Shown here: one piece after another, positions 1-64,000 of the stretch | Position numbering within the stretch: position 1 is the stretch's first letter | Layout of the letters: each line of letters starts with the position of its first letter | NCBI RefSeq assembly: GCF_000014945.1 | Contig: NC_008553.1 | Location: 62,001 to 126,000, forward strand | DNA length: 64,000 nucleotides | Direction: 5' to 3' | Source of the DNA: Methanothrix thermoacetophila PT | Lineage (GTDB): Archaea > Halobacteriota > Methanosarcinia > Methanotrichales > Methanotrichaceae | The notes under the pieces: model-generated | What the model saw: only the letters and a program-made list of their open reading frames with translations | Database searches by the model: none | Told to the model about the DNA's origin: nothing | Made by a program: the position numbers and the translations under genes

Positions 1-692
1 GGCTTTGCCCTTGATCCCACACCCGATCCCGGGTAGAGCTCCAGCTCCAGCCTGGTCTCAGAGAGCACAGCAAGAGACGGCTTGCCATATATGCTCACGT
101 TATCCCTGATCTCCGAGACCGGTTGCTTTGGGCTGAGAAGATCCTCCGCGAGGTCCTTTATCTCACCGACAACACCAAGGTTCGCGGGCGTGATCTCCTC
201 AGATATGCTAGTTGATACCACAACTGCAAGCGCCAGCATGACAAATACCAACAGCACCCTCTTGTAAAGCCTGCTGGTGTCAATTATGTCTCTCCCTGAG
301 ATCCCAGAAAGGATGTGCCCGAGATCCTGCGCGAGGCTCCTCATGACTATGCTGTCGTGAAATCTATTATCGTAAGCCGCTTTCAGCTTCTCTGAGAGCT
401 CTTCCTCAAAGAGGTCGAAGACGCTGGTCCTGCGCCTTCTTCTTATGATGTGCGATAAGATAACGCCAAAAATGAATGATACCACAACGGGTGCGTGCTC
501 GAGCAGCGTTCCGCTCCAGTAGAACCGGAAGTACGCGACGAGACCGAGCGGTATGAATATGATGTAAATAGCGATGGCGATTGCCAGCGCCTCCAGGGCT
601 GATACCCTGGTCTCAAATCCCCTGTAGGCATCGGTGAGCCTCTTCAGATCAAGCAGAAAATCGTAGGTGACGCCCTCGGATCTCTTTGTCAT
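1..692 (-). CDS. membrane protein, unrecognised, partial
   Basis: The frame is open from an ATG at 692 to the left edge, about 230 codons without a stop, so the C-terminus lies outside the window. The start reads MTKRSEGVTYDFLLDL. Two hydrophobic segments follow (about residues 36-55 and 65-80), then a basic stretch (IIRRRRRTS) and an amphipathic cytoplasmic-looking region, then a third hydrophobic segment near residue 145. It starts 10 bp after the stop of the secreted-protein gene at 703-1122 and so is probably co-transcribed with it. I do not recognise the family, and no catalytic motif is visible. Confidence 0.75.
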   Translation of the reverse strand, partial: MTKRSEGVTYDFLLDLKRLTDAYRGFETRVSALEALAIAIAIYIIFIPLGLVAYFRFYWSGTLLEHAPVVVSFIFGVILSHIIRRRRRTSVFDLFEEELSEKLKAAYDNRFHDSIVMRSLAQDLGHILSGISGRDIIDTSRLYKRVLLVFVMLALAVVVSTSISEEITPANLGVVGEIKDLAEDLLSPKQPVSEIRDNVSIYGKPSLAVLSETRLELELYPGSGVGSRAK

Positions 693-702
693 TGCCCAAT
701 CC

Positions 703-1122
703 TCAGATGCATGGCATCCAGTCGACGCTGATCTCTCCCGCCGTGCTGTTGTTCCAGAGCTGGATGAACTTCTCTATGGAGAACACCCCTGTAAGATCCT
801 CGATGCTACGGCCGTAAACCCCTCGGGAATCGGCCGAGAGCCATCCGATGTGCGCGCTACCGATCACATTCGATCTGATGTTCGCCTCGAGCATGCTCTG
901 TTGTGGCGATGGGGTGCCGCTGTAGGAGGTCCTCACCTCCGTGAACCTCTCCAGCCTCTCCACGCTCGTGTAGCTCTCAGAGAGCGCAGAGCCACCGCTC
1001 ACTATGAACAGGCTCTCCGAGAACCTCGGATCCTGGCCTGCGGCATAATTCACCGGAACCGGGAAGGAGGACGAGAGACCGACGAACAAGATGCACAGAG
1101 CAATCAGAGCCGATGCTTTCAT
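703..1122 (-). CDS. secreted protein, VDW-x-PC-x family, short member
   Basis: 139 aa with a clear Sec signal peptide (MKASALIALCILFVGLSSS). The C-terminal half closely matches the proteins at 47832-48578 and 18258-18890. Shared blocks include LEANIRSNVIGSAHIGW, a GRSIEDLTGVFSIEKFIQLW block and the ending VDWMPCI. Compared with the 248-aa member it lacks about 100 N-terminal residues, including the NY...TEMYT-type block, so it may be a shortened paralogue. No enzyme motif is visible; one conserved Cys sits next to the C-terminus. Function unknown; export to the cell surface is inferred from the signal peptide. The partial membrane-protein gene follows 10 bp downstream. Confidence 0.8.
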   Translation of the reverse strand: MKASALIALCILFVGLSSSFPVPVNYAAGQDPRFSESLFIVSGGSALSESYTSVERLERFTEVRTSYSGTPSPQQSMLEANIRSNVIGSAHIGWLSADSRGVYGRSIEDLTGVFSIEKFIQLWNNSTAGEISVDWMPCI

Positions 1123-1153
1123 GCTTAGAGTGTAGACATTAGTCGATTATATA

Positions 1154-1426
1154 CTAATCGCGCCCCTGCCCACGGGAGAGAATCGACTTTCCCTCGTCGA
1201 CCACTATGTAATCCTTTATCGCACACACCGCGCTGAAAGGGATTCGAACGAATTTGCCATCCGCTCTGTACCTCACGCGGCTCAGGTTGCGATCCGGTTT
1301 GACGACAAGATCAACTAGCTCGCCTGTATCCGCATTGAAGGTTATGTTCTCCAGCTCTCCCAGGACGATGCCGTCAACTGTGACTATCTCCTTGCCGGCG
1401 AGATCCGAGGCGAAGACCTTCTTCAT
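1154..1426 (-). CDS. PRC-barrel domain protein
   Basis: 90 aa from ATG 1426, chosen over a longer frame (to 1483) because a strong ribosome site (GGAGG, four bases upstream) precedes it and the protein begins MKKVFASDLAGKEIV, the usual PRC-barrel opening. The sequence has the small beta-barrel pattern: V-DGIVLGELENITFN, a middle GELVDLVVKP and RIPFSAVCAIKDYIVVDE. In archaea these small proteins are thought to support RNA processing or membrane-associated scaffolds, but the partner is not evident here. It lies 53 bp downstream of cdc48 in the same direction and may share its transcript. Confidence 0.85.
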   Translation of the reverse strand: MKKVFASDLAGKEIVTVDGIVLGELENITFNADTGELVDLVVKPDRNLSRVRYRADGKFVRIPFSAVCAIKDYIVVDEGKSILSRGQGRD

Positions 1427-1479
1427 AAAACCTCCTGAGTGCAGGGATGGCAGTGGCTCTCCAAAAGCATATGAATCCA

Positions 1480-3699
1480 TCACCTGTAGCCTATGAGAGA
1501 GCTCGACTCGACCCTGCCGCCACCCCTGAAACGCTCGCTTATCCTCTCGTAGTAGCTTATCATGCTCTCCTCCACGCTCGGCCTGACCCTCTTCAGAGCC
1601 TCAAGGTAGTGCTTCATCTCGACTATCTCTGCATTCTCGTTCTCCCTGAGCGCGAGGAGCACAGCCTCTCTGCATAAAGCGCCTAGATCTGCACCGACAT
1701 ATCCGTCTGTTAGCTCTGCAAGCTCCTCAAGGTTGACGTCCTCAGAGTTTGGAATCCTGGATGCATGAATCCTGAGGATCTCCAACCTTCCATCGCGATC
1801 AGGCGGACCTATCATTATCAGCCTGTCGAACCTTCCAGAGCGGAGGAGCGCAGGGTCAATCATATCAGGCCGGTTGGTCGCTCCGATCACTATTACGTTC
1901 TTCAGATCCTCTAGGCCATCCATCTCTGCAAGCAGCTGATTGACGACACGTTCAGTGACACGTGCGCCCTCGTCCATGCCTCTCATTGGCGCTATCGCAT
2001 CGAGCTCGTCAAAGAATATTATCGTAGGCGAGACCTGCTTCGCCTTTCTGAATATCTCCCTTATCGCCCTCTCAGACTCCCCGACCCATTTCGAGAGCAA
2101 CTGCGGACCTCTGACGGAGATGAAGTTCGCGTTCGTCTCGTTTGCAACAGCCTGCGCTATCAGAGTCTTGCCCGTTCCCGGCGGTCCGTAGAGCAGTATG
2201 CCCTTCGGCGGCTTTATCCCCATATGCTCGAACCTCTCCGGTCGCTTAAGAGGCCACTCTATCGCCTCTATCAGCTCCTGCTTGATCTGGCCTAGGCCGC
2301 CGACGCTGTCCCAGCTGACCTTCGGGAGTTCCACCAGAACCTCCCTCATCGCGCTCGGCTCGATCTCCTTGAGTGCCATCTCAAAGTCATCTCTGGTCAC
2401 CTTCATGCTCTCCACGATCTCAGGGGGTATGTCGTCCTCGGTTCCGAGATCCGGAAGATACCTGCGGAGAGCCTTCATCGCAGCCTCCTTGCAGAGAGCA
2501 GCGATGTCTGCTCCAACGAATCCATGTGTCCTGTTCGCCAGCTCCTCCAGATTCACATCATCTGCGAGTGGCATGTTCCTGACGTGGATCTGGAGTATCT
2601 CCACGCGATCATCCCTGTCCGGAACACCTATCTCTATCTCCCTGTCGAATCTGCCGGGCCTGCGCAGTGCCGGATCTATCGCGTCTATTCTGTTTGTGGC
2701 ACCTATGACAACAAGCTGGCCTCGTTCCTTGAGGCCATCCATCATCGCGAGAAGCTGCGCCACAACCCTTCTCTCGACCTCGCCAGTCACCTCGCTGCGC
2801 TTTGGAGCTATCGAATCCAGCTCGTCTATGAATACTATCGATGGTGTGTTGCTGTTCGCCTCCTCGAAGATCTCGCGGAGCCTCTGCTCGCTCTCTCCGT
2901 AGTACTTGGACATTATCTCAGGTCCGGCTATGCTGAAGAAGCTGGCTCCGCTCTCATTGGCAACCGCCTTCGCGATGAGGGTCTTGCCGGTGCCTGGGGG
3001 ACCGTAAAGAAGAACACCCTTCGGCGGATCGATCCCCAGCTTTCTGAAGACCTCTGGGTGCTTCATGGGGAGCTCGATCATCTCCCTGACCCGCTGGACC
3101 TCTGCCCGCAGCCCTCCGACGCTCTCGTATGTGACCCCGGTCGCCTTTATCGAGCCGACGCCGCGCGCAGGCTTGTCCATGAGGAGGATCTCAGTTCTGT
3201 CTGTTATCACCACGATCCCGCCGGGATCGGTGGCTGTTACGACGAGAGGAATCGCCTCCATTCTGCCCAGGAACGCCTGGCCGGATGTGCTCATCACCGG
3301 AAGAATATCACCAGCGACTACAGGACGCTTCAGTGTCTGTCTCTTTATCATATCCACCGCGTCTGGGCCGAACTGCATGTGTGAGCCAGCGGGCGGCGCC
3401 AGCACAATCCTGGCAGCGTCGCTGTACCTGGCCTTCCTCACCTTCACGCGATCGCTTATGCCAACGCCAGCGTTCTGCCTGATGAAGCCATCTATTCTTA
3501 TGTAATCCTGAATCCAGTCCTGTCTATCCGCACGCCAGACCTTCGCGGCTGTGATCTTCTTCCCCTCTATCTCGATGATATCTCCGGGGGAAAGGCGCAG
3601 GGTGAGGAGCGCGCTCGGATCAAGCCTGGCTATGCCTCTGGCCGAGTCATTCGGATAGGCCTTCGCCACCTTGAGCTGAAGTTCTTTGACTTCCCACAC
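1480..3699 (-). CDS. cdc48: Cdc48/VAT-type AAA+ ATPase
   Basis: 739 aa, the usual family length. An N-terminal substrate-binding module (about 1-185: double-psi barrel and four-stranded barrel) precedes two AAA modules. Each has a Walker A GPPGTGKT (the first near residues 233-240, the second roughly 270 residues later), a Walker B ([24 protein letters not shown]) and the second region of homology with arginine fingers ([23 protein letters not shown]). The family forms hexameric unfoldases that thread proteins toward the 20S proteasome, whose beta subunit is at 11335-11958. Start is GTG 3699. The C-terminus ([13 protein letters not shown]) lacks an obvious HbYX tail, though it ends in YR. Confidence 0.97.
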
Positions 3700-3887
3700 G
3701 CCACGTGATTATATGATTTACATTATTTAGATTTATCTAGCGGAAGTGAAGCGCAGGAAGCCTGCTGAAGCTCGGGTTGCGCACACGACACGCAGCTTGT
3801 AGCGATTGACACTCCGGCAAAAAGATCTGCTGCTGTTGTGTAGATCGCTGAATCTGGCTGGTCGGGCGCGCCAGCCAGAGGGTTGAG

Positions 3888-5762
3888 CTACACCGCAGGC
3901 TGCTGCTGCGTAACGCAGTGAATCGTGCCAAGACCATAGACCATCGCCAGCGCATCGATCCCCACGACCTCTCTATCCGGGAACAGTGCGCCGATGATGC
4001 TCAGAGCCCTCGCATCGTTCCTGTGGCCGAAGACCGGCACGAGCACCGCTCTGTTCCCGATGTAGAAGTTCGCGTAACTTGCTGGCAGCCGCTCCTCATC
4101 TCCAACATAACCCGGCATCGGCAGGCGGATAACCTCTAGCGGATTCCCATCCTGGTCTGTCTCATGTTTGAGAATCTCGTAGTTCTCCCGCAGAGGCTCA
4201 TGGTTCTCGTCATCTTTGTCTTCCTCGAATGCAAGAACCACCCTTCTTGGGGATACGAATCTGGCAACATCATCGACATGGCCGTCGGTGTCATCGCCCG
4301 CTATTCCCCTCCTGAGCCAGATTATCTTTCTGACGCCCAGATACTCCCTGAGGTAGAACTCCATATCCCACCTGCTCATGAGAGGATTCCTGTTCGGATT
4401 CAGCAGGCACTGCTCCGTGGTCATGAGAGTTCCGGAGCCATTGACATCTATCGATCCGCCCTCAAGCACGATCCCGGGACGGAAGCACCTGACGCCGAGA
4501 TCGCGCGCGATGTAGCAGGGTATCTTCACATCCCCCATGAGCTCGCAGTACTTTCCACCCCATGCGTTGAAGTTCCAGGCGACCATTCCGAGACGTTTTT
4601 CTTTTTTGTTCACAACGAATGTGGGGCCGTAGTCCCTGAACCAGACGTCCGCGTAATCTATGGTGTGGATTCTCAGGCTGCTCATCCTGACATCCCTCTG
4701 AAGGAGATGCTCCACCCGCTCGCGCATCTCCTCATCTCTCACCAGCAGGTTCACGGTCTCTCCCACATGGAGCGCTTTTATCATCGAGACGTATGCGCGC
4801 TCCACAGAATCGATATCATTAAAAGTATCAGTGTCGTGCGGCCAGGCGAGCCATACACCATCATGCCGCTCCCACTCCGCCGGCATGTGGTAGCCCTCGC
4901 TGCTCGGTGTCAGGAGGCGTCTCTCAATATCCCTCACAAGGACTCGGTACGCATCGGGCCGCCTGTTCTTGATGAAACCCCACCCCTCTCTAACCATCAA
5001 GTTCTTAGAGAGATCGAGATCCGCGAGAAGAACCTCCTCATCAGAGCCGGCATGTGCGAGAAGATTACCAAACGAGTCGCATACAAACGATCCTCCCCAG
5101 AAGGCAATCTCGCCCTCCACGCCCACTCGGTTCACCGCGGCCACATGCACGCCGTTCGCAATCGCATGCCCACGCTGTACGGTCTCCCAGGCGGTCTGCC
5201 AGTCGCCCTCTGCCTGCTCCACACCTCTTACCCTGCCGATGGCGGTCGGATAGAAAATTATGTCTGCGCCATCAAGAACAACAGAGCGCGCTGCCTCCGG
5301 GAACCACTGGTCGTAGCATATCAGGACCGCAAGACAGGCATGGCGCGTTCGGAAGACCCTAAAGCCGTCCCCCTGGAAAAAGTACATCTTCTCATAGAAC
5401 ATGGGGTCGCACGGAATGTGGGACTTCCTGTACACACCTGCGATCGAGCCATCAGCATCGATGACTGCTGCGGAATTGTAATAAACGCTACCATACCGCT
5501 CGAAGAGCGGGACTATTACAACAACATTCATCCGGGCTGCGAGCCTCGAGAATGCCGCGGTCGATTCACCGGGGATCGTTTCAGCATATTGCTGGACCTT
5601 TGCGTTCTTTTCTCTGGGAAAGTATGAAGTCCTGTAGAGCTCCGGCAGGCAGACGATCTCCGCGCCCCTGTTCGCAGCATCCTCCACCAGATCTAGAGCC
5701 CTAGCTAGATTGAAGTTCAGGTCCTCGGTGACCCTAGTCTGGACAAGCCCTACCCTCACCAT
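3888..5762 (-). CDS. fused N-carbamoylputrescine amidase / agmatine deiminase
   Basis: 624 aa in one uninterrupted frame. Residues 1 to about 285 are a nitrilase-fold amidase with its Glu-Lys-Cys triad in context: CLPELY (Glu near 41), YRKSHIPC and LICYDQWFPE. From about 293 an agmatine deiminase follows, beginning YHMPAEWERHDGVWLAWPHD and ending GLGTIHCVTQQQ with the nucleophilic Cys. Together the halves would convert agmatine to N-carbamoylputrescine and then to putrescine plus CO2 and ammonia in one polypeptide. These are normally separate genes (aguA, aguB). The ribosomal protein eS1 gene lies 18 bp upstream in the same direction. Both halves look complete; the fusion is what is odd. Confidence 0.92.
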   Translation of the reverse strand: MVRVGLVQTRVTEDLNFNLARALDLVEDAANRGAEIVCLPELYRTSYFPREKNAKVQQYAETIPGESTAAFSRLAARMNVVVIVPLFERYGSVYYNSAAVIDADGSIAGVYRKSHIPCDPMFYEKMYFFQGDGFRVFRTRHACLAVLICYDQWFPEAARSVVLDGADIIFYPTAIGRVRGVEQAEGDWQTAWETVQRGHAIANGVHVAAVNRVGVEGEIAFWGGSFVCDSFGNLLAHAGSDEEVLLADLDLSKNLMVREGWGFIKNRRPDAYRVLVRDIERRLLTPSSEGYHMPAEWERHDGVWLAWPHDTDTFNDIDSVERAYVSMIKALHVGETVNLLVRDEEMRERVEHLLQRDVRMSSLRIHTIDYADVWFRDYGPTFVVNKKEKRLGMVAWNFNAWGGKYCELMGDVKIPCYIARDLGVRCFRPGIVLEGGSIDVNGSGTLMTTEQCLLNPNRNPLMSRWDMEFYLREYLGVRKIIWLRRGIAGDDTDGHVDDVARFVSPRRVVLAFEEDKDDENHEPLRENYEILKHETDQDGNPLEVIRLPMPGYVGDEERLPASYANFYIGNRAVLVPVFGHRNDARALSIIGALFPDREVVGIDALAMVYGLGTIHCVTQQQPAV

Positions 5763-5780
5763 GGCTCAGCTCGCCGAAGC

Positions 5781-6416
5781 TCAGGACCCTGCAGTGACTG
5801 TTGGTTCCGGGACAGCGGCTGGATGCGGGACCTCTCCGGGCCCTGCAAGTATTTCCGTTTTTCTTATCTCGACTCTCCTGAGAGGATACACAGCCTTCGC
5901 GTCCTTGTATATGTCAAGAGAGAGCTTGCCTAGGACGACCTCTTGAATGAGCCCGTTGAGGTCTATGTTCCCCGCCCTGGAGATTATAACCTGTCGCGAG
6001 ATCTCCCTTATAGCCTTGACCTGGTTCGCCCTGGCCCTCTTGACGGTGAAGCAGCTCGGCTTTACCCTGACCAGATACCCATCGCTTGTGGTCACATCCA
6101 CCACCGCATCGATACGCGATGTCCTGCGCTTGACAAGGGATCTGATGTAATCTGTGGTCATCTCGTGGCCTATGAACTTCGTGTAGGCTGTATCACCAGC
6201 CACTGCATCTATCTTGAACCTGAGCTTCGTGTTCTGCTTCGAGAAGTTGTTTGTAAGGTCACCAAGCGTGGTCTCGATCACCCTCCCGAGGAGCTTGTTC
6301 GGGTCGTTTGCGAGCGTCTCGCCAACAGGCGTGCGCCCGAACATCTCAGGTGCGAGGACCTTGTACCACTGCTTGACCTTTGCCCTTTCTGCTTTCCTCT
6401 GTGCCCTTCTAGCCAA
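5781..6416 (-). CDS. rps3ae: small-subunit ribosomal protein eS1 (S3Ae)
   Basis: 211 aa. The core LKVKQWY-like opening (RAKVKQWYKVLAPEMFG), IGHEMTTDYIRSLVKRRTSRID and VKPSCFTVKRARANQ identify archaeal/eukaryotic S1e/S3Ae, a 30S body protein. Start is TTG 6416, with GGAGG six bases upstream; an ATG slightly upstream is not in frame with the conserved sequence. The C-terminal 25 residues are a low-complexity Pro/Glu/Val tail. A TATA-like box lies about 50-65 bp upstream. Confidence 0.95.
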   Translation of the reverse strand: MARRAQRKAERAKVKQWYKVLAPEMFGRTPVGETLANDPNKLLGRVIETTLGDLTNNFSKQNTKLRFKIDAVAGDTAYTKFIGHEMTTDYIRSLVKRRTSRIDAVVDVTTSDGYLVRVKPSCFTVKRARANQVKAIREISRQVIISRAGNIDLNGLIQEVVLGKLSLDIYKDAKAVYPLRRVEIRKTEILAGPGEVPHPAAVPEPTVTAGS

Positions 6417-6462
6417 TAAACATCCTCCAGATAATGAATAGCAATCCGAGATCCAATCAGGC

Positions 6463-6478
6463 TAACTATATATAAGCT
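6463..6478 (-). promoter_or_regulatory. TATA box for the eS1 gene
   Basis: On the minus strand the segment reads AAGCTTATATATAGTTAG, a strong archaeal TATA element. About 25 bp downstream falls near 6440, leaving a short leader that contains the GGAGG site before TTG 6416. Confidence 0.6.
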
Positions 6479-6558
6479 TATCCGGAGGCAGGCTGCTTCT
6501 GGAAAGCTGACAAATTGTAAAAGGGGAATCGATCGCCCGAGCGGATTTGTTCAGCAGA

Positions 6559-6670
6559 GGGTCTTTGGTTTGGATAACTGAACGATACAGTGAACCCATC
6601 CTTTTCGGAAGTCGTATTTCGGCGCGGCAAGATGGATCTTTGGTTTGGATAACTGAACGATACAGTGAAC
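6559..6670. repeat. CRISPR-like single-spacer unit 1
   Basis: Two direct copies of a 37-bp sequence (6559-6595 and 6634-6670, one mismatch near the start) flank a 38-bp unrelated spacer (6596-6633). Each copy contains TTTGGTTTGGATAACTG and ends ACAGTGAAC. Period 75 bp. It lies between hisG and the eS1 gene. No further copies and no cas genes are seen nearby. An ORF track entry through it repeats YRSVIQTKDP, but only because the DNA repeats. Confidence 0.85.
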
Positions 6671-6754
6671 GCCCCCGACCAGATTCACTCATAAAGCGGC
6701 CTTCCTGAGGCCTGGGACAACGGAGGCTCCGGCCGTAAGGCTGGAACAAATTCG

Positions 6755-7627
6755 TCATGGCACGATCTTCGAGATGTCAATCTCCAGAATGTCGGAGGCC
6801 CCTGCCTTCTTGAGCTTTGGTATCAGCAGATTGATATCCTTTTTATCAACCACACTCTCGATCGCATAGTAACCTGAGTTATAGAGCTTTGAGATCGTGG
6901 GGTGCTTCATGCTTGGGAGTATTGATATGACCTGCTCTATGTTACTCTCAGACACATTCATCTTGAGCAGTGCTTTGCCTCTGGCCCTGATCACCGCTGA
7001 CAGCAGAGTCTCCACCGCCTCGATCTCCTCTCTCTTGGAGGGGTCCGACCAGCTCTGCTGGTTTGCTATCAGCTCTGATGTCGACTCCAGTATCACATCG
7101 ATGATCTTCAGCCCGTTCTTGATCAGGGTTGAGCCTGTCTCCGTGAGATCGACGACGACATCGGTGAGCTCCGGAACCTTCGCCTCGGTGGCCCCATAGG
7201 AGAACTGCACCTCAACTGGTATTCCCAACCGCTCGAAATAGCTTCTGGTGATGTTCGGGTACTCTGTCGCAACCCTGCTCCCCGGAGGTATCTCCCTGGA
7301 GGAGGTGATCTGCATCGACTCAGGCACCGCGACGACGATCTTGACCACCCCTGGCCCCTGTTTCCCGTAGTTCAGGTTGGCCACGGTCACAACATCTGCT
7401 CCTGACTCGACGATCCAGTCTGTGCCTGAGATGCCCAGATCGAAGTATCCCCTGCTGACATAGGTCGGGATCTCCTGTGGCCTCAGGATCTTCACCTTGC
7501 CTATCCTGGGGTCGTTTATCCTGGCATTGTACTCTCTCTCCGTCCTGCGCACCTCCAGACCAGCTCTCTCGAAGAGCTCAAGGGTCTGATTGAGCAGACT
7601 CCCCTTTGGAATTGCAATGTCTATCAT
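6755..7627 (-). CDS. hisG: ATP phosphoribosyltransferase, long form
   Basis: 290 aa. First step of histidine synthesis: ATP + PRPP to phosphoribosyl-ATP. The start MIDIAIPKGSLLNQTLELFERAG and the block DLGISGTDWIVESGADV are typical of HisG, and DVVVDLTETGSTLIKNGLKIID is the PRPP-binding region. The last 75 residues (IEQVISILPSMKHPTISKLY onward) form the ACT-like regulatory domain of the hexameric long form, which binds histidine, so no HisZ partner is needed. Start ATG 7627 follows an AAGGTG site. No other his genes are in the window. A TATA-like GCTATATC lies about 30 bp upstream. Confidence 0.95.
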   Translation of the reverse strand: MIDIAIPKGSLLNQTLELFERAGLEVRRTEREYNARINDPRIGKVKILRPQEIPTYVSRGYFDLGISGTDWIVESGADVVTVANLNYGKQGPGVVKIVVAVPESMQITSSREIPPGSRVATEYPNITRSYFERLGIPVEVQFSYGATEAKVPELTDVVVDLTETGSTLIKNGLKIIDVILESTSELIANQQSWSDPSKREEIEAVETLLSAVIRARGKALLKMNVSESNIEQVISILPSMKHPTISKLYNSGYYAIESVVDKKDINLLIPKLKKAGASDILEIDISKIVP

Positions 7628-8138
7628 GGCACCTTCACATACCCATGGAAGAAGGAAGATATAGCTTTCGCATCGAAATTATGGACTTTTCGGCATCGCA
7701 CTCACATCACTGAGATCAACAGTGGCATGATGGATTCATGAAATCTTTGAGGTATGGCTCTCGTTGTGGCTCCCCGTATTTGCTCAATATCGTGAGCGTA
7801 CTTGAGTTGCCGATCAAGTGAAGCCACTATCAGGGGGCTAGTCTCTCAACCAGAACTCTGCCGGGAGAGCAATTTACTCAACGTATTGAGCATCTTCGGC
7901 TCCCCCTCTGGACACGAGCCCGAATCCAGGTAGACGTGATCTGGTGGCTGTGGCGAGACTGTATTCTTCCTGAGACCAAGCATGTGTGGATAGCAGCTTT
8001 TAGGTTATCAGGAGATGTTAGATGGACATCTTGACCTCGGACACTCAGTAAAACAGGACCGCCACGACGACAGATAGTATTAAATATAAATTATTACGTA
8101 ACAACCAAAGTGCCTGTGTATACAAAACGTATTATCAT
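7628..8138. other. intergenic region without a supported gene
   Basis: About 510 bp between divergent hisG and the secreted protein at 8157. No frame with coding character was found. A weak inverted pair, TGCTCAATA near 7782 and TATTGAGCA near 7884, could be the ends of a decayed repeat. The right end carries the promoter of the next gene. Confidence 0.5.
8080..8094 (+). promoter_or_regulatory. TATA-rich promoter of the 8157 gene
   Basis: AGTATTAAATATAAATTATTAC sits about 65-75 bp upstream of ATG 8157; it is the only AT-rich TATA-like block in the preceding 400 bp. A GGAGGGAG ribosome site at 8139-8146 follows. Confidence 0.5.
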
Positions 8139-8156
8139 GGAGGGAGTTCATTGATC

Positions 8157-8969
8157 ATGCGTCTGATGATCGCAATTACGCTTTTATTAGCTCTTGCTGC
8201 AGATGGCCTGGCGGATTACACGCTTAATGATACGCTTATGTTCAGCATGGAGCAGAGCATAAACGGTCATGGCTATTTCTCAGGATACAAATACGCAAAG
8301 CTCGATGGCGAGCTTGGTGACGATGCGCTGGAGATACGCGGCAGGTACCATGGCAGCGGCAGCATCGACCTGGAGGGCACGTTCGAGGCCATGAACTGCA
8401 CCGACCAGTCAGGTGTTGATGTCTCCTTCGATCCTGAGAGCACGGAGATTCATAGATCTATCTCCATGAGGGATTCTGGAGACCTCTCCTACAGCCCGGA
8501 GGTACTGACGGTGGGCAGGGGCTTTTATCTCTCAAAACCGATCCGTTACAGCTCCATGATCGCTGAGGCGGATCTTCTTAAAAACAGGGCATCGGGCACA
8601 TCAATGAGCCACGTTACAGACTATGCCCATGCGCTCAGCAAGGATATTGAGCTCTTTGTCATGGCAGAAGCGCTCGAGGAGGATCCAAGCACGTGCACAA
8701 TGAATGTCTCCGAGAAGATCTCCAGCGGGCGCGTGCACATCGGAGCCCTGCAGCTTCCCACCAACCGCTCCGGGCCAGGACTGGCAGCGCCGCTCATGGA
8801 GATCGACGAGTACTACATAGGCGACTTTCAGATTCAGAAAGGACTCAGTGTGAGCGTTGAGGAGGAGGAAGAAGAGGAAGAGGAGGACTGGCTTCAGTGC
8901 TGCACGTGGAACCAGCATAGGCTGATCGATGAGATATTCAGCTGTACGTCATGCACGCAGAACCTCTGA
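8157..8969 (+). CDS. secreted acidic protein with Cys-rich tail, unknown
   Basis: 270 aa from ATG 8157; a TTG at 8151 is also in frame, but GGAGGG at 8139-8144 is better spaced for 8157. Signal peptide MRLMIAITLLLALAADGLA, mature N-terminus near DYTLNDTL. The body is beta-rich with alternating polar residues and no catalytic motif. The last 40 residues hold nine consecutive Glu, then DWLQCCTWNQH and ...EIFSCTSCTQNL, giving four Cys in two pairs. It may be distantly related to the VDW-x-PC-x secreted family (SSGRVHIGALQL resembles VIGVAHIGW), but this is weak. Function not recognised; surface or periplasm-like location inferred. Confidence 0.75.
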   Translation: MRLMIAITLLLALAADGLADYTLNDTLMFSMEQSINGHGYFSGYKYAKLDGELGDDALEIRGRYHGSGSIDLEGTFEAMNCTDQSGVDVSFDPESTEIHRSISMRDSGDLSYSPEVLTVGRGFYLSKPIRYSSMIAEADLLKNRASGTSMSHVTDYAHALSKDIELFVMAEALEEDPSTCTMNVSEKISSGRVHIGALQLPTNRSGPGLAAPLMEIDEYYIGDFQIQKGLSVSVEEEEEEEEEDWLQCCTWNQHRLIDEIFSCTSCTQNL

Positions 8970-9068
8970 TGACTCCGGAATCGCGCCTGCATGAAAACCT
9001 CCAGGTTAATGACTTGATACTGCATGGAGACCCGCCAGGGAGCATAACGAAGAGTGCTTACAGTCACC

Positions 9069-9179
9069 AATTGCAATGAAGTCTGCCCGGATAACACACT
9101 GATGCATAATGTGGTGCCTGTCAGCAGGCTCCCTCATGTGAAATTGCAATGAAGCCTGTCCGGATAACACACTGATGCA
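9069..9179. repeat. CRISPR-like single-spacer unit 2
   Basis: Two 38-bp direct copies (9069-9106, 9142-9179; two mismatches, both T/C) flank a 35-bp spacer (9107-9141). Each copy begins AATTGCAATGAAG and ends AACACACTGATGCA. Period 73 bp. It lies in the gap between the secreted-protein gene and the end of aCPSF1. Confidence 0.85.
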
Positions 9180-9406
9180 GGGTGTTTGAGGATCCTCTTC
9201 GCCGGACACATCAGGAGAAGTTCAAACGGGAGCATGCCTCGAATGGCCGGGATCCACAGGGCACTGGTCTCAGGCTCCTCATCCGGAGACGTCCCTCCTG
9301 TGTTCAGCGATCCAGCACATGGCCTGCTTTATCCCGGCTTAATGAGAAGAGGATCAGTTACCAGCAGCGTTTGGGTAGACTGGTGCCGTTTTACACCTGC
9401 CAGTTA

Positions 9407-11323
9407 TCATATCAGCCTTATCGTCTCCAGGTTCATCGGAGCCGATGTCGGTATCCTGTACTTCTTGTATATCGAGCTCGCGAGATCCAGGCAGTTGCTC
9501 TCGTCGCCGTGATTTGTGATGATCCTGCTGGGTTTCGGATACACCCTTCTCACATACTCCATGAGCTGGTTTCTGTCAGAGTGTCCTGAGAAACCATCCA
9601 CGGTGACAACTTCCATGTTCATCTTGACCGTCTGCGTCTTCCCCTCAACGGTGAGCGGTATCTCCTTCCACCCCTTCTGGATTCTTCTTCCCAGTGTGCC
9701 CTCAGCCTGATAGCCGACTATCACGAGCGTGTTCTTCTCGTCCGGACCGAGGCCCTTGAGGTACTCCATTATCGGCCCGCCGTTCAGCATGCCGCTTGTG
9801 GCCAGGATGACCGCAGGCTCTCCGTTTATGATCTCGTCCCTCTGCTTGGAGTTCTCGACCTGAACGAAACACTCGGCGAGGAACGGATTTATTCCTTTGT
9901 GGAAGATCATATCGCGGAGCTCGTTGTTCAGGTACTCCGGATAGCTCGTGTGTATCGCTGTGGCCTCGTAGATCATGCCGTCCAGGTAAACGGGGAACTC
10001 CCCGATCAGGCCCTTCCGTATGGCCTCCTCGAGCACCACCATAACCTCCTGGCTCCTGCCGACAGCGAACGCTGGTATCACCACTTTCCCGCCCCTCTTT
10101 ATCGTCTCCCGGACGACTCTGAGGAGGTGGTTCTCAGCCTCCTTTCTAGATGGCTGAATGCTGTTGGCCCCTCCGTAAGTCGCCTCGATCACGAGAGTCT
10201 CAAGTCTCGGGAAGCTGTTGACAGCTGGGTCGAAAAGCCGCGTCTTCTCATACTTGAAGTCGCCTGTGAATGCGACATTGTACAGACCGTCCCCGATATG
10301 AAAGTGCGCTATCGCGGATCCAAGAATATGCCCTGCGTTGTGCATCGTTAGCTTTGTGTCAGGAGCAATATCGGTGACGTCTCCGTAGTTCAGTGTAATT
10401 GTATGTTTCAGCGCTTCCCGTATCATCGATGAATCATACGGAAGCCTCTTGCCCTCACGCCCAGCCACCTCGATGTAGTCCAGCTGGAGGAGCACATACA
10501 GATCTCTCGTGGGCGGCGTGCAGTAAATGGGCCCCTCGTAGCCGTACTTGTAAAGCATCGGGACGAGCCCGGAGTGATCGAGGTGCGCATGAGTTAGCAC
10601 AACCGCATCTATCTGGCTCAGCGGATATACCTCAGGAACATACAGGTATGGGGTTGCGCTGTCATCAGAGCCCACATTTATTCCGCAGTCAACGATGATC
10701 TTCGACTCGGGGGTTGAGAGCAGCATACAGCTCCTCCCCACCTCTCTGCATCCGCCGAGCGTTGATATCCTGACCCACTGATCCTTCGACGCTATATCCC
10801 TATGTATCTTTCTGCCGATAGATCTGAGTATGCTCTTCCGCTCGGTCTGAACGGATCTCAGGTAGTCCTTGATGTTCGCAATGGTCGACGACCGGACGGG
10901 CGGTGTCCTCACCACCTTGGGCGTCCAGCCAATTAGCTTTGTTATCTCCCTCAGTGTTGCCCCATGCCTCCCTATGACCAGTCCGGGTTTTTCCGCCTCT
11001 ATGATCACCTCACCGGTCTCTCCATCGAAGTGGTAGTTTGTGAGAACAGCTTCCTTTGGTACGACCTCCTGTATTTTCTTTATGGCCTCCTCAGGGTCCA
11101 TCAGCACCTTCAGATCCGGCCTGACCACCACCCTCTTTCGGAGATCCTTGGCCAGGGATCGTATGATCTCACCGTCGTCAGCAAGCCGCCTCGGATCGTC
11201 TGTGTATATTACCAGCTCAGGCCCCTCAAACTCCAGACCGGTGACGTTGATATCTGGAGGCAACCTGCTTTGAATTCTGCGCCTGAGCTCTGATAAAACT
11301 TCCTCAACCGACAAAGAACACAC
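9407..11323 (-). CDS. fttA: aCPSF1/FttA beta-CASP ribonuclease with KH domains
   Basis: 638 aa, typical length. N-terminal KH-like modules occupy about 1-145 ([23 protein letters not shown] contains the GxxG loop). The metallo-beta-lactamase core follows with [11 protein letters not shown] as the zinc motif, then the beta-CASP insert and a C-terminal [15 protein letters not shown]. In archaea this enzyme cleaves nascent RNA at U-rich sites and drives transcription termination; it acts as a dimer. The gene is 11 bp downstream of psmB in the same direction, a pairing that suggests co-transcription. Start ATG 11323. Confidence 0.96.
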
Positions 11324-11334
11324 CCAAAAATAGC

Positions 11335-11958
11335 TCAGAGAGATCTCACGATCTCCTCCACCTCGGAGGTTGGAACTTCCTCGTACCGATCCTTTGTGAT
11401 CCTCACGAGGGCTATACCATTGCCCGAGGCCGAGTCGCGCTTCATGGCTGTGTGGACCGCCCTCACACAGAGCACCGAACCATCCTGGATGCTGAGACCG
11501 GGTTTGTAAAGCGATTCCAGAACGCCGTATGCTATGGGCGAGCCAGAGCCTGTGGAAACGATATCGTGCTCCTCGATCTGCCCCCCAAGCGCATCGAGGG
11601 AGAATATCTTCGGACCCATCTTGTCAACGCCACCGACCACGAGCTGCACCAGAAACGGGAAGTATCGACGCGCGCTGAGGATGTTCGAGAGGAGAGATGT
11701 TATTGCTTTAATTGTCAGGGGCTCACCCCTCTGCATCCTGTAAAGCCTCGCCTCCGCCTGTATCATCCTCACAAGGGCCTGGGCATCGCCAACAACCCCT
11801 GCCGTGGTAAGCCCTACGAGGTCGTCGATCTGGTAGATCTTCTTTGCTGTCCTGCTAGCTATAAAACTGCCCATGGTGGCACGGCTCTCTGATGCGAGAA
11901 CCACTCCCCCATCACAGACTATGCCAACCGTTGTTGTACCTTTGAACGCCTCGACCAT
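11335..11958 (-). CDS. psmB: proteasome beta subunit
   Basis: 207 aa. A seven-residue propeptide (MVEAFKG) precedes Thr8 of [21 protein letters not shown]; autocleavage at Gly-Thr would expose the N-terminal nucleophile. [13 protein letters not shown] and the conserved Asp/Lys environment are present. With an alpha subunit (not in the window) it forms the 20S core fed by ATPases such as the Cdc48 at 1480-3699. A TATA element (TTTATATATGG on the minus strand, about 12011-12022) lies about 55 bp upstream of ATG 11958. Confidence 0.96.
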
Positions 11959-12042
11959 CTGGATACCTCGTATTAAAACTAGAAAACGACAGGCTCTCTT
12001 CTATGCCAGTCCATATATAAACTTTCTCATCCCAATGATGGA

Positions 12043-12124
12043 CCTGTCCGAATAAGATTTGAGCATCTCCTACATCAAAAAGCAGCAATCCACAGGTTTC
12101 TGAATTCAGCTCCTATTCGGACAC
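12043..12124. repeat. palindromic dispersed repeat A, copy 1
   Basis: Ends are inverted: CCTGTCCGAATAAG on the left and CTATTCGGACAC on the right, 82 bp in all. The interior carries AAGCAGCAA and TTTCTGAATTCAGCTC, also found in the copies at 19111, 27431 and (reverse) 53149. It resembles a MITE without coding capacity and lies between psmB and amt. Confidence 0.8.
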
Positions 12125-12252
12125 ATCTCCAATGATTCAAGGTCACAACCAAAGTGCCCTTTCGGAATCTGGGGCTGAGAGCTTAATGTTTCATAATTTT
12201 TAAGAATAATTATCAAATAGTTTTTTATAACAAACTTCTTATCTGGATTTCG

Positions 12253-13470
12253 GTGATTCGGTTGGCAATAGACACAGGGGATACTGCCTGGATCATGATC
12301 TCAGCCGCACTGGTGATGCTCATGACTCCAGGTGTCGGCCTGTTCTACGGCGGTCTTGTCCGCTCAAAGTCTGTGATCTCGATGATATCTCTATCAATTC
12401 TGGCGATATCGCTGGCGAGCATACAGTGGGTGCTGATAGGCTACAGCATCTCATTCGGCCATGACATGATGGGGCTTATAGGTGGCCTGGACTTCATATT
12501 CATGCGCAACGTTGGAATGAACGAGGCTCCTCTTGCTGAGAGTGTCCCGCATCTGGCGTACATGATGTTCCAGCTGGTCTTCGCAGCCGTGACCCTGGCC
12601 ATACTCACATCCGCGGTGGCCGAGCGGATCAAGCTCAGCTCCTTCATAGTGCTGAGCATACTCTGGACGACACTGGTGTACGATCCGCTGGCACACTGGG
12701 TGTGGGCGGGCGGCTGGCTCGCGAGCCTTGGGGCTCTTGACTTTGCTGGTGGAACCGTGGTTCACATAAGCTCGGGCTTCTCTGCGCTTGCGATCGCACT
12801 GGTCATAGGGAAGAGAGTGGGGTTTGACTCATATGTTCTGGAGCCGCACAACATACCCATGGCGATGATAGGCGCTGCCCTCCTCTGGTTCGGTTGGTTC
12901 GGGTTCAACGCCGGTTCAGCTCTCACCGCTGGAGGTCTCGCTGCCAGCGCGTTTGTGGTGACAAACACCTCTGCAGCGGCAGGAGCGCTGGCATGGCTCC
13001 TGGGCAGCTGGCTCAGAGGAAAGCCTAGCGCTCTGGGCATGGTCAGCGGGGCAATAGCAGGTCTGGTGGCTATAACGCCTGCTGCAGGTTATGTGGACGC
13101 CATGTCAGCGCTGCTGATAGGGGCGTTCGCGGGGCTCATCTGCTACTCGGCTCTGCTCTTTCGCGTCAGCATCGGGCTGGACGAGAGCCTGGACGCCTGG
13201 GCGGTTCATGGCGTCGGCGGGCTCTGGGGGGCGCTGGCGACGGGGATATTCGCAAACCCTGCTGTGAACACCTATACTGGCCTGATATACGGGAACACGG
13301 GGCAGTTCACGGCTCAGGTCGTAGCAGTGCTGGCGTCTGTGGCGTATGCCTTCGTGATCTCCTACGTCCTGGCCCGGCTTGTGGATGCCACCATCGGTCT
13401 CAGAGTTACGGAGGATGAGGAGTATGTCGGTCTGGATATCGCAGTGCATGGCGAGAAGGCCTATGCGTGA
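12253..13470 (+). CDS. amt: ammonium transporter
   Basis: 405 aa with about eleven membrane segments. The start [20 protein letters not shown] and the blocks [24 protein letters not shown] and [13 protein letters not shown] (with the pore His pair region) identify the Amt/Rh family. It conducts ammonium/ammonia across the cell membrane. Start GTG 12253 gives the canonical N-terminus. The PII gene follows after 9 bp, and PII trimers plug Amt when nitrogen is plentiful. An AT-rich stretch at 12195-12240 is the likely promoter. Confidence 0.96.
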
Positions 13471-13818
<348 letters not shown>

Positions 13819-13982
13819 ATGATCTCCTGAAGATGTCCTCCAAGGAGGACATCAACTATCTTATAGCTTATAGCGCTGTTCGTATCGAAAAAGTACGCTG
13901 TAAAAGCCCTTCTGCATAGCAAGCCTCATGATTTTTGGTGAAGTTATCTCAAATCTCTGATTCCCTCGATGCATCAGCTTGA

Positions 13983-14044
13983 GTGCTGCTCTCCGGCACC
14001 ACCGATCAGCACAATCGATCTCCGGAAGATTCCGAAGCAATTTT
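13983..14044 (-). repeat. dispersed repeat C, copy 1
   Basis: On the minus strand this contains AAAATTGCTTCG and GATTGTGCTGATCGGTGGTG followed by GCC and GAGCAGCA. It aligns with 20432-20500 and 27353-27420 (shared TTGC-TCG, GATCAG/GATCGG, GTGCC, GCAG). No coding capacity. Confidence 0.65.
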
Positions 14045-14186
14045 GAGAGAACCACACAACTGCATCGGCAAAGTACCGCTGGATCGTAGCGCAAGCATAA
14101 TATCATTATATTTCATTATAATTTCTCTTTTTGTAGCCTATCCTCCGCACAGGACGACAAAATTATATACTTTAAAAGGACATCAT

Positions 14187-16097
14187 ATGCCATCGAGTTT
14201 TGCAGAGTGGGGCATCCCGATGATGGGGCTGGAGGAGATGCGGAGCAGATGGCCGGAAAAGTTTGCCCCGGAGAGGACCATATTCAGGAACATCCATCCC
14301 GGCGACAGGATATTCATCGGAACAGGCTGCGCAGAGCCGCAGCATCTTGTGCGCTCTTTGGTCGATTACGTCAGCAGATACCCCACAGCCTTCTTCGACG
14401 CAGAGGTCATCCACGTCTCAACTCTCGGCGTTGCGCCATACACAGATGAGAAGTTCAAGCTGAACTTCCGTCTCGATTCGTTCTTCATAGGGGAGAGCAC
14501 GCGTGATCCGATCAACCGTGCTGACGCGGACTACACCCCTATATTCTTATCAGCGCTTCCGGAGCTCTTCAGGAATGGATCGATAAACATCGACCTGGCG
14601 CTCATACAGGCCACACCTCCAAACGAGAGCGGCGATATGAGCCTTGGAATAAGTGTGGATATAATAAAGGCTGTGATCGAGAATGCATCCAGGGTTGTCG
14701 TCCAGGTAAACCCTCAGATGCCATATGTCTATGGCGATACCCTCATCAATATAGATAGTGTCGATTATGTTGTTTACCATGAGGAGCCGCTTCTGGAATA
14801 CGTGGAAAGCGCGCCTACCGAGCTAGCGCAGCAGATAGGGAAATATGTTGCGAGAATCGTGGAGGATGGGGCCACGATACAGGTCGGCTATGGGAGCATA
14901 CCGAATGCTGTTCTATCAAATCTTCATGATAAAAAGCATCTGGGGGTTCACACAGAGCTTCTCACAGATGGCATCGTTGAGCTCATGAAGAGCGGCGCTG
15001 TCGACAACAGCATGAAAACCCTCGATGCGGGGAAGACCGTAGCCACGTTCTGCATGGCCAGCAGGGAGACGTACAGATATCTCGACGGGAATCCGGATGT
15101 AGAGTTCAAGCAGATCGATTACACCAACAACCCCCTCATCATCGCGAAACAGAGAAACATGGTCGCGATAAACAGCGCGCTGGAGATCGATCTCACAGGT
15201 CAGGCGACCGCTGAGTCCCTGGGAGGTACGCTGTACAGCGGAATAGGCGGCCAGGCGGACTTCATGAGGGGCGCGGCCATGGCACCCGGTGGCAAAACTG
15301 TTCTCGCTCTTCCATCCACAGCGAGGGACGGGAGTGTATCGAGAATTGTGCCATGCCTCAGGAGCTGCGCTGGCGTGACGCTGACCAGAGGTGACGTCAG
15401 ATACGTGGTGACCGAGTATGGAATAGCTTATCTGCACGGCAGGAACCTACGGGAGAGGGCGATGGCACTGATCGCCGTGGCACACCCAAAGTTCAGGGCT
15501 TGGCTGATAGAAGAGGCAAAACGGATGAATATACTCTACAGAGATCAGGTCGTTCTCCCGGGCTGGCAGGGTATCTACCCCGAGCACCTCGAGGTTCAGA
15601 GAACTACAAAGACAGGTCTGGAGATCCTGATGCGCCCTGTGAGGATCAATGACGAGCCCCTGCTGAAGGACTTCTTTTATTCGCTATCTGATGAGAGCAG
15701 GTACCAGAGGTTCATCTCTATGAGGAGGGAGATCCCGCGCGATCTGCTCCAGAAGCTCACCATGATCGACTACACAAACAGAATGGTGATACTCGCCACC
15801 CTGCCCGGCAAGGAGAGAGACGTGGTGATCGGCATAGGCCAGTATGAGGTCAACAAAGACAAATACACTGCAGACATCGCGCTTGCTGTGAGGGATGACT
15901 ACCAGAATCAGGGTGTGGGGAGTGAGCTTTTGTCCTACCTGACACAGCTTGCCAGAAAGAACGGCCTTCTTGGATTCACGGCAGAAGTTCTGGCAGAGAA
16001 CAATCGCGTTTTCAGGCTCTTCGAGAAGATGGGGTTCGAGGCGGAGAAGGTCAACGACGCAGGGATATACTACATGAAGCTCAGGTTCAGGACCTGA
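14187..16097 (+). CDS. acetyl-CoA hydrolase/CoA-transferase fused to GNAT acetyltransferase
   Basis: 636 aa from ATG 14187, preceded by AAAAGGA and a TATA-like ATTATATAC about 15-25 bp upstream; the frame is open further upstream, but that part has no family similarity. Residues 1 to about 470 match the acetyl-CoA hydrolase / 4-hydroxybutyrate CoA-transferase family (IFIGTGCAEPQHLV; GIGGQADFMRGAAMAPGGK; VVTEYGIAYLHGRNLRER). From about 480 a GNAT domain follows (VRINDEPLLKDFFYSLSDES ... RDDYQNQGVGSELLSYL, the acetyl-CoA pyrophosphate loop; NRVFRLFEKMGF). The first part would move CoA between acyl groups or hydrolyse acetyl-CoA; the GNAT half could sense or acetylate. Role in an acetate-using methanogen is unproven. 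Confidence 0.88.
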   Translation: MPSSFAEWGIPMMGLEEMRSRWPEKFAPERTIFRNIHPGDRIFIGTGCAEPQHLVRSLVDYVSRYPTAFFDAEVIHVSTLGVAPYTDEKFKLNFRLDSFFIGESTRDPINRADADYTPIFLSALPELFRNGSINIDLALIQATPPNESGDMSLGISVDIIKAVIENASRVVVQVNPQMPYVYGDTLINIDSVDYVVYHEEPLLEYVESAPTELAQQIGKYVARIVEDGATIQVGYGSIPNAVLSNLHDKKHLGVHTELLTDGIVELMKSGAVDNSMKTLDAGKTVATFCMASRETYRYLDGNPDVEFKQIDYTNNPLIIAKQRNMVAINSALEIDLTGQATAESLGGTLYSGIGGQADFMRGAAMAPGGKTVLALPSTARDGSVSRIVPCLRSCAGVTLTRGDVRYVVTEYGIAYLHGRNLRERAMALIAVAHPKFRAWLIEEAKRMNILYRDQVVLPGWQGIYPEHLEVQRTTKTGLEILMRPVRINDEPLLKDFFYSLSDESRYQRFISMRREIPRDLLQKLTMIDYTNRMVILATLPGKERDVVIGIGQYEVNKDKYTADIALAVRDDYQNQGVGSELLSYLTQLARKNGLLGFTAEVLAENNRVFRLFEKMGFEAEKVNDAGIYYMKLRFRT

Positions 16098-16172
16098 AGG
16101 TGGTCTCCTCTACCGAGGATTGAGTTTGCGCCCTGCTGCTCCATCAAAGGCAGTTTGCTGTTCTTGGTGATG

Positions 16173-17273
16173 TCATCCACGCATGCGATTCTTTGAGAGC
16201 TTCACGACTCTGATCTCCCGGGCTTTTATGAACGCCATGTCGCTCTCCGTGTACCTTCCCAGCGCCTTGAGCACGATCCCCATGTTATACCATGCATCCT
16301 CATCCAAGGGGTTGACAGATATCGCCCCCTCACATGCGCTGAGCGCCTCCGCGTATCGGCCGAGGTTGTAGAGCGACCAGGCCCGGCTCTTGAGCGCAGA
16401 TGCATTGCCGGGATCGATTCTGAGAACACGATCGAAGCACTCCAGTGCGTCCTCATATAGACCCATGGCCCTGAATGTGATGCCCTTCGCGTACCATGAT
16501 TGAGCGTGCTCTGGATCGAGTGTGAGAGCTGAGTCGATTGCATCTATCGCCTTTGAGGGGATTCCCATAGCTCTGTAAGTGATGCCCTTTCCATGCCATG
16601 CCTGGACAGATCCCGGGTCAAGCCTTAGCGCCTCCTCGTAGCACTCCAGAGCCTCATCGTACCTCCCGGTGCTGTGCATCGACTCGCCCATCCTGATCCA
16701 GCACGCAGAATCTGATGGGCTGAGCTCAAGAGCTCTCTCAAAGCACTCGAGTGCCTCGCTGTGCCTTCCGATTGTCTGTAGAGATTCTCCGAGGATGCAC
16801 CAGTCCCTGGCCTGTGAGGGGTCGATATCCAGAGCCATGCGGTAGGCCTCGATCGCCTCCTCGTACCTTCCCATGGAGAGAAGCGCCAGGCCCTTCTGCC
16901 TCCAGCTCTCCGCATCATCCGGCCTGGAATCGATACACCGCTCGATCCAGGCGAGAGCATATGCAGGATCCCTGTCTATGGCCTCCTGATAGGAGCTGAT
17001 CGCCTCATCGCATCTCCCCAGAATGAAGAGGACCTCTGCGCGACACTCCCAGGCCGGCACGCACTCCGGATCCGCCTCAATCGCTCTGCTATAGCACTCC
17101 AGAGCATCCTCATAGCGGGAGAAGCAGAAGCAGGCCATCCCCCTTCCACACCATGCCGCAGTATTCATAGGATCGATATCCAGCACCCTGTCGTAGTACT
17201 CTATTGCTTCATCGTAAGACCCATCGAGGTACTTCTCTTCAGCCTTCTGCAGAAGAGCTGCGATGGAAACCAT
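16173..17273 (-). CDS. tetratricopeptide repeat protein
   Basis: 366 aa made almost wholly of about ten 34-residue TPRs with W-x-x-x-G, Y-x-x-A-x-x-x-Y/F and DP-x-N/Q signatures (for example YDEAIEYYDRVLDIDP and YEDALECFDRVLRIDPGNAS). One repeat near residue 105 is shortened (YALAWIERCIDSRPDDAESW), as if part was deleted. No signal peptide or membrane segment, so probably a cytoplasmic scaffold. A minus-strand TATA element TTTTATAACG near 17299 lies about 25 bp before ATG 17273, pointing to a leaderless or near-leaderless mRNA. The partner is unknown. Confidence 0.92.
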   Translation of the reverse strand: MVSIAALLQKAEEKYLDGSYDEAIEYYDRVLDIDPMNTAAWCGRGMACFCFSRYEDALECYSRAIEADPECVPAWECRAEVLFILGRCDEAISSYQEAIDRDPAYALAWIERCIDSRPDDAESWRQKGLALLSMGRYEEAIEAYRMALDIDPSQARDWCILGESLQTIGRHSEALECFERALELSPSDSACWIRMGESMHSTGRYDEALECYEEALRLDPGSVQAWHGKGITYRAMGIPSKAIDAIDSALTLDPEHAQSWYAKGITFRAMGLYEDALECFDRVLRIDPGNASALKSRAWSLYNLGRYAEALSACEGAISVNPLDEDAWYNMGIVLKALGRYTESDMAFIKAREIRVVKLSKNRMRG

Positions 17274-17536
17274 GCGAGATACCTACATGGATATGCGTTA
17301 TAAAACTTGCTCAGGGCATAAGTGGGACGGGAGATCTCGGGTCGCGTGTGTGCTCTATTGTGTAATCAATAGCAAGTGACATCGCAGGGTTCATGGGTAT
17401 GGCAGAGAACATCGAGTCCCGACTGACCGCTCAGCAATTTGAGTCCAGCATTCCCGTAAACCGGTCGTATAATCGTTCGTATAATCGTATCGCTCTTATC
17501 CATATAATGACTTTCCTGGAATGACGATGGCCCCGG

Positions 17537-17625
17537 CATGCGTTCTTGGAGAATGAATGAGTGCTTCCAGCAACTGGACTACATGTCCTCTAAGTTGCTG
17601 AACACACAAGAGCGAATCGTATTAC
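17537..17625 (+). repeat. dispersed repeat B, copy 1
   Basis: CATGCGTTCTTGG, AATGAATGAGTGCTTCCAGCA and ACACACAAGAGCGAATC align block by block with 22998-23086 (plus) and 20594-20677 (minus). No coding capacity. Confidence 0.7.
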
Positions 17626-17676
17626 TGAAATTACTGAAAGATTCTGTGGAATCGACAGACTGGACGAGATATTCTG

Positions 17677-17790
17677 GGTCGTGGACCCGTATCACTGAAT
17701 AATTAGCTATGATCGAGAGCCATGGGTGGGATATCCCATGAATCTAGATGTCTCAAGCGCTCCAGATTTCAATGAATCAAGTACACGACC
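17677..17790 (+). mobile_element. 114-bp MITE with terminal inverted repeats, copy 1
   Basis: The 114 bp are, base for base, the reverse complement of 39247-39360. Ends are imperfect inverted repeats (GGTCGTGGAC at the left; complement of the right end GGTCGTGTAC), matching at about 17 of 23 positions. It is flanked by a perfect 8-bp direct duplication, ATATTCTG (17669-17676 and 17791-17798), the mark of transposition. It is too short to encode a transposase, so a non-autonomous element; no parent insertion sequence is in the window. Confidence 0.9.
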
Positions 17791-17950
17791 ATATTCTGCG
17801 TATCTGATGGATTGAGTTTGCAACCTACAATGAGACAAACACACAACCCGTTAACCGCCAGGCACATAAGGTCAAAGGTTTCAAGACCGAATACATCTGC
17901 TGCTATGGGAAAATTTGATATACATGATTGGCAGTAGGAGTAACCGGGAT

Positions 17951-18074
17951 GGGCGTGTGGCCTAGCCAGGAGCACTGGCCGGTGGCCTTGTTCCCTAGAA
18001 GCTGTATTAGCTAGCAAGGATATGGCGGCAGCCTCCTAAGCTGTAAGCCGGGGGTTCGAATCCCTCCACGCCCG
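17951..18074 (+). tRNA. tRNA-Arg(CCT) with a 48-49 nt insertion in the D-loop
   Basis: Acceptor halves GGGCGTG and CACGCCC pair, discriminator G at 18074. Anticodon arm GCAGC-CTCCTAA-GCTGT gives anticodon CCT (Arg). T-arm GGGGG-TTCGAAT-CCCTC. The D-arm runs from GCC (17960-17962) to GGC (18023-18025) but is split by about 48 nt (near 17969-18016). Removing it gives a normal 75-76 nt tRNA. Exon CTAGC (17962-17966) can pair with GCTAG (18010-18014) next to each junction with 3-nt flanks, resembling part of a bulge-helix-bulge splice motif; the outer helices are weak. The anticodon loop has no intron. Confidence 0.85.
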
Positions 18075-18257
18075 CTTTTCTCTACACACGGGAGCTGTAT
18101 TCCGTTGAGCTGTGCCCGAGCATTTACATCGTCGATATCGTGAATCTCCTCCGGCTGTTGCTCGGGGAACGATCAACAGCCTGCATAGGACCCCGCGGCT
18201 TTGATCTGGTTCGACAGCTTTTTATGCTGTTGAATAAAGCCCCGAGCAGGGAGAGAA
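18075..18257. other. tRNA-Arg to secreted-protein spacer
   Basis: No gene is seen. AGCTTTTTATGCTG near 18217-18230 is the best TATA-like box for the gene at 18258, and CAGGGAGAG (18247-18255) is its ribosome site. Confidence 0.4.
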
Positions 18258-18890
18258 TTGGATCACAGATGGAAAGCGTGGTCCGCTGCTCTGTGCGTGA
18301 TGCTGGTCGGGGCTGCATGGGCCGCAGACTACGTCTTCAACGGCGCCCTCAACCTGGGCACAGGCTACCGCGACACCGAGCTGCTGGGGCAGACCGCGGC
18401 CGGTGCCGAAGGCCAAAAGTTCGCAGAGAAGATCATGGGCAGCGGGAGGTTCCGCGAGAGAAGCGCGTTCGAGCTCGATGTCATAAGAAACACCATAAAC
18501 TTCACGCAGGATGCAGAGTTCGAGTACTTCCCTGTATCATATGGCGGTGGCGCCTATAACAGAAAGTGGTCAAATAAGATCTGCGTCATAAACTACGATG
18601 CTGGATCAGCTCTTACGGAGGTCTACACTGCATCCGAGCTGATACACAGGAGCACCGAGATCAGGACCACAGGAGCTGCAGGCAACGAGAGCCTCCAGGC
18701 AGGGATGGAGGCCACATTCATAGGCAACGGGCGCATAGCCTGGACGACACGCCAGAGAAACGACAAGCGCACACTGGAGCTGAGCAGATCTGTCGAGGAA
18801 CTCACGGGCGTATTCTCCGTGAAGAAATACGTGGACCTGAGCAACAGATCTGGAAGGGTCAGCAGGGTCGACTGGATCCCTTGCGCCTAG
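18258..18890 (+). CDS. secreted protein, VDW-x-PC-x family
   Basis: 210 aa from TTG 18258, chosen because AGGGAGAG lies just upstream and it yields a complete signal peptide (WKAWSAALCVMLVGAAWAADY). It aligns with 47832-48578 along its length: FNGALNLGTGYRDTELL/VVKGVGYRNLEIV; EYFPVSYGGGAYNRKWSNK/EYMPVSYQTGTYDQKWIDK; CVINYDAGSALTEVYT/CVQNYRIGAVVTEMYT; and the ending LTGVFSVKKYVDL...VDWIPCA. Conserved single Cys residues sit before NY and at the C-terminus. Function unknown; exported. Together with 703-1122 and 47832-48578 it makes a dispersed three-member family in this window. Confidence 0.85.
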   Translation: MDHRWKAWSAALCVMLVGAAWAADYVFNGALNLGTGYRDTELLGQTAAGAEGQKFAEKIMGSGRFRERSAFELDVIRNTINFTQDAEFEYFPVSYGGGAYNRKWSNKICVINYDAGSALTEVYTASELIHRSTEIRTTGAAGNESLQAGMEATFIGNGRIAWTTRQRNDKRTLELSRSVEELTGVFSVKKYVDLSNRSGRVSRVDWIPCA

Positions 18891-19110
18891 TGCAGATCTT
18901 TTCCAAGCGATATCTTGCTGATCATCCACCCGAGAGTTGTTGTTCATGCACTCATATCACCGATACCATCATGTGGTCCCTCAGAATTCGTGTTCTGATG
19001 TGCATGTGGTTGCCGATCCCTGAAATTCCACAGGCCCTTACCTGTGATTCGGCAGATCAATCTCGCGGAAAAGGATAGATACCAGGAAAAATGTGTTTTG
19101 TCTTCGTGAA
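18891..19110. other. intergenic region before repeat A copy 2
   Basis: About 220 bp between convergent genes with no coding frame. CACAGG-CCCTTA-CCTGTG near 19030-19047 is a perfect 6-bp-stem hairpin that could act in termination, though no T-run follows directly. Confidence 0.3.
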
Positions 19111-19196
19111 CCTGTCCGAATAAGGTATCTTTGCCACCCAAACGCAGCAAGTCGTGTATTTCTGAATTCAGCTCTTATCAGCTCTTATTCGGACAG
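19111..19196. repeat. palindromic dispersed repeat A, copy 2
   Basis: Perfect terminal inversion CCTGTCCGAATAAG / CTTATTCGGACAGG over 86 bp, the best-preserved ends of the family. Interior shares CGCAGCAAG and TTTCTGAATTCAGCTCTTAT with the other copies; a short duplication of AGCTCTTATC is present near the right end. It lies 17 bp beyond the gfcR stop. Confidence 0.85.
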
Positions 19197-19213
19197 GCCC
19201 GTCTTCTTTATCG

Positions 19214-19831
19214 CTAGTTCACCCTGATGACCTTCAGCAGGGAGCAGACCGGCACGCCTGCAATGCTGTCAATACCCTTCTTGTCGATCAGCACCGCTAT
19301 GACATTTGTCTTAGCGCCGCGGTCATCCAGGTACGCGACCGCCTCCTCTAGAGTCCTGCCAGATGTTATCACATCATCCACGATGACGCACTCCCTCCCG
19401 CTGACATCTGAAAAGTTCGTGCTCAGGTTTCCATGGGGTTTGACGTCCTGTGATGCCATCTGCTTTGTGGGCATGTATACCGCAAGTCCAACACCCATGT
19501 GGTCCGCGACCATGCTCGCGAGTGGCACGCCGCTCAGCGCCACACCCACGACAATATCGATGTCAAGCTCCTTTTCGTCCAGGATATCGAATATCATCTC
19601 TGTGAGCGCCTGCGCTATGTGGCTCAGCCTGTAGGCGCTCCTTCCTATCATCGACCAGTCCACTGAGATGTCCTTCGGTCCGGGGACTGTGGCGCGCTCG
19701 GCATGCGTGAGAAGCCAGGTGATGGTCTCCCTCGAGACGTTCAGCTCCTCAGATATCTGCCCCTCTGAAAGACCTTCGGACTTGAGTTCAGTTGCTTTCT
19801 TTATGAGGTCCTCTATACTCTTCATGATCAT
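19214..19831 (-). CDS. gfcR: GfcR-type regulator, HTH plus orotate PRTase-like domain
   Basis: 205 aa. An N-terminal helix-turn-helix (about 5-40: LKSEGLSEGQISEELNVSRET) is joined to a phosphoribosyltransferase fold carrying the PRPP loop CVIVDDVITSGRTLEEAV. In haloarchaea the homologue GfcR regulates sugar catabolism and binds phosphorylated metabolites rather than making orotidylate; the role here is inferred. ATG 19831 overlaps the nob1 stop by 4 bases and has AGGAG nine bases upstream; ATG 19825 is the alternative. The pair nob1-gfcR is translationally coupled. Confidence 0.9.
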   Translation of the reverse strand: MIMKSIEDLIKKATELKSEGLSEGQISEELNVSRETITWLLTHAERATVPGPKDISVDWSMIGRSAYRLSHIAQALTEMIFDILDEKELDIDIVVGVALSGVPLASMVADHMGVGLAVYMPTKQMASQDVKPHGNLSTNFSDVSGRECVIVDDVITSGRTLEEAVAYLDDRGAKTNVIAVLIDKKGIDSIAGVPVCSLLKVIRVN

Positions 19832-20277
19832 ACCTTCTTTCTCCTTTTAGGTGGTGTTCCGCATACAGGGCAGAGATCTCCCTCAAAAGCTCTGCCGCAT
19901 CCGGGACATCTCTGTGTGCGCTTTATGAAGCGCCTTATCCCGCGCTGGACGACCGGCTCGACCCTGAGACCCAGATGAACTGCGACATTCTGGAGGGCAT
20001 AATCGTCTGTAGCAATAGCTGCGTCATACTCAATGGCCTTTGCAAGGACCTCCAGATCTGTCTGTGAGAGCCTGCAAAGATCTCCCGTATCTCTTGCTGC
20101 CTCTGTCGCCCTTTTCAGGGTCTCTTTTGTAGGAGGTTCTATCCTCACATCTGAGATCTGCAGCTTGATTCTCGAGCGGATATCCTTGAGCTCCTGCTCC
20201 ACAGCAGGAACCGTGATCACCTCCCCCTTCAGCGGCTTTCCAAGTATGAACACAGAGGCATCTGCAACTATATACAC
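19828..20277 (-). CDS. nob1: rRNA maturation endonuclease Nob1
   Basis: 149 aa. PIN domain (YIVADASVFILGK; SQTDLEVLAKAIE; ATDDYALQNVA supply the acidic metal ligands) followed by a zinc ribbon (CPGCGRAFEGDLCPVCG) and a basic tail (PPKRRKKV). The family cleaves the 3' end of 16S rRNA in the pre-40S/30S particle. Start ATG 20277. Upstream is a long repeat-filled gap; downstream gfcR overlaps by 4 bases. Confidence 0.95.
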   Translation of the reverse strand: MYIVADASVFILGKPLKGEVITVPAVEQELKDIRSRIKLQISDVRIEPPTKETLKRATEAARDTGDLCRLSQTDLEVLAKAIEYDAAIATDDYALQNVAVHLGLRVEPVVQRGIRRFIKRTQRCPGCGRAFEGDLCPVCGTPPKRRKKV

Positions 20278-20431
20278 ATTGGTATCATCAAGCTAATAGT
20301 ACTTGGACTTTTTCAGTAGCCATGCTGGCTCATCCCTATGATTCGGTGGATCAGTAATCTTGCATCTGAGGAGGGTGATTGATTCCGGTTGTACAGAAGC
20401 CCGCCTCTCCGACGATTCGACCAAATCAGCC

Positions 20432-20500
20432 TTGCATCGAAAATCTTGCCCGGAACCCGGTTGTGCTGATCAGCGGTGCCAAAAAGCAGTAATCTAGGAT
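20432..20500 (+). repeat. dispersed repeat C, copy 2
   Basis: TTGCATCGAAAATCTTGCC, then CGGTTGTGCTGATCAGCGGT and GCAGTAATC. It is nearly collinear with 27353-27420 (TTGCATCGAAAATCTAGCC ... CGGTTATGTCGATCAGTAGT ... ACAGTAATC) and with the reverse strand of 13983-14044. Confidence 0.75.
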
Positions 20501-20519
20501 GTATCGATGGCAGTAGTCC

Positions 20520-20593
20520 TTTCGAGACGAGTTCGTTATAACAGGAATCCTCGCACATATCTTGAGCAGGTTTACGGAGAACTCGTCTCGAAA
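20520..20593. repeat. perfect 15-bp inverted repeat
   Basis: TTTCGAGACGAGTTC (20520-20534) and GAACTCGTCTCGAAA (20579-20593) are exact reverse complements with a 44-nt loop. It directly abuts repeat B copy 2. It could be a MITE-like end pair or a structured RNA; no T-run follows. Confidence 0.8.
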
Positions 20594-20677
20594 CTATTTC
20601 GCTCATATGTGCGTGGCAACTTGTAGGACATGCGATGTGTTTGGTGATAGCAATCATTCATTCGACACGAACGCATA
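20594..20677 (-). repeat. dispersed repeat B, copy 2
   Basis: Read on the minus strand: TATGCGTTCGTGTCGAATGA, ACACATCGCATGTCC and CACGCACATATGAGCGAA, matching 22998-23086 block for block. Confidence 0.75.
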
Positions 20678-20940
20678 GCATGACCACTGCTACTTCGGGC
20701 AAGTCATCAAATGGATAAGAGCGAACTATTTAAGCAATGATGCTGATCTGCATCGATCCTGGCGGAAATAATCCACATGAAATACAATCCACATATCAAT
20801 ACGCCTGGAAATTTTGAGACGACTTCATACACAAGAGCGATTGTGTGCTGCACAGCAGGTCATGGCTCCAGAGCGCAACTGATAGTGTGATCAGGAAAAT
20901 ATTAGTACGTCTCCACAGAAGAGTCATACCGGGTTACATT
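20678..20940. other. upstream region of cbiQ
   Basis: No gene supported. GATAAGAGCGAACTATTTAAG (about 20714-20734) and ACACAAGAGCGATTGTGTG (about 20830-20848) look like fragments of repeat B. The second half is probably the cbiQ leader. Confidence 0.35.
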
Positions 20941-21873
20941 ATGATACCTGATTGGATGAAGAGCGTCAGCCTCGCGCATGAGAAGTTTGCTCCTCCACCA
21001 CCTGCTAGGAAGGACTTTGTCAAAAAGACGATAGATGGCATTATCGCCTTCTTCCAGGAGGCGATGACAACTGAGGAGATCTCCTCCAGAAGAGGCCTTC
21101 TGCAGAGCCTAGACCCCAGGATCAAGCTGATCTCGATGCTCTCCCTGATATTCGCAATAAGTATGACTAAAAACCTTGAGATTATAGCTTTATTTTATCT
21201 TATGACATTAATTTTCGCATATTTGAGCTCAATAAGTATAGTGTTTTTTGTAAAAAGAGTGTGGTTATTCATACCGATATTCACAGGTGTGATAGCTATC
21301 CCCATGACGCTCAACATCTTTCTACCAGGGGATGTGCTTATACCTCTGGTGGATCTCGGCCAGCGCGCCCACATCGGGCCCTTCGCGATGCCAGAGAGCA
21401 TATACATAACATCTCAGGGCACCAGAGCGGCGGTTCTCTTCACCATTCGGGTTGCAGCATGTGTGTCTGCAGTCGTCCTGCTGTTTCTCACAACCCCGCA
21501 GAGGGCTCTCTTCAAATCCCTCAGGTCCATTGGCGTGCCGAAGGTCTATGTTCTCACGCTCGAGATGGCCAACAGATACATTTTTCTCTTCATGGAGATG
21601 GTCAGGGATCTCTACATCGCGAAGAGGAGCAGGACCATCAAAAGCAGAGGCACACTGGCGGAGCAGAGATGGGTTGGGGGGAGGATTGGCTATATGCTTA
21701 TAAAGGCGCTCGACATGAGCGAGAAGGTACACATGGCGATGATATCCAGAGGCTTCAGCGGCGATGTCAAACTAAGCTACGAATTCGCAATGCGTGGACG
21801 CGACTACATCGCTCTCGGGGTCTCGATGGTGATCTGCATCCTGCTCCTGACGCAAGGAATTGTGAATGCATGA
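20941..21873 (+). CDS. cbiQ: ECF transporter T component (CbiQ type)
   Basis: About 310 aa from ATG 20941 (MIPDWMKSVSLAHEKF); a longer frame to 20845 adds residues unlike the family. After a cytoplasmic N-terminus, membrane segments run from about residue 65 (LISMLSLIFAISM...). Two Ala-Arg-Gly-type coupling motifs are seen as AKRSRTIKSRG and AMISRGFSG, which clamp the ATPase subunits. It couples ATP hydrolysis to uptake of Ni2+/Co2+ by CbiM. CbiO overlaps its stop by 4 bases, while CbiM/CbiN are at 44258-45280. Confidence 0.92.
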   Translation: MIPDWMKSVSLAHEKFAPPPPARKDFVKKTIDGIIAFFQEAMTTEEISSRRGLLQSLDPRIKLISMLSLIFAISMTKNLEIIALFYLMTLIFAYLSSISIVFFVKRVWLFIPIFTGVIAIPMTLNIFLPGDVLIPLVDLGQRAHIGPFAMPESIYITSQGTRAAVLFTIRVAACVSAVVLLFLTTPQRALFKSLRSIGVPKVYVLTLEMANRYIFLFMEMVRDLYIAKRSRTIKSRGTLAEQRWVGGRIGYMLIKALDMSEKVHMAMISRGFSGDVKLSYEFAMRGRDYIALGVSMVICILLLTQGIVNA

Positions 21874-22718
21874 GATGGTCTGAAATGAACGTGATATTCG
21901 ATCTGCGAAATGTATCATACATCTACAACGGCAGGTTGAAGGCGCTGGAGGACATAAATCTGAGAATCAGCCAGGGGGAGCAGGTCGCACTACTGGGTGC
22001 TAACGGCTCGGGGAAGTCGACGCTTCTGGCCATAATTGACGCTCTCATATATCCAACATCAGGCCAGTATTATGCATTCGGAACTCATGTGAATGAGGAG
22101 ATATTTGGCACGCTTAAGGATAACGAGTTCAAGCGTTTCTTCCGGAGCAAGGTGGGATTCGTCTTCCAGAACCCCGATGTTCAGCTCTTCTCATCCACAG
22201 TCTTCGATGAGATAGCATTCGGCCCCCACCAGCTGGATATGCCGATGGAGGAAGTCGGGAGGAGGGTGGAGGAGCTGATGGAGATGCTCGGCATATCAAA
22301 ACTCAGAAACAGGGCGCCTCACACGCTCAGCGGCGGCGAGAAGAAAAAGGTCTGCATAGCATCTGTGCTCGCGACAAATCCGGACGTGCTTCTGCTCGAT
22401 GAGCCGACAGCCGGGCTTGATCCGCGCAGCCAGCTTTGGCTGATCGAGCTTTTGAACGAACTCGCAAGCTGCGGAAAGACGATCATCACTGCCACACACG
22501 ACCTGGACATCATAGATAAAATAAGCAGGAGGGCAATCGTCATAGGTGAGAACCACAGGGTTGTCGTGGATAGAGGTGTTGATGATGTCCTGAATGATAT
22601 CGATCTGCTCCTGGAGACTAATCTCATCCATGAGCACATGCACCGCCATGGCAGGCTGATCCACAGGCATCCACACGCACACAGAGACGAGCACGCTCAT
22701 AGCCACATTCACGAATGA
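21870..22718 (+). CDS. cbiO: ECF transporter ATPase (CbiO type)
   Basis: 282 aa from ATG 21870, overlapping the cbiQ stop (ATGA); ATG 21885 is an alternative. Walker A LLGANGSGKSTLL, Q-loop FVFQNPDVQLF, signature TLSGGEKKKVCIASVLA, Walker B DVLLLDEPTAGLDP, switch TATHDL. The last 30 residues are very His-rich (HEHMHRHGRLIHRHPHAHRD then HAHSHIHE), as expected of a nickel/cobalt handling subunit, where they may buffer metal. The open frame extends upstream inside cbiQ, but that part is a shadow. Confidence 0.94.
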   Translation: MRWSEMNVIFDLRNVSYIYNGRLKALEDINLRISQGEQVALLGANGSGKSTLLAIIDALIYPTSGQYYAFGTHVNEEIFGTLKDNEFKRFFRSKVGFVFQNPDVQLFSSTVFDEIAFGPHQLDMPMEEVGRRVEELMEMLGISKLRNRAPHTLSGGEKKKVCIASVLATNPDVLLLDEPTAGLDPRSQLWLIELLNELASCGKTIITATHDLDIIDKISRRAIVIGENHRVVVDRGVDDVLNDIDLLLETNLIHEHMHRHGRLIHRHPHAHRDEHAHSHIHE

Positions 22719-22771
22719 GGCTGTGTGGATGATCGGGTGAAAGAGGGGCGTCAGGCGTGTGTCGTGTGTAT

Positions 22772-22880
22772 CGTGCACAAATCCTGCACTAGATGGGCTG
22801 TCGAGCCTTCATTGGAATTATCAAGAGGGGTTCTGTCGTCGGAACGTGCACAAATCCTGCACTAGATGGGCTGTCGAGCC
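22772..22880. repeat. CRISPR-like single-spacer unit 3
   Basis: Two identical 36-bp copies (22772-22807, 22845-22880) flank a 37-bp spacer (22808-22844). The copy contains the internal palindrome GTGCA-CAAATCC-TGCAC and ends GGGCTGTCGAGCC. Period 73 bp. The identity of the repeats suggests it is the youngest of the six units. Confidence 0.9.
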
Positions 22881-22896
22881 AGCCGAAGACTGGCTG

Positions 22897-22960
22897 AAGC
22901 CAGAAATCTGTGCCTTACTGTTTTTGGCTCTCAGAGGCACCTGATAATTACGTCTCTCAT
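22897..22960 (-). repeat. dispersed repeat A, degenerate copy
   Basis: The minus strand has CCAAAAACAGTAAGGCACAG and TTTCTGGCTT in the same order as the copy at 53149-53231. The terminal inverted ends are eroded. Confidence 0.5.
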
Positions 22961-22997
22961 CCATCTGATACTTTGCCCGGAGCGGCACCGGTCCTGG

Positions 22998-23086
22998 TAT
23001 GCATTCGCGGCGTATGAACGAGTGCTTTCAGCAACCACATCGCATGCCCTGCAAGTCGATACGCACATAAGAGCGAATCATTATTC
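22998..23086 (+). repeat. dispersed repeat B, copy 3
   Basis: TATGCATTCGCGGCGTATGA, ACGAGTGCTTTCAGCAACC, ACATCGCATGCCCTGCAAGT and ACGCACATAAGAGCGAATC, aligning with 17537-17625 and the reverse of 20594-20677. TTATTCGGACATG just after it resembles an end of repeat A. Confidence 0.75.
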
Positions 23087-23153
23087 GGACATGCCCGGAC
23101 CGCCAACCGTTACGATTATATGACGATGCCCATCACTACCATCTGTGATAGGT

Positions 23154-23276
23154 ATGTCATGGACGAAGAGCAAGAAGTACTCTGAGAAGGAGAGGATGAA
23201 GATCGAGAAGGGCTCTGGATTTGAGAAGTTCTGGACTCTGATATGCAACTGGCTCTGGAGGGCGATCTCCTGGTAG
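23154..23276 (+). CDS. possible 40-aa basic/aromatic small protein
   Basis: ATG 23154 to TAG 23276. The product starts MSWTKSKKYSEKERMKIEKG and ends with a Trp-rich hydrophobic stretch (FWTLICNWLWRAISW). G/C-ending codons resemble those of neighbouring genes, and a TATA-like GATTATATG lies about 40 bp upstream. The layout suggests a basic helix followed by a short membrane-active segment. No family recognised and no strong ribosome site, so it may not be translated. It lies 130 bp before the GTPase gene. Confidence 0.4.
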   Translation: MSWTKSKKYSEKERMKIEKGSGFEKFWTLICNWLWRAISW

Positions 23277-23406
23277 CTCCGGGAGATCGTGTGTTTTTCA
23301 GAACCTCATCGATATCATCGAAACTCTTTTAGTAGATACCATCATTCTCTGATCCTCAGGACATTGTTATGGTTATCCACAGAAGATCAGCTGTGGGGCT
23401 GGACCG

Positions 23407-24447
23407 ATGAGCATCGAGGAGGAGATCAGGGCTCTGGAGGAGGAGATCCTCAGAACGCAGAAGAACAAGGCGACTGAGCACCACATAGGTCGTCTCAAGG
23501 CGAAGATAGCCAGGCTGCGCGAGGAGCAGGAGAAACGCACAGCGTCCAGGGCGAAGAAAGGGAAAGGTGTCAGGAAGTCTGGCGACGCAACGGTCACACT
23601 TGTGGGTCCAGTGGGCGCTGGGAAGTCCACACTGGTGAGCAGGCTCACAGGAGCCAGGACCAGTGAGGACCCGTACTCCATGGAAATCACCCCCGGAATC
23701 CTGCAGCACAGAGGTGCCAAGATACAGATTCTGGACGTGCCTGACATAACGGTCTCTGGCGATGCATTATCCGCTGTAAGGGACTCTGATCTTGTGCTGC
23801 TCGTCACGGAACCGTATGGTGGACAGCTCGATCCCTACCTGAACAGGCTCTACCAGAGCGGTGTCCGCCTGAACCAAAATCCTCCTTCGGTTCTCATAAG
23901 AAAAACATCGAGAGGCGGCATAAGTGTGACGAGTACCGTCGACCCAGGAATAGATAAGGGATCGATTGAGGCCATACTCAGGGAGTACAAGATACACAGC
24001 GCAGATGTTCTGATAAGAGAGCGGCTCACACAGGAGAGGTTTATCGATGCTCTTGAGGCCAACAGGCGGTACATAAAGGCCATCCATGTGATGAACAAGG
24101 TGGACATCCTGGATCCAGATGAGCTGGAGTTCGATGGTGATGTGATACCGACCTCGGCCGTCGATGGCACAGGTCTCGAGAGATTGAAGGACGAGATATT
24201 CGAGCGGCTGGATCTAATAAGGATATTTATGAAACCCCAGGGAAAGCCGCCGGATCTAGACGAGCCCATGATAATGAGAAGGGGAGCTAACATAGGCGAC
24301 CTCTGTGACAGGATCCACAAGGACTTCAGGCAGCGGTTCAGGTACGCGACCGTGTGGGGATCATCTGCAAAACACAACGGCCAGCGTGCAGGTCTCGACC
24401 ACATTCTGAGCGATGGGGATATAGTGACAATTGTCCTGGAGAAGTGA
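23407..24447 (+). CDS. DRG-type GTPase with TGS domain
   Basis: 346 aa. A coiled-coil helical N-terminus (1-55) precedes the G domain: P-loop LVGPVGAGKSTLV, a G3 region LDVPDITVSGDA, and G4 HVMNKVDIL. A C-terminal TGS domain ends GLDHILSDGDIVTIVLEK, the usual close of archaeal DRG/Obg-like proteins. The family associates with ribosomes and translation factors. The G3 motif is unusual: the DxxG of typical DRG (DLPG) is replaced by DVPD, and the insert after it is shorter, so hydrolysis may be altered. Start ATG 23407. Confidence 0.88.
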   Translation: MSIEEEIRALEEEILRTQKNKATEHHIGRLKAKIARLREEQEKRTASRAKKGKGVRKSGDATVTLVGPVGAGKSTLVSRLTGARTSEDPYSMEITPGILQHRGAKIQILDVPDITVSGDALSAVRDSDLVLLVTEPYGGQLDPYLNRLYQSGVRLNQNPPSVLIRKTSRGGISVTSTVDPGIDKGSIEAILREYKIHSADVLIRERLTQERFIDALEANRRYIKAIHVMNKVDILDPDELEFDGDVIPTSAVDGTGLERLKDEIFERLDLIRIFMKPQGKPPDLDEPMIMRRGANIGDLCDRIHKDFRQRFRYATVWGSSAKHNGQRAGLDHILSDGDIVTIVLEK

Positions 24448-24632
24448 GGGGATTTCTCGGGCAAGCAGGTTTTGGGTCAGAGCAATCCCGCAAACCATAT
24501 ATTCGCATAAGACATATATAATAAAAGCTCCTAAAATTCATAGGCATCTCCTCAGCGGGATGGCCTGTGGATAGAACAGCAGAATCTGTGTTGGTGAGAA
24601 GCTGTTCAGATCGGTAGGGGAGGTAGAAAAAC

Positions 24633-25010
24633 ATGTGTGGATGTGGAGACAGGCATGGCGAGATAATGCGCTCGCTTGGGGATAAGATGGGTGGATATGT
24701 TCCAGAGACGCTCAAGGCGATATACGACCACAGGCCTGAGCTCATGGAGCTCATTGAGAGGCTTGACAGGGTGCTCCTGGAGGACGGCGCCCTCGACAAA
24801 AAGACGAAGAGGCTCATCGCGCTGGCCTGTGTTATAACGAGAATGTGCGAGGACTGTGTATACCCGCAGGCGAAGGTCGCCGTTAACTACGGCGCGACAA
24901 AGGATGAGATCCTCGAGACCCTGGAGATCTGCATGATCACAGGAGGCGTCCCGACCTTCTCGATCGCCAAGAACGGCATAAGCAGGCTGTTCAAGGAGAT
25001 GGAGGAGTAA
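24633..25010 (+). CDS. carboxymuconolactone decarboxylase / AhpD-like protein
   Basis: 125 aa. The helical core (ALDKKTKRLIALACVITRMC) and the CxxC of MCEDCVYPQAKVAVNYGATK match the AhpD-like redox fold, where the Cys pair acts as a thiol reductant; the His normally following the pair is replaced by Gln/Ala. An extra Cys pair opens the protein (MCGCGDRHGE). Start ATG 24633 follows GGGGAGGT. Thiol-based peroxide or radical detoxification is inferred, and the electron donor is unknown. TATA-like ACATATATAATAAAAGC lies about 120 bp upstream. Confidence 0.85.
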   Translation: MCGCGDRHGEIMRSLGDKMGGYVPETLKAIYDHRPELMELIERLDRVLLEDGALDKKTKRLIALACVITRMCEDCVYPQAKVAVNYGATKDEILETLEICMITGGVPTFSIAKNGISRLFKEMEE

Positions 25011-25151
25011 GCGCGGGTTGTGCTGTGAGGAGCCCGTCATGAACCTGCGTGCATATGCATGATGCCACACGAGCCTCACAGGCTCGCACGCACTGGAACT
25101 CTGTGATGCGCATTACCCGGGCGCAGCCGTTGCCGTTTATTTTTTGAGACT

Positions 25152-25955
25152 TTACAGAGACCTCACTTCCTTTATGCCCATCACATTCAGATCGAGGCTT
25201 GCCGCGATCTCCTCGAGCCTCCTGCGCTCATCCGAGCGGAAGGATTTGCCGTCGAGGTAGACGCCGGATGCCCCTGAGAGATCAGCCGCTTTCTTTATCG
25301 CCTCGACGTTGAGCATTGATGCCTGATACTTCGAGAACATGTGTCCGAACGCGACAGGTCTGGAGAGTATCAGCTCCGTCTGCCTCTGTACATAATGCCC
25401 TCCTCCAATTCCGAGAAGCACCGTTTCGTCGGCATGCGCCTCGTAGCTCTCCAGCTCGAGAATCGCCCTTGCGACGGCAGCTCCTGCTGCCGGATCGATC
25501 CAGTGCTGCTCGCATGAGCCAATCTCTGCGAAGAGGGATGGTGTGCGCAGATCCACAGGACCGTGGTGCGTGGCCTCAGCGGAGAGGCGAAATGTGGAGG
25601 GGGCGTGGCGCTGCAGGGCCATGAGCAGTTTTTTCAGGGCATACGGAGCTGGCCTGGAGAGCTCGAACGATCCCTCCCGAACAACACCGGTGAAGTGGCC
25701 TCCGAGCCACGGCACCGCCTCTTTCGATATGTGTCTGGATGCGAAGATGATCAGCCGGGGCGAGAGTCCGATGCGATCCAGCATATCTTCCAGGTTTCTG
25801 AGTCCCACAAGCTCGCCCTCGATGCACAGCATGCAGTAGCTCCTGTGAAACCTGAGAGTTCCCTCCTCATCCCACTCCGCGAGCTCGAGGAGCCTCGAAG
25901 CTATGTTCGAGCTGGCCGGATCAGAGGATGAGCAGATTATCACTACCTCGCTCAT
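25152..25955 (-). CDS. dtdA: D-aminoacyl-tRNA deacylase, archaeal type
   Basis: 267 aa. The family signature EATHHGPVDLRTPSLFAEIG and LLGIGGGHYVQRQTEL mark the zinc-dependent archaeal/plant enzyme (formerly GEK1-like). It cleaves D-amino acids from mischarged tRNA, preventing their loss to translation. The start ATG 25955 overlaps by 4 bases the stop of the winged-helix protein upstream, so translation is coupled. Complete length for the family. Confidence 0.95.
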   Translation of the reverse strand: MSEVVIICSSSDPASSNIASRLLELAEWDEEGTLRFHRSYCMLCIEGELVGLRNLEDMLDRIGLSPRLIIFASRHISKEAVPWLGGHFTGVVREGSFELSRPAPYALKKLLMALQRHAPSTFRLSAEATHHGPVDLRTPSLFAEIGSCEQHWIDPAAGAAVARAILELESYEAHADETVLLGIGGGHYVQRQTELILSRPVAFGHMFSKYQASMLNVEAIKKAADLSGASGVYLDGKSFRSDERRRLEEIAASLDLNVMGIKEVRSL

Positions 25956-26983
25956 ATCTCCTTTTCAATCCCGAGCATCTCAGCAACAGCAGGTGCGTAG
26001 TCGAGCTTCAACACTTTCAGCGATCTCAGTGGCATTATTACCATATATGGTCTGCCGTCTATGAGATCCCTCTCAAATGCGCTGTTAACGAACGCATCCA
26101 TTCCGTCCTTGAGATCTGAGAAGCTAGAGGAGAGAATCGCGCCGCAGACGTCTCCGGGCTGCATGTAGCAGAAGAGCTGCGACCCCATCATGCTCAGCAG
26201 AGATCCAGCATCATGGTAGCTCACATTCTGCCTCATGCGGATATGATATAAGCACATGAGCTCACAGCATATCCTCTCCCATTCGACATGCGCCTCTCTG
26301 AGAAGGATGTTGGCATCGAAGAACCTGCTTCTCTTCCCGGATATTGTCGGCCTCGAGATCCCCGTTCTCTTTGAAAGCTCCAGGTCTGACAGGTTCGGGT
26401 ATTTGACGAAGGCGTAAAGTGTGAGCCTGTCCTTCTCAGACAATTTTAGGGCATCCATAGGCATCAGTGAGAGAGGGGCAGGTGCAACATCTCTTCTATC
26501 AAGCCCGAATATCTTGCTTACTGCTGCAGGAACATTGTACTGATAGCTCGCAAGCTCCACACAGAGATGCACGCATATGAAATCCTCAAGCACGCCGTTC
26601 TGTCGGTATCCGCTCAGAATACTTTCAGCTCTTTTTTTAAACTCTGTCAGGTTTCTCGAGTAAACCAGGGAGAACGCATCTGTAGCTGTTGCGATACAAT
26701 AGACACAGCTGGGGCTCAGGATCCATTCAGAAATGGATTCCCTGCCACCGACCCCTGGAGAGAAGCGCATGAAGACCACGCTGAGGATCTCGGCGCCCAG
26801 CGCCCCACCTGCTGGAACATTCAGAAGCCTTATGAGCTGCCAGTCTCGAAACTTGCGTTTGCTCTTGAATATCGTGGATCTGTCTACATCAATAAGGGAA
26901 GCGAGATCGATGTCACTGAGCCCGGGATATCTGGCCAGGCCGTAGAGCACCAGCTTCTCTTTTGATGTTAATTTAATCTCCAT
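25952..26983 (-). CDS. duplicated winged-helix protein, regulator-like
   Basis: 343 aa from ATG 26983 (MEIKLTSKEKLVLYGLARYP). A frame start at 26998 is possible, but a TATA box at 27009-27018 puts the transcript start close to 26985, which favours 26983. Two helix-turn-helix segments are clear internal duplicates: LTSKEKLVLYGLARYPGLSD...STIFKSKRKF and LSEKDRLTLYAFVKYPNLSD...TISGKRSRF, about 180 residues apart, each followed by a mixed domain rich in Cys/Met (CIATATDAFSL; CCELMCLYHI). DNA binding is inferred from the HTH pair. dtdA overlaps by 4 bases. The family is not recognised by name. Confidence 0.8.
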   Translation of the reverse strand: MEIKLTSKEKLVLYGLARYPGLSDIDLASLIDVDRSTIFKSKRKFRDWQLIRLLNVPAGGALGAEILSVVFMRFSPGVGGRESISEWILSPSCVYCIATATDAFSLVYSRNLTEFKKRAESILSGYRQNGVLEDFICVHLCVELASYQYNVPAAVSKIFGLDRRDVAPAPLSLMPMDALKLSEKDRLTLYAFVKYPNLSDLELSKRTGISRPTISGKRSRFFDANILLREAHVEWERICCELMCLYHIRMRQNVSYHDAGSLLSMMGSQLFCYMQPGDVCGAILSSSFSDLKDGMDAFVNSAFERDLIDGRPYMVIMPLRSLKVLKLDYAPAVAEMLGIEKEI

Positions 26984-27008
26984 TTGATGGAAATACATTT
27001 TTTTAACT

Positions 27009-27018
27009 ATTTATAGGT
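27009..27018 (-). promoter_or_regulatory. TATA box, likely leaderless promoter
   Basis: Minus strand CCTATAAATAGTTAAAAAAA. Standard archaeal spacing of about 25 bp from the box puts +1 within a few bases of ATG 26983. Confidence 0.6.
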
Positions 27019-27093
27019 TACCTAATCGCTTGCATCCCCACAATGTTGCCCTTATATTTGATAGCTTTTCCACGTGGAAGTAACTTTCATACT

Positions 27094-27200
27094 GTATCCA
27101 GCGTTTACATGAAAACACGACATGAAGGTTCATAGCCGAGTGTTGCCGTATCGGCCCAGAGGAGGTATCCAGCGTTTGCCATGAAACCACGACATGAAGG
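27094..27200. repeat. CRISPR-like single-spacer unit 4
   Basis: Direct copies of 35 and 36 bp (27094-27128, 27165-27200; one indel and two substitutions) flank a 36-bp spacer (27129-27164). Copies begin GTATCCAGCGTTT and end CACGACATGAAGG. Period 71 bp. Confidence 0.8.
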
Positions 27201-27352
27201 AGTTAGCTGCATGTATCGGACACGTTTTTGAAAGAAACCGGTCTGCATCACAAACGCTTTCATCCTTTTGGCATGCCACTATTGGTGCATGCAGGGTTCC
27301 AGTGGATTTGTGCAGTCTATTTTCAGACGTAAACACAGCAACTGCCTCAAAA

Positions 27353-27420
27353 TTGCATCGAAAATCTAGCCAGAGCTCGGTTATGTCGATCAGTAGTGCC
27401 CAAGAATTCACAGTAATCAA
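27353..27420 (+). repeat. dispersed repeat C, copy 3
   Basis: See 20432-20500 for the matching blocks. Repeat A copy 3 begins 11 bp beyond its right end. Confidence 0.75.
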
Positions 27421-27430
27421 TGTGATGGGA

Positions 27431-27514
27431 TGTGTCCGGGTAAGGATTAAGCGTCTCTGACATCCGAAAGCAGCAAGGCACAAGTTTCTGTATTCAGCTC
27501 TTATCTGGACACGT
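27431..27514. repeat. palindromic dispersed repeat A, copy 3
   Basis: Ends TGTGTCCGGGTAAG and CTTATCTGGACACG are inverted with a few changes. The interior (GACATCCGAAAGCAGCAAGG, AGTTTCTGTATTCAGCTCTT) is the closest match to the reverse strand of 53149-53231. Confidence 0.8.
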
Positions 27515-27650
27515 CCAAGTGATGCATCGATAGGATGCAGATTCATGACCGCCTCCGAATCGAGATGCATGCCAATCTCGAGATCGCTTCAACCTGAACC
27601 CACGCGATCCGGTTGCTGAGCAACCATCAGCCAGAAGCGCATGACAGGGC

Positions 27651-27762
27651 AGGTGCCGCTACAGAAGATCCTGGAAAGAGCGTGAAACCGAGCTTTCTGT
27701 ATACTGGAGCATCCAGCCTTTCTGAGGTGCTGCTACAGAAGATCCTAAAAAGAGCGTGAAAC
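27651..27762. repeat. CRISPR-like single-spacer unit 5
   Basis: Two 38-bp copies (27651-27688, 27725-27762; three mismatches) flank a 36-bp spacer (27689-27724). Copies begin AGGTGC, carry GCTACAGAAGATCCT and end AAAGAGCGTGAAAC; a GAAAC end is common in true CRISPR repeats. Period 74 bp. It lies 30 bp beyond the purS stop. Confidence 0.85.
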
Positions 27763-27793
27763 AAAACGATTTTCAGGCCGGCCAGGCCTGAAA

Positions 27794-28270
27794 TCAATTT
27801 AATTTGATAATCTCATATCTGTCCTTGTTTGGGTTGACCAGGAGCTCCTCTGCGATTCTCCTGGCCACAGACTCCGGATCATCCCCATCTATGTAGAGCT
27901 TCCAGATGTTGGCCCGCTGCACGGAGCGAACCATCTTCAGACCCAGTCTCTTCACCAGGCGATCTCTTATCGAGATGGCCTCTCCATCCTCGATCCAGAG
28001 GCTCACCTTCACGGGGACGCAGCCATTGCTCAGCTCCAGAGAGTTCACAGAGACCGCGAAGCTCTCCTTGTTCTCATTGACGAGCTCTCTGGTGAGCTGT
28101 TTTATGAGGGTCTCCGGATCGCTCACCTCATCCACCTCTATGCTCAGGAGCCTCTCCCGCATGACATCCCTGACGATGCCCTGGTAACCCATGCGCCTCA
28201 GAAGCGTGTTCTTCACGGTGGCAGCCTCTGCATCAGGTATCTTGAGCCATACCCTCAAATTGATCATCAT
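27794..28270 (-). CDS. purS: PurS, tandem two-domain form (FGAM synthetase subunit)
   Basis: 158 aa from ATG 28270, which overlaps the purQ stop and follows GGAGAGGAG. Usual PurS is about 80 aa; here two PurS-like domains lie in tandem. Domain 1 (INLRVWLKIPDAEAATVKNT) and domain 2 (VPVKVSLWIEDGEAISIRDR) each continue with the LLRRMGY / LVKRLGL segment and a C-terminal LTRELVNENK / IAEELLVNPN. PurS bridges PurL and PurQ, and the two domains in one chain would mimic the normal PurS dimer. Third gene of purL-purQ-purS. Confidence 0.9.
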   Translation of the reverse strand: MMINLRVWLKIPDAEAATVKNTLLRRMGYQGIVRDVMRERLLSIEVDEVSDPETLIKQLTRELVNENKESFAVSVNSLELSNGCVPVKVSLWIEDGEAISIRDRLVKRLGLKMVRSVQRANIWKLYIDGDDPESVARRIAEELLVNPNKDRYEIIKLN

Positions 28271-29055
28271 GATCTCCTCTCCTCTATGTACCTCTTCATC
28301 GAATCGAAGATCTTCCTCCCCGGACCGTAGCCTGGAATCCGGGGATGTTTTCGCGGGAGCTGCCATGCGAAGAACGCCCTCTCAGGATGCGGCATCATAC
28401 CCAGGACGTTGCCCTCAGGGTTGGAGATACCGGCGATGTTTTCCGTGGACCCGTTCACATTCACGGGGAACTCGTTGATTATCTCCCCCTGCGGGCTGCA
28501 GTACCTGAAAACGATCTGATCATCCTCGATGAGCCTCTCGATGACCTTTCTATCAGACGCAACAAGATTCCCCTCAGCGTGTGCAATTGGTATGCTCAGG
28601 ATCTCACCTCTCCTCAGAATGTAGGAGCCGCTGCATCTCTTCTCCTCAGCGTCATGCCTGAGCATCGTCCAGGCGCAGTAGTACCCGCGGCGCACGATCT
28701 CTCCCCCCCGGATCATGACGTTTTGCGCAAGCGCCAGCCTAACTCCATCCCCGAAGGGCAGGATGCCCGACTCCACAAGTATCTGGAAGCCATTGCATAT
28801 CCCTATGATCGGCTTTCCATTCGCAGCTTCCTCCCTCAGCGTGGCCATGACGGGCTCCTTGGAAGCGATCACTCCAGCGCGCACCCTATCCTGGTACGAG
28901 AAGCCTCCCGGAATCACATACCCATCGAACTCGCAGAGCTCCTGCTCAGGCCTGTTCCATCTGAAGATCTCTCCGTCCATACCACACTCTCTTACAGCCA
29001 CAAGCGTCTCGTGCTCGCAGTTCGTGCCGGGGAACTGGATGACCGCTATCCTCAT
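28267..29055 (-). CDS. purQ: FGAM synthetase glutaminase subunit PurQ
   Basis: 262 aa from ATG 29055 (MRIAVIQFPGTNCEHETLVA), overlapping the purL stop by 4 bases; the longer frame to 29340 lies inside purL. Class I glutaminase triad: Cys in IIGICNGFQILVESG, and His-Glu in MMPHPERAFFAW. It releases ammonia from glutamine for PurL in purine synthesis. Typical PurQ is about 225-270 aa, so complete. Confidence 0.96.
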   Translation of the reverse strand: MRIAVIQFPGTNCEHETLVAVRECGMDGEIFRWNRPEQELCEFDGYVIPGGFSYQDRVRAGVIASKEPVMATLREEAANGKPIIGICNGFQILVESGILPFGDGVRLALAQNVMIRGGEIVRRGYYCAWTMLRHDAEEKRCSGSYILRRGEILSIPIAHAEGNLVASDRKVIERLIEDDQIVFRYCSPQGEIINEFPVNVNGSTENIAGISNPEGNVLGMMPHPERAFFAWQLPRKHPRIPGYGPGRKIFDSMKRYIEERRS

Positions 29056-31358
29056 CTCATCGCCTCCCTCAGTCCGGAGCTCCATGCCTCTCTTGCCTCC
29101 TCCGGATCGAGCCTTACGAGCATCTTCCCGTCTCTCGCCATCTCGATGTCGCCGGTCGAGACGCTGCCGAGCCTCACCGGGTTCAGATCGTAGCTTCTGG
29201 CGATGCTGACGAACTCCTGCTCCGCACCATCCGCGACTTCCACTACGAATCCGGAGGACTCGGAGAAGAGGAGCTTGTCGGATCGCATATCTCCCAGATC
29301 CGATATGTCGATGGAGATTCCGTGATCGGAGAGCATGCACATCTCAGCCGCGGTTATCGCCATCCCGCCGTTCGATATGTCGTGAGCTGCCCGCAATATC
29401 TCCCGATCAACAGCATCTATGACCGTGTATATCATGGACCTCTCGAGCGGGAATCTGACAACCGGCACATTCGCCCCCGTGACCCCCCAGATGAGACGGT
29501 AGTACTCGGAGCCACCGAGCTCATCAAACCTGGGCCCAAGGAGGTATAGTCCATCACCAGCTTCCTTCAATGACATCGTGATCGCCCTGCTGATATCTCT
29601 CATTATACCAACACATGCTATGACTGGCGATGGGTCCACAGCCCCCTCAGGGGACTCGTTGTAGAAGCTCACGTTTCCGGAGACTATGGGAACAGGCTGG
29701 TTTGGATGGCCCTTGAGCCAGAGGTTCCTGGCAGCATCAGCGAGGCCGCGAACGGATTCCCTGAACTCCCAGAAGGCCTCAGGCTTCTCCGGGTTGCCGA
29801 AGTTCAGGCAGTCCGTGAGCGTCGATGGGGTTGCGCCTATGGCGGCGACATTGCGCATCGCCTCAGCTACTGCCGTGGCCCCGCCCCAGTACGGGCTGAT
29901 CCTTCCATAAAACGGGTTTGAATCCACGGACAGCGCGATCCCGAAGTCCCTTTCCCTGATCGGTGCCAGGAGGCCTGCATCTGCCTCTCCAGGCCGAATC
30001 ACGGTATTACCCTGAACCTCTGTATCGTAGTACCTGTAGATGTGCTCCCTGGAGGCGATGTTCGGGGATGCGAGCATATCGAGCATCACCCGGTTGAGAT
30101 CCTCGGGCATTCTCACATCAGGCTCAACGAGGTTTCTGATCCTGGGCCGCCAGACCCGCTCATATCTTATCCCGCCGGTGAGATGCTTTATGGGTACATT
30201 CACAACCTCCTCGCCCCTGTGACGAACTATGTATCTGTCGTGTGTTGTCACCCTGCCTATCACGCTCGCCCTCGCACCCTCGTAGACGTTCGGCAGGTCC
30301 CAGTCCTCGTTGTATATCTTCAGAATCCTCTCGCGGAGCTCCCTTGGAGCTATTATCAGGAACCTCTCCTGGGTCTCGGCTATGCACAGAACCTCGGGTG
30401 GGAACTCTCCCGCAACGTGAAGCCTGTCGAGATCGATCTCCATGCCGTAGCCCCCGGCTGCCCCCATCTCCGAGGATGCACACGTGAGCCCACCACCACC
30501 CAGATCCTTGAAGCCTATCTCGACGCCCTTCTCGCGCACAAGCCTGAAGAGATCCTCGTTTGCCTTGAACAGAACGTTCTTCAGGAACGGATCCGGGATC
30601 TGGACCGCGCCGCGGTTCGCCTCCTCCTCTTCCTCCCTGAGCGTGTCTGATGCGAAGATCACACCACCGAGACCTGATGAATCGGTTGGCTTTCCGATAA
30701 GGATGACATCATAGCCCTTCTCGCCGGAGCCCGGCGGCGCGCGTGACCGTATGATCTCATCTCTTCTCACCACACCAATTGCAACCACGTTTACGAGACA
30801 GTTGTAGTCGAAGCATCTGCTGAAGACGACATCTCCAGCGATGACCGGCACGCCCAAAGCATTGCCGTACTGCCAGATTCCATCGACCACGCCCTCCGCA
30901 ACCCAGCGGACCCTGCTCGACTCCCGACCGTACGGATCCCCAAAGCGGAGGGGATCTGCAGTCGCGACGACCCTCGCGCCCATGCAGTTCACATCGCGCA
31001 CGATTCCCCCAATGCCTGTCGCTGCACCCTCATTCGGAAGTATCTGGCTGGGGTGGTTGTGGCTCTCGTGGGATATCACCACACACCATTCATCATCTAT
31101 GCTAACAATCCCTGCGTCTTCGACAGGGCCGAGAACAACGTTTGGCCCCTCAGTCGGCAGGAACTCTCTCAGCACAGCCCTGCTGCTCTTGTACGAGCAG
31201 TGCTCAGACCACATGGCATCGTAACAGAAGAGCTCAGCTAGTGTCGGATCCCTTCCCAGGATGGACGCTATGGAACGCGCCTCTGATGCAGACATGCCGA
31301 TTCCTGCCTTCCGTAAACTCGATTCGAGCTCGCTATCGGCAAGACCGATTACCTTCAA
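29052..31358 (-). CDS. purL: FGAM synthetase large subunit PurL
   Basis: 768 aa from TTG 31358, chosen because GAGGTG lies upstream and the family start (KVIGLADSELESSLRKAG) follows; a frame reaching 31439 adds non-family sequence. Signatures: AMWSEHCSYKSSR, SHESHNHPSQILP (catalytic His), GDVVFSRCFDYN, LGGGGLTCASSEMGAAGG and YWGGATAVAEAMRN. Converts FGAR to FGAM with ATP and ammonia from PurQ. First gene of the operon. Confidence 0.96.
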   Translation of the reverse strand: MKVIGLADSELESSLRKAGIGMSASEARSIASILGRDPTLAELFCYDAMWSEHCSYKSSRAVLREFLPTEGPNVVLGPVEDAGIVSIDDEWCVVISHESHNHPSQILPNEGAATGIGGIVRDVNCMGARVVATADPLRFGDPYGRESSRVRWVAEGVVDGIWQYGNALGVPVIAGDVVFSRCFDYNCLVNVVAIGVVRRDEIIRSRAPPGSGEKGYDVILIGKPTDSSGLGGVIFASDTLREEEEEANRGAVQIPDPFLKNVLFKANEDLFRLVREKGVEIGFKDLGGGGLTCASSEMGAAGGYGMEIDLDRLHVAGEFPPEVLCIAETQERFLIIAPRELRERILKIYNEDWDLPNVYEGARASVIGRVTTHDRYIVRHRGEEVVNVPIKHLTGGIRYERVWRPRIRNLVEPDVRMPEDLNRVMLDMLASPNIASREHIYRYYDTEVQGNTVIRPGEADAGLLAPIRERDFGIALSVDSNPFYGRISPYWGGATAVAEAMRNVAAIGATPSTLTDCLNFGNPEKPEAFWEFRESVRGLADAARNLWLKGHPNQPVPIVSGNVSFYNESPEGAVDPSPVIACVGIMRDISRAITMSLKEAGDGLYLLGPRFDELGGSEYYRLIWGVTGANVPVVRFPLERSMIYTVIDAVDREILRAAHDISNGGMAITAAEMCMLSDHGISIDISDLGDMRSDKLLFSESSGFVVEVADGAEQEFVSIARSYDLNPVRLGSVSTGDIEMARDGKMLVRLDPEEAREAWSSGLREAMR

Positions 31359-31624
31359 TGAACTACACCTCGAATGTGAGTTCTCGCGTCTGGGCTGCTT
31401 ATGAAGATATCGATGCGGCAGGAAGGATGCCAGAGACAATCAGAGGACCGCCAGCTGAAGTCAAGACGGGTCTGCAATCCACTCTCATCCACGAACTCCG
31501 GATCTCAGAGGGGGAACGTCCCAGAGCATTCGCCCATGTACCTGGGATATGAGATCAGACAAGAAGACACATTAAAATATAATATAACAGCCCAGCTATG
31601 GATGGCCACCTGATATTAAAATAT
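31359..31624. other. purL upstream region
   Basis: About 265 bp between divergent transcription of purL and the end of 31645-32058. AT-rich ATTAAAATATAATATAACAG (31573-31592) and ATATTAAAATATG (31614-31626) are the only promoter-like blocks. No gene seen. Confidence 0.35.
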
Positions 31625-31642
31625 GCCGCATATGAATGCGGC
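31625..31642 (-). terminator. hairpin after the 31645-32058 gene
   Basis: GCCGCAT / ATGCGGC, a perfect 7-bp stem with a 4-nt loop starting two bases after the stop codon on the minus strand, followed by ATATTTTAATAT. Confidence 0.55.
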
Positions 31643-31644
31643 TT

Positions 31645-32058
31645 TCAGTTCATCTGATGAAGCTTGTAGAGCCCGGTCTGGACGATCGGGACCGGATCCT
31701 GTGGTGTCCAGTCGTTTCTGAGGAAGTCGTATATGGCATATCCAGAGGCCTGAAGCTGCCCATCCTTGTCCGGCCATGTTGCATAGTCCACGGGGGGCAC
31801 GAACGAGCTTGGCACCCAGTCGCCCTTCAGCACGCTGTATATGTTGGCGGTGCTGTTTGCGAGCGTCTGGTTCTTATCAGGCCATACCGCTGTATCGTTT
31901 ATGGGCGTGAATGTGCTTGGAGCCCAGCTGTCGTTGAGGAATGCAGCTATTGATTCTGTGGTCACGATCTCAGACTCGGGGGACAGATAGCTCACATCAA
32001 CCCCCATAACCGGGATCAGCATCAACAAAGCAACTGTGAGTGCTATGATCGCTCTCAT
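31645..32058 (-). CDS. secreted protein with three 36-residue repeats
   Basis: 137 aa with a signal peptide (MRAIIALTVALLMLIPVMGV). The mature protein is three repeats at an exact 36-residue period: Trp at 45, 81 and 117 in DSWAPSTF, GDWVPSSF and NDWTPQDP. Each is preceded by an I-x-x-x-L helix (IAAFLND, IYSVLKGD, IYDFLRND), and repeats 1 and 2 include WPDK near 59 and 95. No Cys. The pattern suggests a small extracellular domain, possibly binding or structural; I do not recognise the family. Upstream is the GDPD gene in the same direction, 152 bp away. Confidence 0.75.
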   Translation of the reverse strand: MRAIIALTVALLMLIPVMGVDVSYLSPESEIVTTESIAAFLNDSWAPSTFTPINDTAVWPDKNQTLANSTANIYSVLKGDWVPSSFVPPVDYATWPDKDGQLQASGYAIYDFLRNDWTPQDPVPIVQTGLYKLHQMN

Positions 32059-32210
32059 GATTCTCGCGGTACTACGGGAATGCGGATAAAGCTTTCTGTC
32101 GTCGACCGCCGAATGCTCCGGGGATATGCAGGCTCAGGAGCATATGAGCGCGATGTGCATTATGAAACTGTTAAACATCTCGGTGATCATATAGGTAGAG
32201 GTCGCAGAAT

Positions 32211-33203
32211 TCATGAGCCGGTCCCCTTCCCAGCGCGGTCTGCTCTGCGGAAGCACCCCCTTCCAGTGGTGCCGAGAAAGTTCTTCAGCTCCTCTGTTCC
32301 AGCATCCGGGTTCGCCTCGAGATACCTGGCGACCTCGGGTATGTGGACCAGAACGCAGTCTATGCATGACCAGAACCTCTTCCCCCTCTTCGTTCTCACA
32401 AACCTGCCCAGCTCTGGGTCCTTGCATGGGTAGAGCGGGCAGAAGCAGTGTGTGCAGTCCTGCCCCTCGAAGTGATGACACGGGTAATACTCGCAGTTCT
32501 CCTGCCCTGTGTTTCTTGGAGGTGCTTTCAGCACATCCCTTATCGCGCATGGATCATCGGTGACAATGCCATCAGCCCCGAGCCTGAGGAGCCATGCCGC
32601 CCTCTCAGGGGTGTTGACCGTCCAGGGGTAAACCTTCAAACCGCTTTTATGTGCGATCTTGAAGATGTTCGGGCTCACCCTCTTTGGAAATATCGCATCC
32701 GCATGCGCATCCAGGGCCAGATCCACAGGGTTCACGGGCAGGGATGATATGATGATGCCGGTTTTTATCCCCTCCGCGCCCTTTTTCTCTCTGAGAAGCT
32801 CACTGAGTTCCAGCACGCTTCTGTGGTAAAATGATGTCACAACTGCGTTCAACCCAACAAGCTCTTCCAGTAGAAGCTCCTCCAAGCCCTCCTCCTTCAT
32901 CTCGACGATCGGCTGGATTCCGAGAACCTCAGCGAGCCTAAGAGCCTCTTTCAGCGTCGGCACTGGCTCTCCACCCGCATCCAGACCTCTGAGCTCCCCG
33001 ATGCTCAGATCCTCCACTCTGCCTGAGCCGTTCGTTGTCCTGTCAACAGTCTCATCGTGCATTAGGACCAGAACGCCATCCGAGGATAGACGCACGTCCA
33101 TCTCGACCATATCGGCTCCGCATGAATGCGCCTTCCTTATTCCCTGCAGCGTGTTCTCGGGAGCCAGAGCTGGAGCACCACGATGTCCAATCAGTGAGAC
33201 CAT
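32211..33203 (-). CDS. glycerophosphodiester phosphodiesterase with Cys-rich C-terminal domain
   Basis: 330 aa from ATG 33203 (MVSLIGHRGAPALAPENT). A TATA-like AATATACATGG about 25 bp upstream points to a leaderless start here rather than 33236. GDPD catalytic residues: GHRG and APENT (His, Glu), VEMDVRLSSDG and LMHDETVDRTT (His). It hydrolyses glycerophosphodiesters such as archaeal lipid head-group derivatives. From about residue 245 a second domain has at least ten Cys (CEYYPCHHFEGQDCTHCFCP, YPC, CIDC), which looks like a metal or iron-sulfur site. The fused domain may redirect the substrate; its role is unknown. Confidence 0.88.
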   Translation of the reverse strand: MVSLIGHRGAPALAPENTLQGIRKAHSCGADMVEMDVRLSSDGVLVLMHDETVDRTTNGSGRVEDLSIGELRGLDAGGEPVPTLKEALRLAEVLGIQPIVEMKEEGLEELLLEELVGLNAVVTSFYHRSVLELSELLREKKGAEGIKTGIIISSLPVNPVDLALDAHADAIFPKRVSPNIFKIAHKSGLKVYPWTVNTPERAAWLLRLGADGIVTDDPCAIRDVLKAPPRNTGQENCEYYPCHHFEGQDCTHCFCPLYPCKDPELGRFVRTKRGKRFWSCIDCVLVHIPEVARYLEANPDAGTEELKNFLGTTGRGCFRRADRAGKGTGS

Positions 33204-33273
33204 CGATCGAGTATGGTGGAGCCATGTATATTCCATTTTTGGAGATGAACACGCTCAGCACGCCATAACATGA

Positions 33274-34509
<1,236 letters not shown>

Positions 34510-34523
34510 AGCGAAGACGGCGC

Positions 34524-34790
34524 TCATGCACACCTCTCCCTGATCTCGGCGAGCTCGATGAGCGGCTCAAGCACCTCTCTCGGTATGAATATGCTCCCGC
34601 CGGTTCTGTTCATGGCGACCCATGTGTTGAGCGATGTGCATATTGTAAGGACAGATCTCTCATCTGAGACCCTGGATGCTATCTCTGAGACGATCTCGCT
34701 CTTGTTTGTGATCGTCAAACCATGAGCGCACTCGATCGCCTTCAGGTGCATCAGCGCCCTTCCGGCGACCCTGGATCCGGATTCCCCCAT
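34524..34790 (-). CDS. small conserved-looking protein, unrecognised
   Basis: 88 aa from ATG 34790; ATG 34751 is the alternative start (MHLKAIECAHGLTITNK). Predicted mixed alpha/beta, no signal peptide or membrane segment, two Cys (ECAHG, TICTS). The phrase NTWVAMNRTGGSIFIPREVL looks like a structured core. It is convergent with pscS (15 bp apart). Function unknown. Confidence 0.65.
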   Translation of the reverse strand: MGESGSRVAGRALMHLKAIECAHGLTITNKSEIVSEIASRVSDERSVLTICTSLNTWVAMNRTGGSIFIPREVLEPLIELAEIRERCA

Positions 34791-34918
34791 AACACATTCT
34801 CAATTAACCTCACAGACCATAATTTTTCCGGTAGATCTCCATGGGGTAGATTTATTACACATGAGATCGAGCTGCATTAACACTGAAATATGAAAAAGTA
34901 GCAAATGGAGCTTTGAAG

Positions 34919-35308
34919 ATGGAGGACATAGGACTTCTTGTGCTCGGGCATGGCAGCACGTTGCCTTACAACAAGGCGCTGGTGGAGGAGCTGGCAGGGA
35001 TGATAAAAAGAAAGCACCCAGGGCCGGTCAGGACCGCTTATCTCAATGCCAATGATCCGAAGATACCAGAGGGTCTCATGAGCTTTGCCGGCACCAATGT
35101 GAGGAAGATCGTGGCCATTCCGCTCTTCCTAGCAGCCGGGGTGCACACACTGGAGGACATCCCAAGGGAGCTGGGAATACCGAAGGGCAAGCACGTTGGT
35201 GTTATTAAAATAGATGGCAGGGATGTGGAGGTGACATGCGCCGAGCCGCTCGGCGTCGATGAATGCATTGCGGATCTCGCCTATCGGAGGGCCAGAGAGA
35301 GCTTCTAG
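34919..35308 (+). CDS. cfbA: sirohydrochlorin nickel/cobalt chelatase
   Basis: 129 aa from ATG 34919, with GGAG eight bases upstream (TTG 34913 is less likely). The small homodimeric CbiX-short/CfbA family: the metal His in LLVLGHGSTLPYNK and the second His in LAAGVHTLEDIPREL. It inserts Ni2+ into sirohydrochlorin, the first committed step toward coenzyme F430, and can make cobalt-sirohydrochlorin for B12. First gene of cfbA-cfbE-cfbD, which fixes the nickel role. Confidence 0.95.
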   Translation: MEDIGLLVLGHGSTLPYNKALVEELAGMIKRKHPGPVRTAYLNANDPKIPEGLMSFAGTNVRKIVAIPLFLAAGVHTLEDIPRELGIPKGKHVGVIKIDGRDVEVTCAEPLGVDECIADLAYRRARESF

Positions 35309-35313
35309 GGCCG

Positions 35314-36522
35314 GTGGCCGTCCTCGACTCGATACATGGCGCAGGGATCATAGCATCGAGGCTCAGAGAGCTCGGCATCGATGCAGAGGCGCTAGAGGTA
35401 TACCACAGCAATCACAGCGTGGAGAGGTTCTCGCTCGTTGTTGCTCCCGTGCACCTCTCCCCTCAGAACAGCTCACTGTCAGAGGCCAGACGGCTTCGAA
35501 AGAGGATCATATCGCATCACAGAGCAGTGGGGATGATCCTGGGCGAGCGGGACTTCAGGGCTGTTGAGATAACGGGGACGAGGGGGAAGACAACCACCGC
35601 CCTCCTGCTGGCGCTTATGCTCTCGCACGATATGCGCGTCGTCTCGCACACCACCAGCGGAATCGAGCTCTGGAACCGCGGGAGAAGATCGCTCATCAGA
35701 TCCGGCCTGAGCATAACCCCCGGGAATCTCATAGCAGCTCATCAGATCGCATCAGAGGAGAGAGCTGATTTTCTGATCTCAGAGGTATCACTCGGTGGCA
35801 CCGGAGCATTTGATGTGGGGATTATAACAAGCCTCGCAGGAGACTACCTCATAGCAGGCGGGTCGATGTGGGCGAGCACCGCCAAGCTCCAGATGCTCTC
35901 TCTCTCAGATCCGGATGCGAGGATCGTGGCGAACACGGATGCGAAGCTCTCTGCTGATATCACATTTGGCCATGGCGGTGATGTGAGGATCTGCAGGAGA
36001 TCTGCTGAGATCAGGGGGAGATCGCTTCCCCTGTCGCTGGACGAAGCGCTGGATCTTCCCGCATATTCCGATGGGATCGCAGGTGCGCTGGCAGCCGCCA
36101 TCTCGATTGGAGTGAATGTAAAGGATGCGGCGGATGCCCTTGAGGGCTTCCAGGGCTTCGAGGGCCGGATGGCGCGGTATCAGCTCGATGGTGTCAGCGT
36201 CACCGATAACTCGAACTCCGGGCTGAAGGTCTCAGGCATCGAAAGGGCGCTCGATCTCGCCTCTGGTGGTCGCACATGTCTCGTTGCGGGAGAGGATGCA
36301 GAGAGCGTCTGCGAGGGTCTGGATATTGATGCCCTTTTGAAGATGATCAAGTCGAGAAGGAATGAGATAGACGAGCTCGTGCTGGTCGGAAGGAGGCTTG
36401 AGCCGTACGCCCAACAGCTCGGAGGATGCACGGCACGCAACTTCCAGGAGGGGCTCGAGGTCGCTCGCAGACTCGTCTCCGCGGGGGACCATCTGGTTTT
36501 ATGTGTTAAATGCTTCAGGTGA
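35314..36522 (+). CDS. cfbE: coenzyme F430 synthetase CfbE (Mur ligase fold)
   Basis: 402 aa from GTG 35314 ([11 protein letters not shown]); a frame to 35263 overlaps cfbA out of register. P-loop [19 protein letters not shown] of the Mur ligases, the central [25 protein letters not shown] and the C-terminal domain [18 protein letters not shown]. With ATP it activates the propionate side chain of seco-F430 and closes the six-membered carbocycle, the last step. It follows cfbA after 5 bp and overlaps the cfbD frame. Confidence 0.93.
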
Positions 36523-36527
36523 TATCG

Positions 36528-37637
36528 ATGAGTACAGAAGTTCAGGTTATTCACCCACGCCCCAGCTCGATAGTGGCGGCCCTTTACACCCTGCGTGATC
36601 TCGGCGTGGATGTGATCATACTCCACGGCCCCAGCGGATGCTGCTTCAAGCACGCGAGGTTGCTGGAGGAGGATGGTGTCAGGGTTCTGACCACAGGCCT
36701 CGATGAGAAGGGCTTCGTCTTCGGAGGGCAGGAGCAGCTTGTGAGGCTCCTGAGAAGAGCTGTGGAGCTGTTCCATCCGAAGATCATAGCTGTCGCTGGA
36801 ACATGCAGCAGCATGATCATAGGCGAGGATCTGCACAAGGCTGTGGTGGAGGCGAATATCGGCGTCCCAGTGATAGAGGCTGAGGTTCACGCCGGATACA
36901 GAGACAACACAAAGGGCGTGATCATAACACTTGAGGCGGCAAGGGATGCTGGAATAATAGATGATCAAGAGCTCAATCGACAGAAAAAGCTCCTGGAGAA
37001 GGCGACGGAGATAGAGAGGCTTTATGGGGCAGCGAGCAGCGAGTACCTGCCTCCCGAGAGGGGCGATGTCAAGTTCGTCGTTGCCTCGAGGCTCCTGGAT
37101 CTTCTCATGGAGGGCAAGCGCGGGCTCAACATACTCAACGCGAAGAAGGAGACCGCGTACATGTTCGCGGACATCAACCTCTCTCTCATAGAGGTCGCCA
37201 GGGCGCTGGGGTGTGAGGAGAAAATAAGAACTCTGGCGAACCTAGACTCTGTTGTTGGCCTGCCAAAGGTGAGGAGGGATGCAGGGAACATAGCAGGCGC
37301 TCTCATGGAGAGAGGGATGAACTTCGAGATCACAGGAGGTCTTGATGAATATCCAGTCTCGGGAGAGCGCATCGCAGATATGATTGAGGGGGAGGCGTAC
37401 GACTTCGCCGTGATCTCCGGCGTTCCGCATGCGATACCGATCGATGCGCTTGGCGGAATGGAGCTCTTCTCGATAACAAACGGCCCACGCCAGGTCAGGC
37501 CTCTGAGGGATATGGGCCATCACCATGTTGTGGTGGAGATAGATCTTCACCCCAAGACGATGGGCGTCAGCACCATCGTCGAGTCCGAGTTCGGCGCCAC
37601 GCTGAGGGAGATCGCGAGGAGAAGAGGGGTTCTGTGA
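36528..37637 (+). CDS. cfbD: Ni-sirohydrochlorin a,c-diamide reductive cyclase, catalytic subunit
   Basis: 369 aa from ATG 36528 ([20 protein letters not shown]), preceded by AGGTGAT. NifD-like fold: [19 protein letters not shown] and [18 protein letters not shown] supply the cluster-ligand Cys. With the NifH-like CfbC it performs the six-electron reduction and ring closure before CfbE acts. CfbC and CfbB are not in the window. A GC-rich hairpin near 37689-37717 (CCCCCGCTCC...GAGGGGGG) follows the stop and may end the transcript. Confidence 0.94.
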
Positions 37638-37689
37638 TCTGAGCTGATCCGGATAAATCGCGAGGCGTGCAGGCGGCTCGATGACTGGA

Positions 37690-37717
37690 GACCCCCGCTC
37701 CATGGCGAGGGGGGGGC
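37690..37717 (+). terminator. possible cfbD terminator hairpin
   Basis: CCCCCGC followed by TCCATG and GCGAGGGGG forms a strong stem with one bulge about 55 bp after the cfbD stop; the following bases (GCTTCTAGTTG) are only weakly T-rich. Confidence 0.4.
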
Positions 37718-37817
37718 TTCTAGTTGTGCGCTGACTGGTATTCCTCCATGAGGGTTCATCCATGGTTCCATCCATGTGGTTGCTGGCATCTCCCCACGAC
37801 CGCTGCACGTGGAGGAG

Positions 37818-38117
37818 CTACAGATGCTCGAGCGCCTCGCGTCCTGACATACCCTCTTTTATGCCGAGCTTTCTGGCCGCGCTGTTCGCCTCGAATACCT
37901 CTCCCCTCAGGAGATCATCCACGGTTGCTATCAGACCTCCGGTGCTCGACCTCACCCTCGCTGCTGGATAGCCGTGCCGATCGAGGGCGCTGACATCATA
38001 TGCGCCGCAACCCACCATCCCACGATCAGTGACCGCGCACACCAGCTTGAGAGATCCAAGACTTATCACGTAGCCGTCCGCGACCTTCCTGCTTAGCTGG
38101 ACTATCTCGTGAATCAA
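37818..38117 (-). CDS. DUF1805 family protein
   Basis: 99 aa. VADGYVISLGSLKLVCAVTDRGMVGCGAYDVSAL matches the small single-domain DUF1805 proteins of archaea and Firmicutes, with the conserved Cys-Gly-Ala. The C-terminus carries a short KEGMSGREALEHL helix. Its biochemical role is not known. It is convergent with cfbD and about 150 bp downstream of the radical SAM gene in the same direction. Confidence 0.8.
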   Translation of the reverse strand: MIHEIVQLSRKVADGYVISLGSLKLVCAVTDRGMVGCGAYDVSALDRHGYPAARVRSSTGGLIATVDDLLRGEVFEANSAARKLGIKEGMSGREALEHL

Positions 38118-38269
38118 TCGATTCTGCCTCCCTTATCTTTCCATTTTGATGTTGAGTAGTGCACTCGCATCGTTTAGATCGATAGCACATGACCTCACAG
38201 AACCCATGAGTTTTGCCAGTGAATGTCGATCCCCTACAATCCGGTGATTCTAGCCCACAACCTAAATCT

Positions 38270-39157
38270 CTAACGTGTCTGGAAGTATATCTTCCCATCG
38301 CGGATGCTGCGTGAGATCCTCCCGGCGTCCTCGAGTATCTTTAGGTACTTCACGGTATCCTCATAGATCAGGCCGGACTTGCTCCGAAGCTCCTCCAGTG
38401 TCATGGGTTCGCGAAGGAGATCTGCGATCCTCTCCTCCTCCACCTCCGGCACACTCCAGTCCCAGTCCGGTATCAGCTCAGCGCCTTTGAATAGCCGGAG
38501 CATCCTTAGCATCTCATCTCTCCTCAGCGGCAGCACGGGCTCCGCTGGCGGCCTGACCACTGTGTTGAGCTGTATTCTGTCAGGCTCTATCTCCGCAGCG
38601 GCTCTGGCGATCAGCGGAGTATCAGACTCGTTTATCTCCCGAACGAGCATCACCTCTAACCACATCTCTCCTCCGAACTCAGATCTGAATGCCCGCAGCC
38701 CCTCGATGATATCCTCTATCTTTAATCCCGCAGCAGGCCTGTTTATCCTCTCGAATGTCTCCTGCGTGGCTGCATCGAGAGAGGGAAGAACAAGATCTGC
38801 CTGAGCCACCTCCTTCCTGACATGTTTGTAGATGAGAAGACTGCTGTTTGTTATGACCGCAATTGGCCTGTCGATCTGCTTCCTCGCGGCCCGTATGATC
38901 TCCCCAAGGCCTGAGTGAAGCGTCGGCTCGCCGGATCCTGCGAACGTCAGGTAGTCAAAATCGACACTGGAGACACGTGATATTTCTCTGATGACAGCCT
39001 CCTCAGGAACGTAGCGGTCCCTCCGCATTGTCAGACATGTCGTGGCACCTATCTCGCAGTAGCAGCAGTCCATGCTGCAAGTCTTGAGTGGCAGAAGATC
39101 CACGCCCATCGAGAGGCCGAGCCTCCTTGAGAGAACAGGCCCGAAGATGTACCGCAT
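38270..39157 (-). CDS. radical SAM protein with C-terminal winged helix
   Basis: 295 aa. CSMDCCYCEIG holds the CxxxCxxC cluster motif, FAGSGEPTLHSGLGEIIRA is the GGE-like SAM-binding block, and the fold continues to about residue 230 (COG0731-like). The last 60 residues (LREPMTLEELRSKSGLIYED then TVKYLKILEDAGRI) form a winged helix. Substrate unknown; related proteins are found with cofactor or tRNA modification systems, but nothing nearby assigns this one. Confidence 0.85.
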   Translation of the reverse strand: MRYIFGPVLSRRLGLSMGVDLLPLKTCSMDCCYCEIGATTCLTMRRDRYVPEEAVIREISRVSSVDFDYLTFAGSGEPTLHSGLGEIIRAARKQIDRPIAVITNSSLLIYKHVRKEVAQADLVLPSLDAATQETFERINRPAAGLKIEDIIEGLRAFRSEFGGEMWLEVMLVREINESDTPLIARAAAEIEPDRIQLNTVVRPPAEPVLPLRRDEMLRMLRLFKGAELIPDWDWSVPEVEEERIADLLREPMTLEELRSKSGLIYEDTVKYLKILEDAGRISRSIRDGKIYFQTR

Positions 39158-39246
39158 CCCGTAACGCAGATGCGGATCTCATTATATCTAAGTTTTGAGG
39201 GGATGCGGTACACATGCTTCACACAGAGATCCACACAAAGATTCTC

Positions 39247-39360
39247 GGTCGTGTACTTGATTCATTGAAATCTGGAGCGCTTGAGACATCTAGATTCATG
39301 GGATATCCCACCCATGGCTCTCGATCATAGCTAATTATTCAGTGATACGGGTCCACGACC
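39247..39360 (-). mobile_element. 114-bp MITE, copy 2 (inverted, identical)
   Basis: All 114 bp are identical to the reverse complement of 17677-17790. Here the flanks (AGATTCTC left, ATTATTCTC right) share only ATTCTC, so the target duplication is imperfect or lost. The right end lies 127 bp from the leuA ATG, where it may supply or interrupt control sequence. Confidence 0.88.
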
Positions 39361-39474
39361 ATTATTCTCAGCATACTCCATGTGATGCTCCTGAAACAGG
39401 TGGAGATTCTGAGATCTTACACCCAAACCGTCAGATTTATCAATGTGCATCATAAACGTAGCTGAACCGCATTT

Positions 39475-39487
39475 GAGGGTGAAAGAG
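39475..39487 (+). promoter_or_regulatory. ribosome binding site that fixes the leuA start
   Basis: GAGGGTGAAAGAG then ATG 39488. This strong site points to an ATG whose frame stops after nine codons, which makes the leuA frameshift question real. Confidence 0.7.
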
Positions 39488-40991
39488 ATGAACGCGTGGG
39501 ATCGCTTTATCGGGTGAGATAAGATTTCTCGATACCACACTGCGTGATGGCGAACAGACACCAGGGGTCTCCCTGAGCGCGGATGACAAGCTTCACATCG
39601 CGCGGCTTTTGGATGAACTGGGCGTTGATGTGATCGAGGCCGGCTCTGCAATAACATCCGATGGGGAGCGAGAGTCGATCCGTGCCATCGCGTCTGCAGG
39701 GCTGAACGCCGAGATATGCTCTTTTGCGCGTGCACATCGGAAGGACATCGACGCGGCGCTTGATTGCGATGTCGATTCTCTGCACCTCGTCGTTCCGGTC
39801 TCAGATCTCCACATCGAGAGGAAGCTGAGATCCGACAGGGAATCGGTGCTCAGAAAGGCTGTTGAGGCCACAGAGTATGCAAAGGCGCATGGCCTGATCG
39901 TCGAGCTCAGCGGCGAGGACGCGAGCAGAGCCGATCTCGATTATCTAGAATCAATTTACAGAGCCACAATCGAGGCCGGAGCAGACAGGCTCTGCTTCTG
40001 CGATACCGTGGGCGTGCTTCTTCCTGAGAGGACTGCAGAGATATTCCAGCGTCTGAGGTCTCTGGGAAAACCAGTGAGCATCCACTGCCACGACGACTTC
40101 GGGATGGCCACCGCGAACACTGTAGCAGCACTCAGAAACGGCGCTATGCAGGCGCATGTCACCATCAACGGCCTCGGCGAGCGCGCTGGCAACACCAGCC
40201 TGGAAGAGGTCGTGATGTGCCTGGAGAATCTTTATGGTATCAGGACAGGCATAAAGTGCAATCTTTTATATCAGATCTCCAGAGTTGTCTCGAAGAAGAC
40301 CGGCATACCTGTGGCGCCGAACAAGGCGATCGTCGGGGAGAATGCATTTACGCACGAGGCCGGCATACACGTCCATGGTCTGATCGCAGACACGTCCACA
40401 TACGAGCCGATGCGCCCGGAGCAGGTCGGCAGGAAGAGGCGGATCGTGCTCGGGAAGATGTCAGGGAGAGCAGCTGTTGAGCTTGCCCTCAGGGAGTTCG
40501 GGATCACAGTAAATGAGGAACAGCTGAACGAGATAGTGAGCAGGGTCAAGGAGCTTGGCGATAAGGGCAAACGGGTCTCGGATGCGGATCTTCAGTCGAT
40601 AGCCGATACGGTGCTCTCAAGGGAGCTGAAGCCCAGGGTGCTTCTGGAGGAGCTGACCGTGGTCAGCGGGAACAGGGTGACGCCGACAGCGAGCGTGAAG
40701 CTGATCCTCGATGGGAGAGAGACACTAGAGGCCGGTGCAGGAGTCGGGCCTGTGGACGCTGCTGTGAATGCTGTCAGAAGGGCCATATCGGGCGTAACAG
40801 ATATTCGCCTTGAGGAGTACCATGTGGATGCCATTACGGGTGGAACAAATGCCCTGGTCGAGGTATGGGTGACGATGGCTATAGGAGATAGAAGCATAAC
40901 AGCCAGGGGCGCAGGGGCTGATATCATAATGGCCTCCGTCGAGGCTGTTCTGGAAGGTATAAACAGGCTGATGCTTTTGGAGGATAGATGA
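39488..40991 (+). CDS. leuA: 2-isopropylmalate / citramalate synthase, apparent +1 frameshift near the start
   Basis: About 500 aa if frames join. ATG 39488 reads MNAWDRFIG then TGA (39515-39517). The enzyme frame runs from GAG ATA AGA (39516 on) as [20 protein letters not shown], with no ATG, GTG or TTG between the preceding in-frame stop and 39609. TTG 39609 would delete the LRDGEQ metal/substrate motif, so it is rejected. Slip of tRNA-Gly from GGG to GGT before TGA would join the frames. Domains: TIM barrel ([26 protein letters not shown]) and C-terminal LeuA regulatory domain ([14 protein letters not shown]). LeuA versus CimA cannot be decided. ilvB overlaps by 4 bases. Confidence 0.85.
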
Positions 40992-42661
40992 TGGTCAGGA
41001 TGACAGGAGCAGAGGCAATAATAGAGTGTCTCAGGCGGGAGGGAGTAGAGGTGATATTCGGCCTTCCCGGCGGAGTTCTGCTTCCGCTGTACGATGCGCT
41101 GTACAGCTCTGATATGAGGCACATACTGGTCAGGCATGAGCAGGCGGCTGCGCATGCAGCTGATGGATACGCTAGGGCTACTGGCAGGGTAGGTGTATGC
41201 CTGGCCACCTCTGGTCCTGGCGCGACCAACCTGGTCACAGGCATAGCCACAGCCTACATGGATTCAGTGCCAATCGTCGCAATGACCGGCCAGGTGAACA
41301 CAGGCCTTATCGGAAAGGATGCGTTCCAGGAGGCGGATATCACCGGCATAACCATGCCGATAACAAAGCACAACTACCTGATCAAGAGTTCCAGGGATAT
41401 ACCCAGGGTCTTCAGGGAGGCATTCTACATAGCGAGAACCGGCAGGCCAGGACCGGTGCTGATAGATCTGCCAAGAGACATAACAGTGGACGAGCTCGAG
41501 TTCGATTATCCGGAGATAAACCTCCCAGGCTACAATCCATCAACTAAAGTCCACCAGCTCCAGATAAGAAGAGCCGCAGAGGCGCTGATGGCTGCGGAGC
41601 GGCCTGTGATATACGCCGGAGGAGGCGTGAGGTATGCAAACGCCCACGAGGAGCTCTTCCAGCTAGCAACGCGACTGAACGCTCCTGTGACGACAACGCT
41701 GATGGGGATGGGGTGCTTCCCGACAGACCACCCACTCTCCCTTGGAATGCTCGGGATGCACGGGACCAAGTACGCGAACCTCGCAGTCCAAGAGGCGGAC
41801 GTGCTTCTGGCAGTTGGTGCCAGGTTCGATGATCGCGTCACAGGGAAGATCGCGAGCTTCGCACCAAAGGCCAGGATAATACACATCGATGTGGATGCGG
41901 CTGAGATCGGCAAGAACGTGAGGGTGGACATCCCCGTTGTCGGCGATGCCAAGATCGCGCTCACGGAGCTGCTGAAACATGTTCAGCAGAGGCCCTGGAC
42001 AGAATGGAACGAAAAGATACTCTCCTGGAAGAGGGAGTACCCGCTGCGGTACACCAGGGATGAGAACGTGATAAAGCCGCAGTTCGTCGTCGAGAAGATA
42101 TGCGAGCTCTGCCCAGATGCGATAATAGTAACTGAGGTCGGACAGAACCAGATGTGGGCGGCGCAGTTCTTCAAACACAAGGATCCCAGAAAGTTCATAA
42201 CCTCCGGCGGCCTGGGCACGATGGGTTATGGATTCCCGGCCGCGATCGGCGCGAAGGTCGGGAGGCCGGAGTGCGAGGTGATCGACATTGCCGGAGACGG
42301 GAGCTTCCAGATGAACATCCAAGAGCTCGCGACCGCTGTGGTCAATGACATACCTGTCAAGATCGCGATACTGAACAACGGGGTGCTGGGCATGGTCAGG
42401 CAGTGGCAGACTCTCTTCTTCGGAAAGAGATACTCGCACACAACGCTCGGTGATGTTCCGGATTTCGTCAAGGTCGCCGAGGCGTATGGCGCCGTCGGTC
42501 TGAGAGCCACAAAGCCATCAGAGGTCGAGGATGTACTCAGAGAGGGTCTTGCGTCGGACAGGCCAACAGTCATGGACTTCATAGTCCACAGGGACGAGAA
42601 GGTGTCGCCGATGGTGCCGGCGGGAGCATCACTCAGTGAGATACTGGAGCTGGAGTCATGA
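40988..42661 (+). CDS. ilvB: acetolactate synthase large subunit
   Basis: 557 aa. Thiamine-diphosphate enzyme: catalytic Glu in [19 protein letters not shown], ThDP motif starting [21 protein letters not shown]/central domain [19 protein letters not shown]. It joins two pyruvates (valine/leucine) or pyruvate with 2-oxobutyrate (isoleucine). ATG 40988 overlaps the leuA stop; ATG 40991 also possible. ilvN overlaps its stop by 4 bases, so the operon is tightly coupled. Confidence 0.96.
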
Positions 42662-43155
42662 AGCACACCATCGCAGTCATCGTCGAGAACAAGCCCGGGG
42701 TCCTCACCAGGATCTCCGGGCTGTTCAGCAGGAGGGGCTTCAATATAGAGAGCCTCTCAGTTGGTGCCACTGACAATCCCGCCTACTCCAGGATGACGAT
42801 CTCCGTCGAGGGCGATGATGTCGTTCTGGAGCAGGTTGTGAAGCAGCTCAGCAAGCTGATCAATGTCATAAGGGTGAGCAGGCTCGATCCTCAGGAATCG
42901 GTGGAGCGCGAGCTTGCGATCATAAAGGTCAGCGCGAACAAGGATACGCGATCGGAGATAATGCAGATAGTCTCCGTCTTCAGGGCCAGGATAATCGATG
43001 TCTCCCCGAGATCTCTCATTATAGAGGTCACGGGTGACGAGAAGAAGGTCGATGCGCTCCAGCAGATGCTCCGCCAGTTCGGAATCAAGGAGATGGCCAG
43101 GACAGGCAAGGTCTCCATGGTCAGAGGAAGCAAGGTGGTCCAGGCTGGACCTTAG
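42658..43155 (+). CDS. ilvN: acetolactate synthase regulatory subunit
   Basis: 165 aa. N-terminal ACT domain ([32 protein letters not shown]) senses valine, and the C-terminal half ([20 protein letters not shown]) is the standard IlvH/N second domain. It activates and confers feedback control on IlvB. Starts within the ilvB stop (ATGA); ilvC begins 11 bp later. Confidence 0.96.
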
Positions 43156-43166
43156 GAGGAGTTGTT

Positions 43167-44165
43167 TTGGCAACAATATATCGTGATAAGGATGCAGATC
43201 TGAGGGTGTTGAAGGACAAGACGATAGCCATAATAGGATATGGCAATCAGGGGCATGCGCAGGGAGCCAATCTAAAGGATTCCGGGCTCGATGTCATAGC
43301 CGCGGACCTGAAGGACTCGCCTGCGTGGAAGAGGGCTGAAAAAGATGGCCTCAGGGTCATGACCGTGCCCGAAGCCTCGAAGGAGGCGGATTTCATACAG
43401 ATATTGCTCCCTGATGAGCTGCAGCCGAGGATCTACAGGGAGCAGATAGCTCCATACCTCGAGGAGGGGAACATACTGGGATTCTCGCATGGCTTCAACA
43501 TACACTTCAACCAGATCATACCCCCTGAGTACGTGGATGTCGTGATGGTCGCGCCCAAGGGCCCGGGAGATCTCGTGCGCCGCCAGTTCCTGGAGGGCAA
43601 GGGAGTTCCGTGTCTCGTCGCTGTGAAGCAGGACTACTCCAAGAGCGCGAAGAGGATCGCGCTGGCGTATGCGAAGGGCATCGGCGGAACACGCGCCGGA
43701 GTTCTCGAGACCACATTTGCAGAGGAAACTGAGACAGACCTATTCGGAGAGCAGGTCGATCTCTGCGGCGGAGTTACAGCTATGATAAAGGCTGCATTCG
43801 AGACCATGGTGCAGGCAGGGTATCAACCTGAGATCGCATACTTCGAGGCATGCCATGAGCTCAAGCTGATCACGGATCTCATTCATGAAGGCGGCCTGAT
43901 GAAGATGTGGAACTCGGTATCGAACACAGCAGAGTACGGAGGCCTCACCAGGGGTGACAGGATAATCAACGAGCAGTCCAGGGAGGCGATGTGGGAGATA
44001 CTCGAGGAGATACAGTCCGGGAAGTTCGCCAGGGAGTGGATACTCGAGTCCCAGGCAGGACTGCCGGTCAAGAAAGCTCTGGAGCAGCAGGAGTCAGAGC
44101 ATCTGATCGAGAAGGTCGGAGCAGAGCTCAGAGCGATGATGCCCTGGCTGGGCGAGAAGAAGTGA
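43167..44165 (+). CDS. ilvC: ketol-acid reductoisomerase
   Basis: 332 aa from TTG 43167, with AGGAGG eight bases upstream. Rossmann NADPH site [21 protein letters not shown], then the all-helical domain with Mg ligands [13 protein letters not shown] and [16 protein letters not shown]. Class I, single-domain length. It isomerises and reduces acetolactate or acetohydroxybutyrate. Last gene of the operon; a palindromic T/A terminator follows. Confidence 0.97.
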
Positions 44166-44188
44166 TTCCATCGGTCCTGCCAGCGGCT

Positions 44189-44206
44189 TTATTTTTATAA
44201 AAATAA
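44189..44206. terminator. bidirectional palindromic terminator ilvC / cbiN
   Basis: TTATTTTTATAAAAATAA, a perfect 18-bp palindrome between the converging ilvC and cbiN ends; its T-run would suit archaeal termination on both strands. Confidence 0.5.
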
Positions 44207-44257
44207 GGGGCCCGTGGATTGGGCTCGAGTAACATCGGTTCATGCGATTCTCAAACA

Positions 44258-44584
44258 TCAATCAGATCTCCCGGCAGTGAGCTTTTTGCCGATTATGTAG
44301 AGCAGCCCTGCACACACCACAACGCCGATTATCGCGGATGCTATGTACGCCAGAGCGGACTCTGTGAAAGTCTCAGCGCCTGGGAAGGAGTAGTCAGGTA
44401 TCGGCGCAGACCACAGAGAACCCAGTGATTCTATACCACGCGGGACGTAGCCGAGCTTCTCCTTGACCTCCTCCGCGCCCCACTCGCCGAAGGTCTCGCC
44501 AGTCGCGAGGAGCCCCAGTGGCACCAGTACTATGAGAACCGCAAGTGCTCCTATCATCATTTTTATGGTTCTGTCCATGATCAT
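44258..44584 (-). CDS. cbiN: CbiN-like (PDGLE) component of Ni/Co ECF transporter
   Basis: 108 aa with two membrane segments (MIGALAVLIVLVPLGLLATG near the start and AYIASAIIGVVVCAGLLYII near the end) enclosing an extracytoplasmic loop (FGEWGAEEVKEKLGYVPRGI). The loop is the PDGLE-type domain found beside CbiM. It assists metal entry. Six bases separate its start from the CbiM stop. ATPase and T components are at 20941-22718. Confidence 0.88.
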   Translation of the reverse strand: MIMDRTIKMMIGALAVLIVLVPLGLLATGETFGEWGAEEVKEKLGYVPRGIESLGSLWSAPIPDYSFPGAETFTESALAYIASAIIGVVVCAGLLYIIGKKLTAGRSD

Positions 44585-44590
44585 CTTCTC

Positions 44591-45280
44591 CTACGCTCTT
44601 GATGGCCTGCCATACGATAGCAGGGATGGGTCTGCCTTCTGCACGTAAGCAAAGATCAGCGCGGTGACGATAGCCTCGAGGAAGCTGAAACCGAGAGCAT
44701 GCTCTATCAGCATTGCAGGGAGCGCCACATCAAGACCGTACGGCATGTAGAGCGGATAGCCCGCAGCGTCCTTGTGGAGGAGCGGCTGTATACCGAACAT
44801 GAATCCAGTCATCGCAGCCGCCAGCGTCAACGATACGTACCCCGCGATTGCTGCTGCGATCGTCCTTCTTCCTGATGTTATCTCAGAGGTGCCGCTGATC
44901 AATCTGTAAACATAATACGCCGAGAAGGGCATCAGCACAGCCATATTGAAGCAGTTCGCAGCTATCGCTGTAATCCCACCATCTCCAAACATCAGCGCCT
45001 GGAGCACTAGTGCGACAGATATTGATATCACCGCTGCCCACGGCCCGAGGACTATGCCTATTATCGCACCACCAACAGCATGTCCTGTGCTGCCTCCAGG
45101 TATCGGGACGTTGAACATCATTATCACAAATGAGAACGCTGCTGAGAGCGCCAGCAACGGAACCTGTCTGGATCTCAGCTCCCTGCCAAGCCGCCTTGCA
45201 GAGTAGACCCAGATGGGGATCATTATGAGCCACGTGGCCACGATCGTGTATGGCCCGAGATATCCGTCTGGTATATGCAT
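44591..45280 (-). CDS. cbiM: CbiM, substrate-capture subunit for Ni2+/Co2+
   Basis: 229 aa, about seven membrane segments. The N-terminus MHIPDGYLGP is essential in the family: Met1, His2 and a further His bind the metal ion. The internal VPIPGGSTGHAVGGAIIGIVLGP carries the second His. Start ATG 45280. Upstream 45281-45385 is AT-rich with several TATA-like boxes, and a divergently nothing-coding gap separates it from the regulator at 45386. Confidence 0.94.
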   Translation of the reverse strand: MHIPDGYLGPYTIVATWLIMIPIWVYSARRLGRELRSRQVPLLALSAAFSFVIMMFNVPIPGGSTGHAVGGAIIGIVLGPWAAVISISVALVLQALMFGDGGITAIAANCFNMAVLMPFSAYYVYRLISGTSEITSGRRTIAAAIAGYVSLTLAAAMTGFMFGIQPLLHKDAAGYPLYMPYGLDVALPAMLIEHALGFSFLEAIVTALIFAYVQKADPSLLSYGRPSRA

Positions 45281-45385
45281 ATAATCACCGGTCGCTCATA
45301 TCACCTCTAGTTATAAATTAATTTCGCACAGATATACTAACTAAGATGAAAATATTTTATATTATTACTAGATCTCGCGCTTGCC
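45281..45385 (-). promoter_or_regulatory. cbiM promoter region
   Basis: 105 bp, very AT-rich (about 45300-45372), with TTAGTTAGTATATCTGTGCG and TTAATTTATAACTA on the minus strand before the AGAGGTGAT ribosome site. A metal-responsive operator would be expected here, but no known site is recognised. Confidence 0.4.
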
Positions 45386-45835
45386 TTATCTGGAGATCAT
45401 TCCGCGTATCCTCGATTCGAGGTGCTCGATCTCCCTGGAGTCTGTGATGGATCTGAGCAGCGCGAGATCGCGGCGCAGCGGGCCGGCGAGGAGCTCTCTG
45501 TCCCCCTGAGCCCTCTCCGCTGCATCTACGAGCTCATGTATCCTTTTGATGCGTTTCTTCACCTCTGCAGCATCCTCTATCGCATCTCTGAGCATCCTGA
45601 GAGCCTCCGCGGCCCTTCTTCCAGGGCCAGTCAGCTCAACGTACTTCACCCTTCCCTCAGTTCGCGTGTAGACAAGCCCCGCCTGCTCTAGCTGCGAGAG
45701 TATCCGCAGCGTGTGGGCGAACGTCGAGTCGATTTTTTTGGAGATGAGAGATGCATACGCATGATCAAGCTCGAGGATCGCGAGGAGAGCCTGGCAGGGC
45801 TTCTCCTTGAGGAGGATCCTCTCAGTCTCATCCAT
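45386..45835 (-). CDS. winged-helix transcriptional regulator
   Basis: 149 aa from ATG 45835 (MDETERILLKEKPCQALLAI); ATG 45844 also in frame. The winged helix covers about 15-75 (YASLISKKIDSTFAHTLRIL, LEQAGLVYTRTEGRVKYVEL), followed by a helical C-terminus. MarR/ArsR-like in style. It overlaps the lipoprotein gene end by 8 bases and lies just upstream of cbiM-cbiN, so control of metal uptake is possible but not shown; no Cys/His cluster that would bind metal is seen. Confidence 0.82.
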   Translation of the reverse strand: MDETERILLKEKPCQALLAILELDHAYASLISKKIDSTFAHTLRILSQLEQAGLVYTRTEGRVKYVELTGPGRRAAEALRMLRDAIEDAAEVKKRIKRIHELVDAAERAQGDRELLAGPLRRDLALLRSITDSREIEHLESRIRGMISR

Positions 45836-46751
45836 TCGAGACACCGGATGTGTTGATCACAGGTATCAGCATCACCGCGCTTCTCGCCTCATCTGGCAGC
45901 TCTATCTCTATGGGTCTGTCGTAATCGAAGAACCTCATGCTTTCATTCACATTGACATTTATCAGGAACCTGACGCCAGGGGACGATATCCCCAGCACCT
46001 CAGGGGTGATGCTGGCCGTCACAGTGCCCTCTCTTTTAACAAGACGTTTGTCCTCCTTTGAGATCCACGCGGTCCAGTCTATGCTGCTGTTTCTCTCCAG
46101 CTCGGTGGTGTTGAACATCGCCAGGAGGATCTGTGCAGGCAGCCCCAGAACATCGCTGACCTCAAGAGCGATCACAGCAGCATGGATAGTGGTGTTCTCA
46201 GGTGAGACCTTCAGCTTCCAGCAGTCTGTGCCATCCACAGTCTCAGAGCCGATCACATCCAGTGTTGATCTGTTGAGGATATCCAGCTGGAGGTACAGCC
46301 TGTTCTCCCGCAGCAGCTCGTACTCGGGGTATGGCATGAACAGACGCGTCCAGTTGCCGTCGATATTCTCGTATCTCGTGCTGTTTATTATATAATACTC
46401 CCTGGATGAGGACATGCTAAGGTTCCTGTACTTCTCAGAGCTCATCGAGCTCTCCTGCGATACCCTGAGCATGCTCTGTGAGACGTTCCTCGCGATCGAT
46501 ATCTCGCCGTTCTCGCTCAGATTATAAGATAGCCTGTCCTCCAGAGAATACCCCTCTGTCAGGTTCAGAAACTCCGCCGTGGTCATCTTCGACGACTCAA
46601 ACCTGTACGAGGTGACGTTTCCCGATGTTTTAAGGAGATCTTCCATCAGTGCAGTCGAGTTCGGAGCTGCCCCAGGCCCGCCAGATGGGCCGATGCAGCC
46701 TGAAAGAGCCACAAGCATGAAAGCCAGAAGTATCTTTGTGGTGATATTCAT
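45828..46751 (-). CDS. lipoprotein, LolA-like fold predicted
   Basis: 307 aa from ATG 46751 (MNITTKILLAFMLVALSGCIGP), a classic lipobox with Cys at 19; the upstream extension to 46832 lacks this. AAAGGTG precedes the start. The mature part is rich in Asn/Ser/Thr with at least a dozen N-glycosylation sequons (NVT, NLS, NST). Its pattern (YRFESSKMTTAEFLNL; DGTDCWKLKVSPENT) resembles the beta-rich outer-membrane lipoprotein-sorting fold seen in archaeal surface lipoproteins. Ligand unknown. Confidence 0.82.
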   Translation of the reverse strand: MNITTKILLAFMLVALSGCIGPSGGPGAAPNSTALMEDLLKTSGNVTSYRFESSKMTTAEFLNLTEGYSLEDRLSYNLSENGEISIARNVSQSMLRVSQESSMSSEKYRNLSMSSSREYYIINSTRYENIDGNWTRLFMPYPEYELLRENRLYLQLDILNRSTLDVIGSETVDGTDCWKLKVSPENTTIHAAVIALEVSDVLGLPAQILLAMFNTTELERNSSIDWTAWISKEDKRLVKREGTVTASITPEVLGISSPGVRFLINVNVNESMRFFDYDRPIEIELPDEARSAVMLIPVINTSGVSNG

Positions 46752-47039
46752 GTACACACCTTTTATTTTTAACAGCGCAGGGCGTGTGCTGCAAATGAGA
46801 TGGCACCGCTCTGCATGCCCTGCAGATACCATCGATCTTCAGAGCTTTATATCACACGACCTGCGCCGCTGGAATCCATCTGAAACGTCTGAAGATAAAC
46901 AGGTTGTGATCGACCATCTGCGACCTGGATATGAACGGGAGGAGCTGGACCTGCTGCCCCTGATGGGATCATCCATGAGATCATGCCTGCCGGAAACCAC
47001 AAATAGTTTGCATGCATTGAAATTCGTGGAGGTATTGTT

Positions 47040-47198
47040 TTGGACAGATACAAATGCACGATCTGCGGGTACATCTACGATCCGGAGAAGGGGGATCCGG
47101 ATAATGGTGTGGAGCCTGGAACGCCTTTCGAGAAGCTGCCTGATGACTGGGTCTGCCCAGAGTGCGGTGCCGCAAAGGATGCATTTGAGAAGGTGTGA
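47040..47198 (+). CDS. rubredoxin
   Basis: 52 aa from TTG 47040, with GGAGGT six bases upstream; too short for routine ORF cut-offs. [20 protein letters not shown] and [18 protein letters not shown] give the two CxxCG knuckles binding one iron. Electron carrier, probably donating to peroxide or oxygen reduction. The ferritin gene starts 2 bp after its stop, which suggests an iron and oxygen-stress operon. Confidence 0.96.
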
Positions 47199-47200
47199 TC

Positions 47201-47719
47201 ATGATAAACGAGAGGCTGCTTGATGCGCTTAATAAACAGGTAAACTGGGAGCTGTACTCATCGTACTTCTACCTCTCGATGTCGGGCTACTTCGAGTCAA
47301 CAGGGCTGAAGGGGTTTGCGAGCTGGATGAGAGCACAGGCCCAGGAGGAGCTCTTCCATGCGATGAAGTTCTACGACTACATAATCAGCAGGGGCGGCAG
47401 GGTTAAGCTGATGAGGATAGAGGAGCCGCCAGGCGAATGGGAGTCGCCGCTGAATGTCTTTGAGGATGTACATGTGCATGAGCAGAAGGTCACAGGTCTC
47501 ATCCACGCGCTCCTGGACCTCGCGATCGAGGTGAAGGATTATCCGACACAGAGCATGCTCCAGTGGTTCGTGAACGAGCAGGTGGAGGAGGAGGCAAACG
47601 CGGAGGAGATCGTTCAGAAGCTGAGGCTCATCCAGGGCGAGAGGGGGGTGGGGCTGCTTTACATGCTCGATAAGGAGCTGGGACAGAGAGTCTTCACACC
47701 ACCTGCAGAGAAGGAGTGA
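47201..47719 (+). CDS. ferritin
   Basis: 172 aa from ATG 47201; GTG 47195 overlaps rubredoxin. Non-haem ferritin: NWELYSSYFYLSMSGYFEST supplies the first Glu, AQAQEELFHAMKFYDYI the E-x-x-H, and NEQVEEEANAEEIVQKL further ligands of the di-iron ferroxidase. It oxidises and stores iron as a 24-mer. Coupled to rubredoxin upstream; a strong terminator follows. Confidence 0.95.
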   Translation: MINERLLDALNKQVNWELYSSYFYLSMSGYFESTGLKGFASWMRAQAQEELFHAMKFYDYIISRGGRVKLMRIEEPPGEWESPLNVFEDVHVHEQKVTGLIHALLDLAIEVKDYPTQSMLQWFVNEQVEEEANAEEIVQKLRLIQGERGVGLLYMLDKELGQRVFTPPAEKE

Positions 47720-47798
47720 TTCTGGGCTCACTCAGAAGCAGCAGATCAGGAATGTTCCGCAGTTCTCCGCAGAAAAGAAAGATGGAAAAAGCCACGAC

Positions 47799-47825
47799 CC
47801 CGCGATGGTGCGGGATCTTTTTTTT
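47799..47825 (+). terminator. ferritin terminator
   Basis: Stem CCCGC / GCGGG with loop GATGGT, then ATC and eight T. It lies 80 bp after the ferritin stop and immediately before the end of the convergent gene. Confidence 0.75.
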
Positions 47826-47831
47826 GTCATC

Positions 47832-48578
47832 TTATATGCAAGGCAGCCAGTCAACGCTTATCGCGCCGCATGTCGAGTTGCCCCAGAGCTGGATGAACTT
47901 CTCTATTGAGAAAACACCTGTTAGATCCTCAATGCTCCGGCCGTACTCGACGTGCCTGCCCTTGACTATATCCTGTGCCTCTGGCTCTCTTGACATCCAT
48001 CCGATGTGAGCGACACCGATCACGTTGCTGTTGATGTTGGCCTCAAGCACTCCTGTGCAGCAGCTGTTCACATTATCGGCGTATCCATTACCGAATCCGT
48101 ATGCTCTCGTCTTGATCTCCGTGCTCTTCTGAAGATGCTCAGCGTGTGTGTACATCTCTGTCACAACTGCACCGATCCTGTAGTTCTGGACGCACAGCTT
48201 GTCTATCCACTTCTGATCGTATGTGCCCGTCTGGTAGCTCACGGGCATGTACTCGAGATCCTGCTCCGATGTGAAGTTGATGTAGTCCATTGGGTAATCG
48301 CTGCCGGTCGGGTAGTCACAGGACGTGTAGAGCGGATCGTAGCCACTGCTCAGCTGCCTCTCTGCCTCGAGCTCTATCCTCGAGTTCACGTTGCCGCTTC
48401 CCGACTGCTTCTCGACGAGCTTTGCTCCGCTGTACCCGTACTGCGTGGATATCACGATCTCCAGGTTCCTGTACCCCACGCCCTTCACTACCGACTTCTC
48501 GTACATGTAGTTTGCAGCGCTGCAGAGTCCAGTGAATATCACAAGAAGCAGCAACATGGATACCAGCTTTTTTCTCAT
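47832..48578 (-). CDS. secreted protein, VDW-x-PC-x family, long member
   Basis: 248 aa with signal peptide (KKLVSMLLLLVIFTGLCSAA). The fullest member in the window: N-terminal YMYEKSVVKGVGYRNLEIVI, central EYMPVSYQTGTYDQKWIDK and CVQNYRIGAVVTEMYTHAEH, then VLEANINSNVIGVAHIGWMS, YGRSIEDLTGVFSIEKFIQL and the end VDWLPCI. Nine Cys including CCTG. Function unknown; exported. The C-terminal half is almost the same as 703-1122, the whole length matches 18258-18890. Confidence 0.85.
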   Translation of the reverse strand: MRKKLVSMLLLLVIFTGLCSAANYMYEKSVVKGVGYRNLEIVISTQYGYSGAKLVEKQSGSGNVNSRIELEAERQLSSGYDPLYTSCDYPTGSDYPMDYINFTSEQDLEYMPVSYQTGTYDQKWIDKLCVQNYRIGAVVTEMYTHAEHLQKSTEIKTRAYGFGNGYADNVNSCCTGVLEANINSNVIGVAHIGWMSREPEAQDIVKGRHVEYGRSIEDLTGVFSIEKFIQLWGNSTCGAISVDWLPCI

Positions 48579-49083
48579 CTCTATACCGATCCTTTCGCTT
48601 TTAGGCCTGATCGCACGACCTCCTACATCCTGAATCTCCCAACAGGCCAGGCCAAGCCATCCTTTCCCCCCATCCGCGATGCCTGGTATAACCGATTCTT
48701 ATTTTAAGCTTGTGCCCGGCTGGATCTCGTGTTCATTCCCGAAATCGCTCTCTCCGGTCTGCGGTTCACACCATCCGCAGGCCTCTTATCCAGAGGGCGG
48801 TGTGCATAACAAGGGTCCATCGTCCGAACCCGATGATTCCCCTGGTTATGCGTAATCCTTTTATTCTTTGATCGTGAGTCAACTTCGCTGTCAGGGCAGG
48901 GAAGAGCTCCAAGGAGATGCTCCTCTGGCCAGATGCTCCCGGCAGGGAGGAGCGGGGTCGGAGCGGTCTGAACTGCATGTCCTTTGAGATGTGTGGGACA
49001 TCCCACAGCGGATGACAGCGCCTGACAGAAATGAATTTGAGACCCGCGCTTCGTGTGCGGGATGTGATCGCATACATCGTGAT
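48579..49083. other. intergenic region before tRNA-Leu
   Basis: About 500 bp without a convincing gene on either strand. ATGTCC (48978-48983) and GGACAT (48998-49003) frame a small hairpin. No dispersed repeat of families A-C is seen. Confidence 0.4.
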
Positions 49084-49168
49084 GCGGGGGTTGCCAAGTC
49101 AGGTCAAAGGCGCTGGATTCAGGGTCCAGTCTCGCAGGAGTTCGTGGGTTCGAATCCCATCCCCCGCA
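49084..49168 (+). tRNA. tRNA-Leu(CAG)
   Basis: 85 nt, class II. Acceptor GCGGGGG/CCCCCGC, discriminator A. Anticodon arm CTGGA-TTCAGGG-TCCAG gives CAG. A long variable arm (TCTCGCAGGAG) and T-arm GTGGG-TTCGAAT-CCCAT complete it. No intron. Confidence 0.95.
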
Positions 49169-49437
49169 CTCTTTTGAGAGATGCGGTTTGGTGAGATGCT
49201 GTTCTATTCGCGGGATACAATCGGCGATCTCGATTCCAGGAACCGGATGCCTCGGCGTGATGCTCTATGAAGCCTTCTGGATCTGATGCTCCAGCCCGAG
49301 GTAAGCACACAAAAGAAGATGGGCTGCTGCCATCTCTTGCATCTCTCTTCCATGAAACCCGCGAACAACGCAAGCTTTTTATTCTGAGTTGCAATGATCC
49401 TTCTGCCTTCGCACTTATTGTATGATGAGGATTTGAA

Positions 49438-49950
49438 ATGGCCAGAATGCACAGTCGTAAGAAGGGTTCATCTGGATCGAGACCACCAGTGGTGGACAAG
49501 CTGCCTGAGTGGTGTGATGTGAGCAAGGAGGAGCTCGAGAAGACCATAATGACCCTCCATGAGAGGGGGATGTCGAATGCGATGATCGGGCTCACGCTCA
49601 GGGATCAGTATGGCGTGCCGAATTTGAAGCTTATCCTCGGAAAGAGCCTGAGCAGCTTCCTGAGAGATAGGAATGCACTCCCGGAGATACCTGAGGATCT
49701 GAGCAACCTTATGAGAAAAGCGCTTAGGCTCAGGAGGCATCTTCTCAGAGCTCAACCGAGAGGCACAGTGAGTGATACGAGCATAAGCAGGCTTCCGAGG
49801 ACCAAGGATATACACAACAAGAGAGCCCTCCAGCTCGTTGAGAGCAAGATCCGCAGGCTTGTGAGGTACTACAAGCAGGTTGGCAGGCTTCCGGCAACAT
49901 GGGAATACAGGCCTGAGACCGCTGAAATTCAGATATCCTCAAAGCAGTGA
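49438..49950 (+). CDS. rps15: small-subunit ribosomal protein uS15
   Basis: 170 aa, the archaeal/eukaryotic long form. MARMHSRKKGSSGSRPP, then GLTLRDQYGVPNLKLILGKS and the S15 core HNKRALQLVESKIRRLVRYY. It binds 16S rRNA in the central domain. First gene of rps15-recJ-pcc1-serS; the next gene overlaps or abuts its stop. Confidence 0.96.
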   Translation: MARMHSRKKGSSGSRPPVVDKLPEWCDVSKEELEKTIMTLHERGMSNAMIGLTLRDQYGVPNLKLILGKSLSSFLRDRNALPEIPEDLSNLMRKALRLRRHLLRAQPRGTVSDTSISRLPRTKDIHNKRALQLVESKIRRLVRYYKQVGRLPATWEYRPETAEIQISSKQ

Positions 49951-49952
49951 TC

Positions 49953-51236
49953 ATGAATGCGTTCGAGAAAGCCGCGGAGACCATAGCAAGGGCCATTCTC
50001 CAGTGTGATCGGGTTGTTGTGGTCTCACACGATGATGCAGACGGCATATCGTCAGCAGGCTTGATCTGCAACGCTCTTGCTCGTGCTGGAATCCCTTTCC
50101 AGGCCAGGCTCACGCAGCGTCTGACTGCAGATACCATTGAGGGCCTGAAGCCTCCCATTGTCTTCTGCGACATGGGCAGCGGCCAGCCTGATGTGATATC
50201 CGGAATAAAGGGCGAGGTCTTTGTGCTCGACCACCACAAACCTGTCGGCTCTCTGAACTGTATCTCTCTTAATCCCCACAACTTCGGCATCGATGGTGCC
50301 TTTGAGATAAGCGCATCAGGGGTCGTCTACTCTGTCGTGAGAAAGATGGGGGATAACAGAGACCTCGCAGGGCTTGCGCTTGTGGGCGCAATCGGCGACA
50401 GGCAGGCGATGATCGGCGCGAACAGGCACATACTTGAAGAGGGGATTGCAGCGGGCGCGGTCGAGGTGCGACCTGGCCTCAAGATGGCAGAGGATGGTGA
50501 CATCTCGAAGGTCTTCGAGCGATCCATCGAGCCGCTGCTCGACTTCACTGGAGATCCGGAGCGGGTGAGGGCGTTCCTGGGAGAGATCGGTGTTGATGGT
50601 AGGGTAGAGGATCTCAGGGGCGAGCCTCTTACGAGGATATCAACTGCACTGGTTCTCAAGCTTCTCATGCAGGGGAGCTTCGCGGCGGATTCTGTGATAG
50701 GAGAGGCGATACGGCTGAAGAGAGAGGTCGTTGAGAACGCCTTTGAGCTTGTCCTCCTCCTGAACGCGTGCGGTCGCCTCGAGAGGCCTGGGATCGGGCT
50801 GACGCTGTGTCTGCGTGACAGGTCTGCGCTACCTGAGGCAAGAAGGATCGCAGATGATTACAGAAAGGAGATTCTCGCAGGCATAGATCTGCTTCGCAGG
50901 AACAGTACAGAGATGGAGAACATAAGGTACCTGATAGCAGAGAACCTCCACGGCGGAGGGGTCATAGCGGGTCTCGGCATAAGGTATCTGTACACCGATA
51001 AACCGCTCATAGTTCTGAATAACAAAGACGGCACCGTCAGGGTCTCTGCGAGAGGTAACAGGCCGCTCATAAGGAGAGGGCTGGACCTGTCCATAGCTTT
51101 GAGAGCGGCCGCGGAAAGCGTTGGCGGAAAGGGCGGCGGGCACAGCATAGCAAGCGGCGCCTCAATACCGCCCGGCACTGAGAAGCAGTTTCTCCTGAAG
51201 CTGAATGAGATCATCGGTGGTCAGCTGAAGCGATGA
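49953..51236 (+). CDS. RecJ-like DHH/DHHA1 exonuclease
   Basis: 427 aa from ATG 49953 (GTG 49947 overlaps rps15). DHH motifs: VVSHDDADGISSAGLICNAL, VFCDMGSG, VFVLDHHKPVG and GAIGDRQA. The C-terminal DHHA1 motif is GGKGGGHSIASGASIPPG. Archaeal RecJ-like proteins degrade single-stranded DNA or RNA, and some (GAN) bind GINS at the replisome; the position beside rps15 and pcc1 is conserved in euryarchaea. ATGA overlap with pcc1. Confidence 0.93.
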   Translation: MNAFEKAAETIARAILQCDRVVVVSHDDADGISSAGLICNALARAGIPFQARLTQRLTADTIEGLKPPIVFCDMGSGQPDVISGIKGEVFVLDHHKPVGSLNCISLNPHNFGIDGAFEISASGVVYSVVRKMGDNRDLAGLALVGAIGDRQAMIGANRHILEEGIAAGAVEVRPGLKMAEDGDISKVFERSIEPLLDFTGDPERVRAFLGEIGVDGRVEDLRGEPLTRISTALVLKLLMQGSFAADSVIGEAIRLKREVVENAFELVLLLNACGRLERPGIGLTLCLRDRSALPEARRIADDYRKEILAGIDLLRRNSTEMENIRYLIAENLHGGGVIAGLGIRYLYTDKPLIVLNNKDGTVRVSARGNRPLIRRGLDLSIALRAAAESVGGKGGGHSIASGASIPPGTEKQFLLKLNEIIGGQLKR

Positions 51237-51451
51237 TATATGTAAAGCTCATATTCTCGGGCAGTGATGTGCAGGAGATATCAAAGGCACTGGAGCCGGA
51301 CAACCTTCCCAGCATGAACGTTTCCGTGCAGGATGATGAGCTGATCATAGAGCTCCGTGCTGAGAGAATCGGCACCGTGCTCTCCACGGTCGATGATCTG
51401 CTCATGAACATCAAGGTGGCTGAGGAGGCCATTGGCTCCTCGGAGGTTTGA
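51233..51451 (+). CDS. pcc1: KEOPS subunit Pcc1
   Basis: 72 aa. [20 protein letters not shown] and [20 protein letters not shown] match Pcc1, the small dimerising subunit of the KEOPS complex that makes N6-threonylcarbamoyladenosine at tRNA position 37. Start overlaps the recJ stop by 4 bases. Kae1-Bud32 and Cgi121 are not in the window. Confidence 0.9.
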
Positions 51452-51452
51452 G

Positions 51453-52955
51453 ATGAAATTCCATTTAGAGGTAAGCCTGAAGCTTAGCGGCGATGCCGCA
51501 AATGCTGAGGGCGATCTCGCTGAGTTCTTCGAAAAGCAGGCTGTGGACCTCCTTAAGAAGGGGGCGCCTGAGGGCATGGGCGCGAAGGTCGCTGGCTGGA
51601 GGATCACGGGGGACCAACTGGAGATAAAGATAGAGAGCGATAGATATGTAAGGGCGCATGATGCCCTTCTCAGGCTGAGAAAACCGCTGGCGAACCTGCT
51701 TGGCAGAAAACACAGGCTGGGGATCAGGGGTATAAACGTCAGCAGATTCGAGATACAGATCGAGTCCAATCGCCAGATAACCCACAGGATTCCCTATGTC
51801 AGGGAGTCGAGATACGAGGATGGTCTCCTCACGCTGATCTTGGGCGTCGAGGATCCGAAGCGCGGATGGACATGGATGCTAGAGAACCGCATCCCGGACA
51901 GGATTGTCAACCTCCTTGAGGAAAAGCTCCAGAGCTACGGCGGAAAGGCCGAGCACTGGGAGTTGCTGTGGGAGAGCCCGCCGAGGGAGTTCAAGTTCAG
52001 TGGCGATCCCACGCAGGAGATGGTGAAGAGAGGATGGATAAAGCACGGATCTGCGAGAGGTCAGTGGATACACGGCCCGCAGTCAACGCATCTCTTCAGG
52101 ACGTTCGAGAGGATCGTGCTCGAGGAGATTCTTGTGCCCCTCGGATACAGGGAGATGATATTTCCCAAGCTCGACACATGGGATGTGTGGAAGAGGAGCG
52201 GGCATGCGCAGGGGGTCTACCCTGAGATATACTACGTGTGCCCGCCCAAGAGCAGGGACCCGGCGTTCTGGGAGGAGGTCATTGATTATTATAAGGTGAC
52301 ACATGAGATCCCGCTCGATCTGATAAAGGAGAAGATCGACTACCCGATCGGAGGCATGTGCTATGCTCAGTGCCCCACATTCTGGGTCTTCCTCCAGGGC
52401 GCCACGCTCCCGAATGACGAGCTCCCGATAAAGGTCTTCGACAGGTCCGGGACGAGCCACAGATATGAGTCAGGTGGCATTCATGGCATAGAGCGCGTCG
52501 ACGAGTTCCACAGGATAGAGATCGTCTGGCTCGGCACAAAGCAGCAGGTCATGGAGGAGGCGGAGCGGCTCAAGGAGAGGTACAAGCACATCTTCGAGGA
52601 GATACTGGAGCTGCGTTGGCGCATGGCCTGGGTCACTCCATGGTTCATGGCGCAGGAAGGCAGAACAGGCCTCGCCGAGATGGAGGGCGCCGGCACCATA
52701 GATTACGAGGCGCTGCTTCCATACAGCGGCAACTGGATCGAGTTCCAGAACCTCTCCGTGAACGGCGAGAAGTACCCGAAGGGGTTCTCTGTGAAGGCGC
52801 AGAGCGGCGAGAGCCTGTGGAGCGGATGCAGCGGGGTTGGTCTGGAGAGATGGACCAGCGTCTTTCTGGGACAGAAAGGTCTGGATCCCGATAACTGGCC
52901 TGACGAGTTCCGGAAGAGGTTCGGGGAGATGCCCAGAGGCATCAGGTTCCTCTGA
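51453..52955 (+). CDS. serS: seryl-tRNA synthetase, methanogen (SerRS2) type
   Basis: 500 aa from ATG 51453, with CGGAGG upstream; a longer frame overlaps pcc1. The atypical class II enzyme: a long N-terminal tRNA-binding domain (1-165), then motif 2 [20 protein letters not shown] with zinc-ligand CYAQCPTFW and EIVWLGTK, and motif 3 [13 protein letters not shown]. It charges tRNA(Ser) with serine using an active-site zinc. This form replaces the common SerRS in many methanogens. Fourth gene of the operon. Confidence 0.94.
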
Positions 52956-53050
52956 CCTCTCCGCCTTTGTATTTGCATTACATCGCTCTCCCCTAGATCG
53001 ATCTCCACGCAATCGTTTGTGCCACATGGGCATGCATTATTCCCGCAGGA

Positions 53051-53137
53051 CCTGTCCGAATAAGCAAAAAGTAATTGTGGCAAACAAGATCTCTAAGGCA
53101 CATTATTTTTGGCTTCCGCATCTTATTCAGATATGTT
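53051..53137 (+). repeat. dispersed repeat A, copy 4 (divergent)
   Basis: CCTGTCCGAATAAG at the left and CTTATTCAGATATG at the right; the interior shares little with other copies. GCAGGA precedes it, as also at 53143-53148. Confidence 0.6.
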
Positions 53138-53148
53138 CTTCCTGCAGG

Positions 53149-53231
53149 ACGTGTCCGAATAAGAGCTTAAGCCAGAAGCCGGGCCTTACTGCTTTTGGAT
53201 GTCTGAGACACTAATCCTCATTCGGACAGGT
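53149..53231 (-). repeat. palindromic dispersed repeat A, copy 5
   Basis: Ends CGTGTCCGAATAAG and CTCATTCGGACAGG. The minus strand carries GACATCCAAAAGCAGTAAGG and CTTAAGCTCTTATTCGG, the same order as 27431-27514. Tandem with the preceding copy. Confidence 0.8.
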
Positions 53232-53250
53232 CCTTCCTGCAATTCACAAG

Positions 53251-53258
53251 ATTTTAAT
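53251..53258 (+). promoter_or_regulatory. TATA-like box for the AMMECR1 gene
   Basis: ATTTTAAT at 53251-53258 would place +1 near 53280, making ATG 53282 a leaderless start and excluding ATG 53264. Confidence 0.45.
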
Positions 53259-53281
53259 CCGATATGCATCAATTCTTATTT

Positions 53282-53890
53282 ATGCTCACACTGGAGGAAG
53301 GAAGAAGGGCGGTCAGGCTGGCCAGGGATGCGCTGACAGCTTACGTCCACAGGAAAGAGATCATAAATCCGCATGATCTCCCTGGAGTCTTCAACGAGAG
53401 GCGGGGCGTTTTTGTGACCCTGGAGAAGGATGGAGAGCTGCGTGGGTGTATAGGATATCCCAGAGCAGTCCTCCCGCTCGGAAAGGCGATTGTCGATTCC
53501 GCGATTAATGCCGGCACGCGAGATCCCAGGTTCCCCAGGGTCCGTCCGGAGGAGCTCGATGAAATAACGATAGAGGTGACGGTCCTCACCGAGCCTCAGG
53601 TGATGGATGGCGATAAAAAAACGCTGCCCGAGAGGGTTCAGATCGGCAGGCATGGGCTGATCGTCACCAGGGGAATGTGCTCCGGTCTGCTCCTCCCGCA
53701 GGTTGCACCGGAGTACGGCTTCGACTCAGTGGACTTTCTCTGTCAGACGTGCCTCAAGGCTGGGCTTCCGGTTGATGCATGGCTCGACGATGATACGGTG
53801 ATCGAGTGCTTCGAGGCACAGATCTTCTCCGAAACCAGCCCGAATGGCGATGTGATCGAGAAAAAGCTGCCTGCATGCGAGACGCGATGA
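53282..53890 (+). CDS. AMMECR1 family protein
   Basis: 202 aa from ATG 53282 (MLTLEEGRRAVRLARDAL). The family motif RGCIGYPRAVLPLGKAI (canonical LRGCIG) and IEVTVLTEP are present. The archaeal members are widespread and often sit beside MEMO-type or radical SAM genes, and biochemical function is unproven; the conserved Cys and Arg suggest catalysis. The DUF1614 gene follows 14 bp downstream. Confidence 0.9.
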   Translation: MLTLEEGRRAVRLARDALTAYVHRKEIINPHDLPGVFNERRGVFVTLEKDGELRGCIGYPRAVLPLGKAIVDSAINAGTRDPRFPRVRPEELDEITIEVTVLTEPQVMDGDKKTLPERVQIGRHGLIVTRGMCSGLLLPQVAPEYGFDSVDFLCQTCLKAGLPVDAWLDDDTVIECFEAQIFSETSPNGDVIEKKLPACETR

Positions 53891-53904
53891 GTGGTGGATG
53901 AGAT

Positions 53905-54663
53905 ATGCTGGAGTTGATGATCCCCTTCTTCCTACTCCTTGTTATTCTGCTGCTGGCCCTCCCGCTGATATTCATATACCTCTTCATACGCATCACAGAG
54001 GAGGCATTCGAACAGATCGGCTTCGGCCACTGGCACGCGAGCCTTATGGTCTTCGGCTCGATAATTGGGAGCATGATAGATATCCCGCTGCACAGTGGGG
54101 TTATAACAACATATCCTGCGTTCATGGTCGATCTGATGGGGACCATGGACGTTCCTGTGAGCTTCCATCCGGTGCGCCTGCTGGTCAACGTCGGCGGATG
54201 CATTGTGCCGGTTCTCGTGAGCATAGATCTCCTCAGGCGGCACAGAGCGCCGGTCTCGACAGCCCTGCTTGGAGCAGTGGTCGTGGCAATCCTCACGTAC
54301 ACAATGGCGGAGCCGGTGCCGAATGTGGGCATAACCCTTCCCGTGTACATCCCTCCGGTATCGGCTGCACTGGTGGCGGTCGTCCTCTGCAGGGGATACA
54401 GAACCGCGCCGGCGATCGCGTACATCAGCGGTTCGATCGGCACCCTGCTAGGCGCGGATGTGATGAACCTGCTCACGCCAGGGGTCCTGCCAGCGCTTGC
54501 CCCTCCATCTGCGTATCCCCGACCCCTTGCACTCTCGATCGGCGGCGCCGGCATATTCGACGGTATATTCCTGACGGGGGTGATGGCAGTCCTCCTCGCG
54601 TCTCTGGTTGTGTGTCTGCTGGGAGGCGGGAGCTGCAGATCTAGGAGGATCTCAGTATCATAG
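53905..54663 (+). CDS. DUF1614 membrane protein
   Basis: 252 aa. Six to eight hydrophobic segments beginning at residue 5. LMVFGSIIGSMIDIPLHSG and LLVNVGGCIVPVLVSI, plus ISGSIGTLLGADVMNLL and SIGGAGIFDGIFLTGVMAVL, match DUF1614 proteins of archaea and Deltaproteobacteria. Substrate and role unknown. It follows AMMECR1 closely and likely shares its transcript. Confidence 0.85.
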   Translation: MLELMIPFFLLLVILLLALPLIFIYLFIRITEEAFEQIGFGHWHASLMVFGSIIGSMIDIPLHSGVITTYPAFMVDLMGTMDVPVSFHPVRLLVNVGGCIVPVLVSIDLLRRHRAPVSTALLGAVVVAILTYTMAEPVPNVGITLPVYIPPVSAALVAVVLCRGYRTAPAIAYISGSIGTLLGADVMNLLTPGVLPALAPPSAYPRPLALSIGGAGIFDGIFLTGVMAVLLASLVVCLLGGGSCRSRRISVS

Positions 54664-54956
54664 AGCAGATCTCAAAAACAGCAACCACTTCGACAGGCGC
54701 TCCCCTATCCCATGCACTGCCGGATCTCCTGTCGCACTGATAACGCTGTTTTCATTTTTTTAGTGTCTCTTCAGTCGCATGCGGGTTTGGGATGAGTTCA
54801 GGGACAAAATGGCAAGCAAATTGAGCAAACACGGATGCTTGGAGTCAGCATGTGATCGCAGGCATGCGTGGAGGCATGGTGAACACGGTCTTGAGGCAGG
54901 TTCTCGGAAATCCGCTCGAAGTAAGATTAATATCATCTATATCAAAGACTCAACCG

Positions 54957-55631
54957 ATGAATTACGTCGATCAGGTTTACCTGTTTGTTGGAAAGGTCGT
55001 GGTGCTCGCTCTTCTCATATCATTTCTCCTCTCTCTCATCATCGCGCTGCTCGTCGGCGTCTCCTTCAAGACTAGGAGGTATTTCCTGGCCAGGCCGATG
55101 CTCATAGGCATAAGCCTTCTGGAGAGCTTCGTCAAAGCGATATTTTGGCTGGCCCGCGCAGACGACAAGATCGTTGACGATGTCGGGATATCTCTGATGA
55201 ACTACATCAACAGGGGCAAGTTCTATGCCACTCCTGTCGGGGACAGGTTCGTGTTCATGCCCCAGTGCCTGCGGTCTGTCGAGTGTCCCGCGAAGCTCAC
55301 GCCCGAGGGGATAAAATGCGTGGGGTGTGGCAGATGCGGGATAGGGGAGGCGAAAAAAATCGCCGAGTCGCGGGGGTACAGGTTCTTTGTTGTTCCGGGA
55401 TCGAGCTTTATAAAACGCATCATTCAGAGATACCATCCGAAGGGAATAGTCGGCGTCGGGTGCGAGATGGAGATAAAGGAGGGGCTCATACTCTGTCACA
55501 GCCACGGCATACCGGCCATAGGCGTCCCCCTATCCACAGCAGGCTGCGTCTCCACAACCCTCGAATGGGAGCGGCTGTACGATGTGCTTCTCCAGAGGTC
55601 CAGCAGGGAGCCTGAGAGACATCAGACTTAA
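54957..55631 (+). CDS. DUF116 family membrane-anchored protein
   Basis: 224 aa from ATG 54957 (MNYVDQVYLFVGKVVVLALL); AT-rich TAAGATTAATATCATC around 54922-54936 about 26 bp upstream supports a leaderless start here instead of 54852. One or two membrane segments open the protein. A Cys-rich central stretch follows (CLRSVECPAKLTPEGIKCVG and CGRCGIG), with GVGCEMEIKEGLILC later, suggesting metal or Fe-S binding. Widespread in methanogens; function unknown. Confidence 0.8.
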   Translation: MNYVDQVYLFVGKVVVLALLISFLLSLIIALLVGVSFKTRRYFLARPMLIGISLLESFVKAIFWLARADDKIVDDVGISLMNYINRGKFYATPVGDRFVFMPQCLRSVECPAKLTPEGIKCVGCGRCGIGEAKKIAESRGYRFFVVPGSSFIKRIIQRYHPKGIVGVGCEMEIKEGLILCHSHGIPAIGVPLSTAGCVSTTLEWERLYDVLLQRSSREPERHQT

Positions 55632-55636
55632 TGCAA

Positions 55637-55661
55637 AAAGGCGGGTTTTAGGAATCCTCAG
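55637..55661. repeat. single arm of the 59018-59115 inverted repeat
   Basis: AGGCGGGTTTTAGGAATCCT here is the reverse complement of GAGGATTCCTAAAAACCCGCC at 59018 except for one A. It lies six bases after the DUF116 stop. Confidence 0.5.
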
Positions 55662-55709
55662 GGGTTTGCGTCTTGCTATCACCTGGATGGGAGCGAAATG
55701 CCTCTCGCA

Positions 55710-56834
55710 TCAGCACTTCGTCTGCACGCCCTCCTTTAGGAGCTCCCTGCCAGCTCCATTCCTCTTGGCTATGTAGCTCTTGAGCTTTATACCGAGTAGG
55801 GCTGTGGCCATGGCCCCCATGGCGCAGACCGCAAAGTACTGGATCGAGCTGAGGGGTGACATACTGAAGTCCTGTGTGAAGTTCGCTAATATAACTATGC
55901 TCGCGCCCCAGAATATGAGACCTGTTGCGAAGAGGAAGAATGGATATGAGTATGTCCTGGGATCCTTTATGCCCTCCAGGTGCATATCTATGAGCTTCCC
56001 CACGTTGGCGCAGATGCCTGCTGCGACGTACCACCAGACGCTTGCGTTTATGAAGAGCATCAGCAGTGTGAGGTAGCCGTACCATATCGGTCCTTTGTAA
56101 GAGTACCAAACATTCGCTATTCCCTGGATCGTGGCTATTATTATCAGCATCCCTGCAAGTATGTATGTGACGAATGATATCTTGCCTGCGTACAGCGATC
56201 CTCTCAGCGTCTTCTTCGTCTCGTCCAGGAAATCGTCAAGCCCCAGGCCTCTGAAGAGCAGGTAGAGCCCTACGGAGCCTGTTATCGCTATGATCGCCCC
56301 GTTCGGGTAGTTCAGCAGGTAGAATATGGAGAACATCAGTAGCGCCAGGCCGGGTGGGATGAATATCGTGTGGCTTATCTTCGGGTCTGTGAATACCTGC
56401 TTCAGCAGGTAGTATGTGCTCTCGATGCTGGGATTCTGCTTAACCAGTATGCGTCTAACACCGTCGACCTTTATCCTGGACTGTATGATCGGAAGGATCG
56501 CCTCATCCTCTGCGCCGTCCGATACAACAATGACTGACTTAGGGTCCAGACGCTCTATGAGCTGCTCGAGCTGCTCTGCAAGCTTCCTGTCCGCGCTGAG
56601 CCCAACCTTCTCGTCGCCGGTTATCGTCGCAATCTCAACAGATCTCTCAGCAGCGAGCTCGTCATAAATCTTCAGCCCGCCGAAGATCGTGTTGGTGTCG
56701 GACTCCTCCGGATCGGCAAGCCCGAGTGTGAGAGCCGCGTTCAGGTTCTCCTCCCTTCCAACCACCGGGCTCTTGATGCCGGCCTTCCGGCCCAGATCGT
56801 CATCGCGGTCAATGCAGAGCACCAGTACGTCCAT
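55710..56834 (-). CDS. DUF373 family membrane protein
   Basis: 374 aa. MDVLVLCIDRDDDLGRKAG and VVGREENLNAALTLGLADPE are the signature opening of DUF373. The soluble part (1-140) is followed by five or six membrane segments from about residue 160 (SHTIFIPPGLALLMFSIFYL...). Conserved in methanogens and other euryarchaea; the Asp-rich nucleotide-binding-like N-terminus suggests a signalling or channel role, but none is established. Confidence 0.88.
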   Translation of the reverse strand: MDVLVLCIDRDDDLGRKAGIKSPVVGREENLNAALTLGLADPEESDTNTIFGGLKIYDELAAERSVEIATITGDEKVGLSADRKLAEQLEQLIERLDPKSVIVVSDGAEDEAILPIIQSRIKVDGVRRILVKQNPSIESTYYLLKQVFTDPKISHTIFIPPGLALLMFSIFYLLNYPNGAIIAITGSVGLYLLFRGLGLDDFLDETKKTLRGSLYAGKISFVTYILAGMLIIIATIQGIANVWYSYKGPIWYGYLTLLMLFINASVWWYVAAGICANVGKLIDMHLEGIKDPRTYSYPFFLFATGLIFWGASIVILANFTQDFSMSPLSSIQYFAVCAMGAMATALLGIKLKSYIAKRNGAGRELLKEGVQTKC

Positions 56835-56922
56835 GATTCCACTTTGGGTAGAAATCTACTTAAATTATTCTATGTTCTGGAAGCGCGCTATCGCATAGCA
56901 CTAAAAAATATTACTCACAAAA

Positions 56923-57732
56923 TCAAATCTGTTCTGCATCATATTCATGCTGCTCGAATATCGGCCTCTCAGGCACCAGGTATATCGTCCAGAATGATAG
57001 AAGCGTGACGATTGTCTTCACAGCGATATTCGTCTGGAACATCTGGATCATCGCATCGAACCCGATTATTCCGGTGAATGCTATCAGCGGAAATAAAATG
57101 CTGTCCACGGGTATCGATATCGCGTTAGAAATTGCAACCCGGGCCCACTGTGGCCTGTTCCTGCCCCAGCCGGTGACCCAGAGGTGGTAGATCTCTGTGT
57201 CGGTGAGCTCTGCTATGACCATGGTTATCACTGAGCCGAGGACGATCCTGAGCTGGAGGGAGAAGATCGACTGCCACCATGGTCCGCCGGATGTCTCGAA
57301 TATCCCGAATAGGAACTGCCACGCAGCCTGCCCGCCGTTTGCAGCCCAGTCAGGCTCCGCCGGCATCAGAACCACTATCTGGAAGTAAAGTGCTGCCAGG
57401 AGGTTTATTAACGCGCTGAGCCAGATCGTGGTTATGGCAGCCCGCATCCCGAGCTGCTTGTGTATCAGGTCCCTCCACGTGAACGTCATGGAGTATATGA
57501 AGCCAGCATCCATGACGAGTCTCCCGAAGTAGGTGACCTTCGTCGCGGCTATGTTGCCGGCCAGTGAGAAGAATATGTAAAGCCCGCAGAGGATTATCGC
57601 GGCCTGTGTTTTATCAATACGGAACCTCCTGCGAGCAGCCCCTCCGCCTTGACTGTAGTGGGGAGATCTTCCATAAGCGCTGCGACTGTCTGCCTGATCG
57701 CCATCGGTTCGCTCATCCTGGAGCCTGCTCAC
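56923..57732 (-). CDS. VUT/YhhQ-type queuosine-precursor transporter
   Basis: 269 aa. A charged 40-residue N-terminus precedes six membrane segments (AAIILCGLYIFFSLAGNIAA, ...). VTYFGRLVMDAGFIYSMTFT and LRIVLGSVITMVIAELTDTE match the VUT (YhhQ) family that imports preQ0, preQ1 or queuine-type bases. It overlaps the 3' end of tgt by 20 bp in the same direction, so it is co-expressed with the enzyme that uses such a base. Confidence 0.88.
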   Translation of the reverse strand: MSRLQDERTDGDQADSRSAYGRSPHYSQGGGAARRRFRIDKTQAAIILCGLYIFFSLAGNIAATKVTYFGRLVMDAGFIYSMTFTWRDLIHKQLGMRAAITTIWLSALINLLAALYFQIVVLMPAEPDWAANGGQAAWQFLFGIFETSGGPWWQSIFSLQLRIVLGSVITMVIAELTDTEIYHLWVTGWGRNRPQWARVAISNAISIPVDSILFPLIAFTGIIGFDAMIQMFQTNIAVKTIVTLLSFWTIYLVPERPIFEQHEYDAEQI

Positions 57733-58927
57733 CCTTCATCCACCTTCTCTTTAGCGCGCTGAACTTCCCAGATCTTATTGATTTTCTTATCGACTCCATC
57801 AGCCTTAGCATGAAGTATACATTATGTACTGTGGCGGCTCTGAAGTATGAGAGCTCGTTCGAGATGTAGAGGTGTCTGAGATACGCCCTGCTGTACATCC
57901 TGCATGTTGGGCACCCGCATCTCGGGTCCACGGGCCTCTTGTCGTCCTTGAAAACCGAGGACTTTATGCTTATCCTGAACTTGTTTTCCAGGCACCCTCC
58001 AGATGCGGGAGATATGTACAGGTTGCCCCTGCGTGCGATTCTCGTCGGATGGACGCAGTCGAAGGTGTCGATGCCCCTCTCGACGCACTCGAAGATGTCC
58101 GGGATCTCCCCGATTCCCAGGAGGTGTCTCGGCCGCGCGTCCAGCCTCGGCACCACCCACTCCAGAACCTGATGCATATCTGCCTTGCAGTTCCCGAGAG
58201 AGCCCCCGATCGCGATCCCATCGAACGGCAGCGACTTTATGAAATCAGCGCTCTCCCTGCGCAGATCCTCGAACCATCCTCCCTGGATGATGCCGTATAT
58301 CGCCTGTCTCCTGTCGTGGTATCTCAACGACTGCACAGCCCAGCGGTGAGTCCTCTCCATCGCCTCCCTGGTGTAATCGTAATCTGAGAGAGGAGACGTG
58401 CATTCATCGAATGCCATGACGATATCAGATCCAAGCCTGCTCTGGATCCTCATAGCGCTCCTGGGATCGATAAAGTGCCATCCGCCATCGACGAGCGACT
58501 TGAAGGCGACGCCCTCATCCGTGATCCTTGTCAGGTTCTCTCTCCTCTCTGCAGATCGTCTTCCGTGAGGAAATATGCTTCCTATCTTGCTGATGTTGTG
58601 CTCCCGCCCGAGCCCGAGGGAGAATGCCTGGAAGCCGCCAGAGTCTGTGAAGATTGGCCCATCAAACGACATGAACCTGTGAAGCCCGCCCATCCTCCTG
58701 ATGAGATCCTCTCCTGTCCTCAGATGGAGGTGATATGTGTTTGCGAATATCGCCTGCACACCCAGAGCCCTGAGATCATCGGATCCGAGGGCTCTGACAG
58801 ATGCCACGGTGGCGACTGGGATGAACTGGGGTGTCTCTATAATCCCCCTGCGCGTCCTGATCACCCCAAGCCTCGCAAGCGTCGTCCTCGACCGCTTCAG
58901 AACCTCAAATGAGAAATGCTCTGCCAT
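57713..58927 (-). CDS. tgt: tRNA-guanine transglycosylase, bacterial-like
   Basis: 404 aa, close to bacterial Tgt (about 375) and lacking the long C-terminal PUA part of archaeal ArcTGT. Active site: Asp in DGPIFTDSGGFQAFSLG, nucleophile Asp in IDTFDCVHPTRIARRGNLY, zinc site CGCPTCRMYSRAYLRHL. The specificity loop reads AIGGSLGNCKADM, unlike the usual GGLxVGE. It exchanges a 7-deazaguanine base for guanine in tRNA. The adjacent transporter suggests salvage of that base rather than synthesis. The long frames on the opposite strand are shadows. Confidence 0.9.
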   Translation of the reverse strand: MAEHFSFEVLKRSRTTLARLGVIRTRRGIIETPQFIPVATVASVRALGSDDLRALGVQAIFANTYHLHLRTGEDLIRRMGGLHRFMSFDGPIFTDSGGFQAFSLGLGREHNISKIGSIFPHGRRSAERRENLTRITDEGVAFKSLVDGGWHFIDPRSAMRIQSRLGSDIVMAFDECTSPLSDYDYTREAMERTHRWAVQSLRYHDRRQAIYGIIQGGWFEDLRRESADFIKSLPFDGIAIGGSLGNCKADMHQVLEWVVPRLDARPRHLLGIGEIPDIFECVERGIDTFDCVHPTRIARRGNLYISPASGGCLENKFRISIKSSVFKDDKRPVDPRCGCPTCRMYSRAYLRHLYISNELSYFRAATVHNVYFMLRLMESIRKSIRSGKFSALKRRWMKGEQAPG

Positions 58928-59017
58928 CTGCAGCTCTTCCCTGTTGCTGAATGGAGATTGTTATCAGCTATTTAGCACTTCGGTTTGTGTGCCTGAATGC
59001 CAGCAGTACATACAGAT

Positions 59018-59115
59018 GAGGATTCCTAAAAACCCGCCATTTTGATATAAAATATTAATGATACAAATATGCAGCAACCTCTACAGATCTAAGAAAGGGG
59101 TTAATAGGAATCCTC
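59018..59115. repeat. inverted-repeat element, 11-bp arms
   Basis: GAGGATTCCTA (59018-59028) and TAGGAATCCTC (59105-59115) are exact inverted arms, with similarity extending inward (AAAACCC / GGGGTTAAT). 98 bp total, AT-rich centre. Between tgt and the flavoprotein gene. Confidence 0.65.
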
Positions 59116-59132
59116 AGATGAGCAGACAGCAA

Positions 59133-59167
59133 CAAAAATACCGGAGATAGAAAAATACCGGAGATAG
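59133..59167 (+). repeat. short tandem repeat
   Basis: AAAAATACCGGAGATAG occurs twice in direct succession. Confidence 0.7.
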
Positions 59168-59348
59168 CGCCACACTCTGTGGCTCCAGCGGCCCTCGTGC
59201 GCAACCAGCGCCAGATAAACCGACTGCATTCACCGGCAGAGTTACACCTTGCATCCCCTAGAGTCGGACAGCCCCAGCCCTTCCGGCGATTGCTGCGACC
59301 CCGAGATTTTCAACATTCAGTAAAAGGCTTCCAGATCCCCCGCGAGGC
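59168..59348. other. intergenic, no gene seen
   Basis: No coding frame with support on either strand between the short tandem repeat and the end of the flavoprotein gene. Confidence 0.35.
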
Positions 59349-60023
59349 TCATGCATTTTTTCTGGCTTCCTCCAGAAACTTCTCCCCTGCCTTCATGTAC
59401 TCATCCTCGCTCATCAGCGGTCTGCTCACCGTTTTGAGAAGGCTCTCTGGTATTCGTCCCGTCTTCACGAGCTCTCTGCCAGCCTCCCTCGCGGCATTGA
59501 TCACATCATCCATCGCACCTTCGGGCATGTACCTCATCGCCTCCGCGCCCGGGCGCAGGAGCGCCGCGATGAACTCTGCATCATCCCTTGAATATATCGC
59601 CCTCATCTGTACAATGATCGGATCGAACGCCTCGATCTCCCATGCGCCGCAGGATGAGACCAGAACCACCTTCTGCTTCTTCTTCGGCGTCGTGCCTGGA
59701 ACATGAAGCGGGAGCTGCCTGTCCATCAGGTTCTTGAGCGGACCGGTGACACCTGAGAAGTATACAGGCGTGGCCCAGACTATCACATCAGCATCCTCGA
59801 ACTTCGGATATAACATCTGCATGTCGTCGTTCTGGCCACATTTTCCTGAGTTCCTGAACCAGCAGCTCATATCGCCGTTGCACGGCCCGATCTTGAGCTT
59901 CCTGGTGTGGAACAGCTCCACATCGGCTCCCGCCTCACGCATGCCGTCCAGGAAGGGATTCAGTATGCGAGCTGTGTTCCCATCATCCATCTTGGGGCTT
60001 CCGTTTATTGCGAGCACTTTCAT
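59349..60023 (-). CDS. iron-sulfur flavoprotein / NADPH-dependent FMN reductase family
   Basis: 224 aa. The FMN site is LAINGSPKMDDGNTARIL, and the Cys cluster CNGDMSCWFRNSGKCGQNDD resembles the compact 4Fe-4S motif of archaeal Isf. WATPVYFSGVTGPLKNLMDR is the flavodoxin-like core. It likely moves electrons from ferredoxin to small oxidants such as peroxide or oxygen, as known Isf proteins do. The secreted-protein gene lies 10 bp downstream of this start on the same strand. Confidence 0.88.
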   Translation of the reverse strand: MKVLAINGSPKMDDGNTARILNPFLDGMREAGADVELFHTRKLKIGPCNGDMSCWFRNSGKCGQNDDMQMLYPKFEDADVIVWATPVYFSGVTGPLKNLMDRQLPLHVPGTTPKKKQKVVLVSSCGAWEIEAFDPIIVQMRAIYSRDDAEFIAALLRPGAEAMRYMPEGAMDDVINAAREAGRELVKTGRIPESLLKTVSRPLMSEDEYMKAGEKFLEEARKNA

Positions 60024-60033
60024 GATATCTCCC

Positions 60034-60492
60034 CTATGTGAAGAAGACTCCTAAAAAGTATTTAAAGACATCCGCACTCGCCAGAACGAGCGCAAGCTTG
60101 AGCCGTGTTGTGAGCTTGGTGGCCTCTATCTTCACCTCTCCTCTGTCTTTCGCGTCCTTGAATGCTGCCACAGGGTCGCTAGACGAGGCTACCCTCTGGA
60201 TCGTGCTCTCCGATGTCTCTATGGTTATCGTCGGATCATCTATTCCGCCGGGGTAAGAAGCCACTATGCGCCCTTTGGATGTTTCCAGTCCGAGCATGTA
60301 GAGCGTGCCGTTATTGAGGAGTATGTTGATCTCAACCCTCTCGCTTCCAAGCAGCTCCCTCAGCGCCTGGGGCGCCTGATCGATATTGCTGTTGTACCTA
60401 TCAATATACATCTGCGGTGAGGTATTCTGAAAAAGCGCATCTGCCGTGCCCAGCACCAGCAGACATGCCAAGAGAAACAGGACGTATCGCAT
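60034..60492 (-). CDS. secreted protein, SCP2-like pattern
   Basis: 152 aa from ATG 60492 with signal peptide (MRYVLFLLACLLVLGTADA); an upstream extension to 60597 is dropped. After LFQNTSPQMYIDRYNSNIDQ, the stretch DDPTITIETSESTIQRVASS and DAKDRGEVKIEATKLTTRLK resembles the SCP2/sterol-carrier fold pattern of small secreted archaeal proteins, a weak inference. Gene order suggests co-transcription with the flavoprotein downstream (10 bp). Confidence 0.72.
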   Translation of the reverse strand: MRYVLFLLACLLVLGTADALFQNTSPQMYIDRYNSNIDQAPQALRELLGSERVEINILLNNGTLYMLGLETSKGRIVASYPGGIDDPTITIETSESTIQRVASSSDPVAAFKDAKDRGEVKIEATKLTTRLKLALVLASADVFKYFLGVFFT

Positions 60493-60597
60493 GATATGAA
60501 CTCTAATTGCTGGAATAAATGCCTTCCGAGCGAGAAGACGCACCCGCTCGATCTTGGAGATACTGCTGGAGTCGTGTGTATGTACACGCACTGTCAT

Positions 60598-60706
60598 GGG
60601 ATAAGAGAGGACGATTGCCTTTGATCAAATCATCGGGACCCCGTCCCGTGGGCAATAGAAACCCCACTCGGGATAAGAGAGGGCGACTGCCTTTGATCAA
60701 ATCATC
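60598..60706. repeat. CRISPR-like single-spacer unit 6
   Basis: Two 37-bp copies (60598-60634, 60670-60706; two transitions) flank a 35-bp spacer (60635-60669). Copies begin GGGATAAGAGAGG and end TTTGATCAAATCATC. Period 72 bp. It sits between divergent genes at 60492 and 60819. Confidence 0.85.
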
Positions 60707-60818
60707 CCCGAATTCATTGTGATGTGAGCACGCCTGATCGCCATGACGTATGCATGAGCGTTGCGAGAGTGTTATATACATGGGAAAGAGTCCATGGAGC
60801 TGGTGATCGTAGAAATTC

Positions 60819-61367
60819 ATGCTGTATTATAAATCACCGCTTGAAGCTGTAGATCCTCCACAATCCCGCCCGGGTCGAGGCATCGCTAAAAAGAGGGTGT
60901 TTCATTTGGATCAGGAGAAGAGGTACCTTGTGGCCCTGCCGTTCAAGAAGCGTGGGAAGAGCAGCCTGAAGATAAGCGACTTCATATTTGCACTCTCGCT
61001 GGACATGAAGTGGGGGCCTCCAGAGAAGGTCAGGGCCCTTCTCATGGAAGCAGAAAATGAGGGGCTGGTTCGCATCGATGGGGACGTGGTGTATTCCAAC
61101 GCGGATATCGAGATACCCGTTGGATTTAAACCCGCTCCCGTCGAGGGCATATTCGAAAGAGCGGTCAGAATGATATCCTCGAAAACAGGGATGAGCAGGA
61201 AGGAGATCATAGCGATGATAAACGAGCGGCAGGACTCGCTCCAGAGGCTGGTGGAGCTGGATGTAGTGGCGCTTCTGGTGGCGAGGGAGCTCGAGATCGA
61301 TGTCTCTGATATGGCCCGGGAGGCGTACCAGAGCCTGATATCCTCAGCCTCCAGGAAGGCTGCCTAG
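60819..61367 (+). CDS. DUF2240 family protein
   Basis: 182 aa from ATG 60819; TTG 60906 (LDQEKRYLVALPFKKRGKSS) is close to the usual family start and may be correct. SLKISDFIFALSLDMKWGPP and ALLMEAENEGLVRIDGDVVY match archaeal DUF2240, predicted to be a winged-helix-like protein of unknown role. The C-terminal half (DSLQRLVELDVVALLVAREL) is helical. The GGR-family gene follows 9 bp downstream. Confidence 0.78.
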   Translation: MLYYKSPLEAVDPPQSRPGRGIAKKRVFHLDQEKRYLVALPFKKRGKSSLKISDFIFALSLDMKWGPPEKVRALLMEAENEGLVRIDGDVVYSNADIEIPVGFKPAPVEGIFERAVRMISSKTGMSRKEIIAMINERQDSLQRLVELDVVALLVARELEIDVSDMAREAYQSLISSASRKAA

Positions 61368-61376
61368 CTCCTGCAT

Positions 61377-62483
61377 ATGTACGACCTGATAGTGATTGGT
61401 GGAGGGCCGGCGGGCGCATCTGCTGCTCTTGAAGGCGCCGGGCTCGGCCTGAGTGTACTTCTCATAGAGAAGGAGAAATTCCCGCGCTACAAGCCGTGCG
61501 GTGGTGCTCTATCAGAGAAGGCGAGGTCATACCTGAGATTCAGGATTCCAGATGAGGTTATTGATGCAGAGGTCTCCCGGATAAGGATATTTTTCAGGGA
61601 TCGGTGTGCTGAGATCTCAAGGCCCGAAAGGCTCTCAACACTTGTCACAAGGAGCGTGTTCGATGATATTCTCGTGAGAAGAGCAGCGGACGCTGGAGCA
61701 GAGGTTCTCTTTGGCAAAAAGGCCACAGGGATATCAGAAGAAGATGGCTGCGTCCGTATAATGGCAGGGGAGAGTTATAAGGGAAGGCTTCTGGTGCTGG
61801 CGGATGGTCACACGGGGATGCTGAGCAGGAAGATATGCCCAGGAGATGGAATGAGGGGGGTGTGTCTTGTCTCAGAAGTAGCGGCCGAAGAGACCAATGA
61901 CTGCATGGAGATACACTTCGGGGAGGTGGATAGGGGCTACGCCTGGGTGTTCCCACACGGAAGCTACCTCTCCGTCGGCGCTGGCGGTCTTGGATCATCA
62001 AACATAAGAGTTATCATGGACAGACTCATGAGGGCAAGGGGATTTCGCGGCAGGATCCATGGCCACACGATCCCTCTCTCGGGACCATCCAGATATCTTG
62101 GAGGCAGGAGAACGATGCTATGCGGCGATTCTGCTGGCATGGTGGATCCATTCACAGGAGAGGGAATTGCCTACGCTGTGCGGTCCGGCCAGATCGCCGC
62201 GCAGGTCGCCTCTGAACATCTCAGTGATGGATGCGATCTTGTGGAGTATCAACACAGGTGCAAAAGAGAGATCGGAGACGATCTAAGGGCGTCATTCCTT
62301 CTGGCCCGTATCATGCACCGCTTTCCAGATCAGCTTTTCAACATGTTCATGGACGACAGATCGCTTCTGGAAAGATACATAGACATACATTCGCACGGGC
62401 TTAGCTACAGGAGCTTTTTAAAATGGCTCGCGCCGAGAGCTCCGGCGAAGCTCATGGCATCGAAGATCTCGAAGATGGTTTGA
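61377..62483 (+). CDS. geranylgeranyl reductase family flavoprotein
   Basis: 368 aa. FAD site IVIGGGPAGASAALEGAGLG, the PRYKPCGGALSEKA block with the conserved Cys, and LCGDSAGMVDPFTGEGIAYA place it in the GGR family, whose members saturate the isoprenoid chains of archaeal ether lipids or related precursors. Several paralogues are usual per genome; substrate here is not settled. Start ATG 61377, 9 bp after DUF2240; the Cys-cluster protein follows 66 bp on. Confidence 0.9.
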   Translation: MYDLIVIGGGPAGASAALEGAGLGLSVLLIEKEKFPRYKPCGGALSEKARSYLRFRIPDEVIDAEVSRIRIFFRDRCAEISRPERLSTLVTRSVFDDILVRRAADAGAEVLFGKKATGISEEDGCVRIMAGESYKGRLLVLADGHTGMLSRKICPGDGMRGVCLVSEVAAEETNDCMEIHFGEVDRGYAWVFPHGSYLSVGAGGLGSSNIRVIMDRLMRARGFRGRIHGHTIPLSGPSRYLGGRRTMLCGDSAGMVDPFTGEGIAYAVRSGQIAAQVASEHLSDGCDLVEYQHRCKREIGDDLRASFLLARIMHRFPDQLFNMFMDDRSLLERYIDIHSHGLSYRSFLKWLAPRAPAKLMASKISKMV

Positions 62484-62549
62484 GCACACAGCTCCCGAAC
62501 GACGCGGTTCCTGAGAAACCTGTACGTGCCCCGAGATGAGCATGGAGCC

Positions 62550-62852
62550 ATGAAATGCCTGAGATGCGGATGCTGCTGCATCCATCTTGACGTCGCCATT
62601 CCGAACCCGGATGCGATAAGGCCAGATGGCACTCTCGACAAAACTCACAGGATGCCTGTCATGTTCAAAAGGGCTGGTGAACCATGCCCACATCTCACAT
62701 TTGCAGATGGAATTGCTGTATGCAGGATACACGAGATGGAATGCTACAGAGGATCTCCGTGCGAGCTCTTCGAGCAGGTTGGTTCTCAGGATGATGTCTG
62801 CGTGCTGAATGCGTATTTCAGGTGTATGCGCTTGAGTGAGGATGAGAATTGA
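62550..62852 (+). CDS. YkgJ-type zinc/iron cysteine-cluster protein
   Basis: 100 aa from ATG 62550 (MKCLRCGCCCIHLDVAIPNP); ATG 62526 is an alternative start. CLRCGCCC, CPHLTFADGIAVCRIHEM and CELF are the Cys ligands of the YkgJ family, thought to bind an Fe-S or zinc centre. Function unknown; it follows the GGR-family gene. Confidence 0.85.
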   Translation: MKCLRCGCCCIHLDVAIPNPDAIRPDGTLDKTHRMPVMFKRAGEPCPHLTFADGIAVCRIHEMECYRGSPCELFEQVGSQDDVCVLNAYFRCMRLSEDEN

Positions 62853-62990
62853 GCGTGCTGCCCAATTCCCGGTATCCAGTCCAACGGTTCCGCCCAATCG
62901 GAGAGACTGGTGGATGCATATAGTCGGCAGGACAACACCAAAAGCGTTGGAAGATGCCGTTCATTCAGTTCTCGCCCTTGTAGAGACCCT

Positions 62991-64000
62991 CTAATCCATC
63001 GTGGTCGCTGCGTGTAGTTCACCGCCATCGTCTGATTGTGATATGTAAACATCTCCAGCGGCTCTCGTCTCCTCCGCATCCAGACGATGGTGATCTACGG
63101 GATCTGAATAGTCATCGAACCAGAAAGCAGCGGGATTCCTTTCGAAGACCATGAACATACCTATATTCTCCGGATCTGCAGCCTGCGCGTACTTCATGTA
63201 AACATACCTGTCTGTGAGCCCGACGACCTCGATCTTCCCTGTCGCATGTGACATTACGAACTTGGCTCGCTTGGCCAGACCCGAACACATCGACTTAGCC
63301 TTTTCAACGATCGCGTAGCTCGTCTCAACAGGAACCTGGAAATGGTAGTTTCCGATAGACGGCCTGCATTGGAATACATAGTAAGGCGATACACCAATGA
63401 AAGAGAGCTTCTTGAAGAGCTGTGCCAGCGTTTCTGGATTGTCGTTCACACCTCTCAGAAGCGGTGTCTGGCTCACGGTTATTGCGCCTGCCTCCTGTAG
63501 CTGGCTGACAGCTTTCAGGGTCTCACTCGAGATCTCCTTCGGGTGGTTGAACTGAATCACGAAATATATCCTCCGGTTTTCATGACTGTAGCGCTTCACA
63601 ATCTCGAGAAGCGACGGATCCTCTGTAATTCTGAATGGATTGTAGACCGGAAGCTTTGTGCCGATGCGTATGATCTGCACGTGGTCGATATCCCGCAGCC
63701 TCCTCACGATCTCCTCAAGTCTTTCTGTGGATAGCATGAGGGGATCTCCACCGCTGAGAAGGACGTTTGTTATCTCCCTGTGCTCTCTTATGTAATCCAG
63801 CGCTCTGGGAAGATCGATGGCGGTCTCGTGATGGCTGTCTATGAATATCCTCTTCCGGAAGCAGAACCTGCACAGAGATCCACATGCATTGCTGACGAGC
63901 ATAAGTGCAGTCTGTCTGTACTTGTGCTGAAGCCCAGGCAAAACCGTATATGACCTCTCCCTGGATGGGTCCTTCGTGCCCCAGTTGTACATCTCATTTG
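62991..64000 (-). CDS. KamA-like radical SAM aminomutase, partial
   Basis: At least 336 aa; the frame stays open to the right edge (the in-frame ATG at 63992 is not proved to be the start). ACGSLCRFCFRKRIF holds the CxxxCxxC cluster, VLLSGGDPLMLS the GGE-type site, and VIQFNHPKEISSETLKA and GVNDNPETLAQLFKKL are typical of lysine 2,3-aminomutase-like enzymes, which use PLP and SAM. Methanogens use one for the osmolyte N-epsilon-acetyl-beta-lysine, but the partner acetyltransferase is not in view. Confidence 0.85.
   Translation of the reverse strand, partial: NEMYNWGTKDPSRERSYTVLPGLQHKYRQTALMLVSNACGSLCRFCFRKRIFIDSHHETAIDLPRALDYIREHREITNVLLSGGDPLMLSTERLEEIVRRLRDIDHVQIIRIGTKLPVYNPFRITEDPSLLEIVKRYSHENRRIYFVIQFNHPKEISSETLKAVSQLQEAGAITVSQTPLLRGVNDNPETLAQLFKKLSFIGVSPYYVFQCRPSIGNYHFQVPVETSYAIVEKAKSMCSGLAKRAKFVMSHATGKIEVVGLTDRYVYMKYAQAADPENIGMFMVFERNPAAFWFDDYSDPVDHHRLDAEETRAAGDVYISQSDDGGELHAATTMD

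Follow-up and report, generated by a model that had tools for sequence, protein, structure and literature searches.

A sequence of 114 bp occurs twice, without a single difference, in the 64,000-nucleotide stretch of Methanothrix thermoacetophila PT analysed here (the window; G000:C1:62001-126000, in a closed genome of 1,879,471 bp), and this raises the question of what the repeat is and how it came to lie at both places. An earlier note on this DNA had taken it for a non-autonomous transposon with an 8-bp target duplication, moved recently and probably in trans. The repeat structure that it described is confirmed in every particular: the two copies are identical at 114/114 positions in opposite orientation, their inverted ends are 23 nt long and imperfect (74% complementary), and an exact 8-bp direct repeat, ATATTCTG, flanks copy 1 (Table 1). 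The element is short and carries no transposase gene, six-frame translation showing no usable frame. Copy 2 lacks an exact duplication: the sequences on its two sides, AAGATTCTC and ATTATTCTC, agree at 7 of 9 positions. Both copies are intergenic; the neighbours of copy 1 are a TPR-repeat gene and a tRNA gene, those of copy 2 a radical-SAM gene and a gene for a LeuA-type synthase. A tRNA gene at window ~17950-18075 apparently contains an intron; it was missed by ARAGORN and matched only partially by Rfam.

Table 1. Copies, ends and flanks of the 114-bp element, and copies of a second repeat family, in window coordinates
Feature	Position	Strand	Detail
MITE copy 1	17677..17790	+	114 bp, without useful ORF
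Left terminal inverted repeat, copy 1	17677..17699	+	GGTCGTGGACCCGTATCACTGAA
Right terminal inverted repeat, copy 1	17768..17790	-	GGTCGTGTACTTGATTCATTGAA (as - strand)
Left target-site duplication, copy 1	17669..17676	unstranded	ATATTCTG
Right target-site duplication, copy 1	17791..17798	unstranded	ATATTCTG
MITE copy 2	39247..39360	-	inverted, identical to copy 1
Left flank, copy 2	39238..39246	unstranded	AAGATTCTC; imperfect 9-bp duplication (7/9)
Right flank, copy 2	39361..39369	unstranded	ATTATTCTC; imperfect 9-bp duplication (7/9)
Second repeat family, copy	17491-17614		~124 bp; target-site duplication 17483-17490 / 17615-17622
Second repeat family, further copy	20600-20723		
Second repeat family, further copy	22954-23075		

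The further genomic copies that the earlier note had proposed to look for do exist, and given these the pair in the window belongs to a family far beyond chance. Five copies in the genome, both window copies included, share at least 96% identity, and dozens of others are older; besides the window pair there are three copies with 96-98% identity, another with 84% and several with 74-79%, and BLAST places the element at 16 positions in all. A 23-base end pattern, allowing up to 3 mismatches, matches the genome 46 times against 3 for a control. Matches to the element's DNA were found in 6/6 genomes of the genus and in 0/35 genomes outside it, and the end pattern occurs 18-89 times per genome across the genus, per-genome copy counts resting on such matches and draft genomes under-representing IS copies. 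Named records with the end pattern are metagenome-assembled genomes (MAGs) of Methanothrix and one MAG labelled 'Euryarchaeota archaeon'; a plasmid collection searched with the element gave no match. Two variants present in both window copies are missing from the three next-closest copies, so copies 1 and 2 are sisters.

These elements carry a clear signature of transposition. Among 61 elements from five genomes, compared at duplication lengths of 4-12 bp, mean flank identity rises sharply to 0.60 at 8 bp (random pairs, 0.27), while at lengths 4-7 and 9-12 it lies at 25-32%, against 23-27% for random pairs. At least 7 of 8 flanking positions match in 21 of the 61 elements, where the random frequency is ~0.001, and at least 6 of 8 match in 31, where 0.33 elements would be expected; at 9 bp, three elements reach at least 7 of 9 against 0.13 expected, and copy 2 of the window is one of them. 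Another copy (genome 981026-981140, L020) is bounded by an exact duplication of TACAATCC, and its flanks, joined without the element, align to a paralogous stretch beside L005 where TACAATCC stands once; this stretch is an empty site, and the insertion at L020 was clean. Neither window locus behaves as a static sequence conserved in outgroups, the alternative that the earlier note had named: about 97 and 122 bp separate the conserved flanks of locus 1 in two congeners (G002 and G004), and three congeners have a shorter neighbourhood without the element at locus 2, where the innermost flanks are too diverged for exact placement of the target. In two further congeners (G005 and G003) other family-like insertions lie at locus 1, which makes the stretch upstream of the tRNA gene a repeated target. 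Because it forms a multicopy family, is flanked by 8-bp duplications and has an empty site with a clean insertion, the 114-bp repeat is a miniature inverted-repeat transposable element (MITE), a gene-less transposon of the non-autonomous kind that the earlier note had proposed.

The ends of the element indicate its partner. A GGT tip, an inner TCA[CT]TGAA motif and an 8-bp duplication together suggest the IS1 family, and a PF03400 search showed that many relatives, within the family and within the class, encode IS1-type transposases. Those of the same taxonomic family belong to elements of about 1.17-1.23 kb in which a zinc-finger frame overlaps a DDE frame; L189 and L167 score over the PF03400 cut-off and L174 just under it, while NF033558 is the best NCBIfam match for these transposases, yet remains below its own cut-off. 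IS1-family ends in related genera read GGTCGTGTA...TCA[CT]TGAA, and several of the same-family elements begin with GGTCGTG. L167 (ends GGTCGTGTATGTAACTTAATGAAAAG / GGTCGTGTATGTAATTCACTGAATTGG), L174 (end ..GGTCGTGTATGTAATTTATTGAATTGG) and L189 (ends GGTCGTGTCCACCGGAAACTGAAA / GGTCGTGTCCACCACTTACTGAAC) have in common GGTCGTGT and, at the offset seen in the MITE, [ACT]TGAA, and L173, with an end GGTCGTGACTTAG.., is flanked by an exact 8-bp duplication, CACGAATG. Judged by sequence, then, the MITE shares its ends with the putatively autonomous L167, L174 and L189. The likeness between the MITE and IS1 is confined to these ends.

A closer match is found within the genus itself, where a custom profile detected an IS1 transposase remnant in a congener, G001. 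The remnant consists of the last 27 transposase codons, a TGA stop and then the IS end; its reading frame, RTPTMAEGLTDHVWTLKELMMFRIPIQ-stop, is 70% identical to that of L189, and its end, TTCAATGAATCAAGTACACGACC (L054:1501-1523), is identical to the right end of the MITE over 23/23 bp. As in L167 and L189, the stop codon falls within the terminal repeat. Since transposase-coding sequence abuts the end, the remnant is not itself a MITE. At L054:1337-1523 a decayed MITE of the family directly adjoins the remnant, as if inserted into the old IS. No intact IS1 with exactly both MITE ends was found in the genus. The insertion sequence with the same ends and 8-bp duplications that the earlier note had suggested seeking is thus represented by the IS1 elements of related genera and by this remnant; no counterpart was found in the genome of the window.

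We hypothesize, with a probability of roughly 0.9, that this genus-wide MITE family descended from an IS1-family insertion sequence and was mobilised in trans by it. The parent would have had terminal repeats of the form GGTCGTGTAC-N6-TCA[CT]TGAA, or close to it; its DDE transposase would bind the MITE at its two ~23-bp ends and join these to a target cleaved with a stagger of 8 bp, occasionally 9 bp, and the direct repeats would arise as the host repaired the resulting gaps. In the genome of the window the autonomous partner seems to have disappeared since, and what remains is five young copies, nearly identical, and many older ones that have decayed. Two profile searches of this closed genome, with PF03400 and with the custom profile, returned no IS1 transposase, so the family is probably an orphan there now; counterpoints to an IS1 origin are that the young copies now stand without a visible mover, that no intact IS1 with both MITE ends was found in the genus, and that MITE and IS1 resemble each other at the ends only. 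Mobilisation in trans, which the earlier note had thought probable, is supported by the matching IS1 ends, whereas the transposase expected elsewhere in the same genome was not found and the process perhaps belongs only to the past. It appears that the transposase was lost after a recent burst, or that some of the identity among copies arose by gene conversion.

The second of these bears on the timing of the window copies, and is compatible with their being MITEs: two older insertions may have been homogenised by conversion instead of one having jumped recently. The flanks of copy 2 are just 7/9 alike beside a body with 0/114 changes, and a decayed duplication next to an unchanged body favours some conversion; the two variants confined to copies 1 and 2 among the young copies point the same way. 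The duplication of copy 1 is nonetheless perfect (8/8), an imperfect duplication may have been so from the start, and three congeners have no element at locus 2, so that we regard conversion as the full explanation of the identity as possible, though unlikely. The zero divergence from which the earlier note had deduced recent movement is real, but it is insufficient by itself, because copy 2 has a duplication that has decayed, or one of 9 bp carrying two changes, and its body may have been converted from copy 1.

Much less probable is that some other resident transposase moved the family. One candidate is an active 988-bp IS5-type element: no other IS with near-identical copies was found in such abundance in the genome, its duplications are mostly 8 bp, and a loose nGYYGTGT pattern is common to its tips and those of the MITE. 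Its ends (TGCTGTGTTGGATAA), however, differ from those of the MITE (GGTCGTGTACTTGAT), exactly TGCTGTGTTGGATAA ends belong to a separate MITE that is nested in copies of the GGTCGTG family in G004, and the genomes richest in family ends, G001 and G004, have no PF01609 transposase. A variant in which the family kept transposing after the loss of IS1 by means of such a non-cognate IS5-type transposase, with only the tip pattern and the 8-bp stagger in common, seems to us equally improbable. Among other candidates, IS1595, ISL3 and IS256 transposases had no matches in the genome, the three resident PF01609 elements (988 bp, 1727 bp and ~870 bp) have mismatching ends, none of the 46 end matches bounds a full-length IS with GGTCGTG ends, and an apparent 2.16-kb pair (938991/941152) resolved into two separate MITEs around an unrelated IS. 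Least credible of all is the reading that duplication spread a structured RNA or a regulatory hairpin whose inverted ends were kept for RNA pairing. The minus strand does fold well (z = -4.2) and both window copies are intergenic, but across 17 family members compensatory change was seen in 0/21 predicted pairs with an unfavourable covariation term, Rfam gave no match to the element at its gathering threshold, and transposition is needed to explain the 8-bp duplications and the empty sites.

Other repeats accompany the family. The 988-bp IS5-type element is present in 9 copies (L057-L065) that are 99.4-100% identical, and one of them, L063, splits a copy of the ~870-bp IS. The second repeat family of Table 1 has ends CGCTCTTATCC../..AAGAGCG and an exact 8-bp duplication, AATCGTAT; it is the more abundant, with many copies in most genomes of the genus. 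A third MITE family has ends TGCTGTGTTGGATA(A/G), the same as those of the resident 988-bp element. Nested MITEs occur at L134:344-584 and L136:987-1226 (both in G004) and at L133:326-573, and both a third-family MITE and a second-family copy were found nested inside GGTCGTG-family elements. Repeats or IS copies at G000:C1 1644063, 1650948 and 1657833, and again at 1646955 and 1653840, lie at an exact spacing of 6,885 bp, suggesting a tandemly repeated unit of ~6.9 kb. The GGTCGTG family and the second, more abundant one account for some of the intergenic DNA in Methanothrix.

While MITEs are a known kind of element, the Methanothrix family seems to be a new member; literature searches on the genus together with MITEs or IS elements found no account of it, although an ISfinder name may exist. 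It resembles the IS1 family (InsA/InsB', DDE, with archaeal members) in its GGT tips and inner TCA[CT]TGAA motif, in a duplication of 8 and occasionally 9 bp, and in the 23/23-bp identity of its end with the transposase-bearing remnant of the genus, but differs in being 114 bp long, in lacking a transposase gene and in being alike at the ends only. As in the archaeal MITEs of Kamoun et al. 2013 (PMC3852290), its members are short, gene-less and multicopy, and have only their ends in common with the partner IS. None of the 18 new archaeal MITEs in Table 4 of that study was assigned to IS1 and none came from Methanothrix, so that the present family extends the archaeal catalogue by an IS1-linked MITE; few archaeal cases are named in a 2024 review of prokaryotic MITEs (PMC10969869). 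Unlike the 19 archaeal 'MITE-like' repeats for which Kamoun et al. found no partner (PMC3852290), a problem thereby left open, this genus-wide family can be assigned a partner family, and the G001 remnant, with its stop codon inside the right repeat, shows a way to recognise partners after the IS has decayed. The ERIC, Correia and RUP repeats are also imperfect palindromes of ~100-130 bp that occur in tens of intergenic copies. Correia and RUP repeats duplicate TA, and to our knowledge ERIC has no agreed transposase. The Methanothrix element, unlike all three, has an 8-bp duplication and an IS1 partner.
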